Assembly (NCBI RefSeq): GCF_017565765.1
Contig: NZ_JAGDYP010000002.1
Coordinates: 1-64,000, forward strand
DNA: 64,000 bases
Direction: 5' to 3'
From: Capnocytophaga bilenii
GTDB taxonomy: Bacteria > Bacteroidota > Bacteroidia > Flavobacteriales > Flavobacteriaceae
Shown: positions 1-64,000 of the stretch, in pieces
How positions within the stretch are numbered: position 1 is the stretch's first letter
How the letters are laid out: each line of letters begins with the position of its first letter
Position numbers and translations under genes: made by a program
Notes under the pieces: generated by a model
What the model was told of the DNA's origin: nothing
Database searches by the model: none
What the model saw: the letters and a program-made list of their open reading frames with translations, nothing else

Positions 1-936
1 TGGTTTATAGGAAACAAAGATACAGGCATAAAAGCAGCAGGCACTAATGGTAGTGATGGTACTACTCCTCATATAGGAGACAATGGCAACTGGTTTATAG
101 GAAACAAAGATACAAAAATAAAAGCAGCAGGGGCTAATGGTAAAGATGGTTTACCAGGGAAAGATGGTTCGGTAATTTATGCTGAGGCAGGCAAACCTAC
201 TGCTGACAAAGGAAAGCAAGGCGACTATTATATAGACACTGAAACTAAAATGTTCTATGGTCCTAAAGGTGCTACTAATTGGGATTTGAGTACAGGCTTC
301 TCTCTTACTGCGCAACAGCTTTCTTCAGAAAACTACGAATTGAGCAGCGATGGGAAAACATTACTAAAATGGAAGAATGAAAAAACTCGCTTTATTGATA
401 TGAATGCTGACCCTAAGCTCAGAGCTGTAGAGAAAATAGGCGACAATGCCTTTGCTCCAATAGGTTCACCAGCTAAGGAACTTACTACGATACTTATAGG
501 CGATAACGTGACTGAAATAGGCAGAGCAGCCTTTAATTCTTGCTATCGTTTGAAAACAATTGATATACCCGAAGGGCTTACTAAAATAGGTGAAGAAGCT
601 TTTGCTAATTGCGTTCGCTTACAGCAAATAGACCTTCCTGAAACGATTACTTCTGTTGAAAAACTTACTTTCACAGGTTGTATAAGACTCAATAATATAG
701 TGATACCTTCAGGAGTAACCGCTATTAAAGATAGAGCTTTCTTGGGTTGTACGAGCTTGAGTAATGTGTTTATACTACAAGAAACCGCTTTTGTAATAAG
801 CACAACTGCTTTTGATAGTGCTAAAGCATTACAAAATATCTATGTACCTACTAATATTCAAAATGCAAATGATAAAGATAAATTTGTAAATCAATACAAG
901 GCACTAAACCCTACTTATGCAGCTAAAATCCGATAG
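1..936 (+). CDS. Collagen-like/LRR_5 (BspA-like) surface protein, 5' truncated by window edge
   Basis: The reading frame is open from base 1, so the start lies outside the window; 311 residues are visible. The first part has two copies of a WFIGNKDT block spaced 30 residues (90 bp) apart and separated by Gly-rich NGxDG-type repeats of the collagen-like kind often found in Bacteroidota surface proteins. From about base 400 to the end there are leucine-rich repeats of the LRR_5/BspA type (IGDNAF, IGEEAFANC, IKDRAFLGC pattern, about 23 residues each). Such proteins are typically exported and bind host or microbial partners; that role is inferred from the family. The signal peptide or lipobox cannot be seen. 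The stop lies 3 nt before the GNAT gene, so the two may be co-transcribed. Confidence 0.75.
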   Translation, partial: WFIGNKDTGIKAAGTNGSDGTTPHIGDNGNWFIGNKDTKIKAAGANGKDGLPGKDGSVIYAEAGKPTADKGKQGDYYIDTETKMFYGPKGATNWDLSTGFSLTAQQLSSENYELSSDGKTLLKWKNEKTRFIDMNADPKLRAVEKIGDNAFAPIGSPAKELTTILIGDNVTEIGRAAFNSCYRLKTIDIPEGLTKIGEEAFANCVRLQQIDLPETITSVEKLTFTGCIRLNNIVIPSGVTAIKDRAFLGCTSLSNVFILQETAFVISTTAFDSAKALQNIYVPTNIQNANDKDKFVNQYKALNPTYAAKIR

Positions 937-939
937 GAA

Positions 940-1449
940 ATGAATGATATTAAACTCCGTCCAGCACTTTATGCCGAAAAGGCTGCTATTTGGGATATAT
1001 TGGCAGCTGCCATTGAAAGGCGAAAAGCCGATGGCAGCCAACAATGGCAAGATGGATACCCTAATGAGGAAGTAGTAGCTAATGATTTAAAAGAAAATTA
1101 TGGCTATGTGTTGGAAAATAGTGGAGTGATAGTAGGTTATTGTGCGCTTATCTTGAATAACGAGCCTGCTTATGCAGCTATTGATGGCAGGTGGCTTACT
1201 AATGGCAGCTATGTGGTAATTCATAGGATAGCAATTTCGCCTGACTATATAGGTAAAGGGTTGGTGCAAGTGATGTTACAACAGATAGAAACATTAGTGA
1301 AATACGATGAAATCCCATCAATACGAGTGGATACCAATTATGACAACGCTCCGATGTTGCATATTTTGGAGAAAATGGGCTATCGGTATTGTGGAGAGGT
1401 TCGTATGCGAGGAGGGCTTCGTAAGGCTTACGAAAAGGTTATTTTATAA
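940..1449 (+). CDS. GNAT family N-acetyltransferase
   Basis: The 169-residue protein has the GNAT fold layout: an N-terminal segment with LRPALYAEKAAIWDIL, a central strand ending in YVVIHRIAISPDYIGKGL, where Gly-Lys-Gly-Leu takes the place of the usual acetyl-CoA-binding Q/RxxGxG/A loop, and a C-terminal NAPMLHILEKMGY segment typical of the family. It would transfer an acetyl group from acetyl-CoA to a small molecule or protein amine; the substrate cannot be read from sequence. It starts 3 nt after the upstream surface protein gene. Its last 11 bases overlap the 3' end of the convergent ABC ATPase gene. Confidence 0.85.
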   Translation: MNDIKLRPALYAEKAAIWDILAAAIERRKADGSQQWQDGYPNEEVVANDLKENYGYVLENSGVIVGYCALILNNEPAYAAIDGRWLTNGSYVVIHRIAISPDYIGKGLVQVMLQQIETLVKYDEIPSIRVDTNYDNAPMLHILEKMGYRYCGEVRMRGGLRKAYEKVIL

Positions 1450-2161
1450 ATAACTCTTCTAAGCGCCCGCTTTGGGTTTGAGCTATGAGGTTGGCAGGCG
1501 TGTCCTCCATCAAGATGCTTCCGTTGCTCAGTATGGCTAATCGCTGGCAGAAATCTTGAGCTTCTTGTAAGTGATGTGAGGTGTATAAAACCGACATACC
1601 CTTGGAGTTTAACTCTTTCAAATAGTTGATTATAATTTGTTTTGAGACGATATCAACCCCAACAGTAGGTTCATCTAAAAATAGGACTTCGGGTTGGTGC
1701 AATATAGCAGCAATGAGGTTGATACGTCTTTTCATACCGCCAGAAAAATGCCCAATTTTTTTGTCGGCAACTTCTAATAAATTAACTCTTTGCAAGGCAG
1801 TTTCGGTTGCTTTGTAAAGAGTTTTTCCTTTTAACCCATAAAGGCTACCAAAATAATGCAAGTTTTCGCGAGCGGTAAGGGTAGGGTAGAGGGCGTACTC
1901 TTGTGGTACAACCCCTATTTTATATTTAATAGATTTATCCTTATAAGTATGTCCGGCAATTTTGAAGCTGCCTGCTGTGGGCTGTATACTTCCGAAGAGA
2001 ATAGAAAGCAAGGTGGTTTTTCCTGCTCCATTAGCGCCTAAAATACCGTAAATTTCTCCTTTTTTCACTCTTAGAGAAACATCATTAAGCGCAAAATAAT
2101 CAGCTTCTTTATATTTTTTGTAAAGGTGATCTACCTCTATAGCATTTACAAACTCCGCCAT
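1439..2161 (-). CDS. ABC transporter ATP-binding protein
   Basis: This 240-residue protein is a complete ABC ATPase domain. Walker A is GANGAGKT at residues 42-49, the Q-loop is VVPQE, the signature is FSGGMKRR near residue 139, Walker B is LFLDEPTVGVD near 160, and the H-loop is TSHH. The GGMKRR signature and the short length resemble the CcmA/DrrA/NatA-type subfamily, in which the ATPase pairs with a separate membrane permease for export. No permease gene is adjacent in this window, so the partner and substrate are unknown. It is convergent with the GNAT gene and overlaps it by 11 bp. Confidence 0.88.
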   Translation of the reverse strand: MAEFVNAIEVDHLYKKYKEADYFALNDVSLRVKKGEIYGILGANGAGKTTLLSILFGSIQPTAGSFKIAGHTYKDKSIKYKIGVVPQEYALYPTLTARENLHYFGSLYGLKGKTLYKATETALQRVNLLEVADKKIGHFSGGMKRRINLIAAILHQPEVLFLDEPTVGVDIVSKQIIINYLKELNSKGMSVLYTSHHLQEAQDFCQRLAILSNGSILMEDTPANLIAQTQSGRLEELFIK

Positions 2162-2199
2162 TTGATGATAATTAAAAACGCCGCAAGGTAAGAAGAATT

Positions 2200-2229
2200 T
2201 TGCTCATACCAAAATTTTTTATAAATTTG
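2200..2229 (+). promoter_or_regulatory. Bacteroidota-type promoter of trmH
   Basis: TTG at 2200-2202 is followed after 19 nt by TAAATTTG at 2222-2229, matching the TTG-N19-TAnnTTTG consensus. It lies about 30 nt upstream of the trmH ATG. Confidence 0.6.
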
Positions 2230-2257
2230 CCCCGTACCCCCTTCTTACATTATAACA

Positions 2258-2920
2258 ATGACATTATTAGATTATTTACAAAACTTTATCACAGAAGAGC
2301 GCAAACAACGCTTTTTGGAAATTATATCCCAGCGCACCAATCATTTTACGGTAGCTATGGAAGATGTATTCCAAATGCACAACACGAGTGCCGTAGTGCG
2401 TACCTGCGAAGTTTTTGGTGTGCAACAGGCTCATAGCATAGAAGGACGTTACGGAAAGCGATTGGACGAAAAAATAGCAATGGGTGCCCAAAAATGGGTG
2501 GATGTGTTTAGGTATGATGATACCCAGAAATGCATTGATATCCTTAGAGAAAAAGGCTACCAAATTGTAGCTACTACGCCACATAAAGATGCCTATTTGC
2601 TGAATGATTTTGATATTAGCAAAAAAAGTGCATTTTTTTTCGGTACTGAAAAAGAAGGTTTATCAGAAAAAGTGCTTGCCCAAGCAGATACTTACCTGAA
2701 AATACCAATGGTGGGCTTTACCGAAAGCCTGAACATATCGGTAGCAGTAGCCATTGTACTACAACAACTTACAGATAAACTTAGGCGTAGTAATATCAAA
2801 TGGCAACTTACAGACGAAGAACGCTACAGCGTTTTAGAACAATGGACGAAAATATCTGTAAGAAACGTGAATGACGTAATAAAACGCTATAATGAACTAA
2901 ATGCCAAAGCAGAGAAGTAA
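2258..2920 (+). CDS. trmH: tRNA (guanosine-2'-O-)-methyltransferase, SpoU family
   Basis: The 220-residue protein has the three SpoU/SPOUT motifs: NTSAVVRTCEVFG with the conserved Asn and Arg near residues 43-49, FFFGTEKEGLS in the middle, and IPMVGFTESLNISVAVAI, which forms the knotted SAM-binding site. It lacks the extra N-terminal substrate domain of RlmB. Its length and opening match TrmH, which methylates the ribose of G18 in tRNA. The assignment to TrmH over other SpoU enzymes rests on this resemblance. It is the first gene after a recognisable promoter and is followed closely by a phosphatase gene. Confidence 0.85.
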   Translation: MTLLDYLQNFITEERKQRFLEIISQRTNHFTVAMEDVFQMHNTSAVVRTCEVFGVQQAHSIEGRYGKRLDEKIAMGAQKWVDVFRYDDTQKCIDILREKGYQIVATTPHKDAYLLNDFDISKKSAFFFGTEKEGLSEKVLAQADTYLKIPMVGFTESLNISVAVAIVLQQLTDKLRRSNIKWQLTDEERYSVLEQWTKISVRNVNDVIKRYNELNAKAEK

Positions 2921-2930
2921 TTCAGAATTT

Positions 2931-3479
2931 ATGAAAAAAAACATCTTATTTTATTGTTTCTTGCTATGTGTTACACTGCTGAGCGCACAACACAAAGCTA
3001 CCCTCATACACAAAGACGCCAATTTTTATAAGGTAGATGATTTGCTGTATCGCAGTGAGCAATTGGTGAATGAAGACAAAGAAGTGATAAAAAGCACCAA
3101 TATAAAAACCATTATCAACCTGCGCTATTTTACCCGTACAGGCGATAAGAAAATATTTACAAATAAAGAAGATATTCATCTTATTAACCATCCGTTGCTT
3201 ACGTGGCGCATCAAAGCCCCTGAAATAGCGCAAACACTTAAACTTATACGAGAACAACAAAAGAAAGGAGCTGTATTGGTGCATTGCTATCACGGAGCTG
3301 ACCGTACCGGTATAATGGTGGCAATGTATAGGATTATTTATCACAATTGGACTATAAATGAAGCAAAACAAGAAATGTTGCAAGGTCCTTATGGTTACCA
3401 CAGCGTATGGAAAAACTTAGAAGCTCTTTTTACAGAACAAACCGTAAATGAGGTGCGCCAGCATTTAGGAATTAAATAA
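2931..3479 (+). CDS. Secreted dual-specificity/tyrosine-type phosphatase
   Basis: The protein (182 residues from the chosen start) begins with a signal peptide, MKKNILFYCFLLCVTLLSAQ, which is why the ATG at 2931 is preferred to one 30 nt upstream that would add a polar extension inside the end of trmH. The catalytic loop HCYHGADRTG fits the HCx5R signature of cysteine-dependent phosphatases, and the earlier TIINLRYFTRTGDK segment is typical of the atypical dual-specificity group. The predicted location is the periplasm or surface. Bacterial members of this group act on phosphotyrosine, phosphoinositides or other phosphoesters, so the substrate is open. It lies 10 nt after trmH and 7 nt before the Nif3-like gene, suggesting an operon. 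Confidence 0.8.
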   Translation: MKKNILFYCFLLCVTLLSAQHKATLIHKDANFYKVDDLLYRSEQLVNEDKEVIKSTNIKTIINLRYFTRTGDKKIFTNKEDIHLINHPLLTWRIKAPEIAQTLKLIREQQKKGAVLVHCYHGADRTGIMVAMYRIIYHNWTINEAKQEMLQGPYGYHSVWKNLEALFTEQTVNEVRQHLGIK

Positions 3480-3486
3480 TAATGTA

Positions 3487-4584
3487 ATGAAAATAAGAGA
3501 ATTGATAGCATTACTTGAGGAGATAGCTCCTTTAGACTACGCAGAAAGCTTTGATAATGTGGGTTTGCTGGTAGGAGATAGGGAGGCAGAGGTGCAAGGC
3601 GTACTAATAGCTATAGATACATTGGAGGCAGTAGTGGATGAGGCTATTGCTAAGAAAGCAAATGTAATAGTGAGTTTTCACCCCATTATCTTCAGCGGAC
3701 TGAAGTCGCTTACGGGCAAAAACTACGTAGAACGCGTGGTGATGAAGGCAATTGCAAATGACATTGCCATTTATAGTATGCATACCGCTTTGGACAACCA
3801 GCTGCAGGGGGTAAATGCTACTATAGCTGACAAACTAAAACTTACTAACAGACAGGTGCTTATACCACAAGCCCATACTATTTGTAAGCTCGTTACCTAT
3901 ATACCCCATAGCGGGGCAGCAATGTTGCGTGAAGCCTTGTTTGCAGCAGGGGCTGGAGCTATAGGCAATTATGACTGTTGCAGCTTTAACCTTGAAGGAG
4001 CAGGTACTTTTAAGGGGAATGATTTTTCACACCCCACAATAGGAGTCCGCAACGAGTTGCACACCGAACCCGAAACCCAAATAGGAGTAGTTTTTCCACG
4101 CCATTTGCAGGGAAAGATACTAAAGGCATTGCGCACAAATCATCCTTATGAGGAAATCGCTTATGAAGTATATACGCTTGAAAATGACCATCAGCATATA
4201 GGCTTAGGATTGCTGGGCGAACTTGAAAAACCTATAGAAGAAAAAGCGTTTTTGACCTATTTGCAAGAAGCATTTGCACTGCAATGTATTAGGCATTCGG
4301 CGTTGCGTGGAAAATACATAAAAAAAGTGGCTGTACTGGGCGGTAGTGGTGCTTTTGCAATAGAAAATGCAAAACGAGCAGGAGCAGACGCCTTTGTGAC
4401 AGCAGACCTTAAATATCACGATTTTTTCAAAGCAGAAGACACTATATTACTTGCCGATATAGGGCATTATGAAAGTGAACAATACATAAAAAATCTTTTA
4501 TTTGATTATCTTTCAAAAAAAATTACTACCTTTGCGGTCTCAATAACAACGGTTGATACCAATCCTATCAAATATTATTCGTAA
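3487..4584 (+). CDS. Nif3-like dinuclear metal centre protein (YbgI/YqfO family)
   Basis: The 365-residue protein shows the Nif3 signature: DNVGLLVGD near the N-terminus, SFHPIIFSG and HTALD for metal binding, and the C-terminal DADAFVTADLKYHDFF and DIGHYESE motifs with metal-ligand His and Glu. A central insert (about residues 130-230, CutA-like, with a NHPYEEIAYEVY segment) is that of the long YqfO-type members. The family forms hexamers with a two-metal site. Proposed roles range from cyclohydrolase-like to metallochaperone, and none is firmly established. It ends 1 nt before the next ATG. Confidence 0.85.
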   Translation: MKIRELIALLEEIAPLDYAESFDNVGLLVGDREAEVQGVLIAIDTLEAVVDEAIAKKANVIVSFHPIIFSGLKSLTGKNYVERVVMKAIANDIAIYSMHTALDNQLQGVNATIADKLKLTNRQVLIPQAHTICKLVTYIPHSGAAMLREALFAAGAGAIGNYDCCSFNLEGAGTFKGNDFSHPTIGVRNELHTEPETQIGVVFPRHLQGKILKALRTNHPYEEIAYEVYTLENDHQHIGLGLLGELEKPIEEKAFLTYLQEAFALQCIRHSALRGKYIKKVAVLGGSGAFAIENAKRAGADAFVTADLKYHDFFKAEDTILLADIGHYESEQYIKNLLFDYLSKKITTFAVSITTVDTNPIKYYS

Positions 4585-4585
4585 A

Positions 4586-5371
4586 ATGGTACAAAAATCA
4601 GACATTACTGTAGAAGAGAAATTAAGAGCGCTGTATGATTTACAGCTTATCGACTCTAAAATTGACGAATTGCAAAACACTCGTGGTGAACTACCTTTAG
4701 AAGTATCTGACCTTGAAGATGAAGTGGAAGGCTTGAAAAAAAGACACGTAAAATTCAAAGAAGAATTAGATGCTTTGCAAGCTGGTATTGCCGAAAAAAA
4801 GGCTAAAATAGAAGAAGCTAAAGGGCTTATAAAAAAATATACTACCCAGCAGAAAAATGTGCGTAATAATAGAGAATACACTTCTATAGCTAAAGAAATA
4901 GAGTTTCAAGAATTAGAAGTACAACTTGCTGAAAAACGTATAAAAGAAGGTAAAGCACAAGTAGATCTTAAAAAAGAAGCTATTAAACAAGTTGATGAAA
5001 AGAAAGCGGCTCGCGATGCACATTTAAAACATAAAAAAGCTGAATTGAGCTCTGTTCTTGCAGAAACCGAAAAAGAAGAAGCTTTCTTGAAAGAAAAAGC
5101 CGAAGAATACGCAGCAAAAATAGAAGACCGCTTGCTGAAAGCTTATCAGCGCATACGAGGCACCGTAATCAATCGCTTGGCAGTAGTGCCTATCCAGCGC
5201 GGTGCTTCGGGAGGCTCATTTTTTACAATTCCTCCTCAAGTACAAGCTGAAATTGCATCTCGCCGAAAAATCATCACCGATGAACACAGTGGAAGAATAT
5301 TGGTAGACGCTGCTCTTGCCGAAGAAGAAAAAGAAAAAATGGAAGCATTGTTTAACAGCTTTCACGCTTAA
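4586..5371 (+). CDS. Coiled-coil protein with degenerate C-terminal zinc ribbon (DUF164/C4-type family)
   Basis: The product has 261 residues from the ATG at 4586; an alternative start 33 nt upstream lies inside the Nif3 gene and would add unrelated residues. Residues 1-185 form a long charged coiled coil. The C-terminus has the family layout RxxAVVPIQRGASGGSFFTIPP followed by DEHSGRILVD. In typical members these blocks read CGGC and CxxCGR and bind zinc. Here the four expected cysteine positions are Ser208, Ser211, Asp232 and Ser235, so zinc binding is lost. It overlaps no gene but is tightly coupled to the Nif3-like gene (1-nt gap), a neighbour pair common in bacteria. The molecular function is unknown. 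Confidence 0.8.
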   Translation: MVQKSDITVEEKLRALYDLQLIDSKIDELQNTRGELPLEVSDLEDEVEGLKKRHVKFKEELDALQAGIAEKKAKIEEAKGLIKKYTTQQKNVRNNREYTSIAKEIEFQELEVQLAEKRIKEGKAQVDLKKEAIKQVDEKKAARDAHLKHKKAELSSVLAETEKEEAFLKEKAEEYAAKIEDRLLKAYQRIRGTVINRLAVVPIQRGASGGSFFTIPPQVQAEIASRRKIITDEHSGRILVDAALAEEEKEKMEALFNSFHA

Positions 5372-5390
5372 GAATTTAGAAAATATAACG

Positions 5391-5426
5391 AAACGCAGTG
5401 GATTAAAAAAGTCGCTGCGTTTTTCT
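5391..5426 (+). terminator. Rho-independent terminator after the coiled-coil gene
   Basis: An 8-bp stem (AAACGCAG at 5391-5398 with CTGCGTTT at 5415-5422) is followed by a short T tract. It lies 20 nt after the stop codon. Confidence 0.6.
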
Positions 5427-5450
5427 ATAAAAGTAACTTGCTACAAATTA

Positions 5451-5480
5451 TTGACAAATTGAAAATATTTTGTACTTTTG
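5451..5480 (+). promoter_or_regulatory. Promoter of typA
   Basis: TTG at 5451-5453 and TACTTTTG at 5473-5480 are separated by 19 nt, matching the Bacteroidota consensus. It lies 33 nt before the typA ATG. Confidence 0.7.
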
Positions 5481-5513
5481 CACCCTCAAAAAAAATAAAA
5501 CATAGATATTTAT

Positions 5514-7319
5514 ATGACCGCTATTAGAAATATAGCCATTATTGCCCACGTTGACCACGGAAAAACTACCCTTGTAGATAAAATATTGCACCATTGCGCA
5601 CTCTTTAGAGAAAATCAGGACTCTGGTGAATTGATATTAGATAATAACGACTTAGAGCGTGAGCGAGGTATCACTATACTCTCAAAAAACGTATCGGTTA
5701 TCTATAAAGATATCAAAATTAACATTATTGATACCCCTGGTCACGCCGATTTTGGTGGTGAGGTAGAGCGCGTACTAAATATGGCAGACGGCGTATTGTT
5801 GCTCGTAGATGCTTTTGAGGGTCCTATGCCACAAACGCGCTTTGTGCTGCAAAAGGCTATTGAAATGAAACTGAAACCTATAGTGGTTATCAATAAAGTA
5901 GATAAAGAAAACTGTACGCCCGATGAGGTGCACGAAGCAGTATTCGACCTGATGTTTGAACTCGGTGCGGAAGACTGGCAGTTGGATTTTCCTACAGTGT
6001 ATGGTTCAGCCAAACAAAATTGGATGTCTGAAGATTGGCATAAAAAAACAGATAGCATAGCTCCCTTGCTAGATATGGTTATTACTCATATTCCCGCTCC
6101 TAAAATAGAGGAAGGCAGCTTGCAAATGCTCATTACTTCATTGGATTACTCTACTTTTACAGGGCGTATTGCTATAGGTAGACTACATCGCGGTACCTTG
6201 AAAGCAGGTATGAATATCTCGCTGATGAAACGCGATGGAAGTGTTGTAAAATCAAAAATAAAAGAACTACACTTGTTTGACGGTTTAGGTCGTAAAAAAG
6301 TAGAAGAAGTGCAAGCTGGTGATATTTGTGCTATTGCAGGGCTTGAGGGTTTTGAAATTGGCGATACTATTGCCGATTATGAAAATCCTGAGGCATTGCC
6401 TACCATAGCAATTGATGAGCCTACGATGAGTATGCTTTTCACTATTAACGACTCTCCTTTCTTTGGTAAAGATGGTAAATTTGTTACTTCACGACACGTG
6501 AAAGAACGCTTGGAGCGAGAGCTTGAAAAGAATTTGGCTTTGCGTGTAGAGCCTACCGATAGTGCTGATAAATTTATTGTGTATGGGCGTGGGGTATTGC
6601 ACCTTTCGGTATTGATTGAAACAATGCGCCGTGAGGGGTATGAATTGCAAATAGGTCAGCCACAGGTAATTATCAAAGAAATTGACGGAGTAAAATGTGA
6701 GCCTATAGAAGAATTAACCATAGATTTACCTGAAAATGTAAGTGGTAAAGCAGTAGATTTGGTAACACTTCGCAAAGGAGAAATGCTAAGTATGGAGCCT
6801 AAAGGCGAACGAATGATTATCAAATTTATAATTCCATCACGAGGTATTATAGGTTTGCGCAACCAATTGCTAACAGCTACTGCAGGTGAGGCAATTATTC
6901 ACCATCGTTTCTTGGAGTTTCAGCCTTATAAAGGAGAAATTGCAGGGCGTATTAATGGTTCGCTAATTTCTATGGAACAAGGTACTGCCATACCTTATTC
7001 GCTTGATAAGCTGCAAGATAGAGGAAAATTCTTTATTTTCCCAGGTGAAGAGATTTATACAGGGCAGGTAATAGGCGAAAACTCACGCAGTGGCGATATG
7101 GTGGTGAATGTGACGAAAACCAAGAAACTTACTAACGTACGAGCTGCGGGGTCTGACGAGAAAGTAAAATTGGCACCGCCTATTAAGTTTTCGTTGGAGG
7201 AAGCATTGGAATATATTCAAAAAGATGAATACGTAGAGGTTACCCCTAAGAATATGCGTATTAGGAAAATTTATTTAGACGAAAACGAGCGCAAACGCCG
7301 CGAACGCGAATTTAGTTAG
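5514..7319 (+). CDS. typA: Translational GTPase TypA/BipA
   Basis: The 601-residue protein has the full length of the family. The G1 motif AHVDHGKT is at residues 11-18, the G2 Thr lies in RGITI, G3 is DTPGHADFGGEV, and G4 is NKVDKE. The EF-G-like domain II, domains III and V, and the BipA-specific C-terminal region (GRINGSLISMEQGTAIPYSLDKLQDRG, then the RNMRIRKIYLDENERKR-type end) follow in order. TypA is a ribosome-binding GTPase involved in stress and low-temperature growth and in 50S assembly. The gene is monocistronic, with its own promoter and hairpins on both sides. Confidence 0.96.
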   Translation: MTAIRNIAIIAHVDHGKTTLVDKILHHCALFRENQDSGELILDNNDLERERGITILSKNVSVIYKDIKINIIDTPGHADFGGEVERVLNMADGVLLLVDAFEGPMPQTRFVLQKAIEMKLKPIVVINKVDKENCTPDEVHEAVFDLMFELGAEDWQLDFPTVYGSAKQNWMSEDWHKKTDSIAPLLDMVITHIPAPKIEEGSLQMLITSLDYSTFTGRIAIGRLHRGTLKAGMNISLMKRDGSVVKSKIKELHLFDGLGRKKVEEVQAGDICAIAGLEGFEIGDTIADYENPEALPTIAIDEPTMSMLFTINDSPFFGKDGKFVTSRHVKERLERELEKNLALRVEPTDSADKFIVYGRGVLHLSVLIETMRREGYELQIGQPQVIIKEIDGVKCEPIEELTIDLPENVSGKAVDLVTLRKGEMLSMEPKGERMIIKFIIPSRGIIGLRNQLLTATAGEAIIHHRFLEFQPYKGEIAGRINGSLISMEQGTAIPYSLDKLQDRGKFFIFPGEEIYTGQVIGENSRSGDMVVNVTKTKKLTNVRAAGSDEKVKLAPPIKFSLEEALEYIQKDEYVEVTPKNMRIRKIYLDENERKRREREFS

Positions 7320-7333
7320 TAGGCTGTTTTTAG

Positions 7334-7371
7334 AGTCCTAAAAGGTACGATTTTTCCCAAAGTTTAGGACT
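7334..7371 (+). terminator. Hairpin between typA and rpsO
   Basis: A perfect 9-bp stem (AGTCCTAAA at 7334-7342 with TTTAGGACT at 7363-7371) encloses a 20-nt loop just after the typA stop. There is no clear T tract, so it may be a weak terminator or an RNA-stabilising structure. Confidence 0.4.
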
Positions 7372-7396
7372 TCACCGAAAATATTCGTTATAAAAT

Positions 7397-7427
7397 TTGC
7401 GTATATAAAAAAAAGGTTGTACTTTTG
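7397..7427 (+). promoter_or_regulatory. Promoter of rpsO
   Basis: TTG at 7397-7399 and TACTTTTG at 7420-7427 are 20 nt apart, 42 nt upstream of the rpsO ATG. Confidence 0.65.
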
Positions 7428-7469
7428 CAGCCAGAAAATGTACATAATAATCATTAAAATAATATTGGA

Positions 7470-7739
7470 ATGTATTTAACAAAAGAAGTAAAAGCGGAAA
7501 TTTTCAAGAAGTACGCGGGTTCAGAAAGCAATACAGGTTCAGCAGAAGGACAGATTGCACTTTTTACCTTTAGAATCAATCACCTTACAGAGCACTTGAA
7601 AGTGAATCGTAAGGATTTTAACACGGAGCGTTCATTGGTAAAATTAGTAGGTAAACGCAGAAGTTTGCTTGACTATTTGAAAAACACGGATATTGAAAGA
7701 TACCGTGCGATTATCAAAGAGTTAAACATCAGAAAATAG
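7470..7739 (+). CDS. rpsO: 30S ribosomal protein S15
   Basis: The 89-residue protein has the normal S15 length and its hallmark segments: TGSAEGQIALFTFRINHLTEHLK (conserved binding face to 16S rRNA helices 20-22) and the C-terminal LVGKRRSLLDYL-KNTDIERY block. S15 is a primary binder of the 30S platform. It has its own promoter and is followed by a hairpin and then pnp, the widely conserved rpsO-pnp order. Confidence 0.97.
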   Translation: MYLTKEVKAEIFKKYAGSESNTGSAEGQIALFTFRINHLTEHLKVNRKDFNTERSLVKLVGKRRSLLDYLKNTDIERYRAIIKELNIRK

Positions 7740-7750
7740 ACGAAAAAGAG

Positions 7751-7772
7751 AGGAGGCTTCAGCGCCTCCTTT
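7751..7772 (+). terminator. Hairpin after rpsO
   Basis: AGGAGGC at 7751-7757 pairs with GCCTCCT at 7764-7770 around a 6-nt loop, followed by only two T residues. It probably attenuates, rather than fully stops, transcription into pnp. Confidence 0.5.
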
Positions 7773-7861
7773 CGTATAGTATAAGAAGAAATAGTTTTTC
7801 ATTGGTTTCGCGACCCAGCACACAACAACACAACGCAAATAATTAAAAATTAGGATTAAAA

Positions 7862-10072
7862 ATGATTCCAGAAGTAAAAAAAGAGATCATCGATTTGGGT
7901 GATGGACGTACCATCACCATCGAGACAGGCAAATTGGCTAAACAAGCCGATGGTGCTGTTGTGGTGCAAATGGGTAATGCGATGCTATTGGCGACAGTAG
8001 TATCTGCGCGCGAAATTAACCCCGAAACCGATTTTTTACCTTTAACGGTAGATTATCGTGAAAAATTTGCAGCGGCAGGGCGTTTTCCTGGTGGCTTCTT
8101 CAAACGTGAGGCACGCCCCAGCGACCAAGAGATTTTAACGATGCGCTTAGTAGACCGCGTATTGCGTCCGCTTTTCCCTAAAGATTATCACGCTGAAACA
8201 CAGGTGATGATACAACTCATCTCGCACGATGAGAATGTAATGCCCGATGCCTTAGCAGGTTTGGCAGCCTCTGCTTGTTTGGCGGTATCGGATATTCCGT
8301 TTGATGGACCTATTTCGGAAGTGCGTGTAGGGCGTGTGAATGGAAAATTTGTGATAAACCCAAGTCGTGAGCAGTTAGAAGTTTCTGACATTGATATAAT
8401 GGTGGGAGCATCGAAGGACTTTGTGGCGATGGTGGAAGGTGAGATGAACGAAGTGAGCGAAAAAGATATGGCAGAGGCTATAAAATTTGCTCACGAAGCT
8501 ATTAAACCTCATATTGAAGCACAATTGCGTTTGGCAGAAAAAGTAGGTAAAACGGTAAAACGCACTTATGAGCCAGAAGTAGAAAATGAAGAAGTAAAAG
8601 CTAAAGTATATGATTTGGCTTATACTAAGTGTTATGCAATTGCAAAAGAAAATACTACTAAACAAGAGCGTGGAGAAAAATTTGACGCTGTAAAAGAAGA
8701 GTGTTTGGCTCTCTTTACTGAAGAAGAATTGGAAGAGCTTGCACCTATTGTAGGTCGTTACTTTGGCGATGCACAAAAAGAAGCTGTACGCAATCTTATA
8801 TTGGAAGAGAATATTCGTTTGGATGGACGTAATACTACCCAAATACGCCCTATTTGGTGTGAGGTAGGTTATTTGCCTTCAGCACACGGTTCATCTATCT
8901 TTACACGTGGTGAAACCCAATCACTTACAACGGTTACTTTGGGTACTTCTCGTGAGGCAAACGTTATTGATTTACCTTCAGAACAAGGAGAAGAACGTTT
9001 TTACTTGCACTACAACTTCCCTCCCTTCTCAACAGGTGAGGCGCGTCCGTTGCGAGGTACTTCACGCCGTGAGATTGGACACGGTAATTTGGCGCAACGA
9101 GCTCTTAAACGTATGATTCCTGCCGATTGCCCTTATACAGTACGTGTGGTATCGGAGATATTAGAATCTAATGGTTCATCGTCAATGGCTACAGTGTGTG
9201 CGGGTACTTTGGCACTAATGGATGCTGGGGTGCAAATGGTGAAACCAGTATCGGGTATTGCAATGGGACTTATTAGTGATGGTGAGCGCTATGCAGTGCT
9301 TTCAGACATCTTAGGTGATGAAGACCACTTGGGTGATATGGACTTTAAGGTAACGGGTACTGCAGATGGTATTACAGCTTGCCAAATGGATATCAAAATA
9401 AAAGGACTTTCTTACGAAATATTGGAGAAGGCACTTAACCAAGCTCGTGAAGGGCGTATGCATATCTTGGGCAAAATCACTGATACGATAGCAAAACCAA
9501 ATCCGACAGTGAAACCTCACGCTCCTAAGATTGTGAAAATGGATATGCCTAAAGAATATATTGGGGCATTTATTGGAACAGGAGGAAAGAACATTCAAGA
9601 CTTGCAAGCTCGTACCAAAACTACTATTGTGGTGGAAGAAGTGGGCGATTTGGGAGTTGTAGAAATCTTAGGTACTGATGAAGCTGGTATACAAGAAGCT
9701 ATAGATGCTGTAAATGCAGTGAAATTTGAACCAGTAGAAGGCGAAACTTATACCGTGAAAGTGGTTCGCTTGGTAGAATTTGGAGCTTTTGTAGAGTTTG
9801 TACCAGGTAAAGATTCTTTGCTTCACATCTCGGAAGTATCGTGGGATAGAATAGATAAAATAGAAGATGTTCTTAAAGAAGGAGATATAATAGAGGTAAA
9901 ATACCTTGGTATTGACCCTAAAACTAAGAAAACAAGAGTGTCACGCAAGGCATTGTTGCCACGACCACCACGTGAAGATCGCCCAGCAAGAGAAGATCGT
10001 CCTAAACAAGACAGACCTCAAAATGGGAAACCACGTAATGATCGCGATCGTAAAGATGGGCATAAATCTTAG
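7862..10072 (+). CDS. pnp: Polyribonucleotide nucleotidyltransferase (PNPase)
   Basis: The 736-residue protein has the standard domain order: a first RNase PH domain (about 10-150, with FRREARPS-like [13 protein letters not shown]), an alpha-helical linker, a catalytic second RNase PH domain (about 325-545, including [29 protein letters not shown] and the [16 protein letters not shown] aspartates), a KH domain (about 560-620, [12 protein letters not shown]) and an S1 domain (about 625-695). A 40-residue Arg/Asp/Lys-rich tail follows, a common low-complexity extension in Bacteroidota. The enzyme degrades RNA 3' to 5' by phosphorolysis. It lies 122 nt after rpsO. Confidence 0.97.
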
Positions 10073-10141
10073 TTTTGCTAACGATAAACTGCTGAAAAGC
10101 AGTGATTAGTGAGTATTTTTTTGTGTTCATAGTATTTAAAA

Positions 10142-10198
10142 AAAACCGAAGATTTTATATATTTTGAAGTATAAAGTTTTCGGTTTTCTCTTTTTTTA
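10142..10198 (+). terminator. Terminator after pnp
   Basis: AAAACCGAA at 10142-10150 pairs with TTCGGTTTT at 10179-10187. An inner TTTATA/TATAAA pair extends the stem, and a T tract follows to 10198. Confidence 0.65.
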
Positions 10199-10199
10199 G

Positions 10200-10207
10200 T
10201 ACCTTTG
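10200..10207 (+). promoter_or_regulatory. TAnnTTTG -7 element before the SRPBCC remnant
   Basis: TACCTTTG fits the -7 consensus and lies 24 nt before the ATG at 10231. No TTG is correctly spaced upstream. Confidence 0.4.
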
Positions 10208-10230
10208 CCTTCAGATAAAAGATTTCAAAA

Positions 10231-10389
10231 ATGAAACCCTTTCTAATTTCAATAATAACTGATATGATTGAAGTGTCTGTAACATTGGTATATAATATTG
10301 TTACTGATAACAAGAACTTTCAGTGGCGAAAGGAAGTGGAGAATATTGAGTTATTAGAAGACAGATTTATTGAATATTACAAAGGCTGA
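10231..10389 (+). pseudogene. Truncated SRPBCC (polyketide cyclase-like) gene remnant
   Basis: An ATG at 10231 opens a 52-residue frame containing TDNKNFQWRKEVENIELLE and FIEYYKG, which resembles the N-terminal third of small SRPBCC/START-like proteins of about 150 residues. In the same frame after the TGA the codons read Gly-Tyr-Thr-Leu-Phe and then meet another stop, which looks like continued family sequence interrupted by nonsense changes. The rest of the domain is absent, because the HXXEE gene starts 38 nt later. The family match is from memory of the motif and is moderate. The alternative is a genuine 52-residue peptide. Confidence 0.5.
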
Positions 10390-10427
10390 GGATACACACT
10401 TTTTTAACAATATTCAAAAGAAAGAAA

Positions 10428-10868
10428 ATGAGTATTATGCAGTATATGGAAACAAATAAATATATACATTTATGGCTACCAATAATAGGGTTACATACTC
10501 TTCATCAGTTAGAAGAAAGTATTTCTTTTTGGCAGTGGTATATTGATTTTGTGGATAAGATACCCCAATGGTTGCAATTTTCAAGAATTTTAGAGAGTGC
10601 CCATTTGGCTAATGAGCATCCTGAATATTTTGTAGGAGCTTCTGTAGGACAAATTGCTTTTGTAGTACTTATTGCTTTTTTGTGTAGAAAGAATGAAAAA
10701 GCTACAAGAATAGCGCTTAGCGTATATCTTGTAGGATTGAGTTTCTTTTTGGTATGGCATATTTTGATAAGCTATTTCACTCATTCTTATTCCCCCGTAA
10801 TGGTAACTTGCCTTATAGGTATCTACTTAATACCAAAATGGATAACTAGGATGATTAGTAGCAAGTAA
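10428..10868 (+). CDS. HXXEE domain-containing membrane protein
   Basis: The 146-residue protein contains His26-Gln-Leu-Glu29-Glu30, the defining HxxEE motif, within the stretch GLHTLHQLEE, plus about four hydrophobic segments (about 15-22, 70-86, 95-115 and 122-140). This family of small integral membrane proteins has no established biochemical role. The conserved His and Glu residues suggest metal binding or catalysis in the membrane. The first ATG (10428) is used here, although Met4 and Met7 are possible starts. It follows the SRPBCC remnant and precedes mltG by 76 nt. Confidence 0.75.
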   Translation: MSIMQYMETNKYIHLWLPIIGLHTLHQLEESISFWQWYIDFVDKIPQWLQFSRILESAHLANEHPEYFVGASVGQIAFVVLIAFLCRKNEKATRIALSVYLVGLSFFLVWHILISYFTHSYSPVMVTCLIGIYLIPKWITRMISSK

Positions 10869-10944
10869 TATGATAAAATTGAGAAGAGGCAGGAGAGAGC
10901 TTGTTATCAAATATAAAAAGATATATAAAACAGATATATAGACA

Positions 10945-11964
10945 ATGAAAAAATGGATAATATTGGCTGTAGTAGCTATTATAGGTGTACTAGGATTTTT
11001 TATTTATCGTGCTGTATTTGCAAGTAATACAGCTTTTAACGAGAAAGAGGTGGTACTCTATATTCCTACAGGAGCTGATTTTAGCGATGTATTGCACAAA
11101 GTACGTCCGTTGCTAAAAAATAGCTTAGCTTTTGAACAAATAGCACAGCGAATGGGCTATTCTCATAGGGTGAGAGCGGGGAAATATATTATTAAAAAAG
11201 GAGCGAATAATATTGAGATAGTACGTGTGCTGCGTAGTCGCAATACCCCTATAAAAGTGAAGTTTAACAATCAGGAGCGGATAGAAGATTTGGCAGGGCG
11301 GATAGCCCAACAGATAGAACCTGATAGTACGGCACTGCTACGAGCTTTTTTAGATCCTACTTTTCTTGCTGAAAATGGTTTTACTGAAGCTACTGCATTG
11401 GCGATGTATGTACCTAATACATATGAATTGTATTGGAATACTTCGGCAATAGATTTTCGCAATCGGATGCTAAAAGAATATCTTCATTATTGGACTGAGG
11501 AACGCAAGGCATTGGCTGCCGCACAAGGACTTACGCCTGTAGAGGTGTGTATACTGGCTTCGATAGTGCAGAAGGAGACGGCTAAAGTAGATGAACGCCC
11601 TCGTATAGCAGGGGTGTATTTAAATCGGTTGCATATCAATATGATGTTGCAGGCAGACCCTACAGCTATTTTTGCAATGAAACACCATACGGGAGATTAC
11701 AACTTAGTGATAAAACGAGTAACGGGAGTGCATACGAGTTTGGAGAATCCTTATAATACATATCAAAATTATGGCTTGCCTATAGGGCTTATCACTATGC
11801 CCGATTTATCATCAATAGAAGCGGTGTTGCACCCTGAAAATCACGATTATTTCTTTTTTGTGGCTGATCCTGAGAATTTTGGTTACCACAAGTTTTCGCG
11901 TACTTACTTGCAACATAAGGAGAATGCTAAGGAATACCGAAAAATATTTGATGTTAGTCGTTAG
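10945..11964 (+). CDS. mltG: Endolytic murein transglycosylase MltG (YceG)
   Basis: The 339-residue protein has a single N-terminal transmembrane helix (residues 4-22), a LysM-like periplasmic segment (about 35-100), and the YceG catalytic domain with ILASIVQKET, whose Glu corresponds to the catalytic residue of E. coli MltG. MALxADPTAI-like QADPTAIFAMK, the conserved NTYQNYGLPIGLI and the FFFVADPENFGYHKFSRTYLQH segment complete the family signature. It cuts nascent glycan strands near the inner membrane and sets their length. Transcription runs away from the HXXEE gene upstream. Confidence 0.93.
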   Translation: MKKWIILAVVAIIGVLGFFIYRAVFASNTAFNEKEVVLYIPTGADFSDVLHKVRPLLKNSLAFEQIAQRMGYSHRVRAGKYIIKKGANNIEIVRVLRSRNTPIKVKFNNQERIEDLAGRIAQQIEPDSTALLRAFLDPTFLAENGFTEATALAMYVPNTYELYWNTSAIDFRNRMLKEYLHYWTEERKALAAAQGLTPVEVCILASIVQKETAKVDERPRIAGVYLNRLHINMMLQADPTAIFAMKHHTGDYNLVIKRVTGVHTSLENPYNTYQNYGLPIGLITMPDLSSIEAVLHPENHDYFFFVADPENFGYHKFSRTYLQHKENAKEYRKIFDVSR

Positions 11965-12030
11965 AAATCAGTCTGTTAGTTGTTAAATTTTGTATTTACC
12001 TAACGACTAATCGCTAACGACTAACTATGA

Positions 12031-12285
12031 CTACAGACTATTTAGCTTTTGGATGAGTTCTCCAGCTTTTACTTGAAATTGTTTTCTTAAGTTTTTGAAA
12101 TGAACTCCTTTGTTTTCAGCTGTTTTTTCAGCAAATTTATCCATTAAGCCGTCATAAGATTTGAGGGTTTCTCCTAATAATTTTTTACCCTCTTCGGTAT
12201 TAGCTTTTCCTGTGAATAGAACAGCATCTATGATGTCACCCAAAACGCAGTTAATTTCTTTTTTTAAATTGCGAATACTTGCCAT
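12031..12285 (-). CDS. Conserved hypothetical protein, 84 residues
   Basis: The predicted product is a small, soluble, helix-rich charged protein (Lys-rich, no signal peptide, no cysteine beyond one at position 14). I do not recognise a named family, although small proteins of this kind recur in Flavobacteriia. A good minus-strand promoter 27 nt upstream of the start supports expression. It converges with mltG and is transcribed divergently from the DUF4286-type gene. Confidence 0.65.
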   Translation of the reverse strand: MASIRNLKKEINCVLGDIIDAVLFTGKANTEEGKKLLGETLKSYDGLMDKFAEKTAENKGVHFKNLRKQFQVKAGELIQKLNSL

Positions 12286-12311
12286 AATTTGAAATGTTTT
12301 TTAATATGATG

Positions 12312-12341
12312 CAAAGATAAGGATTATTTTTTGAAATACAA
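12312..12341 (-). promoter_or_regulatory. Minus-strand promoter of the 84-residue protein gene
   Basis: Reading on the minus strand, TTG (12341-12339) is followed after 19 nt by TATCTTTG (12319-12312). Confidence 0.65.
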
Positions 12342-12355
12342 TAAATGAAATAGTT

Positions 12356-12655
12356 ATGTATGTATATAATTTAACAGCAGTAGTAGAACAAAGCGTACTT
12401 GCCGACTGGCAAGAGTGGTTTGCTGCAGTTTATGAACCAACTTTAGCAGCTCGAGAAGGACTAAAAGTGCGTGTCTATAAAGTACTTGGAGCCGAAGAAG
12501 CTCAGTTTGCTATTCATCACGAAATGAGTACTACAAGTGATTTACAAGAGTTTGTAAAAGGACAACTGCAAGCACTCGTCAACCAAGCAAGCAAACGCTT
12601 CGGTGAAAAAGTATTGTTTTTCGGTACTACCCTTCATTTAAATAAAGAATTTTGA
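12356..12655 (+). CDS. DUF4286 family protein
   Basis: The 99-residue protein has the ferredoxin-like (dimeric alpha/beta barrel-like) pattern of DUF4286: an N-terminal MYVYNLTAVVEQSVLADWQEW strand-helix, a central VRVYKVL strand, and a C-terminal helix KGQLQALVNQASKRFGEKVLFFGTTL. No catalytic residues are evident and the function is unknown. It starts 15 nt after the divergent promoter of the neighbouring minus-strand gene. Confidence 0.7.
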   Translation: MYVYNLTAVVEQSVLADWQEWFAAVYEPTLAAREGLKVRVYKVLGAEEAQFAIHHEMSTTSDLQEFVKGQLQALVNQASKRFGEKVLFFGTTLHLNKEF

Positions 12656-12836
12656 TTTAATAATTTACTTCTCCATTTCTCAATAATACTATAATTTTTG
12701 CTCTCCTCTCACGAACTTTGTCAAAATTGATTTTCTTGATAATCAACTTTCTCACAGTATAAGAGGAAAGAAAAGAATGAAAAGAAAATAGTTAAAATAT
12801 TTAAATTAAAGTGTAAAAAAAAACTAAAAACAAAAC

Positions 12837-12867
12837 TTGTGTAATATAAAAATAAGTAGTATCTTTG
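12837..12867 (+). promoter_or_regulatory. Promoter of the giant repeat protein gene
   Basis: TTG at 12837-12839 and TATCTTTG at 12860-12867 are 20 nt apart, and the ATG follows 27 nt later. The preceding 12656-12836 is AT-rich and holds no gene that I can support. Confidence 0.7.
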
Positions 12868-12894
12868 TCGTATTAAATAACCAAAGTTTCTACT

Positions 12895-15800
12895 ATGATT
12901 AACCAATATCAAAAAAGTTTATTATTGATTTTTCTATTATTTTCTACTATATTATTAGGAAAGAATAAAAAGATTCTTATAGAAGCTCAAGACGATACAT
13001 ACACCGTTACCTATAGCACTGAAAATCAATTAGTAGGCAGTGTTTATGACAACGATCGTTATGGCACGGCTACCCCTACCGACAAAGAGGTGCAGTTTAG
13101 CTACGTTCGCAGGAGTACCGATGACAACGGCAAGTATATCAGTACGAGACGAGGCGGAATGCTCCGACTTCCTGCGGGTTTAGCTGTGGGTCGTCATTAC
13201 GTATATTATAAGATTAGAGATATTAAAGATGTTACTCATTTTGCCACTGCTACCGCTACTGTAATTGTACTGCCTAAAGCCACAACACCTACAACCGAAA
13301 CGCCCACAACATCAACATTTACTACCACACCTACTACTACCATACCCCTCACCGCTCAAGACGATACTTACACCGTTACCTATAGTACAGAACCTCAATT
13401 AGTAGGCAGTGTCTATGATAACGACCATTACGGCACGGCTACCCCTACAGATAAAGAGGTGCAATTTAGCTACGTTCGTAGGAGCACGGATAATAACGGA
13501 AAGTATATCAGTACGACACGAGGAGGAATGCTCCATCTCCCCGCAGATTTAGCTGTGGGTCGCCATTACGTATATTATAAAATCAGAGACATTAAAGATG
13601 CTACCCACTTCGCCACTGCTACTGCTACTGTAATCGTACTGCCCCAAACCACGACACCCACTACCGAAACGCCCACCACATCAACTGCAACTACTACACC
13701 CACCACCACAACTCTTACCGCTCAAGACGATACATACACCGTTACCTATAGCACTGAAAATCAATTAGTAGGCAGCGTTTATGATAACGACCATTACGGT
13801 ACGGCTACCCCTACCGACAAAGAGGTGCAATTTAGCTATATTCATAGGAGTACCGATAATAACGGAAAATATATCAGTACGACACGAGGCGGAATGCTCC
13901 GACTTCCTGCAGCTCTATCAGTGGGTCGTCATTACGTATATTATAAAATCAGAGACATTAAAGATGTTACCAACTTTGCCACTGCTACTGCTACTGTAAT
14001 CGTACTGCCCCAAACCACGACACCTACTACCGAAACACCCACCACATCAACCTCTACTACCACACCTACTACTACCACAAATACTACGATAACCCTTACT
14101 GCTCAAGACGATACTTACACTGTTACCTATAGCAACGAACCCCAAACAGTAGGCTGCGTCTATGACAATGACCATTACGGTACAGCTACCCCTACAGATA
14201 AAGAAGTGCAATTTAGTTATATTCATAGGAGTACCGATAACAACGGGAAGTATATCAGTACGATACGAGGCGGAATGCTCCGACTTCCTGCGGGTTTATC
14301 AGTGGGGTGTCATTACATATATTATAAGATTAGAGACATTAAAGATACTACCCACTCTGCCACTGCTACCGCTACTGTAGTAGTACTGCCCCAAACCACA
14401 ACACCCACCACATCAACTTCTACTACGACACCTACTACCGAAACACCCACCACATCAACTGCAACTACGACACCTACTACCACAAATACTACAATAACCC
14501 TTACTGCTCAAGATGATACATACACTGTTACCTATAGTACCGACCCTCAAATGGTGGGTAGCGTCTATGATAACGACTATTATGGCACAGCTACCCCTAC
14601 AGATAAAGAGGTGCAGTTTAGCTATATTCATAGGAGTACCGATAATAACGGCAAGTATATCAGTACGACACGAGGCGGAATGCTCCGACTTCCTGCGGGT
14701 TTGGCAGTGGGGCATCATTACGTATATTATAAGATTAGAGATATTAAAGATGTTACCCACTCTGCCACTGCTACCGCTACTGTAATCGTACTGCCCCAAA
14801 CCACGACACCCACCACATCAACTTCTACTACGACAACAAGCACCACAACTGCAACTACTACACCCACCACCACAACTCTTACCGCTCAAGACGATACATA
14901 CACCGTTACCTATAGTACAGAACCTCAATTAGTAGGCAGCGTCTATGACAACGACTATTACGGCACGGCTACCCCTACAGACAAAGAGGTACTATTTAGC
15001 TACGTTCGCAGGAGTACCGATAACAACGGAAAGTATATCAGTACGATACGAGGCGGAATGCTCCGACTTCCTGCGGGTTTGGCAGTGGGTCGCCATTATG
15101 TATATTATAAAATCAGAGATATTAAAGATATTACCCACTTTGCCACTGCTACTGCCACCGTAATAGTACTGCCTAAAGCCACAACACCCACAACATCAAC
15201 TGCAACTACCACCCACACCACAGCAACCCTCACCGCTCAAGACGATACATACACCGTTACCTATAGTACTGACTCTCAATTAGTAGGTAGCGCCTATGAC
15301 AACGACCGCTACGGCACCCAAACGCCCACTGACAAAGATGTGCAATTTAGCTACGTTCGCAGGAGTACCGATAACAACGGGAAGTATATCAGTACAGCAC
15401 AAGGTGGTATGCTCCGACTTCCTGCAGGTTTAGCAGTGGGTCGTCATTACGTATATTATAAAATCAGAGATATTAAAGATATTACCAACTTTGCTACTGC
15501 TACTGCCACCGTAATAGTACTGCCCCAAACTACAACACCGACTACCGAAACGCCCACCACATCAACTGCAACTACTACGCCTACTACTACCACAAGTACT
15601 ACGATAACCCTTACTGCTCAAGATGATACTTACACTGTTACTTATAGTACTGAATCTCAATTAGTAGGCAGCGTCTATGACAACGACCGCTACGGCACAG
15701 CTACCCCTACCGACAAAGAGGTGCAATTTAGCTATATTTATAGGAGTACTGATGACAACGGAAAGTATATCAGTACAGCACGAGGCGGAATGTTACACCT

Positions 15801-18800
15801 TCCTGCCAGTTTAGCTGTGGGTCGCCATTATGTATATTATAAGATTAGAGATATTAAAGATGCTACTCATTTTGCTACTGCTACTGCTACTGTAATCGTA
15901 CTGCCCCAAACTACGACACCTACTACCGAAACACCCACCACATCAACTGCAACTACTACACCCACCACCACAACCCTTACTGCTCAAGATGATACTTACA
16001 CTGTTACCTATAGCACAGAATCTCAATTAGTAGGCAGCGTCTATGATAACGATCGCTACGGCACGGCTACCCCTACAGACAAAGAGGTGCAATTTCTAAA
16101 ACTCAATAGCAGTGTTGATAATAACGGCAAGTATATCAGTACAAGACGAGGCGGAATGCTACACCTTCCTGTGGGTTTAGCTGTCGGTCGCCATTACGTA
16201 TATTATAAAATCAGAGATATTAAAGATCTTACCCACTCTGCCACTGCTACCGCTACTGTAATAGTACTGCCCCAAACTACGACACCTACTACCGAAACGC
16301 CTACTACATCAACTGCAACTACTACACCCACCACTACCACAAGTACTACGATAACCCTCACTGCTCAAGACGATACTTACACTGTTACTTATAGCAGCGA
16401 ACCTCAAATAGTAGGCAGCGTCTATGATAACGATCGCTACAGCACGGCTACCCCTACAGACAAAGAGGTACAATTTAGCTACGTTCGTAGGAGTACCGAT
16501 AACAACGGCAAGTATATCAGTACGATACGAGGCGGAATGCTCCGACTTCCTGCAGGGTTATCAGTCGGTTGTCATTACGTATATTATAAAATCAGAGATA
16601 TTAAAGATGTTACCCACTTCGCCACTGCTACTGCCACCGTAATAGTACTGCCCCAAACCACGACACCTACTACCGAAACACCTACTACCACAACAAGCAC
16701 CACAACTGCAACTACCACAAGTACCACCACAACCCTCACCGCTCAAGATGATACTTATACCGTTACCTATAGCAGCGAACCTCAAATAGTAGGCAGTGTT
16801 TATGACAATGACCGCTACGGCACGGCTACCCCTACAGATAAAGAGGTGCAATTTAGCTACGTTCGCAGGAGTACTGATAATAACGGAAAGTATATCAGTA
16901 CAGGACGAGGCGGAATGCTCCGACTTCCTGCAGGTTTATCAGTCGATCGTCATTACATATATTATAAAATCAGAGATATTAAAGACGTTACCCTCTTTGC
17001 CACTGCTACTGCTACTGTAATCGTACTGCCTAAAACCACAACCCCCACCACGTCAACCTCTACTACGACACCTACTACTACCACAAGTACCACGATAACC
17101 CTTACTGCTCAAGACGATACTTATACCGTTACCTATAGTACTGAACTTCAAATAGTAGGCAGCGTTTATGACAATGACCGCTACGGCACCCAAACGCCTA
17201 CCGATAAAGAGGTGCATTTTAGCTACATTCGTAGGAGTACCGATGATAACGGAAAGTATATCAGTACGACACAAGGAGGAATGCTTCGTCTCCCTGCAGG
17301 TTTATCAGTGGGGCATCATTACGTATATTATAAGATTAGAGATATTAAAGATGTTGCCCACTTTGCCACTGCTACCGCTACTGTAATAGTACTGCCTAAA
17401 ACCACGACACCTACAACATCAACTGCAACTACTACACCTACTACTACCACAAGCACTACCATACTCCTTACTGCTGAAGACGATACATACACTGTTACCT
17501 ATAGCACTGAATCTCAATTAGTAGGCAGCGTCTATGACAACGACCATTACGGCACGGCTACCCCTACAGATAAAGAGGTGCAATTTAGCTACGTTCGTAG
17601 GAGTACCGATAACAACGGAAAGTATATCAGTACGATACGAGGCGGAATGCTCCGCCTTCCTGCAGGGTTATCAGTTGGTTGTCATTACGTATATTATAAG
17701 ATTAGAGATATTAAAGATGTTACCCACTTCGCCACTGCTACCGCTACCGTAATAGTACTGCCCCAAACTACAACACCTACTACCGAAACACCCACCACAT
17801 CAACCTCTACTACGACACCCACCACCACAACCCTCACCGCTCAAGACGATACTTACACTGTCACCTATAGTACCGACCCTCAATTGGTAGGCAGTGTTTA
17901 TGACAATGACCGCTACGGCACCCAAACGCCTACCGATAAAGAGGTGCAGTTTAGCTATGTTCGCAGGAGTACCGATGACAATGGAAAATATATCAGTACT
18001 GGACAAGGAGGAATGCTCCGACTTCCTGCAGGTTTAGTTGTGGGTCGTCATTACGTATATTATAAAATCAGAGATATTAAAGATGTTACCAACTTCGCCA
18101 CTGCTACCGCTACTGTAATCGTACTGCCCCAAACCACGACACCTACTACCGAAACGCCCACCACATCAACTGCAACGACTACACCTACTACTACCACAAG
18201 TACTACGATAACCCTCACCGCTCAAGACGATACATATACCGTTACCTATAGTACCGACCCTCAATTGGTAGGCAGTGTTTATGACAATGACCGCTACGGC
18301 ACCCAAACGCCCACCGACAAAGATGTGCAATTTAGCTACGTTCGCAGGAGTACCGATAACAACGGGAAGTATATCAGTACAGCACAAGGTGGTATGCTCC
18401 GACTTCCTGCAGGTTTAGCAGTAGGTCGCCATTACGTATATTATAAAATTAGAGATATTAAAGATGTTACCCATTTCGCTACGGCTACTGCCACCGTAAT
18501 AGTACTACCCAAGACTACGACACCTACTACCGAAACACCCACTACATCAACTTCAACTACTACCACAAGTACTACGATAACCCTCACCGCTCAAGACGAT
18601 ACATATACCGTTACCTATAGCAGCGAACCTCAAATAGTAGGTAGCGTTTATGATAACGACCGCTACGGCACAGCAACCCCTACAGACAAAGAGGTGCAGT
18701 TTAGCTACGTTCGTAGGAGTACCGATAATAACGGAAAGTATATCAGTACAGGACGAGGTGGTATGCTCCGACTTCCTGCAGGGTTATCAGTCGGTCGCCA

Positions 18801-21800
18801 TTACGTATATTATAAAATCAGAGATATTAAAGATGCTACTCATTTTGCCACTGCTACTGCCACTGTAATAGTACTGCCCCAAACCACGACACCTACTACC
18901 GAAACACCCACTACCACAACAAGCACTACAACTACACCTACTACGATAACCCTTACTGCTCAAGACGATACTTACACTGTTACCTATAGCACTGAATCTC
19001 AAACAGTAGGCAGTGTTTATGACAACGACCATTACGGCACGGCTACCCCTACAGATAAAGAGGTGCAATTTAGCTACATTCGTAGGAGTACTGATAATAA
19101 CGGCAAGTATATCAGTACGATACGAGGCGGAATGCTCCGACTTCCTGCAGGCTTGTCGGTGGGTTGTCATTACATATATTATAAGATTAGAGATATTAAA
19201 GATGTTACCAACTTTGCCACTGCTACTGCCACTGTAATAGTACTGCCCCAAACCACAACACCCGCCACATCAACTGCAACTACTACACCCACCACAACAA
19301 CCCTCACCGCTCAAGATGATACTTACACTGTTATCTATAGTACTGAACCTCAAACAGTAGGCAGTGTTTATGATAACGACCGATACGGCACGGCTACCCC
19401 TACAGACAAAGAGGTGCATTTTAGCTACATTCGTAGGAGTACCGATAATAACGGCAAGTATATCAGTACGACACGAGACGGAATGCTCCGACTTCCTGCA
19501 GGGTTATCAGTTGGTCACCATTACGTATATTATAAAATCAGAGATATTAAAGATGTTACCCACTTCGCCACTGCTACCGCCACTGTAATTGTACTGCCCC
19601 AAACTACGACACCTACTACTGAAACGCCCACCACATCAACTGCAACTACTACACCTACTACTACCACAAGTACTACGATAACCCTTACTGCACAAGACGA
19701 TACATACACTGTTACCTATAGTACCGACCCCCAAATAGTAGGTAGCGTTTATGACAACGACCATTACGACACGGCTACCCCTACAGACAAAGAGGTGCAA
19801 TTTAGCTATATTCATAGGAGTACTGATGACAACGGAAAGTATATCAGTACAACACGAGGTGGAATGTTACACCTCCCAGCAGGTTTATCAGTAGGTCGCC
19901 ATTATGTATATTATAAGATTAGAGATATTAAAGATATTACCCACTTCGCCACTGCTACCGCCACCGTAATAGTACTACCCCAAACCACGACACCTACTAC
20001 CGAAACACCCACAACATCAACCTCTACTACTATCACAAGCACCACCACAACCCTTACTGCTCAAGATGATACTTACACTGTTACCTATAGTACCGAATCT
20101 CAAACAGTAGGCAGCGTTTATGACAACGACCATTACGGCACTGCTACCCCTACAGACAAAGAGGTACAATTTAGTTATATTCATAGGAGTACCGATGACA
20201 ACGGAAAGTATATCAGTACTGCACGAGGAGGAATGCTCCGCCTTCCTGCAGGGTTATTAGTAGGTCGCCATTATGTATATTATAAAATTAGAGATATTAA
20301 AGATGTTACCCACTTCGCCACTGCTACTGCCACTGTAATAGTACTGCCCCAAACCACGACACCTACAACATCAACTGCAACTACTACACCTACTACTACC
20401 ACAAGCACTACGATAACTCTCACCGCTCAAGATGATACTTACACGGTTACTTATAGCACTGAATCTCAATTAGTAGGCAGCGTCTATGACAACGACCATT
20501 ACGGCACGGCTACCCCTACAGATAAAGAGGTGCAATTTAGCTATGTTCGCAGGAGTACCGATGACAACGGAAAGTTTATCAGTACAACACAAGGAGGAAT
20601 GCTCCGACTTCCCGCGGGTTTAGCTGTGGGTCACCATTATGTATATTATAAAATCAGAGATATTAAAGATGTTACCCACTTTGCCACGGCTACTGCCACT
20701 GTAATCGTACTGCCCCAAACCACGACACCTACTACTGAAACACCCACAACATCAACTGCAACTACTACACCCACCACAACAACCCTTACTGCTCAAGATG
20801 ATACTTACACGGTTACTTATAGCACTGAACCTCAAATGGTTGGTAGCATCTATAACAACGACCGCTACGGCACGGCTACGCCTACAGACAAAGAGGTGCA
20901 ATTTAGCTACGTTCGTAGGAGTACCGATAATAACGGCAAGTATATCAGTACGGTACGAGGCGGAATGCTCCGACTTCCTGCGGGTTTAGCTGTCGGTCGT
21001 CATTACGTATATTATAAAATCAGAGATATTAAAGATATTACCCATTTCGCTACGGCTACTGCCACCGTAATAGTACTACCCCAAACCACGACACCCTCTA
21101 CGGAAACACCCACAACATCAACCTCTACAACCACACCTACTACTACCACAAGTACCACTATAACCCTTACTGCACAAGACGATACTTATACCGTTACCTA
21201 TAGTACCGATCCTCAAATAGTAGGCAGTGTTTATGATAACGATCGCTACGGCACGGCTACCCCTACAGATAAAGAGGTGCAATCTAGTTACGTTCGTAGG
21301 AGCACTGATAACAACGGAAAGTTTATCAGTACAGCACAAGGTGGTATGCTCCGACTTCCTTCAGGTTTAGCTGTAGGTCGCCATTATGTATATTATAAAA
21401 TCAGAGATATTAAAGATGTTACCCATTTCGCCACTGCTACCGCTACTGTAATCGTACTGCCCCAAACTACGACACCTACTACCAAAACACCTACCACATC
21501 AACCTCTACTACCACACCTACTACTATCACAAATACTACGATAATCCTTACTGCTCAAGACGATACATACACCGTTACCTATAGTACCGACCCCAAAACA
21601 ATAGGCAGTGTCTATGATAACGACCATTACGGCACGGCTACCCCTACCGACAAAGAGGTGCAATTTAGCTATGTTCGCAGGAGTACCGATAATAACGGCA
21701 AGTATATCAGCACGACACGAGGAGGAATGCTCCAACTTCCTACGGGTTTATCAGTCGGTCGTCATTACGTATATTATAAAATCAGAGATATTAAAGATGC

Positions 21801-23202
21801 TACCCACTTTGCCACTGCTACTGCCACCGTAATAGTACTGCCCCAAACTACGACGCCTACTACATCAACTTCTACTACCACACCTACTACCGAAACACCC
21901 ACAACATCAACTGCAACTACTACACCCACCACATCAACCCTCACCGCTCAAGACGATACTTACACCGTTACCTATAGTACCGACCCCCAAACAATAGGCA
22001 GCGTCTATGACAACGACCATTACGGCACGGCTACCCCTACAGACAAAGAAGTACAATTTAGCTACGTTCGTAGGAGTACCGATGACAACGGAAAGTATAT
22101 CAGTACGATACGAGGAGGAATGCTCCGACTTCCTGCAGCTCTATCAGTGGGTCGCCATTACGTATATTATAAGATTAGAGATATTAAAGATGTTACCCAC
22201 TTCGCAACAGCCACTGCCACCGTAATAGTACAGCCCCAAACCACAACACCTACAACCGAAACGCCCACCACAACAACTTCAACTACCACACCTACTACTA
22301 CCACAAGCACTACCATACCCCTTACTGCACAAGACGATACTTACACGGTTACCTATAGCACTGAATCTCAATTAGTAGGCAGTGTTTATGATAACGACCG
22401 CTACGGCACGGCTACCCCCACAGATAAAGAGGTGCAATTTAGTTATATTCATAGGAGTACCGATGACAACGGAAAGTTTATCAGTACAGCACAAGGCGGA
22501 ATGCTCCGACTTCCTGCAGGTTTGGCAGAGGGTCGTCATTATGTATATTATAAAATCAGAGATATTAAAGATATTACCCACTTCGCCACTGCTACCGCTA
22601 CCGTAATAGTACTGCCCCAAACTACGACACCTACTACCGAAACACCCACAACAGAAGAACCTTTGCATCCTATAGCGGTTGCCGATGCCGTAACAACTCC
22701 TATGAATACTCCCGTTCTTATCGCTATATTACAAAATGATATACCTTATGATGCTGTTCCTTATATCTCAGCGTTTCCGTATAAAGGCTCTGTAACTCTC
22801 AACGATAGCAACGAGGTATTATATATCCCTAATAACAATACTACAGGAGCAGATAGTTTTACCTATGAACTTCGCTCGCCCGATGCTGCTATCTCATTAG
22901 CTACAACTACTGTTACGGTCAAAATTTGGTCTCCTATAACTCCTTGCACAGGAATTTCAGCCAATGGTGATGGTAAAAACGATTATTTTCATATTATGGG
23001 GATTGAAAATTATCCCGAAAACACGCTTACTATCTATGATAGCAATGCCAATGAAGTTTTTTCAGTAAGTCATTATGATAATGAAGTGTGTAGATTTGAA
23101 GGAGCAAACTTACCGCAAGGGGTTTATTTCTTTGTACTAACCTACCGTGATGAAGATGATAATTTAGAGCAACAAGTAGGTTGGTTTTATCTCAAAAAGT
23201 AG
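12895..23202 (+). CDS. Giant secreted Ig-like repeat protein with CHU_C-type C-terminal (T9SS type B) domain
   Basis: The single 3435-residue frame opens with a signal peptide (about residues 1-23, hydrophobic LLLIFLLFSTILLG). From residue 31 come 26 near-identical tandem units of about 117-131 residues. Each has an Ig/cadherin-like domain running from AQDDTYTVTYS through VYDND, TPTDKEVQFSY, GGMLRLPAG and HYVYYKIRDIKD to ATATATVIVLP, plus a variable Thr/Pro/Ser-rich mucin-like linker. Residues about 3255-3344 form a different cadherin-like domain. Residues about 3346-3435 form a gliding-motility-associated CHU_C domain (GISANGDGKNDYFHI, NTLTIYDSN, LPQGVYFFVLTY, GWFYLKK), the type B signal recognised by the type IX secretion system. 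It resembles SprB-like flavobacterial adhesins. Adhesion or surface-filament function is inferred. Confidence 0.92.
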   Translation: MINQYQKSLLLIFLLFSTILLGKNKKILIEAQDDTYTVTYSTENQLVGSVYDNDRYGTATPTDKEVQFSYVRRSTDDNGKYISTRRGGMLRLPAGLAVGRHYVYYKIRDIKDVTHFATATATVIVLPKATTPTTETPTTSTFTTTPTTTIPLTAQDDTYTVTYSTEPQLVGSVYDNDHYGTATPTDKEVQFSYVRRSTDNNGKYISTTRGGMLHLPADLAVGRHYVYYKIRDIKDATHFATATATVIVLPQTTTPTTETPTTSTATTTPTTTTLTAQDDTYTVTYSTENQLVGSVYDNDHYGTATPTDKEVQFSYIHRSTDNNGKYISTTRGGMLRLPAALSVGRHYVYYKIRDIKDVTNFATATATVIVLPQTTTPTTETPTTSTSTTTPTTTTNTTITLTAQDDTYTVTYSNEPQTVGCVYDNDHYGTATPTDKEVQFSYIHRSTDNNGKYISTIRGGMLRLPAGLSVGCHYIYYKIRDIKDTTHSATATATVVVLPQTTTPTTSTSTTTPTTETPTTSTATTTPTTTNTTITLTAQDDTYTVTYSTDPQMVGSVYDNDYYGTATPTDKEVQFSYIHRSTDNNGKYISTTRGGMLRLPAGLAVGHHYVYYKIRDIKDVTHSATATATVIVLPQTTTPTTSTSTTTTSTTTATTTPTTTTLTAQDDTYTVTYSTEPQLVGSVYDNDYYGTATPTDKEVLFSYVRRSTDNNGKYISTIRGGMLRLPAGLAVGRHYVYYKIRDIKDITHFATATATVIVLPKATTPTTSTATTTHTTATLTAQDDTYTVTYSTDSQLVGSAYDNDRYGTQTPTDKDVQFSYVRRSTDNNGKYISTAQGGMLRLPAGLAVGRHYVYYKIRDIKDITNFATATATVIVLPQTTTPTTETPTTSTATTTPTTTTSTTITLTAQDDTYTVTYSTESQLVGSVYDNDRYGTATPTDKEVQFSYIYRSTDDNGKYISTARGGMLHLPASLAVGRHYVYYKIRDIKDATHFATATATVIVLPQTTTPTTETPTTSTATTTPTTTTLTAQDDTYTVTYSTESQLVGSVYDNDRYGTATPTDKEVQFLKLNSSVDNNGKYISTRRGGMLHLPVGLAVGRHYVYYKIRDIKDLTHSATATATVIVLPQTTTPTTETPTTSTATTTPTTTTSTTITLTAQDDTYTVTYSSEPQIVGSVYDNDRYSTATPTDKEVQFSYVRRSTDNNGKYISTIRGGMLRLPAGLSVGCHYVYYKIRDIKDVTHFATATATVIVLPQTTTPTTETPTTTTSTTTATTTSTTTTLTAQDDTYTVTYSSEPQIVGSVYDNDRYGTATPTDKEVQFSYVRRSTDNNGKYISTGRGGMLRLPAGLSVDRHYIYYKIRDIKDVTLFATATATVIVLPKTTTPTTSTSTTTPTTTTSTTITLTAQDDTYTVTYSTELQIVGSVYDNDRYGTQTPTDKEVHFSYIRRSTDDNGKYISTTQGGMLRLPAGLSVGHHYVYYKIRDIKDVAHFATATATVIVLPKTTTPTTSTATTTPTTTTSTTILLTAEDDTYTVTYSTESQLVGSVYDNDHYGTATPTDKEVQFSYVRRSTDNNGKYISTIRGGMLRLPAGLSVGCHYVYYKIRDIKDVTHFATATATVIVLPQTTTPTTETPTTSTSTTTPTTTTLTAQDDTYTVTYSTDPQLVGSVYDNDRYGTQTPTDKEVQFSYVRRSTDDNGKYISTGQGGMLRLPAGLVVGRHYVYYKIRDIKDVTNFATATATVIVLPQTTTPTTETPTTSTATTTPTTTTSTTITLTAQDDTYTVTYSTDPQLVGSVYDNDRYGTQTPTDKDVQFSYVRRSTDNNGKYISTAQGGMLRLPAGLAVGRHYVYYKIRDIKDVTHFATATATVIVLPKTTTPTTETPTTSTSTTTTSTTITLTAQDDTYTVTYSSEPQIVGSVYDNDRYGTATPTDKEVQFSYVRRSTDNNGKYISTGRGGMLRLPAGLSVGRHYVYYKIRDIKDATHFATATATVIVLPQTTTPTTETPTTTTSTTTTPTTITLTAQDDTYTVTYSTESQTVGSVYDNDHYGTATPTDKEVQFSYIRRSTDNNGKYISTIRGGMLRLPAGLSVGCHYIYYKIRDIKDVTNFATATATVIVLPQTTTPATSTATTTPTTTTLTAQDDTYTVIYSTEPQTVGSVYDNDRYGTATPTDKEVHFSYIRRSTDNNGKYISTTRDGMLRLPAGLSVGHHYVYYKIRDIKDVTHFATATATVIVLPQTTTPTTETPTTSTATTTPTTTTSTTITLTAQDDTYTVTYSTDPQIVGSVYDNDHYDTATPTDKEVQFSYIHRSTDDNGKYISTTRGGMLHLPAGLSVGRHYVYYKIRDIKDITHFATATATVIVLPQTTTPTTETPTTSTSTTITSTTTTLTAQDDTYTVTYSTESQTVGSVYDNDHYGTATPTDKEVQFSYIHRSTDDNGKYISTARGGMLRLPAGLLVGRHYVYYKIRDIKDVTHFATATATVIVLPQTTTPTTSTATTTPTTTTSTTITLTAQDDTYTVTYSTESQLVGSVYDNDHYGTATPTDKEVQFSYVRRSTDDNGKFISTTQGGMLRLPAGLAVGHHYVYYKIRDIKDVTHFATATATVIVLPQTTTPTTETPTTSTATTTPTTTTLTAQDDTYTVTYSTEPQMVGSIYNNDRYGTATPTDKEVQFSYVRRSTDNNGKYISTVRGGMLRLPAGLAVGRHYVYYKIRDIKDITHFATATATVIVLPQTTTPSTETPTTSTSTTTPTTTTSTTITLTAQDDTYTVTYSTDPQIVGSVYDNDRYGTATPTDKEVQSSYVRRSTDNNGKFISTAQGGMLRLPSGLAVGRHYVYYKIRDIKDVTHFATATATVIVLPQTTTPTTKTPTTSTSTTTPTTITNTTIILTAQDDTYTVTYSTDPKTIGSVYDNDHYGTATPTDKEVQFSYVRRSTDNNGKYISTTRGGMLQLPTGLSVGRHYVYYKIRDIKDATHFATATATVIVLPQTTTPTTSTSTTTPTTETPTTSTATTTPTTSTLTAQDDTYTVTYSTDPQTIGSVYDNDHYGTATPTDKEVQFSYVRRSTDDNGKYISTIRGGMLRLPAALSVGRHYVYYKIRDIKDVTHFATATATVIVQPQTTTPTTETPTTTTSTTTPTTTTSTTIPLTAQDDTYTVTYSTESQLVGSVYDNDRYGTATPTDKEVQFSYIHRSTDDNGKFISTAQGGMLRLPAGLAEGRHYVYYKIRDIKDITHFATATATVIVLPQTTTPTTETPTTEEPLHPIAVADAVTTPMNTPVLIAILQNDIPYDAVPYISAFPYKGSVTLNDSNEVLYIPNNNTTGADSFTYELRSPDAAISLATTTVTVKIWSPITPCTGISANGDGKNDYFHIMGIENYPENTLTIYDSNANEVFSVSHYDNEVCRFEGANLPQGVYFFVLTYRDEDDNLEQQVGWFYLKK
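12985..22655 (+). repeat. 26 tandem coding repeats of about 350-393 bp
   Basis: The repeats start at AQDD codons, for example at 12985, 13354, 13720, 14884, 15235, 15616, 21553 and 21946. Sampled unit lengths vary from 351 to 393 nt, and the variation lies mostly in the ACC/ACT-rich Thr/Pro linkers. The Ig-like parts differ by scattered, mainly synonymous, changes. Copy 9 (about 15980-16350) departs most, with FLKLNSSVDNN in place of FSYVRRSTDNN. Such an array can expand or contract by recombination. Confidence 0.95.
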
Positions 23203-23225
23203 TTATAGTTACCTGTTAAATAAAA

Positions 23226-23266
23226 AACTTTGCCAAAGTTTTACTGCTTTGGCAAAGTTTTTTTTA
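23226..23266 (+). terminator. Strong terminator after the giant gene
   Basis: AACTTTGCCAAAG at 23226-23238 pairs perfectly with CTTTGGCAAAGTT at 23247-23259 around an 8-nt loop, followed by a run of T residues. The same CTTTGGCAAAG core recurs in two other terminators of the window. Confidence 0.9.
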
Positions 23267-23408
23267 GTAATGAGTACAAGTTTAGTGGCATTTACAATTG
23301 TGTTCGCCACAACTTCCTTTTTTTTTGCTGAAAAAGAGCTTCTTTATCAAGAAATAAGCAGCTATCATTACCAAAACGTAAGCTACAATACTCTGCATAC
23401 TCATAATA

Positions 23409-24098
23409 TTATTGTTTTAAAAGTTCAAAAGTTACCATTATAGAAGCCTCTATACTGATGTTACCTGGTGCTAAAGTCTGTTTAGAAGGACTACCCAAAG
23501 CAGCAGCTTCTTTCATTCTAAACACTACAGGTTCTTCATCTTGCACCCCAACTTCTTTGATAGTGAGTGCTTTACCTATGTTTTGGTCTAATGTAATAGC
23601 GTAAAGCAACGCTTTTTTGCGAGCGTTATCTAAGGCAGCAATGCGAGCATCTTGTGTTATTTTAGCTCTTTCCACTTCAGTAATGTCAAATGATATACCA
23701 TCTATTTGGTTTACCCCCGCTTCAAACAACTTGTCCATTAGGGTTTCGTATTTAGACAAGTCTGTAAGTTTGATTTTGATATCTTGCGAAATGCGGTATT
23801 TGTAAGTTTTAGTATTGTAATCGTATTGTTTTTGAAGCGACACATAGTCTGTTTTAAAGTTTTCCAAAGGAATTTCTTGCTCGTTGATAGCTTGTATAAC
23901 CTTCGCTATGCTTTCTCCGTTTTTTTGTCGTAGTAATTTCACATCAGTGCCTTCTCTCTCCACACTTAGCGAAATATTAACAATGGTAGGCTCTACATTT
24001 ATGCTAGCCTCACCCACCACACTTACGGTAGGCACTACATTTTGTGCAACTGTTGTCATTGTTGATGCTAAAGATAATAATATGAATAAACGTTTCAT
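23409..24098 (-). CDS. SIMPL domain-containing (DUF541) periplasmic protein
   Basis: The 229-residue protein has a signal peptide (MKRLFILLSLASTMTTVAQ) and the SIMPL/DUF541 fold: VSVVGEASINVEPTIVNISLSVE at the start, DYVSLQKQYDYNTKTYKYRISQDIKIKLTDL in the middle, DARIAALDNARKKALLYA as a helix, and SIEASIMVTFELL at the end. Family members form oligomeric rings in the periplasm or outer envelope; roles in stress protection have been reported but are not well defined. It converges with the giant gene upstream, and a gap of about 50 nt separates it from the HD phosphohydrolase gene, so the two may be co-transcribed. Confidence 0.85.
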   Translation of the reverse strand: MKRLFILLSLASTMTTVAQNVVPTVSVVGEASINVEPTIVNISLSVEREGTDVKLLRQKNGESIAKVIQAINEQEIPLENFKTDYVSLQKQYDYNTKTYKYRISQDIKIKLTDLSKYETLMDKLFEAGVNQIDGISFDITEVERAKITQDARIAALDNARKKALLYAITLDQNIGKALTIKEVGVQDEEPVVFRMKEAAALGSPSKQTLAPGNISIEASIMVTFELLKQ

Positions 24099-24148
24099 TA
24101 TAAATAAATTATTTAGTTTTATAGTATAAGTCCAATTACCGTGCCAAT

Positions 24149-26191
24149 CTACTCAGGATAAGCAATCCGCACGTGGTAAATATTGATAAGTTTGTTTTTA
24201 AATACCCGTTTGATAGCCTCTATCTCCCTAAACGAAATATCCGAGTTAGCAAATTGGTTGTCGTCTAACTGCTTCTTTACAATCCTATCTACAAATTCGT
24301 TAAGTGCCTCGTAAGTAGGGTTTTTAAGGCTTTTAGTAGCAGCTTCTACCGAATCTGCCATCATAAGAATTGCCGTCTCTTTACTGAAAGGTGTCGGACC
24401 TGGGTAGCGAAAATCCTCCTCTTTAGCCTCAGGGTTCATCTCCAATGCTTTTTTGTAAAAGTAATAAGTAAGACTACACCCGTGATGCGTGCGGATAAAA
24501 TCTATAATTCGTTTAGGCAGTTTGTGTTTGTAAGCAAGTTCCACACCATCAGTTACGTGACGAATAATAATTTTAGCACTTTCTTGCGGATTAAGTGTAT
24601 CGTGCGGGTTATGGCTCGTCTTTTGGTTCTCAATAAAGTACTGTGGGTTTTTCATTTTCCCAATATCGTGATACAAAGCCCCCACACGCACCAATAACGC
24701 ATTAGCCCCTATTTCGGTAGCTGCGGCTTCAGCGAGATTAGCTACTTGCATAGAATGCTGAAAAGTACCAGGAGCAAGCTCCGAGAGCTGCCGCAGTAAT
24801 TTAGAATTAGTGTCCGAAAGCTCTAACAGCGATACATCCGATACCAATCCAAAAGCACGCTCGTAAATATAAGTAAAAGGCTGCGAAAAAAGAATTCCTA
24901 CTCCATTAAGAATGAATAACACAAGTACCGATAGGTCTACCCCCTTCACAGTGCCCTCGGTAATCACGTAAAAAGCCAAATAAATTACTAAGTACGAAAG
25001 TGTTATAAGCCCTGCTGAAGTAAAATAACTCAACCTATAATGAGTGTTTTTAGGAGTAATCATTATTGCCATCGTAGCCATTATTTGTATAAAAACAAAC
25101 TGAAAACTATTAGGCACTATAAACCCCATAATAAACACAGTGCAGATATACATAAAAATTACCGAACGCAAGTCAAAAAACGAACGTAAAATAAGGATCA
25201 TCATTCCCACAGGCACTATGTAAATATAATGAGCAGCGTGCCTTGCTATTAGCCCCAACAATAGGATTGTACAGAGCATATTTAGCAGGATAACAATCAT
25301 TTTTAGATTGTTGTGGTATATCTTAGGTTCGTATTTCCTCAAGTACAAGCACATAATCGCCAGCACTATAGCTACTAAAGCATAATAGCCAGCTACCGAC
25401 CAATTGTAATTATTCTCACTCCACGTTTGTGCTTCATATTCTTCTTTCAATGAAAGCAGCGAATTGAGCTTCTCACCTTCCACCAGCTCCCCTTTGGCAA
25501 TAATTAGCTTCCCTTTATTCACCCAGCCCCGTGTCGATACAATCTCTTTGAGGTTCTGTTGCAAAGCTTTTTCAGTAAATTTTTCATCTACTACCAAATT
25601 CGGACTTAAAATATCAAAGAAAAGGTCGTAATACACCTTGCAGTATTCATTGTAAGGAGCAGCCGCAAAAAAATGATCTACAGCTTCATTCAGCTGTTCC
25701 AATGATAGTATAGGTGCTGTAGGTATTGTTTTAATGTGATTGTTATCTTGGATAATTGCAAGCTCCAATCTGTTTTCTGAAGGTCTTTTTAGTAGTACTC
25801 CATTTCGGTAACTTTCAGTAATAAAAAGAGCCGCTTTGTCTAATAATTGCTCGCGTTTAGCTTGAGGTAAATGATTGAAATATTCGTTTTTTTTCTGCTG
25901 AAATTTTTGTAGAGCAGAAACCGTAGCCGAACTATCTTCGCGATAATAAACCGTAGATTGTTTGATAATCAGTTGTTCCTCCTCTTGTAGTTGTTCTTTA
26001 GTTTTTTTTAGCGGAAAGTCAAACGGTGCATAAAGGTTCTCGTGCTGCCACAATTCCCCCTTCCTGAATTCGTATTTAAATTTAGCCCTTTCAGGAAACA
26101 CCTGCAAGATAAGCACCAAAACCACCACAAGCGCCAACAGCTTGCCATATATAGAAGTCTTAGCAAAAGTCTTAAGTTTTTTAAAGTCCAT
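24149..26191 (-). CDS. 7TM-HD family phosphohydrolase (PgpH-like)
   Basis: The 680-residue protein has a first transmembrane helix (about 15-30), an extracytoplasmic 7TMR-HDED domain (about 45-265), about seven transmembrane helices (270-460), and a cytoplasmic HD domain with YHDIGKMKNP, the second His-rich motif RTHHG and SAKIIIRHVTDG. The architecture is that of PgpH, which hydrolyses cyclic di-AMP to pApA in Firmicutes. Cyclic di-AMP is the likely substrate here, by family. The start was chosen at the ATG on the first hydrophobic helix. A TATTTTTG-like -7 element lies 24 nt upstream on the minus strand. Confidence 0.88.
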   Translation of the reverse strand: MDFKKLKTFAKTSIYGKLLALVVVLVLILQVFPERAKFKYEFRKGELWQHENLYAPFDFPLKKTKEQLQEEEQLIIKQSTVYYREDSSATVSALQKFQQKKNEYFNHLPQAKREQLLDKAALFITESYRNGVLLKRPSENRLELAIIQDNNHIKTIPTAPILSLEQLNEAVDHFFAAAPYNEYCKVYYDLFFDILSPNLVVDEKFTEKALQQNLKEIVSTRGWVNKGKLIIAKGELVEGEKLNSLLSLKEEYEAQTWSENNYNWSVAGYYALVAIVLAIMCLYLRKYEPKIYHNNLKMIVILLNMLCTILLLGLIARHAAHYIYIVPVGMMILILRSFFDLRSVIFMYICTVFIMGFIVPNSFQFVFIQIMATMAIMITPKNTHYRLSYFTSAGLITLSYLVIYLAFYVITEGTVKGVDLSVLVLFILNGVGILFSQPFTYIYERAFGLVSDVSLLELSDTNSKLLRQLSELAPGTFQHSMQVANLAEAAATEIGANALLVRVGALYHDIGKMKNPQYFIENQKTSHNPHDTLNPQESAKIIIRHVTDGVELAYKHKLPKRIIDFIRTHHGCSLTYYFYKKALEMNPEAKEEDFRYPGPTPFSKETAILMMADSVEAATKSLKNPTYEALNEFVDRIVKKQLDDNQFANSDISFREIEAIKRVFKNKLINIYHVRIAYPE

Positions 26192-26272
26192 ATATTAGTT
26201 GCTAAAGTATGCTGCAAAAATACAAAATAATTTTGAATTATGGATTCTAAATTGTGAATTTTCACCCCCCCC

Positions 26273-26305
26273 AATTCAAAATTCAGAATTCAAAATTCAT
26301 AATTC
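26273..26305. repeat. ATTCAAA heptamer repeat
   Basis: Tandem copies of the heptamer ATTCAAA with small variants occur here. The same sequence recurs at 41350-41381, 51376-51402, 51444-51463 and 61290-61315, always between genes. Confidence 0.7.
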
Positions 26306-26311
26306 CCCCAT

Positions 26312-26377
26312 CGAACCTTCAGCGAAGGTTGAGCGAAGGTTGAGCGAAGGATGAGCGAAGGAAAGTCAGCGAGCTGG
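26312..26377. repeat. Dispersed 11-bp TGAGCGAAGG(A/T) tandem array, copy 1
   Basis: It begins with CGAACCTT, contains four 11-bp units and ends with AAAGTCAGCGAGCTG. The copy at 35469-35533 has the same beginning and end. Confidence 0.75.
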
Positions 26378-26497
26378 CGCAGCTGAGTATGTGACGAAGG
26401 ATAAAAAACTATGCGGCTCGCACTGAAGAATAAATCACCTCACTAAGAAAATTTTCTACACTCAAAAAAAATAACAACAAAAAAAATGATAAAAAAA

Positions 26498-26527
26498 TTG
26501 ATGATTCAAAAAAAAAGTGTAACTTTG
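26498..26527 (+). promoter_or_regulatory. Promoter of the PorP/SprF-PorE-like operon
   Basis: TTG at 26498-26500 and TAACTTTG at 26520-26527 are separated by 19 nt. The leader to the ATG is about 74 nt long. Confidence 0.65.
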
Positions 26528-26601
26528 CAAAAAATATGCAGTGATTATTTTAGTATCTAACTAAATATCAATAACTAACAATACAAATACACTTTTAAAA
26601 G

Positions 26602-27516
26602 ATGATTAAAAAGAGATTATTTTTATGGGTAGCAAGCTTATTTTCTCTTGTTACCTTTGCTCAACAAGAATCGCAATACACACAGTATATGTACAACACT
26701 ATGCTGTTCAACCCAGGCTACACAGGTTCTCGTGAAGTAGGAAGTTTCTTTGGAATGTTCCGCACCCAATGGGTAGGGCTAAAAGGAGCACCTACTAACG
26801 GAAGTATTAGCTATCACCAGCCTATGCAATCTATGCGCAACGTAGGCTTAGGAGGAAGTATCTTTCGCGAAAGTATAGGCCCTCAAAACCAAACCGCTCT
26901 AAACGTAGCCGTGTCATACACTATCAATTTTGAGAACTCAAAATTAGTGTTTGGGTTGCAAGGAGCAGGCAATATTTTTGAAATAGATTATGACGAACTA
27001 AAGAAACAAGATGCAAGTGATCCATCACTCAGTGGTAAAGAGAGTGTATTCTCACCCAACTTGGGAGCTGGGTTCTATTGGTATACCAATAAGTACTACG
27101 TAGGATTTTCAGTACCTAATATGCTTGAAACTACCCACTACAAAGGCAATGCGGTATCAGTACTCAAAAATTCACAACACTTGTACCTTATAGGAGGTTA
27201 TGTGTTCGATTTAAGCGACACTGTGAAGTTTAAACCAGCAGTGTTAGGAAAAATGTCCTTTGGGGCACCTTTGCAAATAGACGGCTCTTTGAACTTTATG
27301 TTTAATGACAAATTTGTGATAGGGGCATCTTACCGCTGGTCAGCAGCATTGAGCGTAATGGCAGGATTCCAAATAAACGATCGTTGGTTTGCAGGCTATA
27401 GTTACGATTTTGAAACCACCGACTTGTCTAAATACAATTCAGGTTCGCACGAAATATTCTTGCGTTACGAATTGGTAAAAACATACAAGAAGATCGTTTC
27501 ACCACGTTTCTTCTAA
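26602..27516 (+). CDS. PorP/SprF family type IX secretion membrane protein
   Basis: The 304-residue protein has a signal peptide (about 1-21, ending FAQ) and the PorP/SprF outer-membrane beta-barrel signature: QYTQYMYNTMLFNPGYTGSRE near the N-terminus, QWVGLKGAPTNGSISYHQP, then LGLGG-, NLGAGFYWYT-, and the C-terminal GYSYDFETTDLSKYNSGSHEIFLRYEL segment. PorP/SprF proteins are outer-membrane partners of cell-surface proteins carrying type B CTDs, such as SprB. It is the first gene of a cluster with two PorE-like genes, 40 nt upstream of the first. Confidence 0.93.
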   Translation: MIKKRLFLWVASLFSLVTFAQQESQYTQYMYNTMLFNPGYTGSREVGSFFGMFRTQWVGLKGAPTNGSISYHQPMQSMRNVGLGGSIFRESIGPQNQTALNVAVSYTINFENSKLVFGLQGAGNIFEIDYDELKKQDASDPSLSGKESVFSPNLGAGFYWYTNKYYVGFSVPNMLETTHYKGNAVSVLKNSQHLYLIGGYVFDLSDTVKFKPAVLGKMSFGAPLQIDGSLNFMFNDKFVIGASYRWSAALSVMAGFQINDRWFAGYSYDFETTDLSKYNSGSHEIFLRYELVKTYKKIVSPRFF

Positions 27517-27556
27517 TAAAACAGAATTACAACTATATATTTAAAATATCTAACGA

Positions 27557-29509
27557 ATGAGAATATTAACTTTTAGTGCAGCCTTATTAGGCACTACACT
27601 TCTTTTTGCTCAGCCCGAGAAAGAGCTGGAAAAGGCAAATGAAATGTACAACAACTTTTCTTATATCGATGCAATTAAAATTTACGAACGCATTGCCAAG
27701 AGAGGATTTGTTAATCAAGAAATGCTTGAGAGTCTCGGAAACTCTTACTACTACAATGCCGAATATAAAAATGCATTGCCTTGGTACAAGCAACTTTTTG
27801 AAGGTAATTACCAAATAAAACCAGAGTATTACTATCGTTATGCACAAGTGCTAAAATCTGTAGGCTCATATGATGAGTCCAACAAAATGATGGCTAAGTT
27901 CATAGAGCTTACTAATGCTAATGATACTCGCGCAGCAATGTTTGAGCAACATAAAGACTATCAGAAAGTTATTAAGAAAAATTCTGGTCGTTTTCAGTTG
28001 AACAACGCAAGCATCAACACCGAAAGCTCAGAGTATGGTACCGCTTTTTATGGTACTAATAAAATCGTATTCTCAGGAGCTGCAAGTGCTAAAAACTCTC
28101 GCGGTAATATATCTCAATGGACAGGGGAAGGTTTTTACGACCTTTACGAAGCCGACCATTACGACCAAAAATTAGGTGAAAGAAAAGATTTTTCATCTAC
28201 TTTGAATACCCCTTTCAACGAATCTACTGCCGCTTTTACTAAAGATGGCAATACTATTTACTTTACACGTAATAACTACGTAAACAAAAAGTTGGGTACC
28301 GATATGGAAAACACTATCCTGCTAAAAATACTTCGTTCTACCAAAGATAAAAGTGGTAAATGGAGCAAGGCAGAAGAGTTGCCTTTCAATAGCGACCAGT
28401 ACAACGTAGCTCACCCCGCACTTTCACCCGATGGTAAGTACTTGTACTTCGCTTCCGATATGGCTGGTTCATTCGGTAACTCCGATATCTATAGAGTTGA
28501 AATATTAGCTAACGGACAATTTGGAAAGCCCGAAAACTTAGGTAATATTATCAATACCGCAGGGCGTGAGTCATTCCCATTTGTGTCTGATGACAACGTA
28601 TTGTACTACTCTTCTGACGGTATACCTGGTTTAGGTGGTTTAGATATTTTTGCTGTTAAATTTAAAGATGATGGCACCAAAACTAAACCTATGAATATTG
28701 GTATGCCTGGTAATAGTGCTGATGACGACTTCTGCTTCGTTATAGATGCGAGCACTCGTTTAGGATTCTTAAGCTCTAACCGTCCTGGTGGTAAAGGTCG
28801 TGATGATATCTACACTTTCCACGAAGATGTGCCTTTAGAATTTAGCTGCGAACGCCCTATAAAAGTAGTTATTAAAAATGCTAAAACCAAAGAAGTAATC
28901 CCTGATGCTACCGTTACCTTGTCCGACAAAGTAATGACTCAGTTAGACAAACAAAAAACGAATGCTGAAGGTGTTTATACTTTTGAAAAAATAGATTGTA
29001 ATGACGACCCTCGTTACTACTTGCGCGGTGAAAAACAAAAATTTGAAACTGCCGAAGTAAACCTTACCTTAAAAGAAGACGGCGATGATGAGCTTTACGA
29101 AATATTGCTCAAACCAAAAGAAGTGAACCTTAAAAAAGGTATGGACTTAGCGAAGGTGTTTGAAATCCAAGAAATTAAATTTGATTTAGGTAAAGCTGAT
29201 ATCCGCCCTGATGCCGAATTAGAACTTATCAAAATTGTTGAGGCTATGAAGGAATATCCTCGTATGAAGATTGATATTCGTTCACATACCGATAGTAGAG
29301 GTTCTAGCAGCGCAAATATGAAGTTGTCTGACCGCCGTGCAAAATCTACTATGAACTGGATAATATCTCAAGGTATTGCTAAAAATCGCTTAAAAGCAAA
29401 AGGTTATGGTGAAAGTCGCTTGGTAAATCGTTGTAAAGATGGCGTACCTTGTACCGAAGAAGAACACCAACAAAACCGTCGTAGTGAGTTTATAATTACT
29501 GCTATGTAA
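27557..29509 (+). CDS. OmpA family protein with TPR, beta-propeller, CRD and OmpA domains (PorE-like), copy 1
   Basis: The 650-residue protein has a signal peptide (about 1-19), TPR-like helices (20-120), a PD40/WD40-like beta-propeller (about 150-410, with repeats such as NVAHPALSPDGKYLYFASDM and FPFVSDDNVLYYSSDG), a carboxypeptidase-regulatory-like beta domain (about 425-505) and a C-terminal OmpA peptidoglycan-binding domain (about 540-650, DIRSHTDSRG and NRRSEF). This domain order is that of PorE of the type IX secretion system, which tethers the machine to peptidoglycan. The neighbouring PorP/SprF gene fits. The relation to true PorE versus a SprF-linked accessory protein is inferred. 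Confidence 0.88.
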   Translation: MRILTFSAALLGTTLLFAQPEKELEKANEMYNNFSYIDAIKIYERIAKRGFVNQEMLESLGNSYYYNAEYKNALPWYKQLFEGNYQIKPEYYYRYAQVLKSVGSYDESNKMMAKFIELTNANDTRAAMFEQHKDYQKVIKKNSGRFQLNNASINTESSEYGTAFYGTNKIVFSGAASAKNSRGNISQWTGEGFYDLYEADHYDQKLGERKDFSSTLNTPFNESTAAFTKDGNTIYFTRNNYVNKKLGTDMENTILLKILRSTKDKSGKWSKAEELPFNSDQYNVAHPALSPDGKYLYFASDMAGSFGNSDIYRVEILANGQFGKPENLGNIINTAGRESFPFVSDDNVLYYSSDGIPGLGGLDIFAVKFKDDGTKTKPMNIGMPGNSADDDFCFVIDASTRLGFLSSNRPGGKGRDDIYTFHEDVPLEFSCERPIKVVIKNAKTKEVIPDATVTLSDKVMTQLDKQKTNAEGVYTFEKIDCNDDPRYYLRGEKQKFETAEVNLTLKEDGDDELYEILLKPKEVNLKKGMDLAKVFEIQEIKFDLGKADIRPDAELELIKIVEAMKEYPRMKIDIRSHTDSRGSSSANMKLSDRRAKSTMNWIISQGIAKNRLKAKGYGESRLVNRCKDGVPCTEEEHQQNRRSEFIITAM

Positions 29510-29551
29510 TTCCATAGTAATAAAAACATTACTAATCCAAAAGCATCCAAA

Positions 29552-29605
29552 ACTTTGTCAGCGTCTTTTATCCGAAAAAAAGACGCTGGCAAAGTATTTG
29601 TTTTT
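29552..29605 (+). terminator. Hairpin terminator between the two PorE-like genes
   Basis: The 18-nt arm at 29552-29569 pairs with 29578-29595 (one G-U pair), followed by a T-rich stretch. The outer part (ACTTTG / CAAAGT) resembles the CTTTGGCAAAG terminators elsewhere in the window. Confidence 0.7.
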
Positions 29606-29653
29606 ACATAATCATATAAATATAAAAACATAAAACAACTGACAAATATTCTG

Positions 29654-31642
29654 ATGAAAAAACTTCTTTTAGCAATTTTTGCTATCACTACACTACAAAT
29701 TTCTCTTGCTCAAGATGAAAAAGACGCTTTGCGTAAAGCTGCCAAATATTACAAAAATTTGGACTATATGGAGGCTATTGCTGCTTACGAAAGTATTGCC
29801 CGCAAAGGGATAGAACCTCAAGAGCTCTTAGAGAACTTAGGAAACTGCTATTACTACAACGCCGATTATCAACAGGCGAATAAGTGGTATGCAAAACTCT
29901 TTACAGGCAAAGATGCCAAAGGAAAACCTTTTAACATCAAGCCCGAATATTATTACCGCTATGCGCAAACTCTTAAAAGTAAAGGCGAGTATGAAGAGTC
30001 TGACAAAGTGATGGATAAGTTCGTAGCTATTGCCGATAAAGACGATACTCGCGCGCTTCTATTTATAAAAAATAGAGATTACCAAAACGAGATAAAACGC
30101 AATTCCGATAGGTTAGAACTCAACCTGCTTAAGATTAACACTCGTAAATCAGAGTATGGTACAGCTTTCTATGGTGATAACATCGTCTATGCCACTGCCA
30201 GCGGGGGCTTCTTGCGCAAACGCTCTGAATGGACAGGCGATAACTTCTATTCGCTCTACGAAGCTAATACCGATAGCTTGCAGGCTTTTAAAAAATCCAA
30301 ACTCAATGGTATCAATACCAAGTTCAACGAGTCGACAGCTGCTTTTACCAAAGATGGTAATACAATTTACTTTACCCGTAATAACTTTATCAACAACGAG
30401 GTAAAAACCAATGGCGACCAAACAGTGTTGCTAAAAATATTCCGTGCTACTAAAGATAAAAATGGCAAATGGGGCAATGTGCAAGAAATGCCTTTCAATA
30501 GCAATATTCACAGCGTAGCGCACCCCGCTCTTTCACCCGATGGTAAGTATATCTACTTTACTTCCGATATGAAAGGCTCTATAGGAGCTTCCGATATTTA
30601 TAGAGCTCCGATACTTTCTTCAGGAGGTTATGGCAAACCTGAAAATTTAGGCGAAAAAATCAATACACCAGGGCGTGAATCTTTCCCTTTTGTGTCGGAC
30701 GACAATATATTGTACTATTCATCAGACGGTTTCCCTGGTTTAGGCGGACTTGATATCTTTGCCGTAAAACTCAACGAAAATGGCGACCCTATCTCTAAAC
30801 CTACCAATATTGGTAGACCTGCCAATAGTGCTGAAGATGATTTTTGCTACGTTATCAATAGCCAAACACACATTGGTTACCTTACCTCTAATCGTCCCGA
30901 AGGGCGTGGTAGTGATGATATTTATAGTTTTTATGAGCATACACCTTTGCGTTTTACCTGCCAATATAGCCTTAAAGGTATAGTGAAAGATAATGCCACA
31001 GGTAAAGTTATACCCCAAGCCAAAGTGAGCCTTTTCGGAGCTGATAAAAAACTAATGGAAGAAGCTGTAGCCGATGAGGAAGGTCGTTTTACTCTTAAAT
31101 ATACTGCCGATTGTGGCGATTTGCGTTTGCTTTTGAAATCTGAAAAAGAACAATACAACCCCACTGAACAGCCTTTGGCACTCAATAGCACCAAGGAGGT
31201 ATTTACAGATTTGCGTATGACTCCTATACCTGTAGTGGTAGAAGAGAAAAAAGAAGAAAAAATGGAAGTGGGTAAAGACCTTGCTAAAATGTTACAAATT
31301 GATAATATCTATTTTGATTACAACAAGTCTAATATACGTAAGGATGCAGCAGAACAGCTTGCTAAGATTGTAGCTATAATGAAAGAACACCCTACAATGA
31401 GAGTAGATGTACGCTTGCATACCGATAGTAGAGGTTCTGATAAATACAACTTAGCCTTGTCAGAACGCCGAGCTAAATCAACTGTACGTTGGATAGTATC
31501 TAAAGGTATTAAAAAGAACCGCATTACAGGTAAAGGTTATGGCGAAACTCAGTTGGTAAATGATTGTACTAACGATGTGCCTTGTACTGAAGAACAACAC
31601 CAACAGAACAGGCGTAGTGAGTTTATTATCATAAGTTACTAA
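29654..31642 (+). CDS. OmpA family protein with TPR, beta-propeller, CRD and OmpA domains (PorE-like), copy 2
   Basis: The 662-residue protein shares the domain order of the preceding gene: signal peptide MKKLLLAIFAITTLQISLAQ, TPR region, propeller (HSVAHPALSPDGKYIYFTSDMKGS), CRD and OmpA domain (DVRLHTDSRGSDKYN, NRRSEFIIISY). The two are clearly paralogous by tandem duplication. They share long blocks such as PGLGGLDIFAVK and CTEE-HQQNRRSEF, but differ throughout. A hairpin between them suggests partly separate expression, and a terminator closes the cluster. Confidence 0.88.
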   Translation: MKKLLLAIFAITTLQISLAQDEKDALRKAAKYYKNLDYMEAIAAYESIARKGIEPQELLENLGNCYYYNADYQQANKWYAKLFTGKDAKGKPFNIKPEYYYRYAQTLKSKGEYEESDKVMDKFVAIADKDDTRALLFIKNRDYQNEIKRNSDRLELNLLKINTRKSEYGTAFYGDNIVYATASGGFLRKRSEWTGDNFYSLYEANTDSLQAFKKSKLNGINTKFNESTAAFTKDGNTIYFTRNNFINNEVKTNGDQTVLLKIFRATKDKNGKWGNVQEMPFNSNIHSVAHPALSPDGKYIYFTSDMKGSIGASDIYRAPILSSGGYGKPENLGEKINTPGRESFPFVSDDNILYYSSDGFPGLGGLDIFAVKLNENGDPISKPTNIGRPANSAEDDFCYVINSQTHIGYLTSNRPEGRGSDDIYSFYEHTPLRFTCQYSLKGIVKDNATGKVIPQAKVSLFGADKKLMEEAVADEEGRFTLKYTADCGDLRLLLKSEKEQYNPTEQPLALNSTKEVFTDLRMTPIPVVVEEKKEEKMEVGKDLAKMLQIDNIYFDYNKSNIRKDAAEQLAKIVAIMKEHPTMRVDVRLHTDSRGSDKYNLALSERRAKSTVRWIVSKGIKKNRITGKGYGETQLVNDCTNDVPCTEEQHQQNRRSEFIIISY

Positions 31643-31648
31643 TTTAAC

Positions 31649-31676
31649 AAAAGAGGCTCTAAAAAAGCCTCTTTTT
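31649..31676 (+). terminator. Terminator after the PorE-like pair
   Basis: AAAAGAGGC at 31649-31657 pairs with GCCTCTTTT at 31667-31675 around a 9-nt loop, with a T tract following. Confidence 0.85.
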
Positions 31677-31712
31677 TATTGCTTGTCGTGCCGCGACTTG
31701 GAAATTATTTAT

Positions 31713-31720
31713 TACTTTTG
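31713..31720 (+). promoter_or_regulatory. -7 element of the mfd promoter
   Basis: TACTTTTG lies 16 nt before the mfd ATG. No TTG sits at the usual 19-20 nt spacing (nearest at 12 and 27 nt), so only the -7 part is supported. Confidence 0.4.
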
Positions 31721-31736
31721 CCACATTTCTTGATAA

Positions 31737-34700
31737 ATGGTTATTAAAACGGTGGAATTATTACAGTTATTTTCGCAAAGTAAAGCTTATCAGCACCTCA
31801 TCGAGGAGCTAAAACAACATCGCAACTGCCAAATTGATGGGCTGGTAGGAGCAGCGCTATCAGTAGTGGTAGCCAATCTTTTTTTTCAGAAAAAGCAACA
31901 TCTGTTTTTGCTATTGCCCGATAAAGAAGAAAGTGCTTATTACTTGAATGATTTAGAAACACTTATAGGCGAAGAGCGGGTGCTCTTCTTTCCCGATAGC
32001 TATCGCCGTCCGTACCAAATAGAGGATACCGACAATGCCAATGTGCTACTGCGGGCAGAAGTCTTAAATCAATTGAGCCATAGCAATAAGCCGTTGGTAG
32101 TAGTATCCTACCCCGAAGCCTTGTTCGAGAAGGTGATCACTCGCAAGCAATTAGAAAAAAACACACTCAAAATCAGTAAAGGCGACAACCTAACCATTGA
32201 TTTCCTCAATGAAGTACTCTTTTCATATAATTTCCACCGCACCGATTTTGTTACCGAACCTGGTGAGTTTTCGGTACGAGGGGGAATTGTAGACATCTTT
32301 TCATTTTCTAATAATGAGCCTTATCGCATTGAGTTTTTTGGTAATGAAGTTGAAAGTATTCGCATTTTTGATGTAGAAACTCAGTTATCAAAACTCCGAT
32401 TAGAACAAATTACCGTAATTCCTAATGTAGATAACAAAGAAAGTGAAGAGGTGCGCCAATCTTTTTTGGAGTACATCAGCGAAAAAACGCTTTTTATAGC
32501 CAAAGATATAGGCTTGATGCCCCCAAAAATAGACAAACTTTTTGCTAAAGCTACCGATATATACAACAAAATGGAGCAAGGGGTAAAGCGTACTGCCCCA
32601 GAGGAACTTTATTGTCAATCAGGAGAATTGCAAAAACAGCTGGAACGCTTCCTGCAAGTGAACGTACATACCGCTTTTTCACCCACCAAAGCACAGCATC
32701 AAGAGGTGATACTTCCTTTTTCTACCTTGCCCCAACCTTCTTTCAACAAACAGTTTGAACTGCTCATTGCTTACCTAAACGACAAGCACGCCGAGGGCTA
32801 TCAGAACTATATATTGTGCGGCACCGAGCAGCAAGCAAAGCGTTTTCACGATATATTTGAAGAAATGGAGCAGAAGGTAGCCTACCAAACGCTACAGCTG
32901 TCGCTACACGCAGGTTTTGTAGATAACGAACTGAAAATAAACGTTTTTACCGACCACCAGATATTTGAGCGCTACTATAAATTTCAGCTGAAAAACGGCT
33001 ATGCCAAAAAGCAAGCAATAACCCTCAAAGAGCTGATGCAACTAGAGGTAGGCGACTATGTTACCCATATCGACCACGGAATAGGCAAGTTTGCTGGCTT
33101 GCAAAAAATAGAAGTAGAAGGCAAGCAACAAGAGGCTATCAAGCTGATTTACGGCGATCGCGATGTACTATTTGTCAGCATTCACGCCTTGCACAAGATA
33201 ACCAAATACAACGGCAAAGACGGCAAGCCGCCCAAAATATACAAGTTGGGGTCAGGAGCGTGGAAAGCCCTCAAACAGAAAACCAAAGCACGAGTAAAAG
33301 AAATAGCTTTCAACCTTATTCAGCTATACGCCAAACGCAAAGAGGCACAAGGCTATGCCTTTGCGCACGACAGCTATATGCAGCACGAGCTGGAAGCCTC
33401 ATTCCTCTACGAAGATACCCCCGACCAAAGCAAGGCTACTGCCGAAGTAAAAGCCGATATGGAAAGTACAAAACCTATGGATAGGTTGGTTTGCGGCGAT
33501 GTGGGCTTTGGCAAAACCGAAGTGGCTATCAGGGCAGCCTTTAAGGCAGTGGATAACGGCAAGCAGGTAGCGGTATTAGTGCCTACTACGGTATTGGCTT
33601 TTCAGCACTACCAAACTTTTAGTCAGCGAATGAAAGATTTTCCGGTGCGCATCGATTATCTGAATCGTTTTCGCACCGCTAAGGAGAAAAAAATCATTTT
33701 GGAAGAACTCGCCAAAGGGCAGCTGGACATCGTTATCGGCACGCACCAAATAGTGGGCGAAAAGGTACAATATAAAGATTTGGGGCTGCTGATAGTAGAT
33801 GAGGAACAGAAGTTTGGGGTAGGGGTGAAGGACAAGCTCAAAACCCTAAAAGAAAACCTTGATGTGCTCACGCTTACGGCTACCCCTATACCGCGAACCT
33901 TGCAGTTTAGCCTTATGGCAGCTCGCGACCTTTCGGTTATCAATACGCCACCGCCTAACCGCTATCCTATCGATTCGCAAGTGATACCTTTTAGCGAAGA
34001 GGTGATACGCGATGGTATTCGCTACGAAATACAACGCGGTGGACAGGTATTTTTTATGCACAATAGGGTTGAAAACATCAGGGAAGTTGCCGGTATGATA
34101 CAGCGTTTGCTACCCGATGCCCGTATAGCCATAGGACACGGACAAATGGAGGGCAAAAAGCTGGAAGAAACGATGCTTGCCTTTATGGAAGGAGCATACG
34201 ATGTGCTGGTGGCTACTACTATTATTGAGAGTGGATTGGATGTGCCCAATGCTAATACTATTTTTATCAATAACGCTCATAACTTCGGCTTGTCCGACCT
34301 GCACCAAATGCGTGGTAGGGTAGGGCGTAGCAATAAAAAAGCGTTCTGCTACTTCATCACCCCCCCACTGATAGCAATGAGCGATGATGCCCGCAAGCGT
34401 ATAGAAGCAATAGCCCAGTTCTCCGATTTGGGCAGCGGACTTAACATCGCAATGAAAGACTTAGAAATCAGAGGGGCAGGCGACTTGCTTGGCGGTGAAC
34501 AAAGTGGTTTTATCAACGAAATTGGGTTCGATACCTATCAAAAAATATTGCAAGAAGCCATAACAGAACTCAAAGAAAACGAATTTTCAGCCTTGTATCA
34601 TACCGAAGAGGAAAATAAAACCTATTTAGTAGATACACAAATAGATACAGACTTTGAATTGCTCTTCCCCGACACCTATGTCAATAGAGTAGCCGAACGA

Positions 34701-35090
34701 TTGAACCTATATAACGAGCTAAGTAATATCACCGATGAAGATGTATTGCAAAAGTACGAGCGCAACCTTATCGACCGTTTTGGTAAGTTACCCCCTCAGG
34801 CTATCGACCTGCTGAACAGCGTACGTGTAAAATGGTTGGCGACCCGTATGGGGATAGAGAAACTCGTAATGAAAAACGGAAAGATGACAGGTTATTTTAT
34901 AGCCGACCAGAATAGTCCGTTTTATCAGAGTGCGCGTTTCCAAAAATTGCTTCTTTTCGTACAGCGATACCCCAAGCAATGCCGATTACAAGAAAAAGAA
35001 ACCCGCAATGGGCTACGCTTACTAATACTCTTTGACAGTATTAACACCGTGTATCAAGCGTTGAAAGTGCTACAGCAAATAGAAGCGTAA
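31737..35090 (+). CDS. mfd: Transcription-repair coupling factor Mfd
   Basis: The 1117-residue protein has the Mfd layout: UvrB-homology modules with RRPYQIEDTDNANVLLRAEVL and FSVRGGIVDIFSFSN (about 80-210), the RNA polymerase-interacting domain (about 425-520, GDYVTHIDHGIGKFAGL), the RecG-like translocase with Walker A GDVGFGKT (Gly587-Thr594), a DEEQ box and TATPIPRTLQFSL, and motif VI QMRGRVGRS, then the C-terminal TRCF domain. It removes stalled RNA polymerase and recruits UvrA to the lesion. uvrA itself lies 3 kb downstream beyond an accessory insertion. The start follows a -7 element closely. Confidence 0.97.
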   Translation: MVIKTVELLQLFSQSKAYQHLIEELKQHRNCQIDGLVGAALSVVVANLFFQKKQHLFLLLPDKEESAYYLNDLETLIGEERVLFFPDSYRRPYQIEDTDNANVLLRAEVLNQLSHSNKPLVVVSYPEALFEKVITRKQLEKNTLKISKGDNLTIDFLNEVLFSYNFHRTDFVTEPGEFSVRGGIVDIFSFSNNEPYRIEFFGNEVESIRIFDVETQLSKLRLEQITVIPNVDNKESEEVRQSFLEYISEKTLFIAKDIGLMPPKIDKLFAKATDIYNKMEQGVKRTAPEELYCQSGELQKQLERFLQVNVHTAFSPTKAQHQEVILPFSTLPQPSFNKQFELLIAYLNDKHAEGYQNYILCGTEQQAKRFHDIFEEMEQKVAYQTLQLSLHAGFVDNELKINVFTDHQIFERYYKFQLKNGYAKKQAITLKELMQLEVGDYVTHIDHGIGKFAGLQKIEVEGKQQEAIKLIYGDRDVLFVSIHALHKITKYNGKDGKPPKIYKLGSGAWKALKQKTKARVKEIAFNLIQLYAKRKEAQGYAFAHDSYMQHELEASFLYEDTPDQSKATAEVKADMESTKPMDRLVCGDVGFGKTEVAIRAAFKAVDNGKQVAVLVPTTVLAFQHYQTFSQRMKDFPVRIDYLNRFRTAKEKKIILEELAKGQLDIVIGTHQIVGEKVQYKDLGLLIVDEEQKFGVGVKDKLKTLKENLDVLTLTATPIPRTLQFSLMAARDLSVINTPPPNRYPIDSQVIPFSEEVIRDGIRYEIQRGGQVFFMHNRVENIREVAGMIQRLLPDARIAIGHGQMEGKKLEETMLAFMEGAYDVLVATTIIESGLDVPNANTIFINNAHNFGLSDLHQMRGRVGRSNKKAFCYFITPPLIAMSDDARKRIEAIAQFSDLGSGLNIAMKDLEIRGAGDLLGGEQSGFINEIGFDTYQKILQEAITELKENEFSALYHTEEENKTYLVDTQIDTDFELLFPDTYVNRVAERLNLYNELSNITDEDVLQKYERNLIDRFGKLPPQAIDLLNSVRVKWLATRMGIEKLVMKNGKMTGYFIADQNSPFYQSARFQKLLLFVQRYPKQCRLQEKETRNGLRLLILFDSINTVYQALKVLQQIEA

Positions 35091-35111
35091 TAATTTTTAA
35101 TATTAAACTCT

Positions 35112-35381
35112 ATGAAAACATTATTAAAAGAATTGATAGGAAATAACCCTATTATACTCGGTATTATTTTTCTTTTGGTTACTGCTTTTGGTATTTGTTA
35201 TATCATTGGAGCTGTAAAAAATTGGGATTGGCTATATAACCCAAATCCTTATGGAAGTTTGATTCAAAGAGCCAGTCATTTTTTAGGTCGTAAAACAGCA
35301 CGTGTTCTTGGCTTTATTTTTGGTATTGTTTTAACAGTAATAGGGATTTTTGCCTTCTATGACCGTTGTTTTCCCCATTAA
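35112..35381 (+). CDS. Small membrane protein, Imm17-like immunity protein
   Basis: The 89-residue protein has two transmembrane helices (about 12-32 and 62-82) around a soluble loop with VKNWDWLYNPNPYG and the basic segment GRKTARVLGF. This pattern resembles the Imm17 family, which occurs near polymorphic toxin loci in Bacteroidota. The match is from memory of the WDWL and GRKTAR motifs. No cognate toxin lies next to it. It is 22 nt downstream of mfd and could be transcribed with it. Confidence 0.5.
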   Translation: MKTLLKELIGNNPIILGIIFLLVTAFGICYIIGAVKNWDWLYNPNPYGSLIQRASHFLGRKTARVLGFIFGIVLTVIGIFAFYDRCFPH

Positions 35382-35468
35382 TGTGAGCTCGTAGAATAAA
35401 GTTCAAAACTTTCCTAAAGTTAAACCTCAAAATTTATATACTATGCCAAACCTAAAGCATACCCTCAC

Positions 35469-35533
35469 CGAACCTTGAGCGAAGGATAAGCGAAGGATAA
35501 GCGAAGGATGAGCGAAGGAAAGTCAGCGAGCTG
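35469..35533. repeat. Dispersed TGAGCGAAGG(A/T) array, copy 2
   Basis: It has four 11-bp units with T[GA]AGCGAAGGA variants, the same CGAACCTT start and the same end AAAGTCAGCGAGCTG as the array at 26312. Confidence 0.75.
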
Positions 35534-35552
35534 TAAAATTATCAGTTCTTAA

Positions 35553-35582
35553 TTGTTAATTGTCAATTAATTATTATCTTTG
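35553..35582 (+). promoter_or_regulatory. Promoter of the toxin-antitoxin operon
   Basis: TTG at 35553-35555 and TATCTTTG at 35575-35582 are separated by 19 nt. It lies 18 nt before the antitoxin ATG. Confidence 0.7.
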
Positions 35583-35599
35583 CCAAAAATATAAGGATT

Positions 35600-35845
35600 A
35601 TGAGTGTAGTGAGATTACAAGCAACAATACAAGATTCGGACGTTCCATATTTAGAGAGATTTCTAAAAGGTATATCTGCTACTGATATTAAATTTGAAGA
35701 TGAAGAAAATTATTTTGATATTCTTTCTACTGAAGACCTTGAAATGATAGCAATATCAAAAGAACAAGGCAATCTTGGTATGGTGACAAAAAATGAAGAT
35801 GTTTTTAAGGAGATTAGAGAGCTAAGAGAAAGAAAATGGAAATAG
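35600..35845 (+). CDS. Probable antitoxin of a type II TA pair
   Basis: The 81-residue, acidic protein has no signal peptide or transmembrane segment. Its gene overlaps the ParE/RelE-like toxin gene by 10 bp, the usual antitoxin-first arrangement. Sequence features are an N-terminal strand (VRLQATIQDSDVPYLERFL) and a C-terminal charged helix (EIRELRERKWK). I do not recognise a named DNA-binding domain, and the assignment rests mainly on context. Confidence 0.65.
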   Translation: MSVVRLQATIQDSDVPYLERFLKGISATDIKFEDEENYFDILSTEDLEMIAISKEQGNLGMVTKNEDVFKEIRELRERKWK

Positions 35846-36135
35846 TTTGGACTGATAAAGCAAAAGAAAGGCTTAAAGAAAATCTTGAATTTTGGGATAT
35901 ACATAATGGAACACCTTCTTTTTCAGATAAAATATTATTGGAAATTCAGAGATTAATGTTTGAACTTTCTAATAATCCCATTTTTTTAGGGCGTTATAAC
36001 AAAGATTTAAACCTATATGTAAGAGCTATTCTTAAAGGTAGGTACTTAGTGTATTTTCAAGTTAAAAGTGAAGATAATAGAGAATATATTGAAATTCAAT
36101 ACTTTTTAAGTTCAAAACAAAAACAATTGTTTTAA
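35836..36135 (+). CDS. RelE/ParE-family toxin
   Basis: The 99-residue protein has the RelE/ParE fold pattern: EIVWTDKAKERLKENLEFWD, a helix with an Ile/Leu heptad (ILLEIQRLMFELSNNPIFLGRYN), then the strands VRAILKGRYLVYFQV and YIEIQYFLSSKQ. Members are mRNA interferases or gyrase inhibitors; ParE is suggested by the N-terminal pattern but not certain. The start overlaps the antitoxin gene by 10 bp. The AAA/RloB operon begins 20 nt further on. Confidence 0.82.
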   Translation: MEIVWTDKAKERLKENLEFWDIHNGTPSFSDKILLEIQRLMFELSNNPIFLGRYNKDLNLYVRAILKGRYLVYFQVKSEDNREYIEIQYFLSSKQKQLF

Positions 36136-36155
36136 GATAAAACAGCTTTAGAGAT

Positions 36156-37409
36156 ATGGTAGTGCTACAAGATTTTAGTTTTGGTAATTTTCGTTCGTTT
36201 AAAGATATTCAAACTTTGAGTTTGTCTAAAGCCCATTTGGCTTCAGCAAAAGATAAGTTATTAGAGCCTACTCACACTTTTGAATATCAGGCACACTCAT
36301 TTCTGAAAACAAAAGCTATTTACGGAGCCAATGCCAGCGGTAAGAGCAATGTAGTAAAAGCCCTCAATACTTTCTTGAAAATATTATCCGATTCGGTAAA
36401 GAATGCAAAAATACTTTCAGAAGTAAATAGCTTTTTTATTAACAAAAGTACGCCTTCTTTTTTTCAGATGATTTTTTGGATAGATGAGGTAAAATATCGC
36501 TATGGCTTTGAGGTAGTAGAAGGCAAAATAACAGCCGAATGGCTCTATGCAGAGAAAGCTAAAAGCGAACTTTGTTATTTTATAAGAGAAGAACAACAAA
36601 TTATAGCGTTAGATACTACTCACTTTGCTGAAGGGGCTATCTATATCAACCTTACCCAACAAGGCGAAGATACCCAAGAGTTACTTACCGATACCAGCTT
36701 ATTTCTTACAGTGTTGGCATCGTTTGGCTTTGGTAAAACATCCAAACTTCTAATTAGCAACCTTAGCCAAATAAATATTATCAGTGGCTTGAGCGAACCT
36801 ACAATGATGAGTTATGCCAAAGAAGCACTCAAAAATAAAGATAAGAAACGTTTTATACTCAATTTGCTAAAAAAAGGTGATACTTCTATTGAAAATTTAC
36901 AATTATTAGATATTACCGACTTTGAAAATGCTGAAAATTCTCAGAAAGATTATTTGGTAGTAGCTAAAAGTATAGGCGAAGAAGAGGCTGATAGAGATAT
37001 GATTTATTCTTTTGAGCATTATGAGTCGGAAGGTACTCGCAAACTCTTTGAGCTGAGTCCTTATCTGTATGAAGCTATAAAAGAGGGGCACCCCTTAGTG
37101 ATAGACGAATTTGATGCGCGTTTCCACCCACTGCTTACCAAGCGTATAGTACAGCTTTTTAATTCGGAAGAAAACCAACATACCCAATTTATTTTTGTTA
37201 CCCACGACACTTCATTGCTGAGCAATACTCTGTTGAGGCGCGACCAAATAGAGTTTGTAGAAAAAGATAAGCAAGGGGCGAGTCATCTGTATGCCTTGGC
37301 TGAAATAGAAGGGGTAGAGGCAGAAACTTCTTTTGAGAAAGATTATATACACGGCAAATATGGGGCTGTACCTTTAGTAGAAGATTTTACCGAATTAGTA
37401 ACCAATTAA
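36156..37409 (+). CDS. AAA15-type ATPase, RloA/AbiLi-like defence protein
   Basis: The 417-residue protein opens with LQDFSFGNFRSFKDIQTLSLS, as SMC/RecF/OLD-like AAA_15/AAA_21 ATPases do, with Walker A GANASGKS at Gly57-Ser64, a late Walker B region LVIDEFDARFHP (about 308-320) and an H-loop FVTHDTSLLS. It pairs with the RloB gene 10 nt downstream. AAA15 ATPase plus RloB/TOPRIM-like pairs include AbiLi/AbiLii abortive infection and, by analogy, PARIS (AriA/AriB). The role as a phage sensor-ATPase is inferred from this pairing. Confidence 0.82.
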   Translation: MVVLQDFSFGNFRSFKDIQTLSLSKAHLASAKDKLLEPTHTFEYQAHSFLKTKAIYGANASGKSNVVKALNTFLKILSDSVKNAKILSEVNSFFINKSTPSFFQMIFWIDEVKYRYGFEVVEGKITAEWLYAEKAKSELCYFIREEQQIIALDTTHFAEGAIYINLTQQGEDTQELLTDTSLFLTVLASFGFGKTSKLLISNLSQINIISGLSEPTMMSYAKEALKNKDKKRFILNLLKKGDTSIENLQLLDITDFENAENSQKDYLVVAKSIGEEEADRDMIYSFEHYESEGTRKLFELSPYLYEAIKEGHPLVIDEFDARFHPLLTKRIVQLFNSEENQHTQFIFVTHDTSLLSNTLLRRDQIEFVEKDKQGASHLYALAEIEGVEAETSFEKDYIHGKYGAVPLVEDFTELVTN

Positions 37410-37419
37410 CCAGAAAACA

Positions 37420-38103
37420 ATGGGAAAGAAAACTAAAGCTGTAAAAGTAACCGACAAGGGAAAACCTTGGGAAAAACAGAAAGCCGCTTACCAATATCAG
37501 CCTCTGAAGTTAGCAAATAAAACTATACTGATAGTGTGCGAGGGGCAAACAGAAGAATGGTATTTTAGAAAGTTCTCTGTGGTGAGCCTTTCGGTAAAAT
37601 GCGTCAATCTGCAAGGACAATCTAAGCTAAATTTGGTGCGAGCTACTGAAGAAATTATCAAAGATGATGATTACACTTTTGATGAAGTGTGGTGTGTATA
37701 CGATATGGATGTACGCGATATAGATAAAGACTTTGCAAACTTTGATAACTCAATAGAAAAAGCTAAAAAGCTGAACTATAAAGTGGCTTATTCTAATGAT
37801 TGTTTTGAACTTTGGCTCTTATTACATTATAAAAATATAGAAAATAAGTATAACAGAGATTATTATTACGCAGAACTCAGCAAAATATTTCAGATAAACT
37901 ATATAAAAAAAGGTAAAAAGATAGATTTTTGTAAAAATCTTTATGGTTTATTACAAAAAGATAGTAACGCATCAGAACAAGAGGCAATAAAACGAGCCGA
38001 AAAACTATATGTTGCTAAAAAGCATCTACCTTATCATAAACAAAAACCTGTAACCTTAGTATATCAATTAGTGCAGTTGCTGAATGAATATAAGAAAGAT
38101 TAA
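37420..38103 (+). CDS. RloB family protein (AbiLii-like, TOPRIM-like)
   Basis: The 227-residue protein has the RloB core: [14 protein letters not shown] with Glu41 and Glu45, a VYDMD motif with Asp95 and Asp97, and [13 protein letters not shown], in an arrangement like a TOPRIM or nuclease metal site. Its positively charged N-terminus precedes the core. In known AAA15-RloB pairs this protein is the likely effector that causes growth arrest or nucleic-acid damage upon phage sensing. Here the role is inference. Only 8 nt separate it from uvrA, so the defence genes and uvrA may share a transcript. Confidence 0.83.
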
Positions 38104-38111
38104 ACAAGAAA

Positions 38112-40949
38112 ATGAAAAAAAACACTACTAATATAACCCCTGTAGAAAACCTTGAAGTGCAAGGGGCACGGGTGCATAACCTCAAAAATATAGACCTTAG
38201 CATACCTCGCGAAAAGTTAGTAGTTTTCACAGGGCTTTCGGGTAGTGGCAAGTCGTCATTAGCATTCGATACTATTTATGCCGAAGGGCAACGCCGCTAT
38301 ATAGAAACTTTTTCTGCCTATGCTCGTCAGTTTCTCGGGGGGCTCGAACGTCCCGATGTAGATAAAATAGACGGGCTCTCGCCAGTGATTGCTATTGAAC
38401 AAAAAACAACTTCCAAATCACCACGCTCTACCGTAGGTACTATTACCGAAATATACGACTTCTTGCGCTTGCTCTTTGCGCGGGCTTCTGATGCTTTTAG
38501 CTATACCACAGGTGAAAAAATGGTGAGCTATAGCGATGCCCAAATACAAGAGCTCATCACTAAAGAATACAATGGCAAACGCATCAATATATTAGCCCCC
38601 GTAGTGCAATCGCGCAAAGGACATTACCGCGAACTTTTTGAGCAGATAGCCAAACAAGGCTTCGTGAAGGTACGCACCGATGGCGAAATACGCGATATAG
38701 AAAAGGGTATGAAGCTCGACCGCTACAAAACACACGATATAGAAATCGTTGTAGACCGTATGCAGATAGACGATACCGATGATACCCAAAAACGACTGCA
38801 AGAAACCATCAAAATAGCGATGAATTACGGCGATGATGTGCTAATGGTATTAGAGCAAGACAAAACCAAAGCGCAGTACTTCAGTCGCCACCTGATGTGT
38901 CCTTCTTCGGGTATCTCCTACCCAATGCCAGAGCCTAACACTTTCTCTTTCAACTCTCCTAAAGGGATGTGCCCACACTGCAATGGTTTGGGCGAAGTGC
39001 AAGAAATTAACCTTGCTAAAATTATCCCCGACCCATCGCTATCTATCAAAAACGGAGGTATTGTTGCCATAGGCGAACAGAAAAGCACTTGGATTTTTAA
39101 GCAGTTAGAGCTCATCGTTCAAAAATTCGGGCATAAACTTTCTGACCCTATTGATAAGCTACCCCAAGAAGCTATGGATATTATTCTGCACGGCGGCAAG
39201 GATAAATATGCTGTAAAATCGGAGGTAATGGGGCTTACGCGCAATTTTGAAATTGATTTTGAGGGAATTATTAGCTTTATCAAGAGTCAGCACGAGAATA
39301 CCGATATGACAGCTATCAAGCGTTGGGCAGAAGAGTTTATGGATAATGTGCCTTGCGAGCATTGTCACGGCACACGTCTGCGCAAAGAAGCATTATACTT
39401 CAGAATAGCCGATAAAAATATAGCTGAACTTTCAGCCTTAGACATTACTGACTTATTAGCGTGGTTTAAAGAATTACCCCAACATATTTCTACCAAACAA
39501 CAGAAAATAGCTTCCGAAATCATCAAAGAAATTACTACCCGCTTACAATTTCTTATAGATGTAGGGCTTACCTACCTATCGCTGAACCGCAGTTCAAAAT
39601 CGCTTTCAGGGGGTGAAGCACAGCGCATACGCTTAGCCACCCAAATAGGTTCGCAGCTCACGGGGGTACTCTACATTTTAGACGAGCCCAGCATAGGCTT
39701 GCACCAACGCGACAATCAGCGGCTTATCAACTCGCTCAAATCACTGCGCGACATAGGCAATTCGGTAATTGTGGTAGAACACGATGAAGAGATGATACAA
39801 GAGGCTGATTATGTGGTGGATATAGGTCCTAAAGCAGGAGTAAATGGAGGTGAAATCATCTTCAAAGGTACCCCTAAAGAATTGCTAAAAGCCAATACCC
39901 TCACTGCCGACTATATGAGCAGGCGCAAGCAGATAGAAGTGCCAGCCGAAAGGCGCAAAGGCAATGGCAAAGAGATTATTCTAAAAGGCTGCACGGGCAA
40001 CAATCTGAAGAACGTAACAGTCAAATTCCCCTTGGGGGTGATGATAGGCGTAACAGGGGTGTCGGGGAGTGGTAAATCTACCCTTATCAATGAAACATTG
40101 TATCCTATCCTCAACGCTCATTTTTTCAACGGCGTAAAAAAGCCAATGCCTTATAAAAGCATCGAGGGCTTAGAGCATATCGACAAGGTTATTGATATAG
40201 ACCAATCGCCTATTGGGCGCACACCGCGTTCAAATCCTGCAACTTATACGGGGGTTTTCAACGAAATACGCACTCTTTTCACCCAAGTGCCCGAGGCGCA
40301 AATACGCGGTTATAAACCTGGGCGTTTCAGTTTCAACGTCAAAGGCGGTAGATGCGAAACCTGCGAAGGCTCAGGAATGAAAGTAATAGAAATGAACTTC
40401 CTGCCCGATGTATATGTGCCCTGCGAGACCTGCAAAGGCAAGCGCTTCAATCGCGAGACCCTCGAGGTACGCTACAAAGGCAAGTCCATAGCCGATGTGC
40501 TTGATATGACTATTAGCGAGGCGGTGCAGTTCTTCGAGCCTATTCCTAAAATATACCGTAAGCTCAAAACTATTGAAGAGGTAGGGTTGGGCTACATCAC
40601 TTTGGGGCAACAATCTACTACCCTTTCAGGGGGGGAAGCCCAACGGGTGAAGTTGGCTACCGAGCTTTCTAAAATAGATACGGGCAACACTTTTTATATA
40701 TTAGACGAGCCTACCACAGGGCTTCATTTTGAAGATGTAAAAGTACTCTTAGAAGTCCTCGATCGTTTGGTAGATAAAGGCAATACCGTGCTGGTGATAG
40801 AGCATAATATAGATGTGATACGCAAGGTAGATTACATTATAGATATAGGCTACGATGGCGGCAAAGCAGGTGGCGAAGTAGTGGCTTTTGGCACCCCTGA
40901 AGAAGTAGCAAAAAACAAGAGAAGCTTCACCGCAGAGTACTTAAAATAA
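38112..40949 (+). CDS. uvrA: Excinuclease ABC subunit A
   Basis: The 945-residue protein is a full UvrA with two ABC ATPase halves. Walker A of the first half is GLSGSGKS at 41-48, followed by [24 protein letters not shown]. Both SGGEAQR signatures are present. The C-terminal zinc finger is intact (Cys748, Cys751, Cys771, Cys774). The N-terminal one is incomplete: Cys263-Pro-Ser-Ser266 replaces the usual CxxC while Cys287/Cys290 remain. It binds damaged DNA and loads UvrB in nucleotide excision repair. The location 3 kb after mfd is notable, because Mfd recruits UvrA. Confidence 0.97.
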
Positions 40950-40975
40950 TTCTGAATTTTGATTTCTGAATTATG
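40949..40975. repeat. Degenerate ATTC/GAATT repeat upstream of four-helix-bundle gene
   Basis: The sequence AATTCTGAATTTTGATTTCTGAATT is related to the ATTCAAA heptamer family in inverted orientation. With the array at 41350-41381 it flanks the four-helix-bundle gene on both sides. Confidence 0.5.
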
Positions 40976-40997
40976 AACCAATGTAAATAATAAAGTT

Positions 40998-41345
40998 ATG
41001 AAAAATAATATTATTAAAGATAAGACTTTCGATTTTGCTCTTCAAGCAATTGAATTGTATAAGATACTGAAATGGCAAAATGAGTTTGTAATATCAAAAC
41101 AATTATTGCGTAGTGCTACAAGTATTGGAGCCAATGTAAATGAAGCATTGGCAGCTGAAAGTAGGGCTGATTTTATTCATAAATTAGCAGTTGCAAATAA
41201 AGAAGCAAAAGAAACATTTTATTGGTTGCAATTGTTAAGCAGAAGTCAATTGATTAGCTTTGATTACACTACCTATATAGAGAAAACAGATGAAATTATA
41301 AAAATACTGACAAGTATTATAAAAACTACCTCTGAAAAAAAGTAA
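40998..41345 (+). CDS. Four-helix-bundle protein (IVP/TIGR02436 family)
   Basis: The 115-residue protein has the signature of the family: FDFALQAIELYKILK, LLRSATSIGANVNEALAAES, DFIHKLAVANKEAKETFYWLQLL, and a C-terminal ILTSIIKTT helix. It forms four-helix bundle pentamers in related species. Such genes first drew notice inside 23S rRNA intervening sequences and are commonly found as scattered single genes with repeat-rich flanks. The function is unknown. Confidence 0.88.
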   Translation: MKNNIIKDKTFDFALQAIELYKILKWQNEFVISKQLLRSATSIGANVNEALAAESRADFIHKLAVANKEAKETFYWLQLLSRSQLISFDYTTYIEKTDEIIKILTSIIKTTSEKK

Positions 41346-41349
41346 CAGA

Positions 41350-41381
41350 AATTCAAAATTCAAAATTCAAAATTCATAATT
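41350..41381. repeat. ATTCAAA heptamer array between the four-helix-bundle and SWIM genes
   Basis: Four consecutive ATTCAAA-type units lie directly before the SWIM gene ATG at 41383. Confidence 0.75.
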
Positions 41382-41382
41382 A

Positions 41383-42825
41383 ATGGAGATTTCGCAACAA
41401 AAAATTGAAGAACTTGCTCCGAATGCTGAAGCAGCAAAAAAAGGGCGAGAATTGCACAAAAAAGGTAAGTTCGCTAACCTGAAAATTAGTGCCGAAAAGA
41501 ACCTAATATGGGGCGAGTGTGCAGGTAGTGGTAAGAACCCTTACTATTGTTCTGCCGACTATCTTGATGAGCACAACCCTGTGTTTCGCTGCAACTGCCC
41601 TAGTAGGCAGTTTCCGTGCAAACACGCTATCGGGTTGCTTTACTGCTATGAGGCTGATGCTTCGCAATTTGCTGAAGCTGAGGTGCCGGAAGATATCCTT
41701 TCTAAACGCAATAAAATAGAAAAAAAACAAGAGAAAAAAGCCCAAGAAAAGGAGAGTATTAAGGAAAAAGCCGAAAAACCTAAAAAGGTGAACAAGGCGG
41801 CTTTCACTAAGAAAATAGATGCACAGCTCACCGGTATAGAAACTGCCCAAAAGTTGCTGCGCGACATCGTAAATACAGGGCTTTCATCAGTAGATGCCAA
41901 ACTGCGCGCTACTCTGAAAGCACAGATAAAAGAGCTGGGTAATTACTATATCGGCGGCATACAAACCGCCTTCAATAACCTGCTGCTATCAATAGAAGAA
42001 GTAGAAAACGAAGAATATACTGAGGTAGTAAACAATCTGAACTTCCTTTCGGCTTTACTAAAAAAAGCAACCGACTACCTCAAAGCGCGCAAAGAAGACC
42101 CAGAAGGCACGCCTGAATTGTCATCGGCTATTGAAGAGCAAATAGGCTACGTATGGAAGCTGGTCGAACTAATGCAATATGGTCAGTATGAAGAAAATGC
42201 AAACCTTGTACAGCTCTCGTTTAATAGTTACGACAATGAGGCGCGCAAAGAGTACGTGGATGAGGGTGTATGGCTGAACCTCAAAACCGGAAAAATATAC
42301 AAAACACTCAACTATCGTCCTTATAAAGCCGCTAAATACATCAACGAAGATAACAGCGTATTTAGTGTATTGCAGCTAAAAGATTTGTACATCTACCCAG
42401 GTGACCAAAACCCGCGTATCCGTTGGGAGGCAGAGGGGAGTGTTGAGCGTCCGTTGCAAAAAGACGATTTGGCTACCCTCAAAAGCTGGGCTTCAACGCA
42501 GTTTGCCGAAACTGTCAAATCAGTAAAAAACACGATTAAAAACCCACTGATGGATAAGCAGCCCGTAGTGCTATTGGCACTGCACAAAGCCTACCTAAAA
42601 GGCGATAACTTGGTAGTAGAAGATGCTAATGGTTTTGCCCTTACCCTGAAAGATATTGAAGAAGGAGCGGTATCGCCTACTGCCAACCTAAGAGCCTTCT
42701 TGCCTGCCAATGCCGAAGGGCTTTGCCTAACAGTGATGATGCACAACGACATAAAAAGTGGCTTGCTATCAGCACAACCGCTTTCGCTCATTACCCCCGA
42801 TAAGATTGTTCGTTTATTGTATTAG
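41383..42825 (+). CDS. SWIM zinc finger domain-containing protein
   Basis: The 480-residue protein has a SWIM zinc finger at residues 70-81, Cys70-x-Cys72-x6-Cys79-x-His81, a compact DNA- or protein-binding motif. A Lys/Glu-rich coiled coil follows at about 105-145, and then an uncharacterised region. In other bacteria such SWIM proteins occur near a HEAT-like DUF5691 protein and MoxR/vWA ATPases, an arrangement linked to metal or stress sensing. Here the HEAT-like gene follows but no ATPase or vWA gene does. The ATG sits directly after a heptamer array. Confidence 0.82.
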   Translation: MEISQQKIEELAPNAEAAKKGRELHKKGKFANLKISAEKNLIWGECAGSGKNPYYCSADYLDEHNPVFRCNCPSRQFPCKHAIGLLYCYEADASQFAEAEVPEDILSKRNKIEKKQEKKAQEKESIKEKAEKPKKVNKAAFTKKIDAQLTGIETAQKLLRDIVNTGLSSVDAKLRATLKAQIKELGNYYIGGIQTAFNNLLLSIEEVENEEYTEVVNNLNFLSALLKKATDYLKARKEDPEGTPELSSAIEEQIGYVWKLVELMQYGQYEENANLVQLSFNSYDNEARKEYVDEGVWLNLKTGKIYKTLNYRPYKAAKYINEDNSVFSVLQLKDLYIYPGDQNPRIRWEAEGSVERPLQKDDLATLKSWASTQFAETVKSVKNTIKNPLMDKQPVVLLALHKAYLKGDNLVVEDANGFALTLKDIEEGAVSPTANLRAFLPANAEGLCLTVMMHNDIKSGLLSAQPLSLITPDKIVRLLY

Positions 42826-42847
42826 CAACTTAACAAATTGAAAAAGA

Positions 42848-44686
42848 ATGAAACCTTTATACGAATTACAACAAGAATTAAATCGCTTATTTATAGCGGG
42901 AAGTAAGTTTGCTAAGAACGACCCTCGCTTGCAGAAGCATATTCCTATACTCAAAAAATTAGGCGAGAAAGCCCCTGTTTTCAATAAATTAGCCCAAGAT
43001 GTAGAAGAATTATTGCAGCTTGATGCCCAGCAATCGGCTGAAAAGTTGTTATCACTTTCTACTTTGCTTTATTCTGTGCTTTATACGCAAGGCACTACTA
43101 CTGAAGAGGGAGCAGCTGTAGCCAACCAAGTGCCGAATGTAGCCCTTTCTGACGTGAATACTCAGTACTCATACTTGCAGTTAAAACCTGTACTACAAGC
43201 TCTTACCGAAAGCAAATCAGGGCGTTTAGAGACTGTAAAAGATGCTTATGAGCGCGGTATTTTCAAAGACTCTCGTACCTTTGGCTATTTGAGTTTTGCC
43301 TTGGCAGACAAGTATTCAGAGTTAGCCGATTATATAATGGAGGTAGTAATTCCTGCTAACGGCAAGGCAATGTTACCTTTCTTAGCAACCGACTTTAAGT
43401 TAGAAGACAAGGTAGAGAATGTACGTCGTTTGCGCTTGCTCTATAAGCTCGGTTATGCCGAGGTAGACGGGCTTATCGATAAAATATTTGCAGAAAGTTT
43501 GCCCAACCTACAAGCCGAAGCTATAGCGATACTTTCGGATAAAAAAGATGAGAAGACCGAAGATTTTATCATCAGTCTTACAAGCGATAAAAATAAAACG
43601 ATACGTGGGGCAGCCTATAAAGCATTGGCAAAAATCGGCACACAGCGCTGCATTGATAAGCTATACGAGTTGTACAGCAACAACAAGCAGAAAGGAAACG
43701 GGGAACTGTTGGCAGAAGCGATAGCCTCAGTTCCATTAGCCACGCAGTATCAGCCATTCCTTCAGAAAGTACGCGAACGCTTTGAAGCGCTGCTTTCAAT
43801 GGACGAAGCAGACGAAAAAGCCCTAACAGCAGCCTTTGAGCGATTGCCTATAGAGTGGGAGATTCTCAAACACAAAGATTATCCTGAAACGTATGCACTA
43901 TTGGGTGAGATTTTAAGCAATAAACGATTTGATGCAATGGCTAAAAAGCGTTCAGCAAGCAATTATAACATAGCCCCTTGCTTGAATGAAATACTCTACA
44001 CTTTTGATAAAGATAAAGTATTGTCTTTCTATGAGCAATATGCTACTGATGTTTTCGGCAATACTTGGACATCGCCATTAGCTATAAACTATCTCTATCG
44101 TGTTTTAGATAGCAAAGAGCGTTTCAGCAGAGAGAAGCTATACGAGGTCTTTGCACCACAATTTAATAAAGCGATTAATGCCCAATATATGATAGAAGCC
44201 TTAGCAGGCACTACTTCAGGCACTACTTATCGTTATTATGGTTACTATGGTGGATATTACGATAAAAAACCTCTTGCTAAAGAAGAGTTAGACCCGCGTT
44301 GGGCAGACTTGCTTTGCAATTACTTAGCAAGTGCAAAAGGTGATAATAGTCTTAATACCGATGCCCTTATGGTGTTAGATCGTATAGAAGAAGACAGCGA
44401 GCGTGTAAACTATCTTATTACTAAGGCATTGGCTAAAAGTTCAGCTTATACTCTAGAACGTCTTTACCGCCTGATAATAAAGCGCAATATGCCTAATAAG
44501 TTTGAAGTGTTATATGAGTCGTTGGCAAAAATGCCTAAAAGCAACCAGTATTATTACTGCACAATAGTAGAAGATGATAACTTTTGGAAGCCTTTCCCTA
44601 AAGAATATGCCCAAAAGTTCCGCGAGCTACACGAGAAAACAAAGCTCGATATTTTTAAGGAAATAGCGTGGCAAATAGAGAAATAA
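42848..44686 (+). CDS. HEAT-repeat-like protein (possibly DUF5691-like)
   Basis: The 612-residue helical protein is likely cytoplasmic, with no signal peptide or membrane helices. Several helical-repeat stretches are seen at about 195-280, for example EAIAILSDKKDEKTEDFIISLTS and TIRGAAYKALAKIGTQRCIDKLYELY, typical of HEAT repeats, with further helical segments to the end. A Tyr/Gly-rich loop (YRYYGYYGGYYDKK) sits near residue 460. The link to DUF5691 is by position after the SWIM gene (22 nt apart) and is not certain. Biochemical function is unknown. Confidence 0.65.
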   Translation: MKPLYELQQELNRLFIAGSKFAKNDPRLQKHIPILKKLGEKAPVFNKLAQDVEELLQLDAQQSAEKLLSLSTLLYSVLYTQGTTTEEGAAVANQVPNVALSDVNTQYSYLQLKPVLQALTESKSGRLETVKDAYERGIFKDSRTFGYLSFALADKYSELADYIMEVVIPANGKAMLPFLATDFKLEDKVENVRRLRLLYKLGYAEVDGLIDKIFAESLPNLQAEAIAILSDKKDEKTEDFIISLTSDKNKTIRGAAYKALAKIGTQRCIDKLYELYSNNKQKGNGELLAEAIASVPLATQYQPFLQKVRERFEALLSMDEADEKALTAAFERLPIEWEILKHKDYPETYALLGEILSNKRFDAMAKKRSASNYNIAPCLNEILYTFDKDKVLSFYEQYATDVFGNTWTSPLAINYLYRVLDSKERFSREKLYEVFAPQFNKAINAQYMIEALAGTTSGTTYRYYGYYGGYYDKKPLAKEELDPRWADLLCNYLASAKGDNSLNTDALMVLDRIEEDSERVNYLITKALAKSSAYTLERLYRLIIKRNMPNKFEVLYESLAKMPKSNQYYYCTIVEDDNFWKPFPKEYAQKFRELHEKTKLDIFKEIAWQIEK

Positions 44687-44699
44687 TAACACTTCTCAT

Positions 44700-44729
44700 T
44701 TGTCATTTGCCATTAAATTACTATCTTTG
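44700..44729 (+). promoter_or_regulatory. Promoter of prfA
   Basis: TTG at 44700-44702 and TATCTTTG at 44722-44729 are 19 nt apart. The prfA ATG is 28 nt further on. Confidence 0.65.
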
Positions 44730-44756
44730 CACCCTAAATAACAGAAAATAAACGAT

Positions 44757-45830
44757 ATGCTCGATAAATTAAACATCGTTAAACAACGTTTTGACGAGAT
44801 TTCCGACCTCATTATTCAGCCTGATGTCATCGCCGACCAAAAACGCTATATCCAGCTCAATAAAGAATATAAAGAGCTTAAAGAGCTGATGGATAAACGC
44901 GATGAATACATCACCGTGACAGCAAACCTCACTGAAGCTGAAGAAATTATCGCCGATGGCTCCGACCCCGAAATGGTAGAAATGGCAAAATTACAGTTGG
45001 AAGAAAGCAAACAGCGTCTCCCTCAATTAGAGGACGAAATCAAATATATGTTGATACCCAAAGACCCTGAAGATGCTAAAAATGCTGTGATGGAAATACG
45101 AGCTGGTACAGGTGGCGATGAAGCTTCTATCTTCGCTGGCGACCTTTATCGTATGTACACCAAATACTGCCAAAGCAAAGGCTGGAGTACCTCTGTAATG
45201 GATTTCAACGAGGGGACTGCTGGGGGCTATAAAGAGATTATTTTTGAAATTACGGGTGATAATGTATATGGCACTTTAAAGTTTGAAGCAGGGGTACACC
45301 GTGTGCAACGCGTGCCACAAACCGAAACTCAAGGACGTGTACACACTTCAGCGGCTACTGTTATTGTGCTGCCCGAGGCTGAAGAGTTTGATGTAGAGCT
45401 GGATATGGCAGATGTCAAAATTATCCGCACTACTTCTACCGGACCTGGTGGGCAGTCGGTGAATACTACTTATTCTGCCATACAGTTACAGCACATCCCT
45501 ACAGGCATAGAGGTGCGTTGCCAAGATGAAAAATCACAGCACAAAAACCTTGATAAAGCACTAAAAGTTTTGCGCTCTCGCCTTTATGAAATGGAGCTGG
45601 CTAAAAAAATGGAAGCCGATTCTGCCCGCCGTAAGTCAATGGTCTCTACTGGCGACCGCTCTGCCAAGATACGTACCTACAACTATCCGCAAGGGCGCGT
45701 TACCGACCACCGCATCGGGCTTACCCTATACGACTTGCAAAACGTTATCAACGGCGATGTACAACGCCTTATCGATGAACTCCAACTTGCCGAAAATGCT
45801 GAAAAGCTCAAAGAAGGAGATGTATTTTAA
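44757..45830 (+). CDS. prfA: Peptide chain release factor 1
   Basis: The 357-residue protein is complete and of usual RF1 length. It has the catalytic GGQ at Gly231-Gln233 in [10 protein letters not shown], the class I segment [10 protein letters not shown], and the C-terminal [14 protein letters not shown]. The stop-codon recognition tripeptide, PAT or PVT in most RF1 proteins, reads Pro187-Gln-Thr189 here. It is RF1, not RF2, because there is no SPF motif. It terminates translation at UAA and UAG. A strong bidirectional hairpin follows. Confidence 0.95.
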
Positions 45831-45850
45831 TGACAAATAAATAATAAATA

Positions 45851-45887
45851 AAAAAGCTGGTTGAGCAATTGTTCAACCAGCTTTTTT
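45851..45887. terminator. Bidirectional terminator between prfA and the S9 peptidase gene
   Basis: A stem of AAAAAGCTGGTTGA (45851-45864) with its complement ending in AGCTTTTTT (about 45873-45887) serves both convergent genes, with a T tract in either direction. Confidence 0.9.
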
Positions 45888-45902
45888 ATGGTTCTATATT
45901 TA

Positions 45903-47813
45903 CTATTTAAGGGTTTCTTTTAGCCATCTGAAGAAAGTACGCTGCCATAATAGTCCGTTTTGAGGTTGCAATACCCAATGGTTCTCATCGGGGAAGTATA
46001 AAAGCTCACTCTTGATACCTCGCAATTGCGCTGCCGTAAAGGCTTGAAAACCTTGTTCTTCGGGTACACGATAGTCCTTTCCTCCGTGAATGATGAGTAT
46101 AGGTGTATCCCACTCTGTTATTTTCTCTATTGGATTAAACTCCTTATATGATTTTTGCGCCACAGCATTCTCTTTTTCCCAATAAGCACCACCTATTTCG
46201 TGGTTGTTAAAGAAAAGCTCTTCGGTAGTGCCATACATACTTTGCAAGTTGAATACCCCACAATGCGCTATAAAGCTCTTAAATCGTTTCTGATGAATAC
46301 CTGCCAAATAGTAGATAGAATACCCACCATAGCTAGCACCCACAGCGCCTAAACGTTCTTTATCTACGTAGGGCTCTTTAGCAATATCGTCTATTGCTGA
46401 TAGATAATCGCGCATAGCTTGTCCGCCCCAGTCCCCACTGATTTGGGCATTCCATTCTACACCAAACCCTGGTAAGCCCCGTCTGTTGGGTGCGATGATT
46501 ATATAGCCTTGTGAAGCCATTAGTTGGAAGTTCCACCTAAAACTGTAAAACTGACTTACGATTGATTGTGGACCTCCTTGGCAGTATAGTAGGGTAGGGT
46601 ACTTCTTATTAGGGTCAAAGTCAGGAGGATAAATCACCCAAGCGTGCATATCCTTGCCGTCAGTAGTTTTAATAATGCGCTCTTTTATAGGACAATCAGC
46701 GATGCTTTTATAAGCCTCATCGTTAAAGTGCGAGAGTTGTTGCATAGTGTAGTAAGGCAACTTTTTCTTCTCTTTTAGGTTGATAGTAAATACCTCAGCC
46801 GCGTGATTCATAGTAGTACGCACCACTATCAATTTATCCCCCGATTGCCCTACTATCTGGTTTACGTCATATACCCCTTTAGTAAGCTGTTGGGGGGTAG
46901 TATCCTTGCCATAAACATCTACTACAAACAGCTGTTCAGTGCCTTGAGTAGGAGCAATCAGGTAAATCTGTTTGCCGTCATTGCTCCAGCGGTAGCTAAA
47001 TATCGTGTTATCCCATTGGGCAGTGAGGTTGATGCGTTTGCCGTCTTTTAGTATGTAAAGGTCATTCTTGTCAGATTCATCGCCATCGTGTGCCATACTC
47101 AGCCACGCCAGTACCCCCTCTTTGCTGTACTGTGGGTTAGTGTCATAGCCCATCATTCCCTCCGTTAGGTTTCGGGTTTTCATTGTCTTGAGGTCATACT
47201 CATATATATCAGTATTAGTGCTGAGTACATACGCGGTGCCTGCTTTAGCTTTGGTTACATATAGCACTTTCTGCCCATCAGGACTCCATATATAGTCTTC
47301 AGCCCCTCCATAAGGCATTTGCGGACAGTAAAACGGCAGCCCCTCCATTAAATCTTTTTGCTTGCCCTCAGCATCTTCTGTAAATACGTGGTTGTATTTG
47401 CCTTCATTCCACGTATCCCAATGGCGGTGGTCAAGCCCATTATACAACTGCCCCGATGATTTAGACAAGTCTTCGTAAAAGTCCTTCCCCAGCACTTTGT
47501 TAATTTTCACCTCTTTATGAGTGAGCTTTAGGCTGCGGTCGGCATTGTATTTAGCAGTCAGTTTTTCTATTTCTGCTTCGCTTATTGGGATGGGTACCCC
47601 TCCCTTTACGGCTAATTTGTAGTACTCCTTCTTAAAAGTGTTTTCTGCTATATCGGGTGTACTTACGCTCAGCAATACGTATTGTTGGTCAGGGGTGAGC
47701 GCTATGGCACTCACGCGCTGCAATTGCCATAGTTTTTCAAGGGTAAGTGGTTGTGGTTGAGCATTTGCTATATAAGCCGTCATCATTACAAGTGTTGTAA
47801 ATAGTTTTTTCAT
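45903..47813 (-). CDS. S9 family prolyl oligopeptidase-type peptidase
   Basis: The 636-residue protein has a signal peptide (MKKLFTTLVMMTAYIANAQ), a beta-propeller with WSPDGQKVLYVT and WSNDGKQIYLI repeats (about 60-370), and an alpha/beta-hydrolase domain with Ser494 in GASYGGYS, Asp580 in GGKDYRVP and His612 in ENHW. S9 enzymes of this kind (DPP or acylaminoacyl type) cleave dipeptides or acyl-amino acids from peptides and are important in asaccharolytic oral bacteria for peptide use. The exact subtype is not assigned. Its start overlaps the stop of the upstream acyltransferase gene by 1 nt, as part of the rpsP operon. Confidence 0.92.
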   Translation of the reverse strand: MKKLFTTLVMMTAYIANAQPQPLTLEKLWQLQRVSAIALTPDQQYVLLSVSTPDIAENTFKKEYYKLAVKGGVPIPISEAEIEKLTAKYNADRSLKLTHKEVKINKVLGKDFYEDLSKSSGQLYNGLDHRHWDTWNEGKYNHVFTEDAEGKQKDLMEGLPFYCPQMPYGGAEDYIWSPDGQKVLYVTKAKAGTAYVLSTNTDIYEYDLKTMKTRNLTEGMMGYDTNPQYSKEGVLAWLSMAHDGDESDKNDLYILKDGKRINLTAQWDNTIFSYRWSNDGKQIYLIAPTQGTEQLFVVDVYGKDTTPQQLTKGVYDVNQIVGQSGDKLIVVRTTMNHAAEVFTINLKEKKKLPYYTMQQLSHFNDEAYKSIADCPIKERIIKTTDGKDMHAWVIYPPDFDPNKKYPTLLYCQGGPQSIVSQFYSFRWNFQLMASQGYIIIAPNRRGLPGFGVEWNAQISGDWGGQAMRDYLSAIDDIAKEPYVDKERLGAVGASYGGYSIYYLAGIHQKRFKSFIAHCGVFNLQSMYGTTEELFFNNHEIGGAYWEKENAVAQKSYKEFNPIEKITEWDTPILIIHGGKDYRVPEEQGFQAFTAAQLRGIKSELLYFPDENHWVLQPQNGLLWQRTFFRWLKETLK

Positions 47814-48940
47814 TATCTATTAGCTTTAATCATCATTTTTTTAGCAATAAAATGGTAGCATTCCACCAAAAACAACCATATTTCTTTTAGTACAAACCCA
47901 ATACCTGCTTTTATAACAGGTTTTACTCGGTTGTACACCAAGGATATCAACACACACACTATTATAAAAATTGGAGCACCTATCACTACTTGGTAAGGTT
48001 TCAATTGCATTGCATAATGTTGTATAAGCCCATAGGAAGTAATACTACCATAAAGCAAAAAGCAGTGTATTACGTAGATAGAAAGTGTGTTTTGCCCTAT
48101 GGTGCGTATAAACTTAGAGGTAATCACGTTGCGCATCAGTGTAAAGAAGCCAAAAACGAGCAGTACATTCCCCAATCGCAAATAAACAAAATCCTCCATC
48201 AATCGCTTAATAAACGAAGAATGCCCTATATAATAAAGTTGTTCTACTATATAATGAGATGCCCATAAGAGAAAAGCCCCCACCGAAAAAAACAACAGTA
48301 TAGCATTTCTGTATAAGTGTTTATGGTGTTTATATTGCTGAAATAAGTACCCCATAAAGCCCCCAAACGATACGTAACCATACCAAGGAAATATCGTAAA
48401 GAGACTACCATTGTTATGAGTAAAGTAATTAGCAATAGGCAGCGGTAGCCAGCTAAATTTAAGCTCTTTATAAAAAGGTTCAAAGGTAAAAGCCAACAGC
48501 GTAGTAGTTATAAGTATTGTAGGCATTACCCACGATTTTCGGTTGTATGAAATAAGGTAAGTAGTGATGAGCATCAGTAGCGAAAGCCCTATACAGTGCA
48601 ACACATCTACACTTTGAAAACTCATACGCAAAAGGTAAGCAATCCCAATGAGCATAAAACCACGCCTAATCCCTTTCTTTACACGTGGGTTACGCCAGCC
48701 CACTTTCGTAGCATCACTTTCTTTTACTAACAAGAAAGTGAATATAAAACCCGAAACGGTAAAGAACACAGGAGCCGTAATCCCTGTGCAGTAATACCAA
48801 AACCAAAAAATAGGATTCTTGAGGTCGCGATAACTATTGGCAAGTAGCCCATTCACAAAGTGCCCTTGCAACATCATACAGATAGCAAAAGCGCGGATTA
48901 CATCTATAAAGTCAAGTCTAAATTTCTTAATCTGTTCCAT
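47813..48940 (-). CDS. Integral membrane acyltransferase (DUF1624/HGSNAT-like or acyltransferase 3-like)
   Basis: The 375-residue protein has about nine transmembrane helices, with RLDFIDVIRAFAICMMLQGH at the N-terminus, a pattern of DUF1624/heparan-alpha-glucosaminide acetyltransferase-like proteins where the His may be catalytic, and a TIGQNTLSIYVIHCF segment like that of acyltransferase 3 proteins. It likely transfers an acetyl group across the inner membrane to a sugar or envelope component. The substrate is unknown. It lies 12 nt after rimM and overlaps the downstream peptidase gene by 1 nt. Confidence 0.75.
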   Translation of the reverse strand: MEQIKKFRLDFIDVIRAFAICMMLQGHFVNGLLANSYRDLKNPIFWFWYYCTGITAPVFFTVSGFIFTFLLVKESDATKVGWRNPRVKKGIRRGFMLIGIAYLLRMSFQSVDVLHCIGLSLLMLITTYLISYNRKSWVMPTILITTTLLAFTFEPFYKELKFSWLPLPIANYFTHNNGSLFTIFPWYGYVSFGGFMGYLFQQYKHHKHLYRNAILLFFSVGAFLLWASHYIVEQLYYIGHSSFIKRLMEDFVYLRLGNVLLVFGFFTLMRNVITSKFIRTIGQNTLSIYVIHCFLLYGSITSYGLIQHYAMQLKPYQVVIGAPIFIIVCVLISLVYNRVKPVIKAGIGFVLKEIWLFLVECYHFIAKKMMIKANR

Positions 48941-48952
48941 AGTTGTATTTGT

Positions 48953-49480
48953 TTACTCCTCCTTGTATAGTTCAATAAGCCCTTCAGGAGTATTTACGGT
49001 AATTTTACGCCCTTCACGGTCTATTTTATCAAGAAAGTTTATAGGTATTAATATTTGGTGTTCAGCCTCATCTTCCACTTCAAAGAGGGGCTGCACTGTG
49101 TTGTCGTTTATGGCTGTAATTTTTCCCACATAACCATATTGGTTATCCATTACCTCAAAGCCAATCACTTCGTGGTAATAAAATTGATTACCCGTTAGGG
49201 TAGGCAGTGCCTCCAGCGGCAAGTAGATTTTGTGTTTCAGCAAGGCTTCAGCATCAGCTTCACTATCTACCTCCTCAAATTTTACACGCAATAGGTCTGA
49301 TTTATGCAAAGTGCTTTTTTCAATAAAAAATGGAACCAAGTTATTGCCCAAAGCAATAAACACTGATTCCATTTCTTCATACATTTCAGGGTCATCAGAA
49401 TCAAGTTTGATTAAGACTTCACCTCTAAAGCTAAATTTAGACACTATTGTTCCTATATAAAAACAATCGTTCAGTGTCAT
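48953..49480 (-). CDS. rimM: Ribosome maturation factor RimM
   Basis: The 175-residue protein has the two RimM barrels: an N-terminal domain (FYIGTIVSKFSFRGEVLIKLDS, LLRVKFEEVDSEADAEALLKHKIYLPLEALP) and a C-terminal PRC-barrel (YHEVIGFEVMDNQYGYVGKI, ILIPINFLDKIDREGRKITVNTPEGLIEL). It binds S19 and assists 30S head maturation. It begins 2 nt after the rpsP stop. Confidence 0.94.
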   Translation of the reverse strand: MTLNDCFYIGTIVSKFSFRGEVLIKLDSDDPEMYEEMESVFIALGNNLVPFFIEKSTLHKSDLLRVKFEEVDSEADAEALLKHKIYLPLEALPTLTGNQFYYHEVIGFEVMDNQYGYVGKITAINDNTVQPLFEVEDEAEHQILIPINFLDKIDREGRKITVNTPEGLIELYKEE

Positions 49481-49482
49481 TC

Positions 49483-50013
49483 TTAAGCTTCAGTTTCTTG
49501 TGTTTCTGCAGCAGCTTCTCCTTCAGCTTGTTCAGCTGTAGCGGCAGCAGCAGCCTCAGCAGCTTTTGCAGCTGCATCGTTTTTACGTTTTTCGTTTGTT
49601 TCTTTTTCAGCGTCTAAGGCTTTAGCTTTCGCAGCTGCTTTCTCTTTAGCCAAACGTTCTTCTTTAGAAGATACTTTGTTGTTTTTAGCTTCTAGCCAAG
49701 CATTGAATTTTGCTTCAGCTTGTTCTTCAGTAAGCGCTCCTTTAGCTACACCACCCAATAAGTGATGTTTTAATAATACCCCTTTGTACGATAAAATACG
49801 GCGTGCAGTATCTGTAGGCTGTGCTCCGTTTTTCAACCATTGTACAGCAGCATCCACATTTAGCTCTATTTGTGCAGGATTGCTAATTGGGTTGTAAGTA
49901 CCCAATTTTTCAAGGAATTTACCATCGCGTTTAGAGCGTGAGTTGGCAGCTACAATCCAATAGAATGGCTTGCCTTTTTTACCGTGACGTTGTAATCTAA
50001 TTTTTACTGGCAT
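49483..50013 (-). CDS. rpsP: 30S ribosomal protein S16, with long Ala/Glu-rich tail
   Basis: The first about 80 residues match S16 (VKIRLQRHGKKGKPFYWIVAANSRSKRDGKFLEKLGTYNP). The protein is 176 residues long, so an unusual C-terminal tail of about 95 residues follows, rich in Ala, Lys and Glu and mostly low-complexity. Such extensions are a known Bacteroidota trait. It is the first gene of a cluster that continues with rimM, an acyltransferase and an S9 peptidase, and it has a clear promoter. Confidence 0.95.
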   Translation of the reverse strand: MPVKIRLQRHGKKGKPFYWIVAANSRSKRDGKFLEKLGTYNPISNPAQIELNVDAAVQWLKNGAQPTDTARRILSYKGVLLKHHLLGGVAKGALTEEQAEAKFNAWLEAKNNKVSSKEERLAKEKAAAKAKALDAEKETNEKRKNDAAAKAAEAAAAATAEQAEGEAAAETQETEA

Positions 50014-50061
50014 AAAAAAATTTAATTTGTGAGGTGCTCGACCTCGTTATTAATTCGGGCG

Positions 50062-50091
50062 CAAAGATACAACTTTTTTATGATATAACAA
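50062..50091 (-). promoter_or_regulatory. Minus-strand promoter of the rpsP operon
   Basis: On the minus strand TTG (50091-50089) precedes TATCTTTG (50069-50062) by 19 nt. Confidence 0.7.
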
Positions 50092-50151
50092 GTTTTTCCA
50101 CTGTTTTTTCTGTAAAATCCCATTTTAGCCCATTACCCGATTTTCTAATAA

Positions 50152-50871
50152 TCAACCATTACCCATTATTTTTCGTATGATTTCCCTGTCAGAAACCCCA
50201 CGCTTTTCTTCGTCCAGAAAGCGTTCTGTCATAAACGAAAAAGGTAGCTTAATCCCAGTAGACCCCAATACCATACCCGAAAAGTGTACTTCGCTAAAGC
50301 CTGCCGCTTTTATTTGCACAATACTTTCAGCATTAATACCCCCACCGGGCATAATCATAGGTTTCCCATTGCCTATGCGCTGTAGTTCTTTCAGCAAAGG
50401 AAGCCCCTCAATCGCCGATTTTTTACCTCCAGAGCTCAGAATGCGGTCTACCCCCAATTTTTTAAGCGTTTTTATTGCCGCTATAGGGTCAGGAGTACAG
50501 TCAAAAGCACGGTGATAGATAAATTCCATAGTGCCTGCCGCTTCTTTCAGCTTAGCCGTACGCTCCACATCTATGGTATTGTCGTGTAATAATACCCCTG
50601 TTACCACCCCTTGGCAGCCCAATTCACGACAAAGAACAATATCCCGCAGCATCACGTCAAATTCCTCTTCGCTATAGGTAAAATCACCACTACGCGGACG
50701 TATCAGGACACAATTACCAATGCTCAGCTCGTCCATTACTTTTTTTATCAATCCGTAGCTGGGGGTAATACCACCCACCCCCAATTCGCTACACAATTCT
50801 ATGCGAGTAGCACCCGCAGCTTCAGCATTCTTAGCCGACTCATATGAGTTGGCACAAATTTCATATATCAT
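50152..50871 (-). CDS. cutC: CutC family protein (copper homeostasis, TIM barrel)
   Basis: The 239-residue protein has the CutC signature: YEICANSYESAKNAEAAGATRIELCSELGVGGITPSYG, the conserved VLIRPRSGDFTYSEEEF and YHRAFD, and MPGGGINAE. CutC-family TIM barrels have been linked to copper tolerance, although the biochemical role is debated. A gap of 26 nt separates it from the dinD remnant upstream, so they are likely co-transcribed. Confidence 0.92.
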   Translation of the reverse strand: MIYEICANSYESAKNAEAAGATRIELCSELGVGGITPSYGLIKKVMDELSIGNCVLIRPRSGDFTYSEEEFDVMLRDIVLCRELGCQGVVTGVLLHDNTIDVERTAKLKEAAGTMEFIYHRAFDCTPDPIAAIKTLKKLGVDRILSSGGKKSAIEGLPLLKELQRIGNGKPMIMPGGGINAESIVQIKAAGFSEVHFSGMVLGSTGIKLPFSFMTERFLDEEKRGVSDREIIRKIMGNG

Positions 50872-50897
50872 TTATTTAATCCTTAGTTTTATAGTGA

Positions 50898-51269
50898 TTA
50901 GCGATTATTTAACAATTTTTTCTCTTCAGTACTAAGTTTGCGTTGTACTTTCTTGATATCTTCGGCAGGCGGTAGTTTTTCGGGAGTGATACCTCTATCA
51001 ATAAGCATGAGAAGAATGTCATCTATCTGTCTTTCAGCACCTTTAGCTAAAGTTATCATTTTGCTGACGTCAGCAAAATGATAGGCTACTTTTTCACCTG
51101 CACCTTCGCAAGTTACTTTTGCTTTTTGAATAATTAATTCAAAATTACGCCATTGTGCATATCCCAAAAGGGTTTGCAATTCTCTTGCGCTCCAGCATTC
51201 AATATCTTCTATTTGCTGCGCTGCCTCTTCAAATTTTTTAAAAAGGTCTTTTATTTCATCTGTTTTCAT
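50898..51269 (-). CDS. Shortened DinD-like protein with internal deletion
   Basis: The 123-residue protein joins the N-terminal part of the DNA-damage-inducible D family (IECWSARELQTLLGYAQWRNFELIIQKAK, HFADVSKMI, GAERQIDD) directly to its C-terminal end (DRGITPEKLPPAEDIKKVQRKL). About 150 residues of the usual approximately 275-residue protein are missing from the middle. The frame is intact and has a good promoter, so it may still be expressed. The family comparison is from memory of DinD. Confidence 0.7.
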   Translation of the reverse strand: MKTDEIKDLFKKFEEAAQQIEDIECWSARELQTLLGYAQWRNFELIIQKAKVTCEGAGEKVAYHFADVSKMITLAKGAERQIDDILLMLIDRGITPEKLPPAEDIKKVQRKLSTEEKKLLNNR

Positions 51270-51297
51270 TGGTTAAAACGTATAAATTTTGATGCTA

Positions 51298-51328
51298 CAA
51301 AAGTACAACTTTATTTTTGAATTAGCAA
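51298..51328 (-). promoter_or_regulatory. Promoter of the dinD remnant and cutC operon
   Basis: Minus-strand TTG (51328-51326) precedes TACTTTTG (51305-51298) by 20 nt. Confidence 0.6.
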
Positions 51329-51466
51329 ATTTCACTTCCCATTCTCCCCGCTGGCGCAAACTTGCAGCTTGTGCCCAATTCAAAATTCAAAATTCAAAAT
51401 TCCCCACCCGTCCCACCCGTCTTACAAGTCCTACCTGTCCCACAAATTCAAAATTCAAAATTCTTC

Positions 51467-51509
51467 TGAGCGAAGGTTGAGCGAAGGTTGAGCGAAGGAT
51501 AAGCGAAGA
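51467..51509. repeat. Dispersed TGAGCGAAGG array, copy 3
   Basis: It has four 11-bp units as in copies 1 and 2 but lacks their AAAGTCAGCGAGCTG ending. Confidence 0.7.
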
Positions 51510-51553
51510 ATTCCCCCCAACAATAATAAACGAAAAAAAAGCTACTATTTATT

Positions 51554-51583
51554 TTGCCTATTTATAAATAAGAATTATCTTTG
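51554..51583 (+). promoter_or_regulatory. Promoter of the Ig-repeat lipoprotein gene
   Basis: TTG at 51554-51556 and TATCTTTG at 51576-51583 are 19 nt apart, 31 nt before the ATG. Confidence 0.65.
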
Positions 51584-51614
51584 CACCGATTTTAAATTAA
51601 TTTTATACGTCTTT

Positions 51615-54600
51615 ATGAAAACCTTCAAATTATTAACAGCAGGACTTGCTATTATTACCCTGCTATTCACATCTTGCAAAAAAGAAGAAGAAACGCAAGA
51701 TGAAACTGCCAATCTCACTTTGGCTAAAACCTCACTTACTCTCAAAGTAGGTGAATATGAAAAAGTAGCTATCAAAACAGGTAACGGTACTTATACAGCT
51801 ACTTCCAGCGATATTACTAAGGCTACAGTCACCTTAGTAAATAACGAACTTACCATTACTGCCCTTGCCGAAGGACTTGCTACAGTAACCGTAAGCGATG
51901 CCAAAAACCACACTGCCGATATTAGCGTAAAGGTACTCGACCTAGTAGTACCTGGCGAACATATCACCCTGCTAAAAGGCAATACAGCTACGCGAACGAT
52001 CTCCTTTGGTAATGACTATAAAGTGGCTACTACCGATGCTGCCATAGCTACAGCCACAATAGCCAACAACTTGCTTACCATCGAGGCTATCAGCAAAGGT
52101 AACGCTTTAGTTACTGTAAAAGACCTCGTGAGCGAAAAAGTACAAACCTTTAGTGTAACGGTAGAGAGCCAGCCACTTGCGCTTTCAGTAGCTACAGTAG
52201 CACTTACCAAAGGCGAAAAAGTAGCAGTAGCCATCGTCAGCGGTAATGGTTCTTACACCGTCAGTGTTGCCGATACTGCTGTAGCTGCAGCAACAGTCAG
52301 TGGTACTACAGTTACGGTTACAGGAGTAGGGGTAGGTACTACCAAAATTACAGTAAAAGATGCCGATGACAAAACTGCTGAACTTTCGGTTACTGTAAAT
52401 GCACTTTCTTTGGCACTCGAAAAAACAACTGTAGAAGTAAATGCCGATGCCGCTGTGGAAGTAGCTATCCGCAGTGGTAATGGTGACTATACCGCTCAGG
52501 TAGCCGATAACAGCAAAGCAACAGCTACTATTGTAGGCGATAAAGTGCGTATTGAAGGCAAAGCCGCAGGTACTACCAAAGTAACCGTAAAAGACAGCCA
52601 AAACAAAACTGCCGAAATCATAGTTACTGTAAAACCACGTGGTTTATCGCTTGAAAGAACCGCCCTTACTATCAATGCAGGCACTACTGCCGAAGTTGCA
52701 ATTTTTAGTGGTAATGGTGGCTATACCGTTCAGGTAGCCGATAATAGCAAAGTTACCGCTTCAGTAGTAAATAACAAAGTGCGTATTGAAGCCAAAGCCG
52801 CAGGTACTACCAAAGTAACTGTAAAAGACAGCCAAAACAAAACTGCTGAAATCACAGTTACAGTAAATGCTTTTTCTTTAACACTTGAAAGAAATGCAGT
52901 AGAAGTAAATGCCGATGCCGCTGTGGAAGTAGCAATTACAGCAGGTAACGGCAATTATACGCTACAAGTAGCTGATAACAGCAAAGCAACAGCTACTATT
53001 GTAGGTGATAAAGTGCGTATTGAAGGCAAAGCAGCAGGTACTACCAAAGTAACCGTAAAAGACAGCCAAAACAAAACTGCTGAAATTACAGTTACAGTAA
53101 AACCACGCGGTTTATCGCTTGAAAGAACCGCCCTTACTATCAATGCAGGCACTACTGCCGAAGTTGCAATTTTTAGTGGTAATGGTGGCTATACCGTGCA
53201 AGTAGCCGATAACAGCAAAGTTACCGCTTCAGTAGTAAATAACAAAGTGCGTATTGAAGGCAAAGCCGCAGGTACTACCAAAGTAATCGTAAAAGACAAC
53301 CAAAACAAAACTGCTGAAATCACAGTTAATGTAAATGCCTTCTCTTTAACGCTTGAAAGAAATGCAGTAGAACTAAACCCTGATGACACTGCCGAAGTAA
53401 GTATCACTAACGGCAATGGAAACTATACTCTGCAAGTAGCCGATAACAGCAAAGCAATAGCTACTATTGTAGGTAATAAAGTGCGTATTGAAGGCAAAGC
53501 CGCAGGCACTACCAAAGTAACCGTAAAGGACAGCCAAAACAAAACTGCCGAAATTACCGTTACTGTAAGAGCACGCGCTTTGACGCTTGAAAGAACCGCC
53601 CTTACTATCAATGCAGGCACTACTGCCGAAGTAGCAATTTTTAGTGGTAATGGTGGCTATACCGTGCAAGTAGCCGATAACAGCAAAGTTACCGCTTCAG
53701 TAGTAAATAACAAAGTGCGTATTGAAGGCAAAGCCGCAGGTACTACCAAAGTAACTGTAAAAGATGGTCAAAATAAAACTGCCGAAATCACAGTTACTGT
53801 AAATGCCTTCTCTTTAACGCTTGAAAGAAATGCAGTAGAACTGAACCCTGATGACACTGCCGAAGTAAGTATCACTAACGGCAATGGAAACTATACTCTA
53901 CAAGTAGCCGATAACAGCAAAGTTACCGCTACCATTGTAGGCAACAAAGTGCGTATTGAAGGCAAAGCCGCAGGTACTACAAAAGTAACCGTAAAGGACA
54001 GCCAAAACAAAACTGCCGAAATTACCGTTACTATAAGAGCACGCGCTTTGACGCTTGAAAGAACTACGCTTACTATCAATGCAGGCACTACTGCCGAAGT
54101 AGCAATTACAGCAGGTAACGACAATTATACGCTACAAGTAGCCGATAACAGCAAAGCAACAGCTACTATTGTAGGCAACAAAGTGCGTATTGAAGGCAAA
54201 GCTGCAGGTACTACCAAAGTAACCGTAAAAGACAGCCAAAACAAAACTGCCGAAATTACCGTTACAATCAATCCTTTTAATTTATCACTTGAAAGAAATG
54301 CCCTTACTATCAACGCAGGCACTACTGCCGAAGTAGCAATTTTTAGTGGTAATAGTGGCTATACCGTTCAGGTAGCCGATAACAGCAAGGTTACTGCTTC
54401 AGTAGTAAATAACAAAGTGCGTATTGAAGCCAAAGCTGCGGGTACTACCAAAGTAACTGTAAAAGACAGCCAAAACAAAACTGCCGAAATCAGTGTAACT
54501 GTGAGCCCTCGTAATCTTACTGTAGAAAAAATGAGAGTAGAGCTAAATGCAGGAGCAAATACATTAGTGGCAATTACCAATGGTAATGGTGGTTATACAG

Positions 54601-55685
54601 CAGTTTCCGAAGATAATAACAAAGTAACGGCACAAATAGAAGGCAATGGCATACGCATCACTGCTAAAGCCGCAGGTACTGCTAAGGTAACTGTAAAAGA
54701 CAGTGCCAATAAACAAGTAGAAATAGTAGTAGTAGTAAAACCCTACAACCTAACAGTAGATAAAACCGAAGTGGAAGTAAACGTAGGAGCTACTGCCGAA
54801 GTGGCTATTCGTAGTGGTAATGGTGGCTACAGCGCGCCAATGTATGACGATACCAAAGTGCAAGTAGCAATAGTAGGTAGCACTGTGCGTATTACAGGAA
54901 AGGCAGCAGGCGAAACATCAGTAACCGTAAAAGACAGCCAAGATAAAACAGTTGAAATTATCGTTACTGTAAAAGGTACTGATTTAGAGCTTGCCAAAGC
55001 TAATGTAGAAGTAAATGTAGGTGCTACTGCTGAAGTAGCTATTGTAAAAGGAACCGCTCCTTATACAGTATCAGTCATAAACTCAAGCGTAGCCACTGCC
55101 CAAATAATAGGAGGCAATAAAGTACGTATTACAGGAGTGGGTGCAGGCACTACCAAGGTAACCGTAGGCGATGACCAGGCTAAACAAGCTTTCATAATGG
55201 TAACTGTAAAAGCAGTAAGTACCGATGACCTTTTTGATATAGTAGAAGGTGAGGATATCGAAGAAGAGGACTACAAAAATGAGCGTGTGATAGAAGTAAA
55301 AGGTTCAGCTTCAGCTATTAGTGGTAATATAGTACTGCCAGCACGTGGTACAGTCTTAGCCGATAATACTTTAGAATACAGCAGTGTTAGTTCAGTAGAT
55401 TTTAACAATGTGAAAATCATAGGCGAAGGTGCTTTGCATAGTAGCCGTAACCTTACCAAAGTACTTTTGAAAAAGGTTACCAAAATTAAAAGTATGGCTT
55501 TTGCCGAATGTGACAAGCTAAAAGAAGTACGTTGCAATATGAATGTACCACCTACAGTAGAAAGTGATGCTTTTGATGGTATTGCCGAAGATGCAGTACT
55601 TTGGGTGCCTCGTGGTAAAAAAGGAGCTTACGAAGACGTAGAGGCTTTCAGCAGTAGTTTTAGTGAAATCAAAGAAATACAATAA
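51615..55685 (+). CDS. Surface lipoprotein with 15 Ig-like repeats and an LRR_5 C-terminus
   Basis: The 1356-residue protein has a lipoprotein signal ending in LLFTSC, with Cys21 as the lipidation site, followed directly by Lys-Lys-Glu-Glu-Glu. This fits the surface export signal (K-(D/E)2 close to the Cys) described for Capnocytophaga. Residues about 32-1205 form 15 Ig-like (BIG2-like) repeats of about 78 residues. Units 4-12 are nearly identical (ADNSKVTA, VRIEGKAAGTTKVTVKD) and alternate between two variants. The last approximately 150 residues form a short LRR_5/BspA-like part (IIGEGALHSSRNLTKVLLKKVTKIKSMAFAEC, ending in PRGKKGAYEDV). Adhesion or matrix binding is inferred. Confidence 0.88.
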   Translation: MKTFKLLTAGLAIITLLFTSCKKEEETQDETANLTLAKTSLTLKVGEYEKVAIKTGNGTYTATSSDITKATVTLVNNELTITALAEGLATVTVSDAKNHTADISVKVLDLVVPGEHITLLKGNTATRTISFGNDYKVATTDAAIATATIANNLLTIEAISKGNALVTVKDLVSEKVQTFSVTVESQPLALSVATVALTKGEKVAVAIVSGNGSYTVSVADTAVAAATVSGTTVTVTGVGVGTTKITVKDADDKTAELSVTVNALSLALEKTTVEVNADAAVEVAIRSGNGDYTAQVADNSKATATIVGDKVRIEGKAAGTTKVTVKDSQNKTAEIIVTVKPRGLSLERTALTINAGTTAEVAIFSGNGGYTVQVADNSKVTASVVNNKVRIEAKAAGTTKVTVKDSQNKTAEITVTVNAFSLTLERNAVEVNADAAVEVAITAGNGNYTLQVADNSKATATIVGDKVRIEGKAAGTTKVTVKDSQNKTAEITVTVKPRGLSLERTALTINAGTTAEVAIFSGNGGYTVQVADNSKVTASVVNNKVRIEGKAAGTTKVIVKDNQNKTAEITVNVNAFSLTLERNAVELNPDDTAEVSITNGNGNYTLQVADNSKAIATIVGNKVRIEGKAAGTTKVTVKDSQNKTAEITVTVRARALTLERTALTINAGTTAEVAIFSGNGGYTVQVADNSKVTASVVNNKVRIEGKAAGTTKVTVKDGQNKTAEITVTVNAFSLTLERNAVELNPDDTAEVSITNGNGNYTLQVADNSKVTATIVGNKVRIEGKAAGTTKVTVKDSQNKTAEITVTIRARALTLERTTLTINAGTTAEVAITAGNDNYTLQVADNSKATATIVGNKVRIEGKAAGTTKVTVKDSQNKTAEITVTINPFNLSLERNALTINAGTTAEVAIFSGNSGYTVQVADNSKVTASVVNNKVRIEAKAAGTTKVTVKDSQNKTAEISVTVSPRNLTVEKMRVELNAGANTLVAITNGNGGYTAVSEDNNKVTAQIEGNGIRITAKAAGTAKVTVKDSANKQVEIVVVVKPYNLTVDKTEVEVNVGATAEVAIRSGNGGYSAPMYDDTKVQVAIVGSTVRITGKAAGETSVTVKDSQDKTVEIIVTVKGTDLELAKANVEVNVGATAEVAIVKGTAPYTVSVINSSVATAQIIGGNKVRITGVGAGTTKVTVGDDQAKQAFIMVTVKAVSTDDLFDIVEGEDIEEEDYKNERVIEVKGSASAISGNIVLPARGTVLADNTLEYSSVSSVDFNNVKIIGEGALHSSRNLTKVLLKKVTKIKSMAFAECDKLKEVRCNMNVPPTVESDAFDGIAEDAVLWVPRGKKGAYEDVEAFSSSFSEIKEIQ
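52434..54500 (+). repeat. Near-identical about 234-bp Ig-repeat units in the lipoprotein gene
   Basis: Units starting at AFSLTLERNAVE and PRGLSLERTALT alternate with almost identical DNA. For example, TACCAAAGTAACCGTAAAAGA-type stretches recur about every 234 bp, suggesting recent duplication. Confidence 0.8.
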
Positions 55686-55688
55686 ACA

Positions 55689-56564
55689 ATGAAAAAGGAT
55701 AATTTGCTATACGTAATACTCTTTGTTGGCTTGAGCTTGCTCTCTTGCCAAAAAGACAAACCAACCGAGCAACCGCAACCTACCCCACCACCTGCCAAAC
55801 AGGTATATGACCTTAAGCTGAGTACAACAACCCTCACCATAACCGAAGGCGAGGAAGACTGGGTGGTAATAGAAAGCGGAAATCCTGCCTATACAGTAAC
55901 AGTTACCAATAGCAACATCGCTACCGCTGTAGTAACAGGTACTACAAGTGTTTCGGTACAAATTACAGCTATAGCAGAAGGAACAGCTACTATAGTAGTA
56001 AGCGATAGCCAGAGTAAAACCTTTGAGATAGGACTTATTGTAGAAGCTTCACCTTTTGAACTACAAGAGAGTGGGGGTGAGGTGATTTTAACACTAAAAG
56101 AAGGTGCCGAAATACCTTCAGGAGCTATAAAAATTCCTGCTAAAGCTACGGCAATAGACGATGAGGTATTTATGAGTAACAGAGAAATTACCTCAGTGGA
56201 AATGCCCAATGTAAAACGCATAGGAAAACAAGCTTTTCGCGCTGCTGCCAATCTCAAAAAAATCGTACTAAAAGAAGTGCAACAAATAGAAGAACAGGCT
56301 TTCATCAGCTGCGGACTCGAAGAGCTAACGCTTCCTGCAACAGTAGAACGCATTGGACGTATGGCGTTTATGAACAATAATGAACTGAAGAAAATAACAG
56401 TGCTAAACCCAACTCCTCCTGTTATTTACGGAAATACTTTTGCTGGCAATGTAACTATCAAGCAAAAACGCGAATTGTATGTCCCCGAAAGTGCTTTGCA
56501 AGCCTACCAAGAGAACGAACAATGGAGCGCAAATTTTAGGACAATAAAAGCCATAGGCAAATAG
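55689..56564 (+). CDS. Lipoprotein with one Ig-like and one LRR_5 domain
   Basis: The 291-residue protein has a lipoprotein signal (MKKDNLLYVILFVGLSLLSC, Cys20) followed by Gln-Lys-Asp-Lys, a partial match to the surface export signal, and a Pro-rich linker. One Ig-like repeat (about 38-125) resembles those of the 1356-residue protein. A C-terminal LRR_5 domain (about 165-290: AIDDEVFMSNREITSVEMPNVKRIGKQAFRAAANLKKI and IGRMAFMNNNELKKI) is BspA-like. It begins 3 nt after the upstream lipoprotein gene and looks like a compact paralogue of it. Confidence 0.88.
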   Translation: MKKDNLLYVILFVGLSLLSCQKDKPTEQPQPTPPPAKQVYDLKLSTTTLTITEGEEDWVVIESGNPAYTVTVTNSNIATAVVTGTTSVSVQITAIAEGTATIVVSDSQSKTFEIGLIVEASPFELQESGGEVILTLKEGAEIPSGAIKIPAKATAIDDEVFMSNREITSVEMPNVKRIGKQAFRAAANLKKIVLKEVQQIEEQAFISCGLEELTLPATVERIGRMAFMNNNELKKITVLNPTPPVIYGNTFAGNVTIKQKRELYVPESALQAYQENEQWSANFRTIKAIGK

Positions 56565-56595
56565 TAACCCTATCAACCCTCTTTTTGTACCCCAC

Positions 56596-56640
56596 ACTTT
56601 GGCAAAGTTCAAAAGTCTTGAACTTTGCCAAAGTTTTTTA
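56596..56640 (+). terminator. Strong terminator after the lipoprotein pair
   Basis: A perfect 17-bp stem (56596-56612 with 56618-56634) around the loop AAGTC contains CTTTGGCAAAG, followed by a T tract. It shares this core with the terminators at 23226 and 58898. Confidence 0.9.
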
Positions 56641-56689
56641 ATACCCTCAGTTTTTCGCTCAAAAACACAAATTATTAAAAAATAATACT

Positions 56690-56697
56690 TACCTTTG
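56690..56697 (+). promoter_or_regulatory. -7 element before the TPR-SUKH-SUFU gene
   Basis: TACCTTTG lies 21 nt upstream of the ATG at 56719 and rules out the earlier TTG codon at 56695 as a start. No TTG sits at the expected upstream spacing. Confidence 0.5.
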
Positions 56698-56718
56698 TGG
56701 CTTGATAAAAATAGTGTT

Positions 56719-58863
56719 ATGACCGAACAACAAATTTTAAAAAAAATAGAAGTATGGAGTGATGAAGACGACATACAAGCCGTAGTAGATTTTATAGAAA
56801 GCCTATCAGTAGAAGATAAAACCCCCGAAGTGCTCAACGAGCTCGGGCGTGCCTATAACAACCTTTATTGGCTAAACCCTACCGAAGAAAACAAACACTA
56901 TTTGCGCCGCGCTATAGAAGTATTTAAATATATAGAACCCGAATTAGGCAATACCGACTCTTGGAACTACCGCATCGGCTATTCCTACTTTTTCTTAGGT
57001 GATTTGCCCAATGCAAAATATTACTTGCAAAAAGATATTTCACAATGGGGTGGTACTACCCAAGAACTCCTCAACTTTATTGCCATAGCCGAAGAGAAAA
57101 ACCTTTCTCTAAGCGAAGTAATGGAAGGAGGACAGGGCGGAATAGAGTTCGTATTAGAACGCTTCATCAATACCCTACAAGAATACGCACCCCAAATGCT
57201 GAAAAAGCTACGTACCAAAGCTACCAAAAAATCAATAGACACCCTCGAAAAACGCTTACAATTTCTCTTCCCCGAAAACTTTAAACAGCTACACCGTACT
57301 TTTGACGGACAAGAACCTGGTACTACTTTCTTCTTTGGCAGACATACCTTCGTTGCTATAAACGAAATAGAACCCTTACAACAAGAGTGGCTTAACTTTG
57401 TGCTTACCCACTACGGCAAAAATTGGCAGCAAGTAACAATGCCCTCAGTACCCAAAGGCGTTGTGAAAAACCAATTATACAACCCCAAATGGCTGCCTAT
57501 CATCAGCGTGCGCATCGGCGATGAAGATAAAGATGAAATACTAAGCTACATTTGTACCGACCTTGATAATGACTCAGAAGGCACCTATGGACAAATAATG
57601 GCAATAGTGATAGCCAAAGACCTCACCAAATGTAGCATTACCATATTAGCCGATGATCTTCAAGACTGGTTTGATTACTTTATAAGAAACATCAAAAACG
57701 GACTCTTCCAATATAACGAAGAAACCGATGACCTTATCATCCCCGCCGATCATTTAGAAGAGATACCTGTTTATTCCAAAGAAGAAAAGATAACGGTAGA
57801 ACATTTCATAAAGAAAAAGTTTGGCAAGGTAAGCAAAGTACTACACGAAGAGTTAGCCCCCGATGTGTGGTGCGACATCTTAGTAGTAGCTCCTACTGCC
57901 CAACACAACTATTACACTCTTGTAACCAAAGATATGGGCGATTACCCTATGAACATACTTGCAGGAGACGATGAAACTGTAATCTGTGAAATGGTAATGC
58001 ACTTGCCTCCCACTTGGAACAGCGAAAGTACAGCTGAAGAACACCGCAAACCTATAGAATGGATAAAAAAAGTAGTACAAATATCTTTAGAACAAGGGCT
58101 CTTCATCAGCAGAGGTCATACTGTATTAGTAGAAAACGGAACACTAAAATCCGATAAATTTGCTTTCCTCTTGGCTGTACCTACTTTAGATAATGACGGC
58201 GAAGAACTTTGTTGTAATATAAGCAAGCACAAGTTTGTCTTGTTCAATACCTTTGTGCCTATTTATACCGAAGAAATGTTATACCGCTGGGATAATGATG
58301 AAGAAGAACTATTGTCATTATTAGAAAATGACAAACAGCTAAACGACTTTATCATAGGCACTCCTTCACGAGCCAATCTATGTGCCAACTATGAGCCTAT
58401 GATAGATGCTTCTCGTTTAGACAAGGTGCAGTGGGCATTCACCCAAGAGCCTTATTACAATATGGCGGATTTTTACGAAGCTTTTAAGCGTTATAATGAC
58501 GATGTAGGAAATGATTTAGAAGATTTCAATCCCTTTGGCACTCTATTCCTTTCACCACGTGTAAAGGTACTTTATCAGGCACAGATAAAAGATGTAGGCG
58601 TACTAAACAGTTTTGAGTTCCTCACCAATGAAAACGCCCTTACCGAAGGAACGCCCGATGCCGAAGGCTTTTACGATGTACACATAGTAGCACAGCACGA
58701 AAGCGGCGATGGCGTTACCATAGGAGCATTAGAACTGCTATTCTTTATGCACAACACACTGCACAATAAATATTTAGGCAAACGCATCTTCTTTAATGGT
58801 TTCGAGCTACAGGGTTATGAAGATGACGGCACCCCCGTTATATTTATATTGTGTAGTGATTAA
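56719..58863 (+). CDS. TPR-SUKH (SMI1/KNR4)-SUFU multi-domain protein, polyimmunity-like
   Basis: The 714-residue protein has TPR-like helices (about 10-130), a SMI1/KNR4 (SUKH) region (about 150-310: LEKRLQFLFPENFKQLHRTFDGQ and FFGRHTFVAINEIEPL, with YNPKWLPI), a Suppressor-of-fused (SUFU) domain (about 350-520, DVWCDILVVAPTAQHNYYTLVTKDMGDYPMNI), and a C-terminal region (about 590-714) I cannot assign, beginning FNPFGTLFLSPR. SUKH and SUFU are immunity superfamilies against polymorphic toxins, and fused forms are called polyimmunity proteins. No toxin gene lies beside it, so the protective role is inferred. It is expressed alone, between strong hairpins. Confidence 0.78.
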   Translation: MTEQQILKKIEVWSDEDDIQAVVDFIESLSVEDKTPEVLNELGRAYNNLYWLNPTEENKHYLRRAIEVFKYIEPELGNTDSWNYRIGYSYFFLGDLPNAKYYLQKDISQWGGTTQELLNFIAIAEEKNLSLSEVMEGGQGGIEFVLERFINTLQEYAPQMLKKLRTKATKKSIDTLEKRLQFLFPENFKQLHRTFDGQEPGTTFFFGRHTFVAINEIEPLQQEWLNFVLTHYGKNWQQVTMPSVPKGVVKNQLYNPKWLPIISVRIGDEDKDEILSYICTDLDNDSEGTYGQIMAIVIAKDLTKCSITILADDLQDWFDYFIRNIKNGLFQYNEETDDLIIPADHLEEIPVYSKEEKITVEHFIKKKFGKVSKVLHEELAPDVWCDILVVAPTAQHNYYTLVTKDMGDYPMNILAGDDETVICEMVMHLPPTWNSESTAEEHRKPIEWIKKVVQISLEQGLFISRGHTVLVENGTLKSDKFAFLLAVPTLDNDGEELCCNISKHKFVLFNTFVPIYTEEMLYRWDNDEEELLSLLENDKQLNDFIIGTPSRANLCANYEPMIDASRLDKVQWAFTQEPYYNMADFYEAFKRYNDDVGNDLEDFNPFGTLFLSPRVKVLYQAQIKDVGVLNSFEFLTNENALTEGTPDAEGFYDVHIVAQHESGDGVTIGALELLFFMHNTLHNKYLGKRIFFNGFELQGYEDDGTPVIFILCSD

Positions 58864-58897
58864 GCCTTATAAAATTTTTATTACAATTACACCACAT

Positions 58898-58935
58898 ACT
58901 TTGGCAAACTTTCAAAGTTTGCCAAAGTTTTTTTA
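58898..58935. terminator. Bidirectional palindromic terminator between convergent genes
   Basis: A near-perfect palindrome, ACTTTGGCAAACTTT (58898-58912) with AAAGTTTGCCAAAGT (58914-58928), is followed by T residues. It shares the CTTTGGCAAA core with the two other terminators. Confidence 0.85.
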
Positions 58936-58943
58936 CCTTGTCC

Positions 58944-59567
58944 CTAACCAACTACCGAAATATCCCCCTTGCCCTCACGCACCACCACAGGCACATCGCC
59001 CGAAAGGTCTATAACCGTAGAAGCCACATTATCACCATACCCCCCATCAATAACAATATCCACCTTATTTTGCCACTTCTCATAGATAAGCTCAGGGTCG
59101 GTAGTGTATTCTATAACATCATCTTCATCGTAAATAGAAGTAGATACGATAGGATTGCCCAGCCGCTCCACAATCAGCTGCGCAATAGCATTATCAGGTA
59201 CGCGAATACCCACTGTTTTTTTCTTCTTAAAATCCTTAGGCAAATTGTTATTGCCCTGCATAATAAAAGTATAAGGACCAGGCAGCGCACGTTTTAGCAG
59301 TTTAAAAGTACTACTATCTATTTGTTTCACATAATCCGAAAGATTCTTCAAGCTAGAACACACAAATGAAAAATTAGCCTTTTCCAATTTCACCCCTTTA
59401 ATGCGAGCTATCTTTTCCAAAGCCTTAGTATTTGTAATGTCGCAACCTAATCCGTAAACTGTATCTGTAGGATAGATAATAAGCCCCCCATCGCGCAATA
59501 CCTCTACGATTTTAGCAATCTCCTTTTCGTTAGGATTTTCGTTGTAAAGTTTTATGAATTGAGTCAT
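58944..59567 (-). CDS. Sua5/YciO/YrdC family protein
   Basis: The 207-residue protein has the YrdC fold hallmarks: GGLIIYPTDTVYGLGCDI at the N-terminus, ARIKGVK, PGPYTFIMQG, and TVGIRVPDNAIAQLIVERLGNPIVSTS. YrdC proteins (TsaC/Sua5) make threonylcarbamoyl-AMP for the t6A tRNA modification. The sequence FSFVCSSLKNLSDYV suggests the YciO subgroup, so a role in t6A is not certain. Its start overlaps the end of the thioesterase gene by 4 nt (ATGA-type overlap), which indicates translational coupling. Confidence 0.85.
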   Translation of the reverse strand: MTQFIKLYNENPNEKEIAKIVEVLRDGGLIIYPTDTVYGLGCDITNTKALEKIARIKGVKLEKANFSFVCSSLKNLSDYVKQIDSSTFKLLKRALPGPYTFIMQGNNNLPKDFKKKKTVGIRVPDNAIAQLIVERLGNPIVSTSIYDEDDVIEYTTDPELIYEKWQNKVDIVIDGGYGDNVASTVIDLSGDVPVVVREGKGDISVVG

Positions 59568-59974
59568 ATTTTAATAGTTGTAAATTTACAATAAGAGATA
59601 AGTTTGTTATCTTGGTTTGTAATATTGATTTCCCACAATTGTAGCGTGCGCCCCGCATTGATGCATTTTGCAGTAGCGAAAAGAGTGTCGCCTATTTTCC
59701 CAGAACGCAGATGGTTTGCACTCAGCTCAATACCCCGTATTTGCTCATTGGGTTTTCGGTGTAATAAGAAAGCAGCCACACTCCCTGCTGTTTCGGCAAG
59801 AGCAAGAGTAGCACCCCCGTGTAGCACCCCATCTATTTGCGTAACCTTATCCGTTACAGGCATCGTCATCACAAGGTAGTCTTCGCCCACTTCCGCAATC
59901 TCCATTTGCCACAGCCGCATCAGGTTGTTTTCAGGCAAAGTATCCCACTTCTGTTGTAAGTCTTGTTTATTCAT
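59564..59974 (-). CDS. PaaI-type hotdog-fold thioesterase
   Basis: The protein (136 residues from the ATG at 59974; a GTG two codons earlier is the less likely alternative) has the hotdog signature QIDGVLHGGATLALAETAGSVAA, where Gly-Gly and Glu form the acyl-CoA active site region, and GIELSANHLRSGKIGDTLFATAKCINAGRTLQLWEI. It would hydrolyse acyl-CoA thioesters, as in the 1,4-dihydroxy-2-naphthoyl-CoA or PaaI group. The acyl group is not known. Its end overlaps the YrdC-family gene start. Confidence 0.88.
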   Translation of the reverse strand: MNKQDLQQKWDTLPENNLMRLWQMEIAEVGEDYLVMTMPVTDKVTQIDGVLHGGATLALAETAGSVAAFLLHRKPNEQIRGIELSANHLRSGKIGDTLFATAKCINAGRTLQLWEINITNQDNKLISYCKFTTIKI

Positions 59975-59993
59975 TTTCACTAATAATCTGCCG

Positions 59994-60001
59994 CAAAGGT
60001 A
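59994..60001 (-). promoter_or_regulatory. -7 element of the thioesterase promoter
   Basis: TACCTTTG on the minus strand lies 20 nt upstream of the ATG at 59974. It is 22 nt from the divergent element at 60023. Confidence 0.5.
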
Positions 60002-60022
60002 ACAAAAAATAAAAATAATTCG

Positions 60023-60030
60023 TACTTTTG
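60023..60030 (+). promoter_or_regulatory. -7 element of the metallophosphoesterase promoter
   Basis: TACTTTTG lies 27 nt upstream of the TTG start codon at 60057. No TTG sits at 19-20 nt upstream. Confidence 0.5.
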
Positions 60031-60056
60031 CAGCAGATTAATTTATTTTTTATATT

Positions 60057-61283
60057 TTGACACGTTATCAAATCATCACATTCTTAGTAAGCATTTTCGT
60101 TCTCTACTTCCTATTAGCTTACTACGCCAGCAAGAGCCTCAAAACGCTTAAAGCACCCCGCTGGCTGCGCTATACTTATGCAACAATCACCATAGCCATC
60201 ATTGTACTAATGGCATATCATTGGTTTGGCAAAGGCAAGACCGTCTGGAGTGCTCCACAGCAATATGCCGTAGCAGCCTTCCTCATCTGGTTTATTGTCA
60301 ATTTAGTAACCAGCATAGTCCTCTTTGCCGAAGATATAACCCGGCTGCTGAGGTGGCTATTTACCAAAAAAAGAGGCAATACCTCCCATATGCCCTCACG
60401 CCGCAAATTTGTCAGTGCCTTAGGCTGGGGATTAGCAGCCATACCCTTTGCAAGCCTTCTGTATGCAATCTTCCAAGGAAAATACAACTACAAAGTACTG
60501 AAATACACACTCTATTTTCCCAATCTTCCAAAAGCTTTTGATGGCTATCGCATCACCCAAATATCCGATATTCATTGTGGTAGTTTTGATAATTACGACA
60601 AGATACGCTACGGGGTAGAACTCATCAATGCACAACAAAGCGATGTGATACTCTTCACAGGCGACTTGGTGAACAACCTCTCCGAAGAACTCTTGCCTTG
60701 GCAATCCCTTTTCAGTCAGTTACACGCACCCAGCGGCATCTATGCCATTATGGGCAATCACGACTACGGCGACTATTCATCTTGGGAATCTCCCGAAGCC
60801 AAACAAGCCAACATAGAACAATTACATAAGTTAGAAGAAGAAATGGGTTGGAAACTCCTCCTCAATACTCACACCTATTTGCACCGCAATGGCGAGCGTA
60901 TAGCCCTTATAGGGGTTGAAAATTGGGGACACGGCAGGTTCTCCAAATACGGCGACCTCACCAAAGCAATGCAAGGCATCGCCGCCGATGATTTCAAAAT
61001 ACTGATGACCCACGACCCTACCCATTGGGAAGATATCGTGCAGCCACAGCACAAAGATATCGCTCTTACTCTTAGCGGACATACTCACGGTATGCAGTGC
61101 GGTATTGAAGTACCAGGCTGGCGTTGGAGTCCCTCTCAGTACATTTACAAACACTGGGGCGGTATGTACCAAGAAGACGGGCAGTACCTCAATGTCAATA
61201 GAGGCTTTGGATACCACGCCTTCCCCGGCAGAATAGGCGTATGGCCAGAAATCACCGTCATAGAATTAAAAACAAAAGAATAA
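60057..61283 (+). CDS. Membrane-anchored metallophosphoesterase, TTG start
   Basis: The 408-residue protein has about four N-terminal hydrophobic segments (about 3-22, 38-55, 65-85 and 118-140) and a calcineurin-like phosphoesterase domain with DIHCGSF, LFTGDLVNN, IMGNHDYGDY, LMTHDP and LSGHTHGMQCG, which holds all five metal-binding blocks. The TTG at 60057 is the start used because an in-frame stop lies 18 nt upstream and the next ATG is about 50 codons downstream, inside the hydrophobic region. The substrate (UDP-diacylglucosamine-like lipid or other phosphoester) is not known. It is transcribed divergently from the thioesterase gene. Confidence 0.87.
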   Translation: MTRYQIITFLVSIFVLYFLLAYYASKSLKTLKAPRWLRYTYATITIAIIVLMAYHWFGKGKTVWSAPQQYAVAAFLIWFIVNLVTSIVLFAEDITRLLRWLFTKKRGNTSHMPSRRKFVSALGWGLAAIPFASLLYAIFQGKYNYKVLKYTLYFPNLPKAFDGYRITQISDIHCGSFDNYDKIRYGVELINAQQSDVILFTGDLVNNLSEELLPWQSLFSQLHAPSGIYAIMGNHDYGDYSSWESPEAKQANIEQLHKLEEEMGWKLLLNTHTYLHRNGERIALIGVENWGHGRFSKYGDLTKAMQGIAADDFKILMTHDPTHWEDIVQPQHKDIALTLSGHTHGMQCGIEVPGWRWSPSQYIYKHWGGMYQEDGQYLNVNRGFGYHAFPGRIGVWPEITVIELKTKE

Positions 61284-61289
61284 TAACCC

Positions 61290-61315
61290 AATTCAAAATT
61301 CAAAATTCAGAATTC
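61290..61315. repeat. ATTCAAA heptamer array before murG
   Basis: Three units of ATTCAAA-type sequence lie just after the metallophosphoesterase stop. Confidence 0.65.
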
Positions 61316-61359
61316 TTCCCCCCTCGTTCCACTAAACTTTAAATAAAAGATAGAAACCT

Positions 61360-61372
61360 GTGCGGATCGCAC
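61360..61372. repeat. Short palindrome GTGCGGATCGCAC
   Basis: A 5-bp inverted repeat (GTGCG/CGCAC, 3-nt spacer) lies 20 nt before the murG ATG. A degenerate form (TGCGGCTCGCACT) is at 26412-26424 in another repeat-rich gap. Confidence 0.45.
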
Positions 61373-61392
61373 TTATAAAAAACAATTTAAAT

Positions 61393-62475
61393 ATGAAAAA
61401 ATTTATTATATCAGGAGGAGGTACTGGCGGACATATATTCCCTGCCATTGCCATTGCCAACGAACTCAAACAACGAATCCCAGATGCCGAAATATTATTC
61501 GTAGGTGCTAAAGACCGAATGGAAATGCAAAAAGTACCCCAAGCAGGGTATCCTATAGAAGGTCTTTGGATTGCAGGTATCCAGCGTAAGCTCACCTTCC
61601 AAAATCTCCTATTTCCCCTCAAGTTCATTTGCAGTATGTTCAAATCACGCCAAATTATAAAACGTTTTCGTCCAGATGCCGTAATAGGCACAGGAGGATT
61701 CGCCAGCGGAGCAGTCGTGAAAGTAGCTGCACAAATGGGCATTCCTACTTTCATACAAGAGCAAAATTCATACGCAGGAATTACTAACAAAATGCTCGCC
61801 AAGCAAGCCAAAAAAATATGCGTAGCCTATGATGATATGGAGAAGTTTTTCCCTAAAGAAAAAATAGTAAAAACAGGCAACCCCATACGCGAAGGACTTT
61901 TGCACGTACAACAACACTTGCCACAAGCATTAGAAGCCTTCGCTCTAAACCCCGATAAAAAAACACTCTTAGTACTTGGTGGAAGTTTAGGAGCAAGACG
62001 TATCAACCAGCTCGTAGAAGAACACCTGCCTCTATTTGCTGAATTAGGCGTACAAGTGCTTTGGCAGTGCGGTAAGCTTTATTACGATGAATATAAAAAA
62101 TACGATAGTCAGCAAGTGAAAGTACACGCTTTTATAGACCATATGGAATGGGCATACGCCTTAGCCGATGTGATTATTTCGCGTGCAGGAGCAAGCTCCG
62201 TTAGCGAGCTATGTGTGGTAGGTAAACCCGTGATATTCATACCTTCACCCAATGTGGCTGAAGATCACCAAACCAAAAACGCACAAACCATAGCCAACAA
62301 ACAAGCCGCAATTTTACTCCGAGAAAACGAGTTGGGCACACTATTTGCCGATACATTTACAAACCTTATCAACAGCGAGCAACAACAAGCTAGCTTAGCA
62401 GCCCATATACGCCTGCTCGCACAACCCAATGCTACCAAAGAAATCGTAGATACCATATTGGCATACCAGCATTAG
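61393..62475 (+). CDS. murG: UDP-N-acetylglucosamine-N-acetylmuramyl-pyrophosphoryl-undecaprenol GlcNAc transferase
   Basis: The 360-residue protein (ATG at 61393; a GTG 33 nt upstream was rejected because it sits in the palindrome and adds residues before the conserved start) has the MurG signature: [50 protein letters not shown], and the UDP-GlcNAc-binding [25 protein letters not shown] with AEDHQTKNA. It makes lipid II from lipid I at the inner membrane. A MORN-repeat gene separates it from murC. Confidence 0.96.
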
Positions 62476-62503
62476 AAATTTATAACCCTAAAAACAATTG
62501 CCT

Positions 62504-63406
62504 ATGAAAAAGTTCATATTTTTAATAACAACAATAATATCGTGGGGAGGAATAGCACAAACCACTCTCAAGCCTTCTTATTATGTTGATACTAAAAGCG
62601 ATGCATTCAAGCACGGCATAGTCGAAATAAAAGAATATGTAAATTATGAGCAATATCAGCAGTTGCAATTGCTAATGAAGAAAGGAAATGTAGGAAATAT
62701 TAGCAACGAAATGATGCAACAAGCCTACGTAAGCAAGCGCGCTTCATTACAAAAAGGTAAATATATCATTGATAATGACGAACATCAATTTGAATTTGAA
62801 GTAGGCAACGGCGGATTGCTGATAGGCGAAGGTAAATACCTCAATAAAAAACGTAATATAGCCTCTACCTACATATTCAATAATGGTCGCCTTGCCGAAA
62901 TTCACCTCTTTACCCCCGAAGGACGCTTGCGCAAAAAAAATGTCTTCAAAGGAAACCTCATAGAGGGAGTGGTGTATAACCACGAGGGAAATATAGCCCA
63001 AAAAATAGAAATACATACAAATTTAAAAGAAGGTTCAGACCAAGTTGTAACTACTTACCACAAAAACGGAAACGTAAGTAAAATTGAAGACCATATCAAA
63101 AAAACAACCAAAGAATATTACCAAAATGGCAAACCCAAAATGGAGCTAATTGAAAGCAAAAGTGCCGTAAAATACGACCCCGAAGGTAATATTATTGAAA
63201 AATGGTACATTAACGATAAAGGTAATTGCAAAGAAATATACGAAAAAGGAGTTATTACACTCAAAAACTGCGAAAGTAGAGGACTACAAGGAATAAAAAT
63301 AAGCAATTATTATTACAAAAATGGTCAGTTAGAGTATTACACAATTACCGATGGTAAAACCAATAAAACTCAAAAATACGATTCTAATAACAATCCCATA
63401 AATTAA
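62504..63406 (+). CDS. Secreted MORN-repeat variant protein
   Basis: The 300-residue protein (ATG at 62504, with a TTG 6 nt upstream discounted) has a signal peptide (MKKFIFLITTIISWGGIAQ) and about six MORN-like variant repeats in the C-terminal two-thirds (VVTTYHKNGNVSKIEDH, TKEYYQNGKPKMELIE, VKYDPEGNIIEKWY, NYYYKNGQLEYYTITDG). Related proteins in Bacteroidota are sometimes labelled YwqK-like antitoxins, but no toxin is adjacent. The function is unknown. Its position between murG and murC, 28 nt after murG and 8 nt before murC, suggests co-expression with the peptidoglycan genes. Confidence 0.8.
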   Translation: MKKFIFLITTIISWGGIAQTTLKPSYYVDTKSDAFKHGIVEIKEYVNYEQYQQLQLLMKKGNVGNISNEMMQQAYVSKRASLQKGKYIIDNDEHQFEFEVGNGGLLIGEGKYLNKKRNIASTYIFNNGRLAEIHLFTPEGRLRKKNVFKGNLIEGVVYNHEGNIAQKIEIHTNLKEGSDQVVTTYHKNGNVSKIEDHIKKTTKEYYQNGKPKMELIESKSAVKYDPEGNIIEKWYINDKGNCKEIYEKGVITLKNCESRGLQGIKISNYYYKNGQLEYYTITDGKTNKTQKYDSNNNPIN

Positions 63407-63414
63407 TCATAACA

Positions 63415-64000
63415 ATGATAGAAAATATTTATTTTGTAGGTATAGGTGGTATAGGAATGTCCGCATTAGCCCGATATTTTAAGCTGAAAGGAAAAATAGT
63501 AGCAGGCTACGACCGTACCCCTACCGAAATTACAGACAGCTTAATACAAGAAGGTATTGCAGTACATTTTACAGACGATGTAAATGCTATCCCCTTAGCC
63601 TTTAAGAACCCCGAAAATACATTGGTAGTCTATACCCCCGCTATTCCTAAAAACCACAGCGAATTATGCTACTTCCAGCAAAATGGTTACCAAGTACTGA
63701 AACGTTCCGAAGTATTAGGGCACGTTACCAATGATAGCTTTTGCTTTGCTGTAGCAGGCACACACGGCAAAACCACTACAAGTAGTATTCTTGCCCACAT
63801 ATTAGTAGAAAGTGGGACTTCAGTAAGTGCCTTTTTAGGAGGAATAGCCGAAAATTTCAATAGTAATATCATTATCAAAGGAAGTGATTACACCGTAGTA
63901 GAAGCCGATGAGTTTGACCGCTCATTTTTGCGCTTATCGCCCAATATTGCTTGTATTACCTCAATGGACGCAGACCATCTGGATATTTATGGCGATGCAG
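63415..64000 (+). CDS. murC: UDP-N-acetylmuramate-L-alanine ligase, 3' truncated by window edge
   Basis: The visible 195 residues show the MurC N-terminus: IYFVGIGGIGMSALARYF, the ATP-binding AGTHGKTTTSSILAHIL, and YTVVEADEFDRSFLRLSPNIACITSMDADHLDIYG. The ATG is at 63415, and the rest lies beyond the window. It adds L-alanine to UDP-MurNAc. Confidence 0.96.
   Translation, partial: MIENIYFVGIGGIGMSALARYFKLKGKIVAGYDRTPTEITDSLIQEGIAVHFTDDVNAIPLAFKNPENTLVVYTPAIPKNHSELCYFQQNGYQVLKRSEVLGHVTNDSFCFAVAGTHGKTTTSSILAHILVESGTSVSAFLGGIAENFNSNIIIKGSDYTVVEADEFDRSFLRLSPNIACITSMDADHLDIYGDA

Follow-up and report, generated by a model that had tools for sequence, protein, structure and literature searches.

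The locus

The window analysed here is a 64,000-nt stretch of Capnocytophaga bilenii DNA (contig NZ_JAGDYP010000002.1, positions 1 to 64,000), in which two co-oriented open reading frames (ORFs) lie on the forward strand, the ATPase gene first, with 10 nt between them as the initial annotation had described. Using Pfam, PADLOC, and predicted structural models, the first ORF (36156–37409, 417 aa) was assigned to the AbiLi-type ABC ATPases of SMC/Rad50 fold and the second (37420–38103, 227 aa) to the RloB/AbiLii effectors with a predicted Toprim-like fold. In the ATPase, the ORF translation and the family alignment locate the Walker A motif GANASGKS at residues 57–64 (36324–36347) and the H-loop His350 (37203–37205) within FVTHD (residues 347–351); the Walker B residues Asp317-Glu318 (37104–37109) were located in the family alignment. 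For RloB the alignment and the model place Glu41 (37540–37542), a putative catalytic or metal-binding residue, directly after Toprim strand 1, Glu45 (37552–37554) within helix 1, and the Toprim-like DxD motif Asp95-x-Asp97 (37702–37710) at the end of strand 3. The motifs GANASGKS and FVTHD and the four acidic residues had been named beforehand and were all found at the residue numbers then given.

Four further features on the same strand adjoin the pair. A pattern scan with the Bacteroidota promoter consensus TTG-N19-TAnnTTTG gave a match at 35553–35582, 17 nt before the ATG of an 81-aa ORF (35600–35845) without Pfam match, which was taken as the antitoxin of a type II toxin-antitoxin (TA) pair; a homologue lies beside an unlinked toxin in another genome of the genus (G012). 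The following 99-aa ORF (35836–36135) encodes a ParE/RelE-family toxin (Pfam ParE_toxin, 2.1e-4, 22.2 bits, just under the cut-off of 23). Downstream of rloB lies a gene (38112–40949) that we take, from its sequence, to be uvrA. The order is thus promoter match, antitoxin, ParE-type toxin, AbiLi, AbiLii, and uvrA, with a 10-nt overlap followed by gaps of 20, 10, and 8 nt.

Assignment of the two proteins

The best Pfam family for the ATPase was AAA_21 (7.9e-27), and AAA_15 remained under its family cut-off (28.1 vs. 32.1 bits), so that of the earlier description as an SMC/RecF-like AAA15 protein the family name did not hold, whereas an SMC/Rad50-like fold was borne out by structure comparison of the predicted model. 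Sequence searches against solved structures gave partial matches only, to PtuA, SMC, and RecF. Among the PADLOC profiles the ATPase matched AbiLi (PDLC02335) at 5e-83 and 276.9 bits, with AriA as the second-best class (1.3e-25, 89 bits).

The second protein is an RloB protein, as proposed, matching Pfam RloB (PF13707) at 1.9e-40 over profile positions 1–195 of 195. Its sole PADLOC match at E ≤0.1 was AbiLii (PDLC02337, 3.7e-29), aligned over positions 14–90 of 170 only, as also in three relatives. The profile search that had been suggested as a check therefore returned both AbiL components; a scan with NCBIfam models gave nothing informative for either protein. Glu41, Glu45, Asp95, and Asp97 are nearly invariant in the RloB family alignment and, judged by sequence, are of the Toprim type (EGxxE, DxD), the metal site being putative. 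In the suggested structure prediction, the model (pLDDT 92.3) has its strands and helices in the Toprim-like order, but its top-ranked solved matches, OLD nucleases, barely exceeded unrelated folds. No AriB entry was among the 50 structure matches listed for RloB, which excludes nothing, and sequence comparison with solved structures gave no useful match.

PARIS (AriA/AriB) had been raised as an analogy, and membership of the pair in that system was examined with positive controls from the same order. Three DUF4435 effectors, scanned out of six matches in 196 genomes, matched AriB (7.2e-40, 9.3e-23, and 3.6e-23), and AriA was the best class for two ATPases encoded upstream of them. Because of these controls and of the AbiLi and AbiLii matches the pair was assigned to AbiL and not to PARIS.

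Substitution in both genes is purifying relative to the G012 orthologues, with pN 0.18 and pS 0.79 for the ATPase and pN 0.15 and pS 0.84 for RloB, synonymous sites being saturated in both comparisons.

Pairing and distribution

Species genomes were scanned with the RloB alignment, which yielded at least 532 relatives among at least 590 motif matches, the top 80 being retained; scanning the species-genome contigs with the single RloB protein as query gave no matches. The genome scan selected on FE[LY]Wx[LI]LH[FY], so that conservation of F129, E130, W132, and H136 in that set is circular, and the scan of viral contigs (68 relatives kept of 139) additionally selected on the D95/D97 motif. A family ATPase ends at most 400 nt upstream of RloB at 80/80 genome loci and at 64/68 viral loci, the other four being cut by the contig end. 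In a random sample of 100 of the 144 pairs, the ATPase and RloB identity matrices correlated with r 0.84, compared with at most 0.12 in 500 permutations.

RloB was present in 7/60 genomes of the relatives set and in 50/296 genomes of the phylum (own genome included in both), a patchy distribution of the accessory kind. Searches with tblastn gave 23 plasmid records and five phage records, two of which represent one phage. Among 11 records opened, the pair is carried by a P2-like Klebsiella prophage, by a Lactococcus prophage in which both genes are annotated as 'abortive phage resistance protein', by Enterococcus and Prevotella plasmids, and by plasmids of Agrobacterium and Rhizobium with a DNA methyltransferase downstream of the pair.

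The neighbourhood of AbiL loci was scanned for defence genes using 80 ORFs from 20 loci, of 149 listed at 39 loci and with locus L099 left out. These ORFs matched 114 PADLOC families at E 1e-15 (families counted, not distinct proteins); the 25 families that were listed, with one protein each, include type I methyltransferase, specificity subunit, JetD, mad2, and mad3. A control set of 80 out of 85 listed ORFs, partly drawn from around AbiL loci, matched 15 families, among them mad3 (by two proteins, all others by one), type I specificity subunit, and mad8.

Genomic context in C. bilenii and its genus

The G+C content is 0.28–0.40 over 35.5–38.2 kb, compared with about 0.40–0.48 in uvrA and in the gene that we presume to be mfd. 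The neighbours scanned (bipA, pnp, prfA, and type IX secretion genes) are housekeeping genes, and only the run of four genes of about 2.5 kb (antitoxin, toxin, AbiLi, and AbiLii) looks accessory. The TA-bearing island of the initial annotation was consequently overstated, although a TA pair does adjoin the AbiL genes.

The consensus TTG-N19-TAnnTTTG occurs 15 times in the window vs. 1.65 expected, and neither AbiLi nor uvrA has a second match in the 260 nt upstream of it; the cassette promoter may also serve uvrA. A cruder sigma-70-type scan performed at chance level (18 sites vs. 17.9 expected), with one site before AbiLi (36062–36090, forward strand).

The genome nearest by UvrA (G006, 96% over 500 aa), among the 12 other genomes of the genus searched, has an identical 30-base promoter, followed by a decayed remnant of the antitoxin ORF, about 37 bases long, that leads directly into uvrA. 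The unlinked TA pair of G012 includes an antitoxin with a like start, and a deletion scar is therefore the simplest reading of this stretch; the sister genome seems to have lost the TA-AbiL cassette by deletion. The closest AbiL pairs, in G012 and G001 (RloB 72%), lie beside a GrpB-family gene and a presumably polA-like gene, with their own promoter match and without an adjoining TA pair, from which it follows that AbiL and TA are separable modules that meet at the C. bilenii locus.

That the TA pair is an integral part of AbiL as a general rule was rejected. At 28/127 loci (of the 144 ATPase-bearing loci, the others starting too near the contig end) a same-strand ORF of at least 45 aa ends close before the ATPase, and of the 19 such ORFs with at most 160 aa none (0/19) matched the ParE-type toxin at E 10. 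The toxin itself belongs to a multi-copy TA family, with six matches in its own genome (self included) and matches in 13/20 genomes of the genus.

Genome G001 holds four AbiL-like loci. At one of them (L050) the RloB paralogue (16724–17413) carries Q, R, S, and D in place of E41, D95, D97, and E130, respectively, but keeps E45 and W132/H136, and the neighbouring ATPase has an intact Walker A motif; from its sequence this would be an effector without catalytic activity or a copy in decay.

Relation to known systems

In gene order, domains, PADLOC profiles, and acidic residues the pair is like AbiL (AbiLi/AbiLii) of Lactococcus lactis and other RloB-ATPase pairs, from which it differs in its host phylum and in its position behind a ParE-type TA pair and before uvrA. 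As far as sequence can tell it is a standard, well-preserved AbiL (RloB-type) system of a kind already known, rather than the uncharacterised variant suggested at the outset, whose proposal of an AbiL-type ATPase with a Toprim-like effector is upheld by two profile libraries, the constant partner, the acidic residues, and the predicted fold. PARIS has a like two-gene plan of SMC-like ATPase and Toprim nuclease and acidic motifs that align weakly with those of the pair, but its effector is DUF4435 instead of RloB, and its ATPases (five relatives from the order) bear the signature SSGEKQ/SSGERQ where AbiLi has ESxGT. OLD and Gabija combine ATPase and Toprim in one chain, unlike the two ORFs of C. 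bilenii. Septu and retron PtuA-PtuB have, unlike RloB, an HNH nuclease as effector, according to passages of PMC10440598.

The same passages describe RloB-family proteins as pairing with the AbiLi-type ATPase family and as related to OLD Toprim by HHpred; the RloB-ATPase pair is treated there as a toxin and its neutraliser, with the phage-defence role called speculation. The Clostridium algidicarnis pair TOPRIM_OLD(D44):AAA(D29), by its description, likewise combines a toxin of the RloB family with an ATPase of the same hub family, and a figure legend counts this Toprim:ATPase pair among those validated by neutralisation of toxicity; neutralisation was what was tested, whereas phage defence was only speculated on. 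For the related AarT:ATPase pair the excerpt reports a phage screen without hit. Support for the toxin/neutraliser model from the available portion of PMC3985639 is mixed: AbiLi did not neutralise the toxicity that Fusobacterium nucleatum AbiLii showed in Escherichia coli, and the lactococcal AbiLii was non-toxic. An excerpt of PMC12409363 lists AbiL among ATPase-Toprim defences and shows that AriB, once its ATPase releases it, acts as a tRNA nuclease with two metals. Our literature search found no mechanism for AbiLii, and the main text of a Streptococcus thermophilus paper (PMC11514479) mentions neither AbiL, RloB, nor AbiLii.

Putative function and alternatives

The pair is probably an AbiL-type abortive-infection system, in which AbiLi, the SMC/Rad50-fold ATPase, would act as sensor and keep the Toprim-like nuclease RloB/AbiLii inactive until a phage signal causes it to free or activate its partner. 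RloB would then cut nucleic acid via the putative metal site formed by E41, E45, D95, and D97, with host RNA such as tRNA as the most likely substrate, and thereby halt both growth and phage; an RNA target has in our judgement about an even chance. This reading has its observed basis in the family assignment, the predicted folds, the conserved residues, the constant pairing, and a patchy distribution that includes prophages and plasmids; to these, published relatives would add neutralisation, phage trigger, nuclease action, and the RNA target by analogy.

Within the same AbiL system RloB may instead cut DNA, of either phage or host, in the manner of the OLD and Gabija nucleases, a possible but minor reading for which the top rank of OLD nucleases among solved folds speaks, though weakly, and against which stand the separate small RloB protein, an arrangement shared with PARIS, whose AriB cuts tRNA according to an excerpt of PMC12409363, and the AarT toxin, which is paired with the same ATPase family and blocked translation (passages of PMC10440598). 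That the pair is mainly a selfish addiction module with incidental phage protection appears improbable: a related pair was published as toxin-antitoxin in those passages and another TA pair adjoins the AbiL genes here, but the family is present in prophages and plasmids, its ATPase is related to those of proven defences, and a phage phenotype of AbiL is cited within the same source.

Decay or silence of the pair would find precedents in the residues lost by the L050 paralogue and in the cassette seemingly deleted from the sister genome; with both frames intact, the key residues kept, and substitution purifying, it is very improbable. Least credible of all is that the pair is PARIS itself, given that the secondary AriA match of the ATPase is far exceeded by its AbiLi score and that RloB, unlike the controls, does not match AriB.

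The TA-AbiL-uvrA arrangement, with the pair right before a DNA-repair gene, is on sequence grounds the sole unusual feature of the locus. We tentatively consider, as a rather unlikely scenario, that the TA and AbiL pairs, which lie apart in another species of the genus, have been joined into one transcription unit with a promoter in front and uvrA after it. Suicide defence and nucleotide-excision repair would then be governed together by a promoter under TA control, and deletion of the cassette, as in G006, would place uvrA after the original promoter. The locus further adds a clean AbiL system in the Bacteroidota together with a sister genome from which it seems to have disappeared. From the family alignment come E41, E45, D95, and D97 as residues with which the still unsettled target of AbiLii could be approached. 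An RloB with tested activity would be of moderate value, and the C. bilenii copy is not special in this respect.

Other features of the window

A small gene after mfd (35112–35381) matches the Imm17 immunity protein at 2.1e-8, and other ORFs take its place in G006. Between uvrA and the next gene lies a gene for a 23S rRNA intervening-sequence protein (40998–41345, 1.6e-23), a second small accessory gene that is missing there in the sister genome. An 11-bp tandem unit, AGCGAAGGATR, occurs between genes at 26321–26362, 35478–35519, and 51469–51510, with 177 matches genome-wide (at most one mismatch) and none for the reversed pattern; it is among other recurring intergenic words in 20 stretches examined, and a link to promoters was unsupported (7/20 downstream vs. 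8/20 in the control). The 3435-aa ORF at 12895–23202 carries a CHU_C type IX secretion signal (2.3e-18) at its C terminus and likely encodes a giant surface protein.
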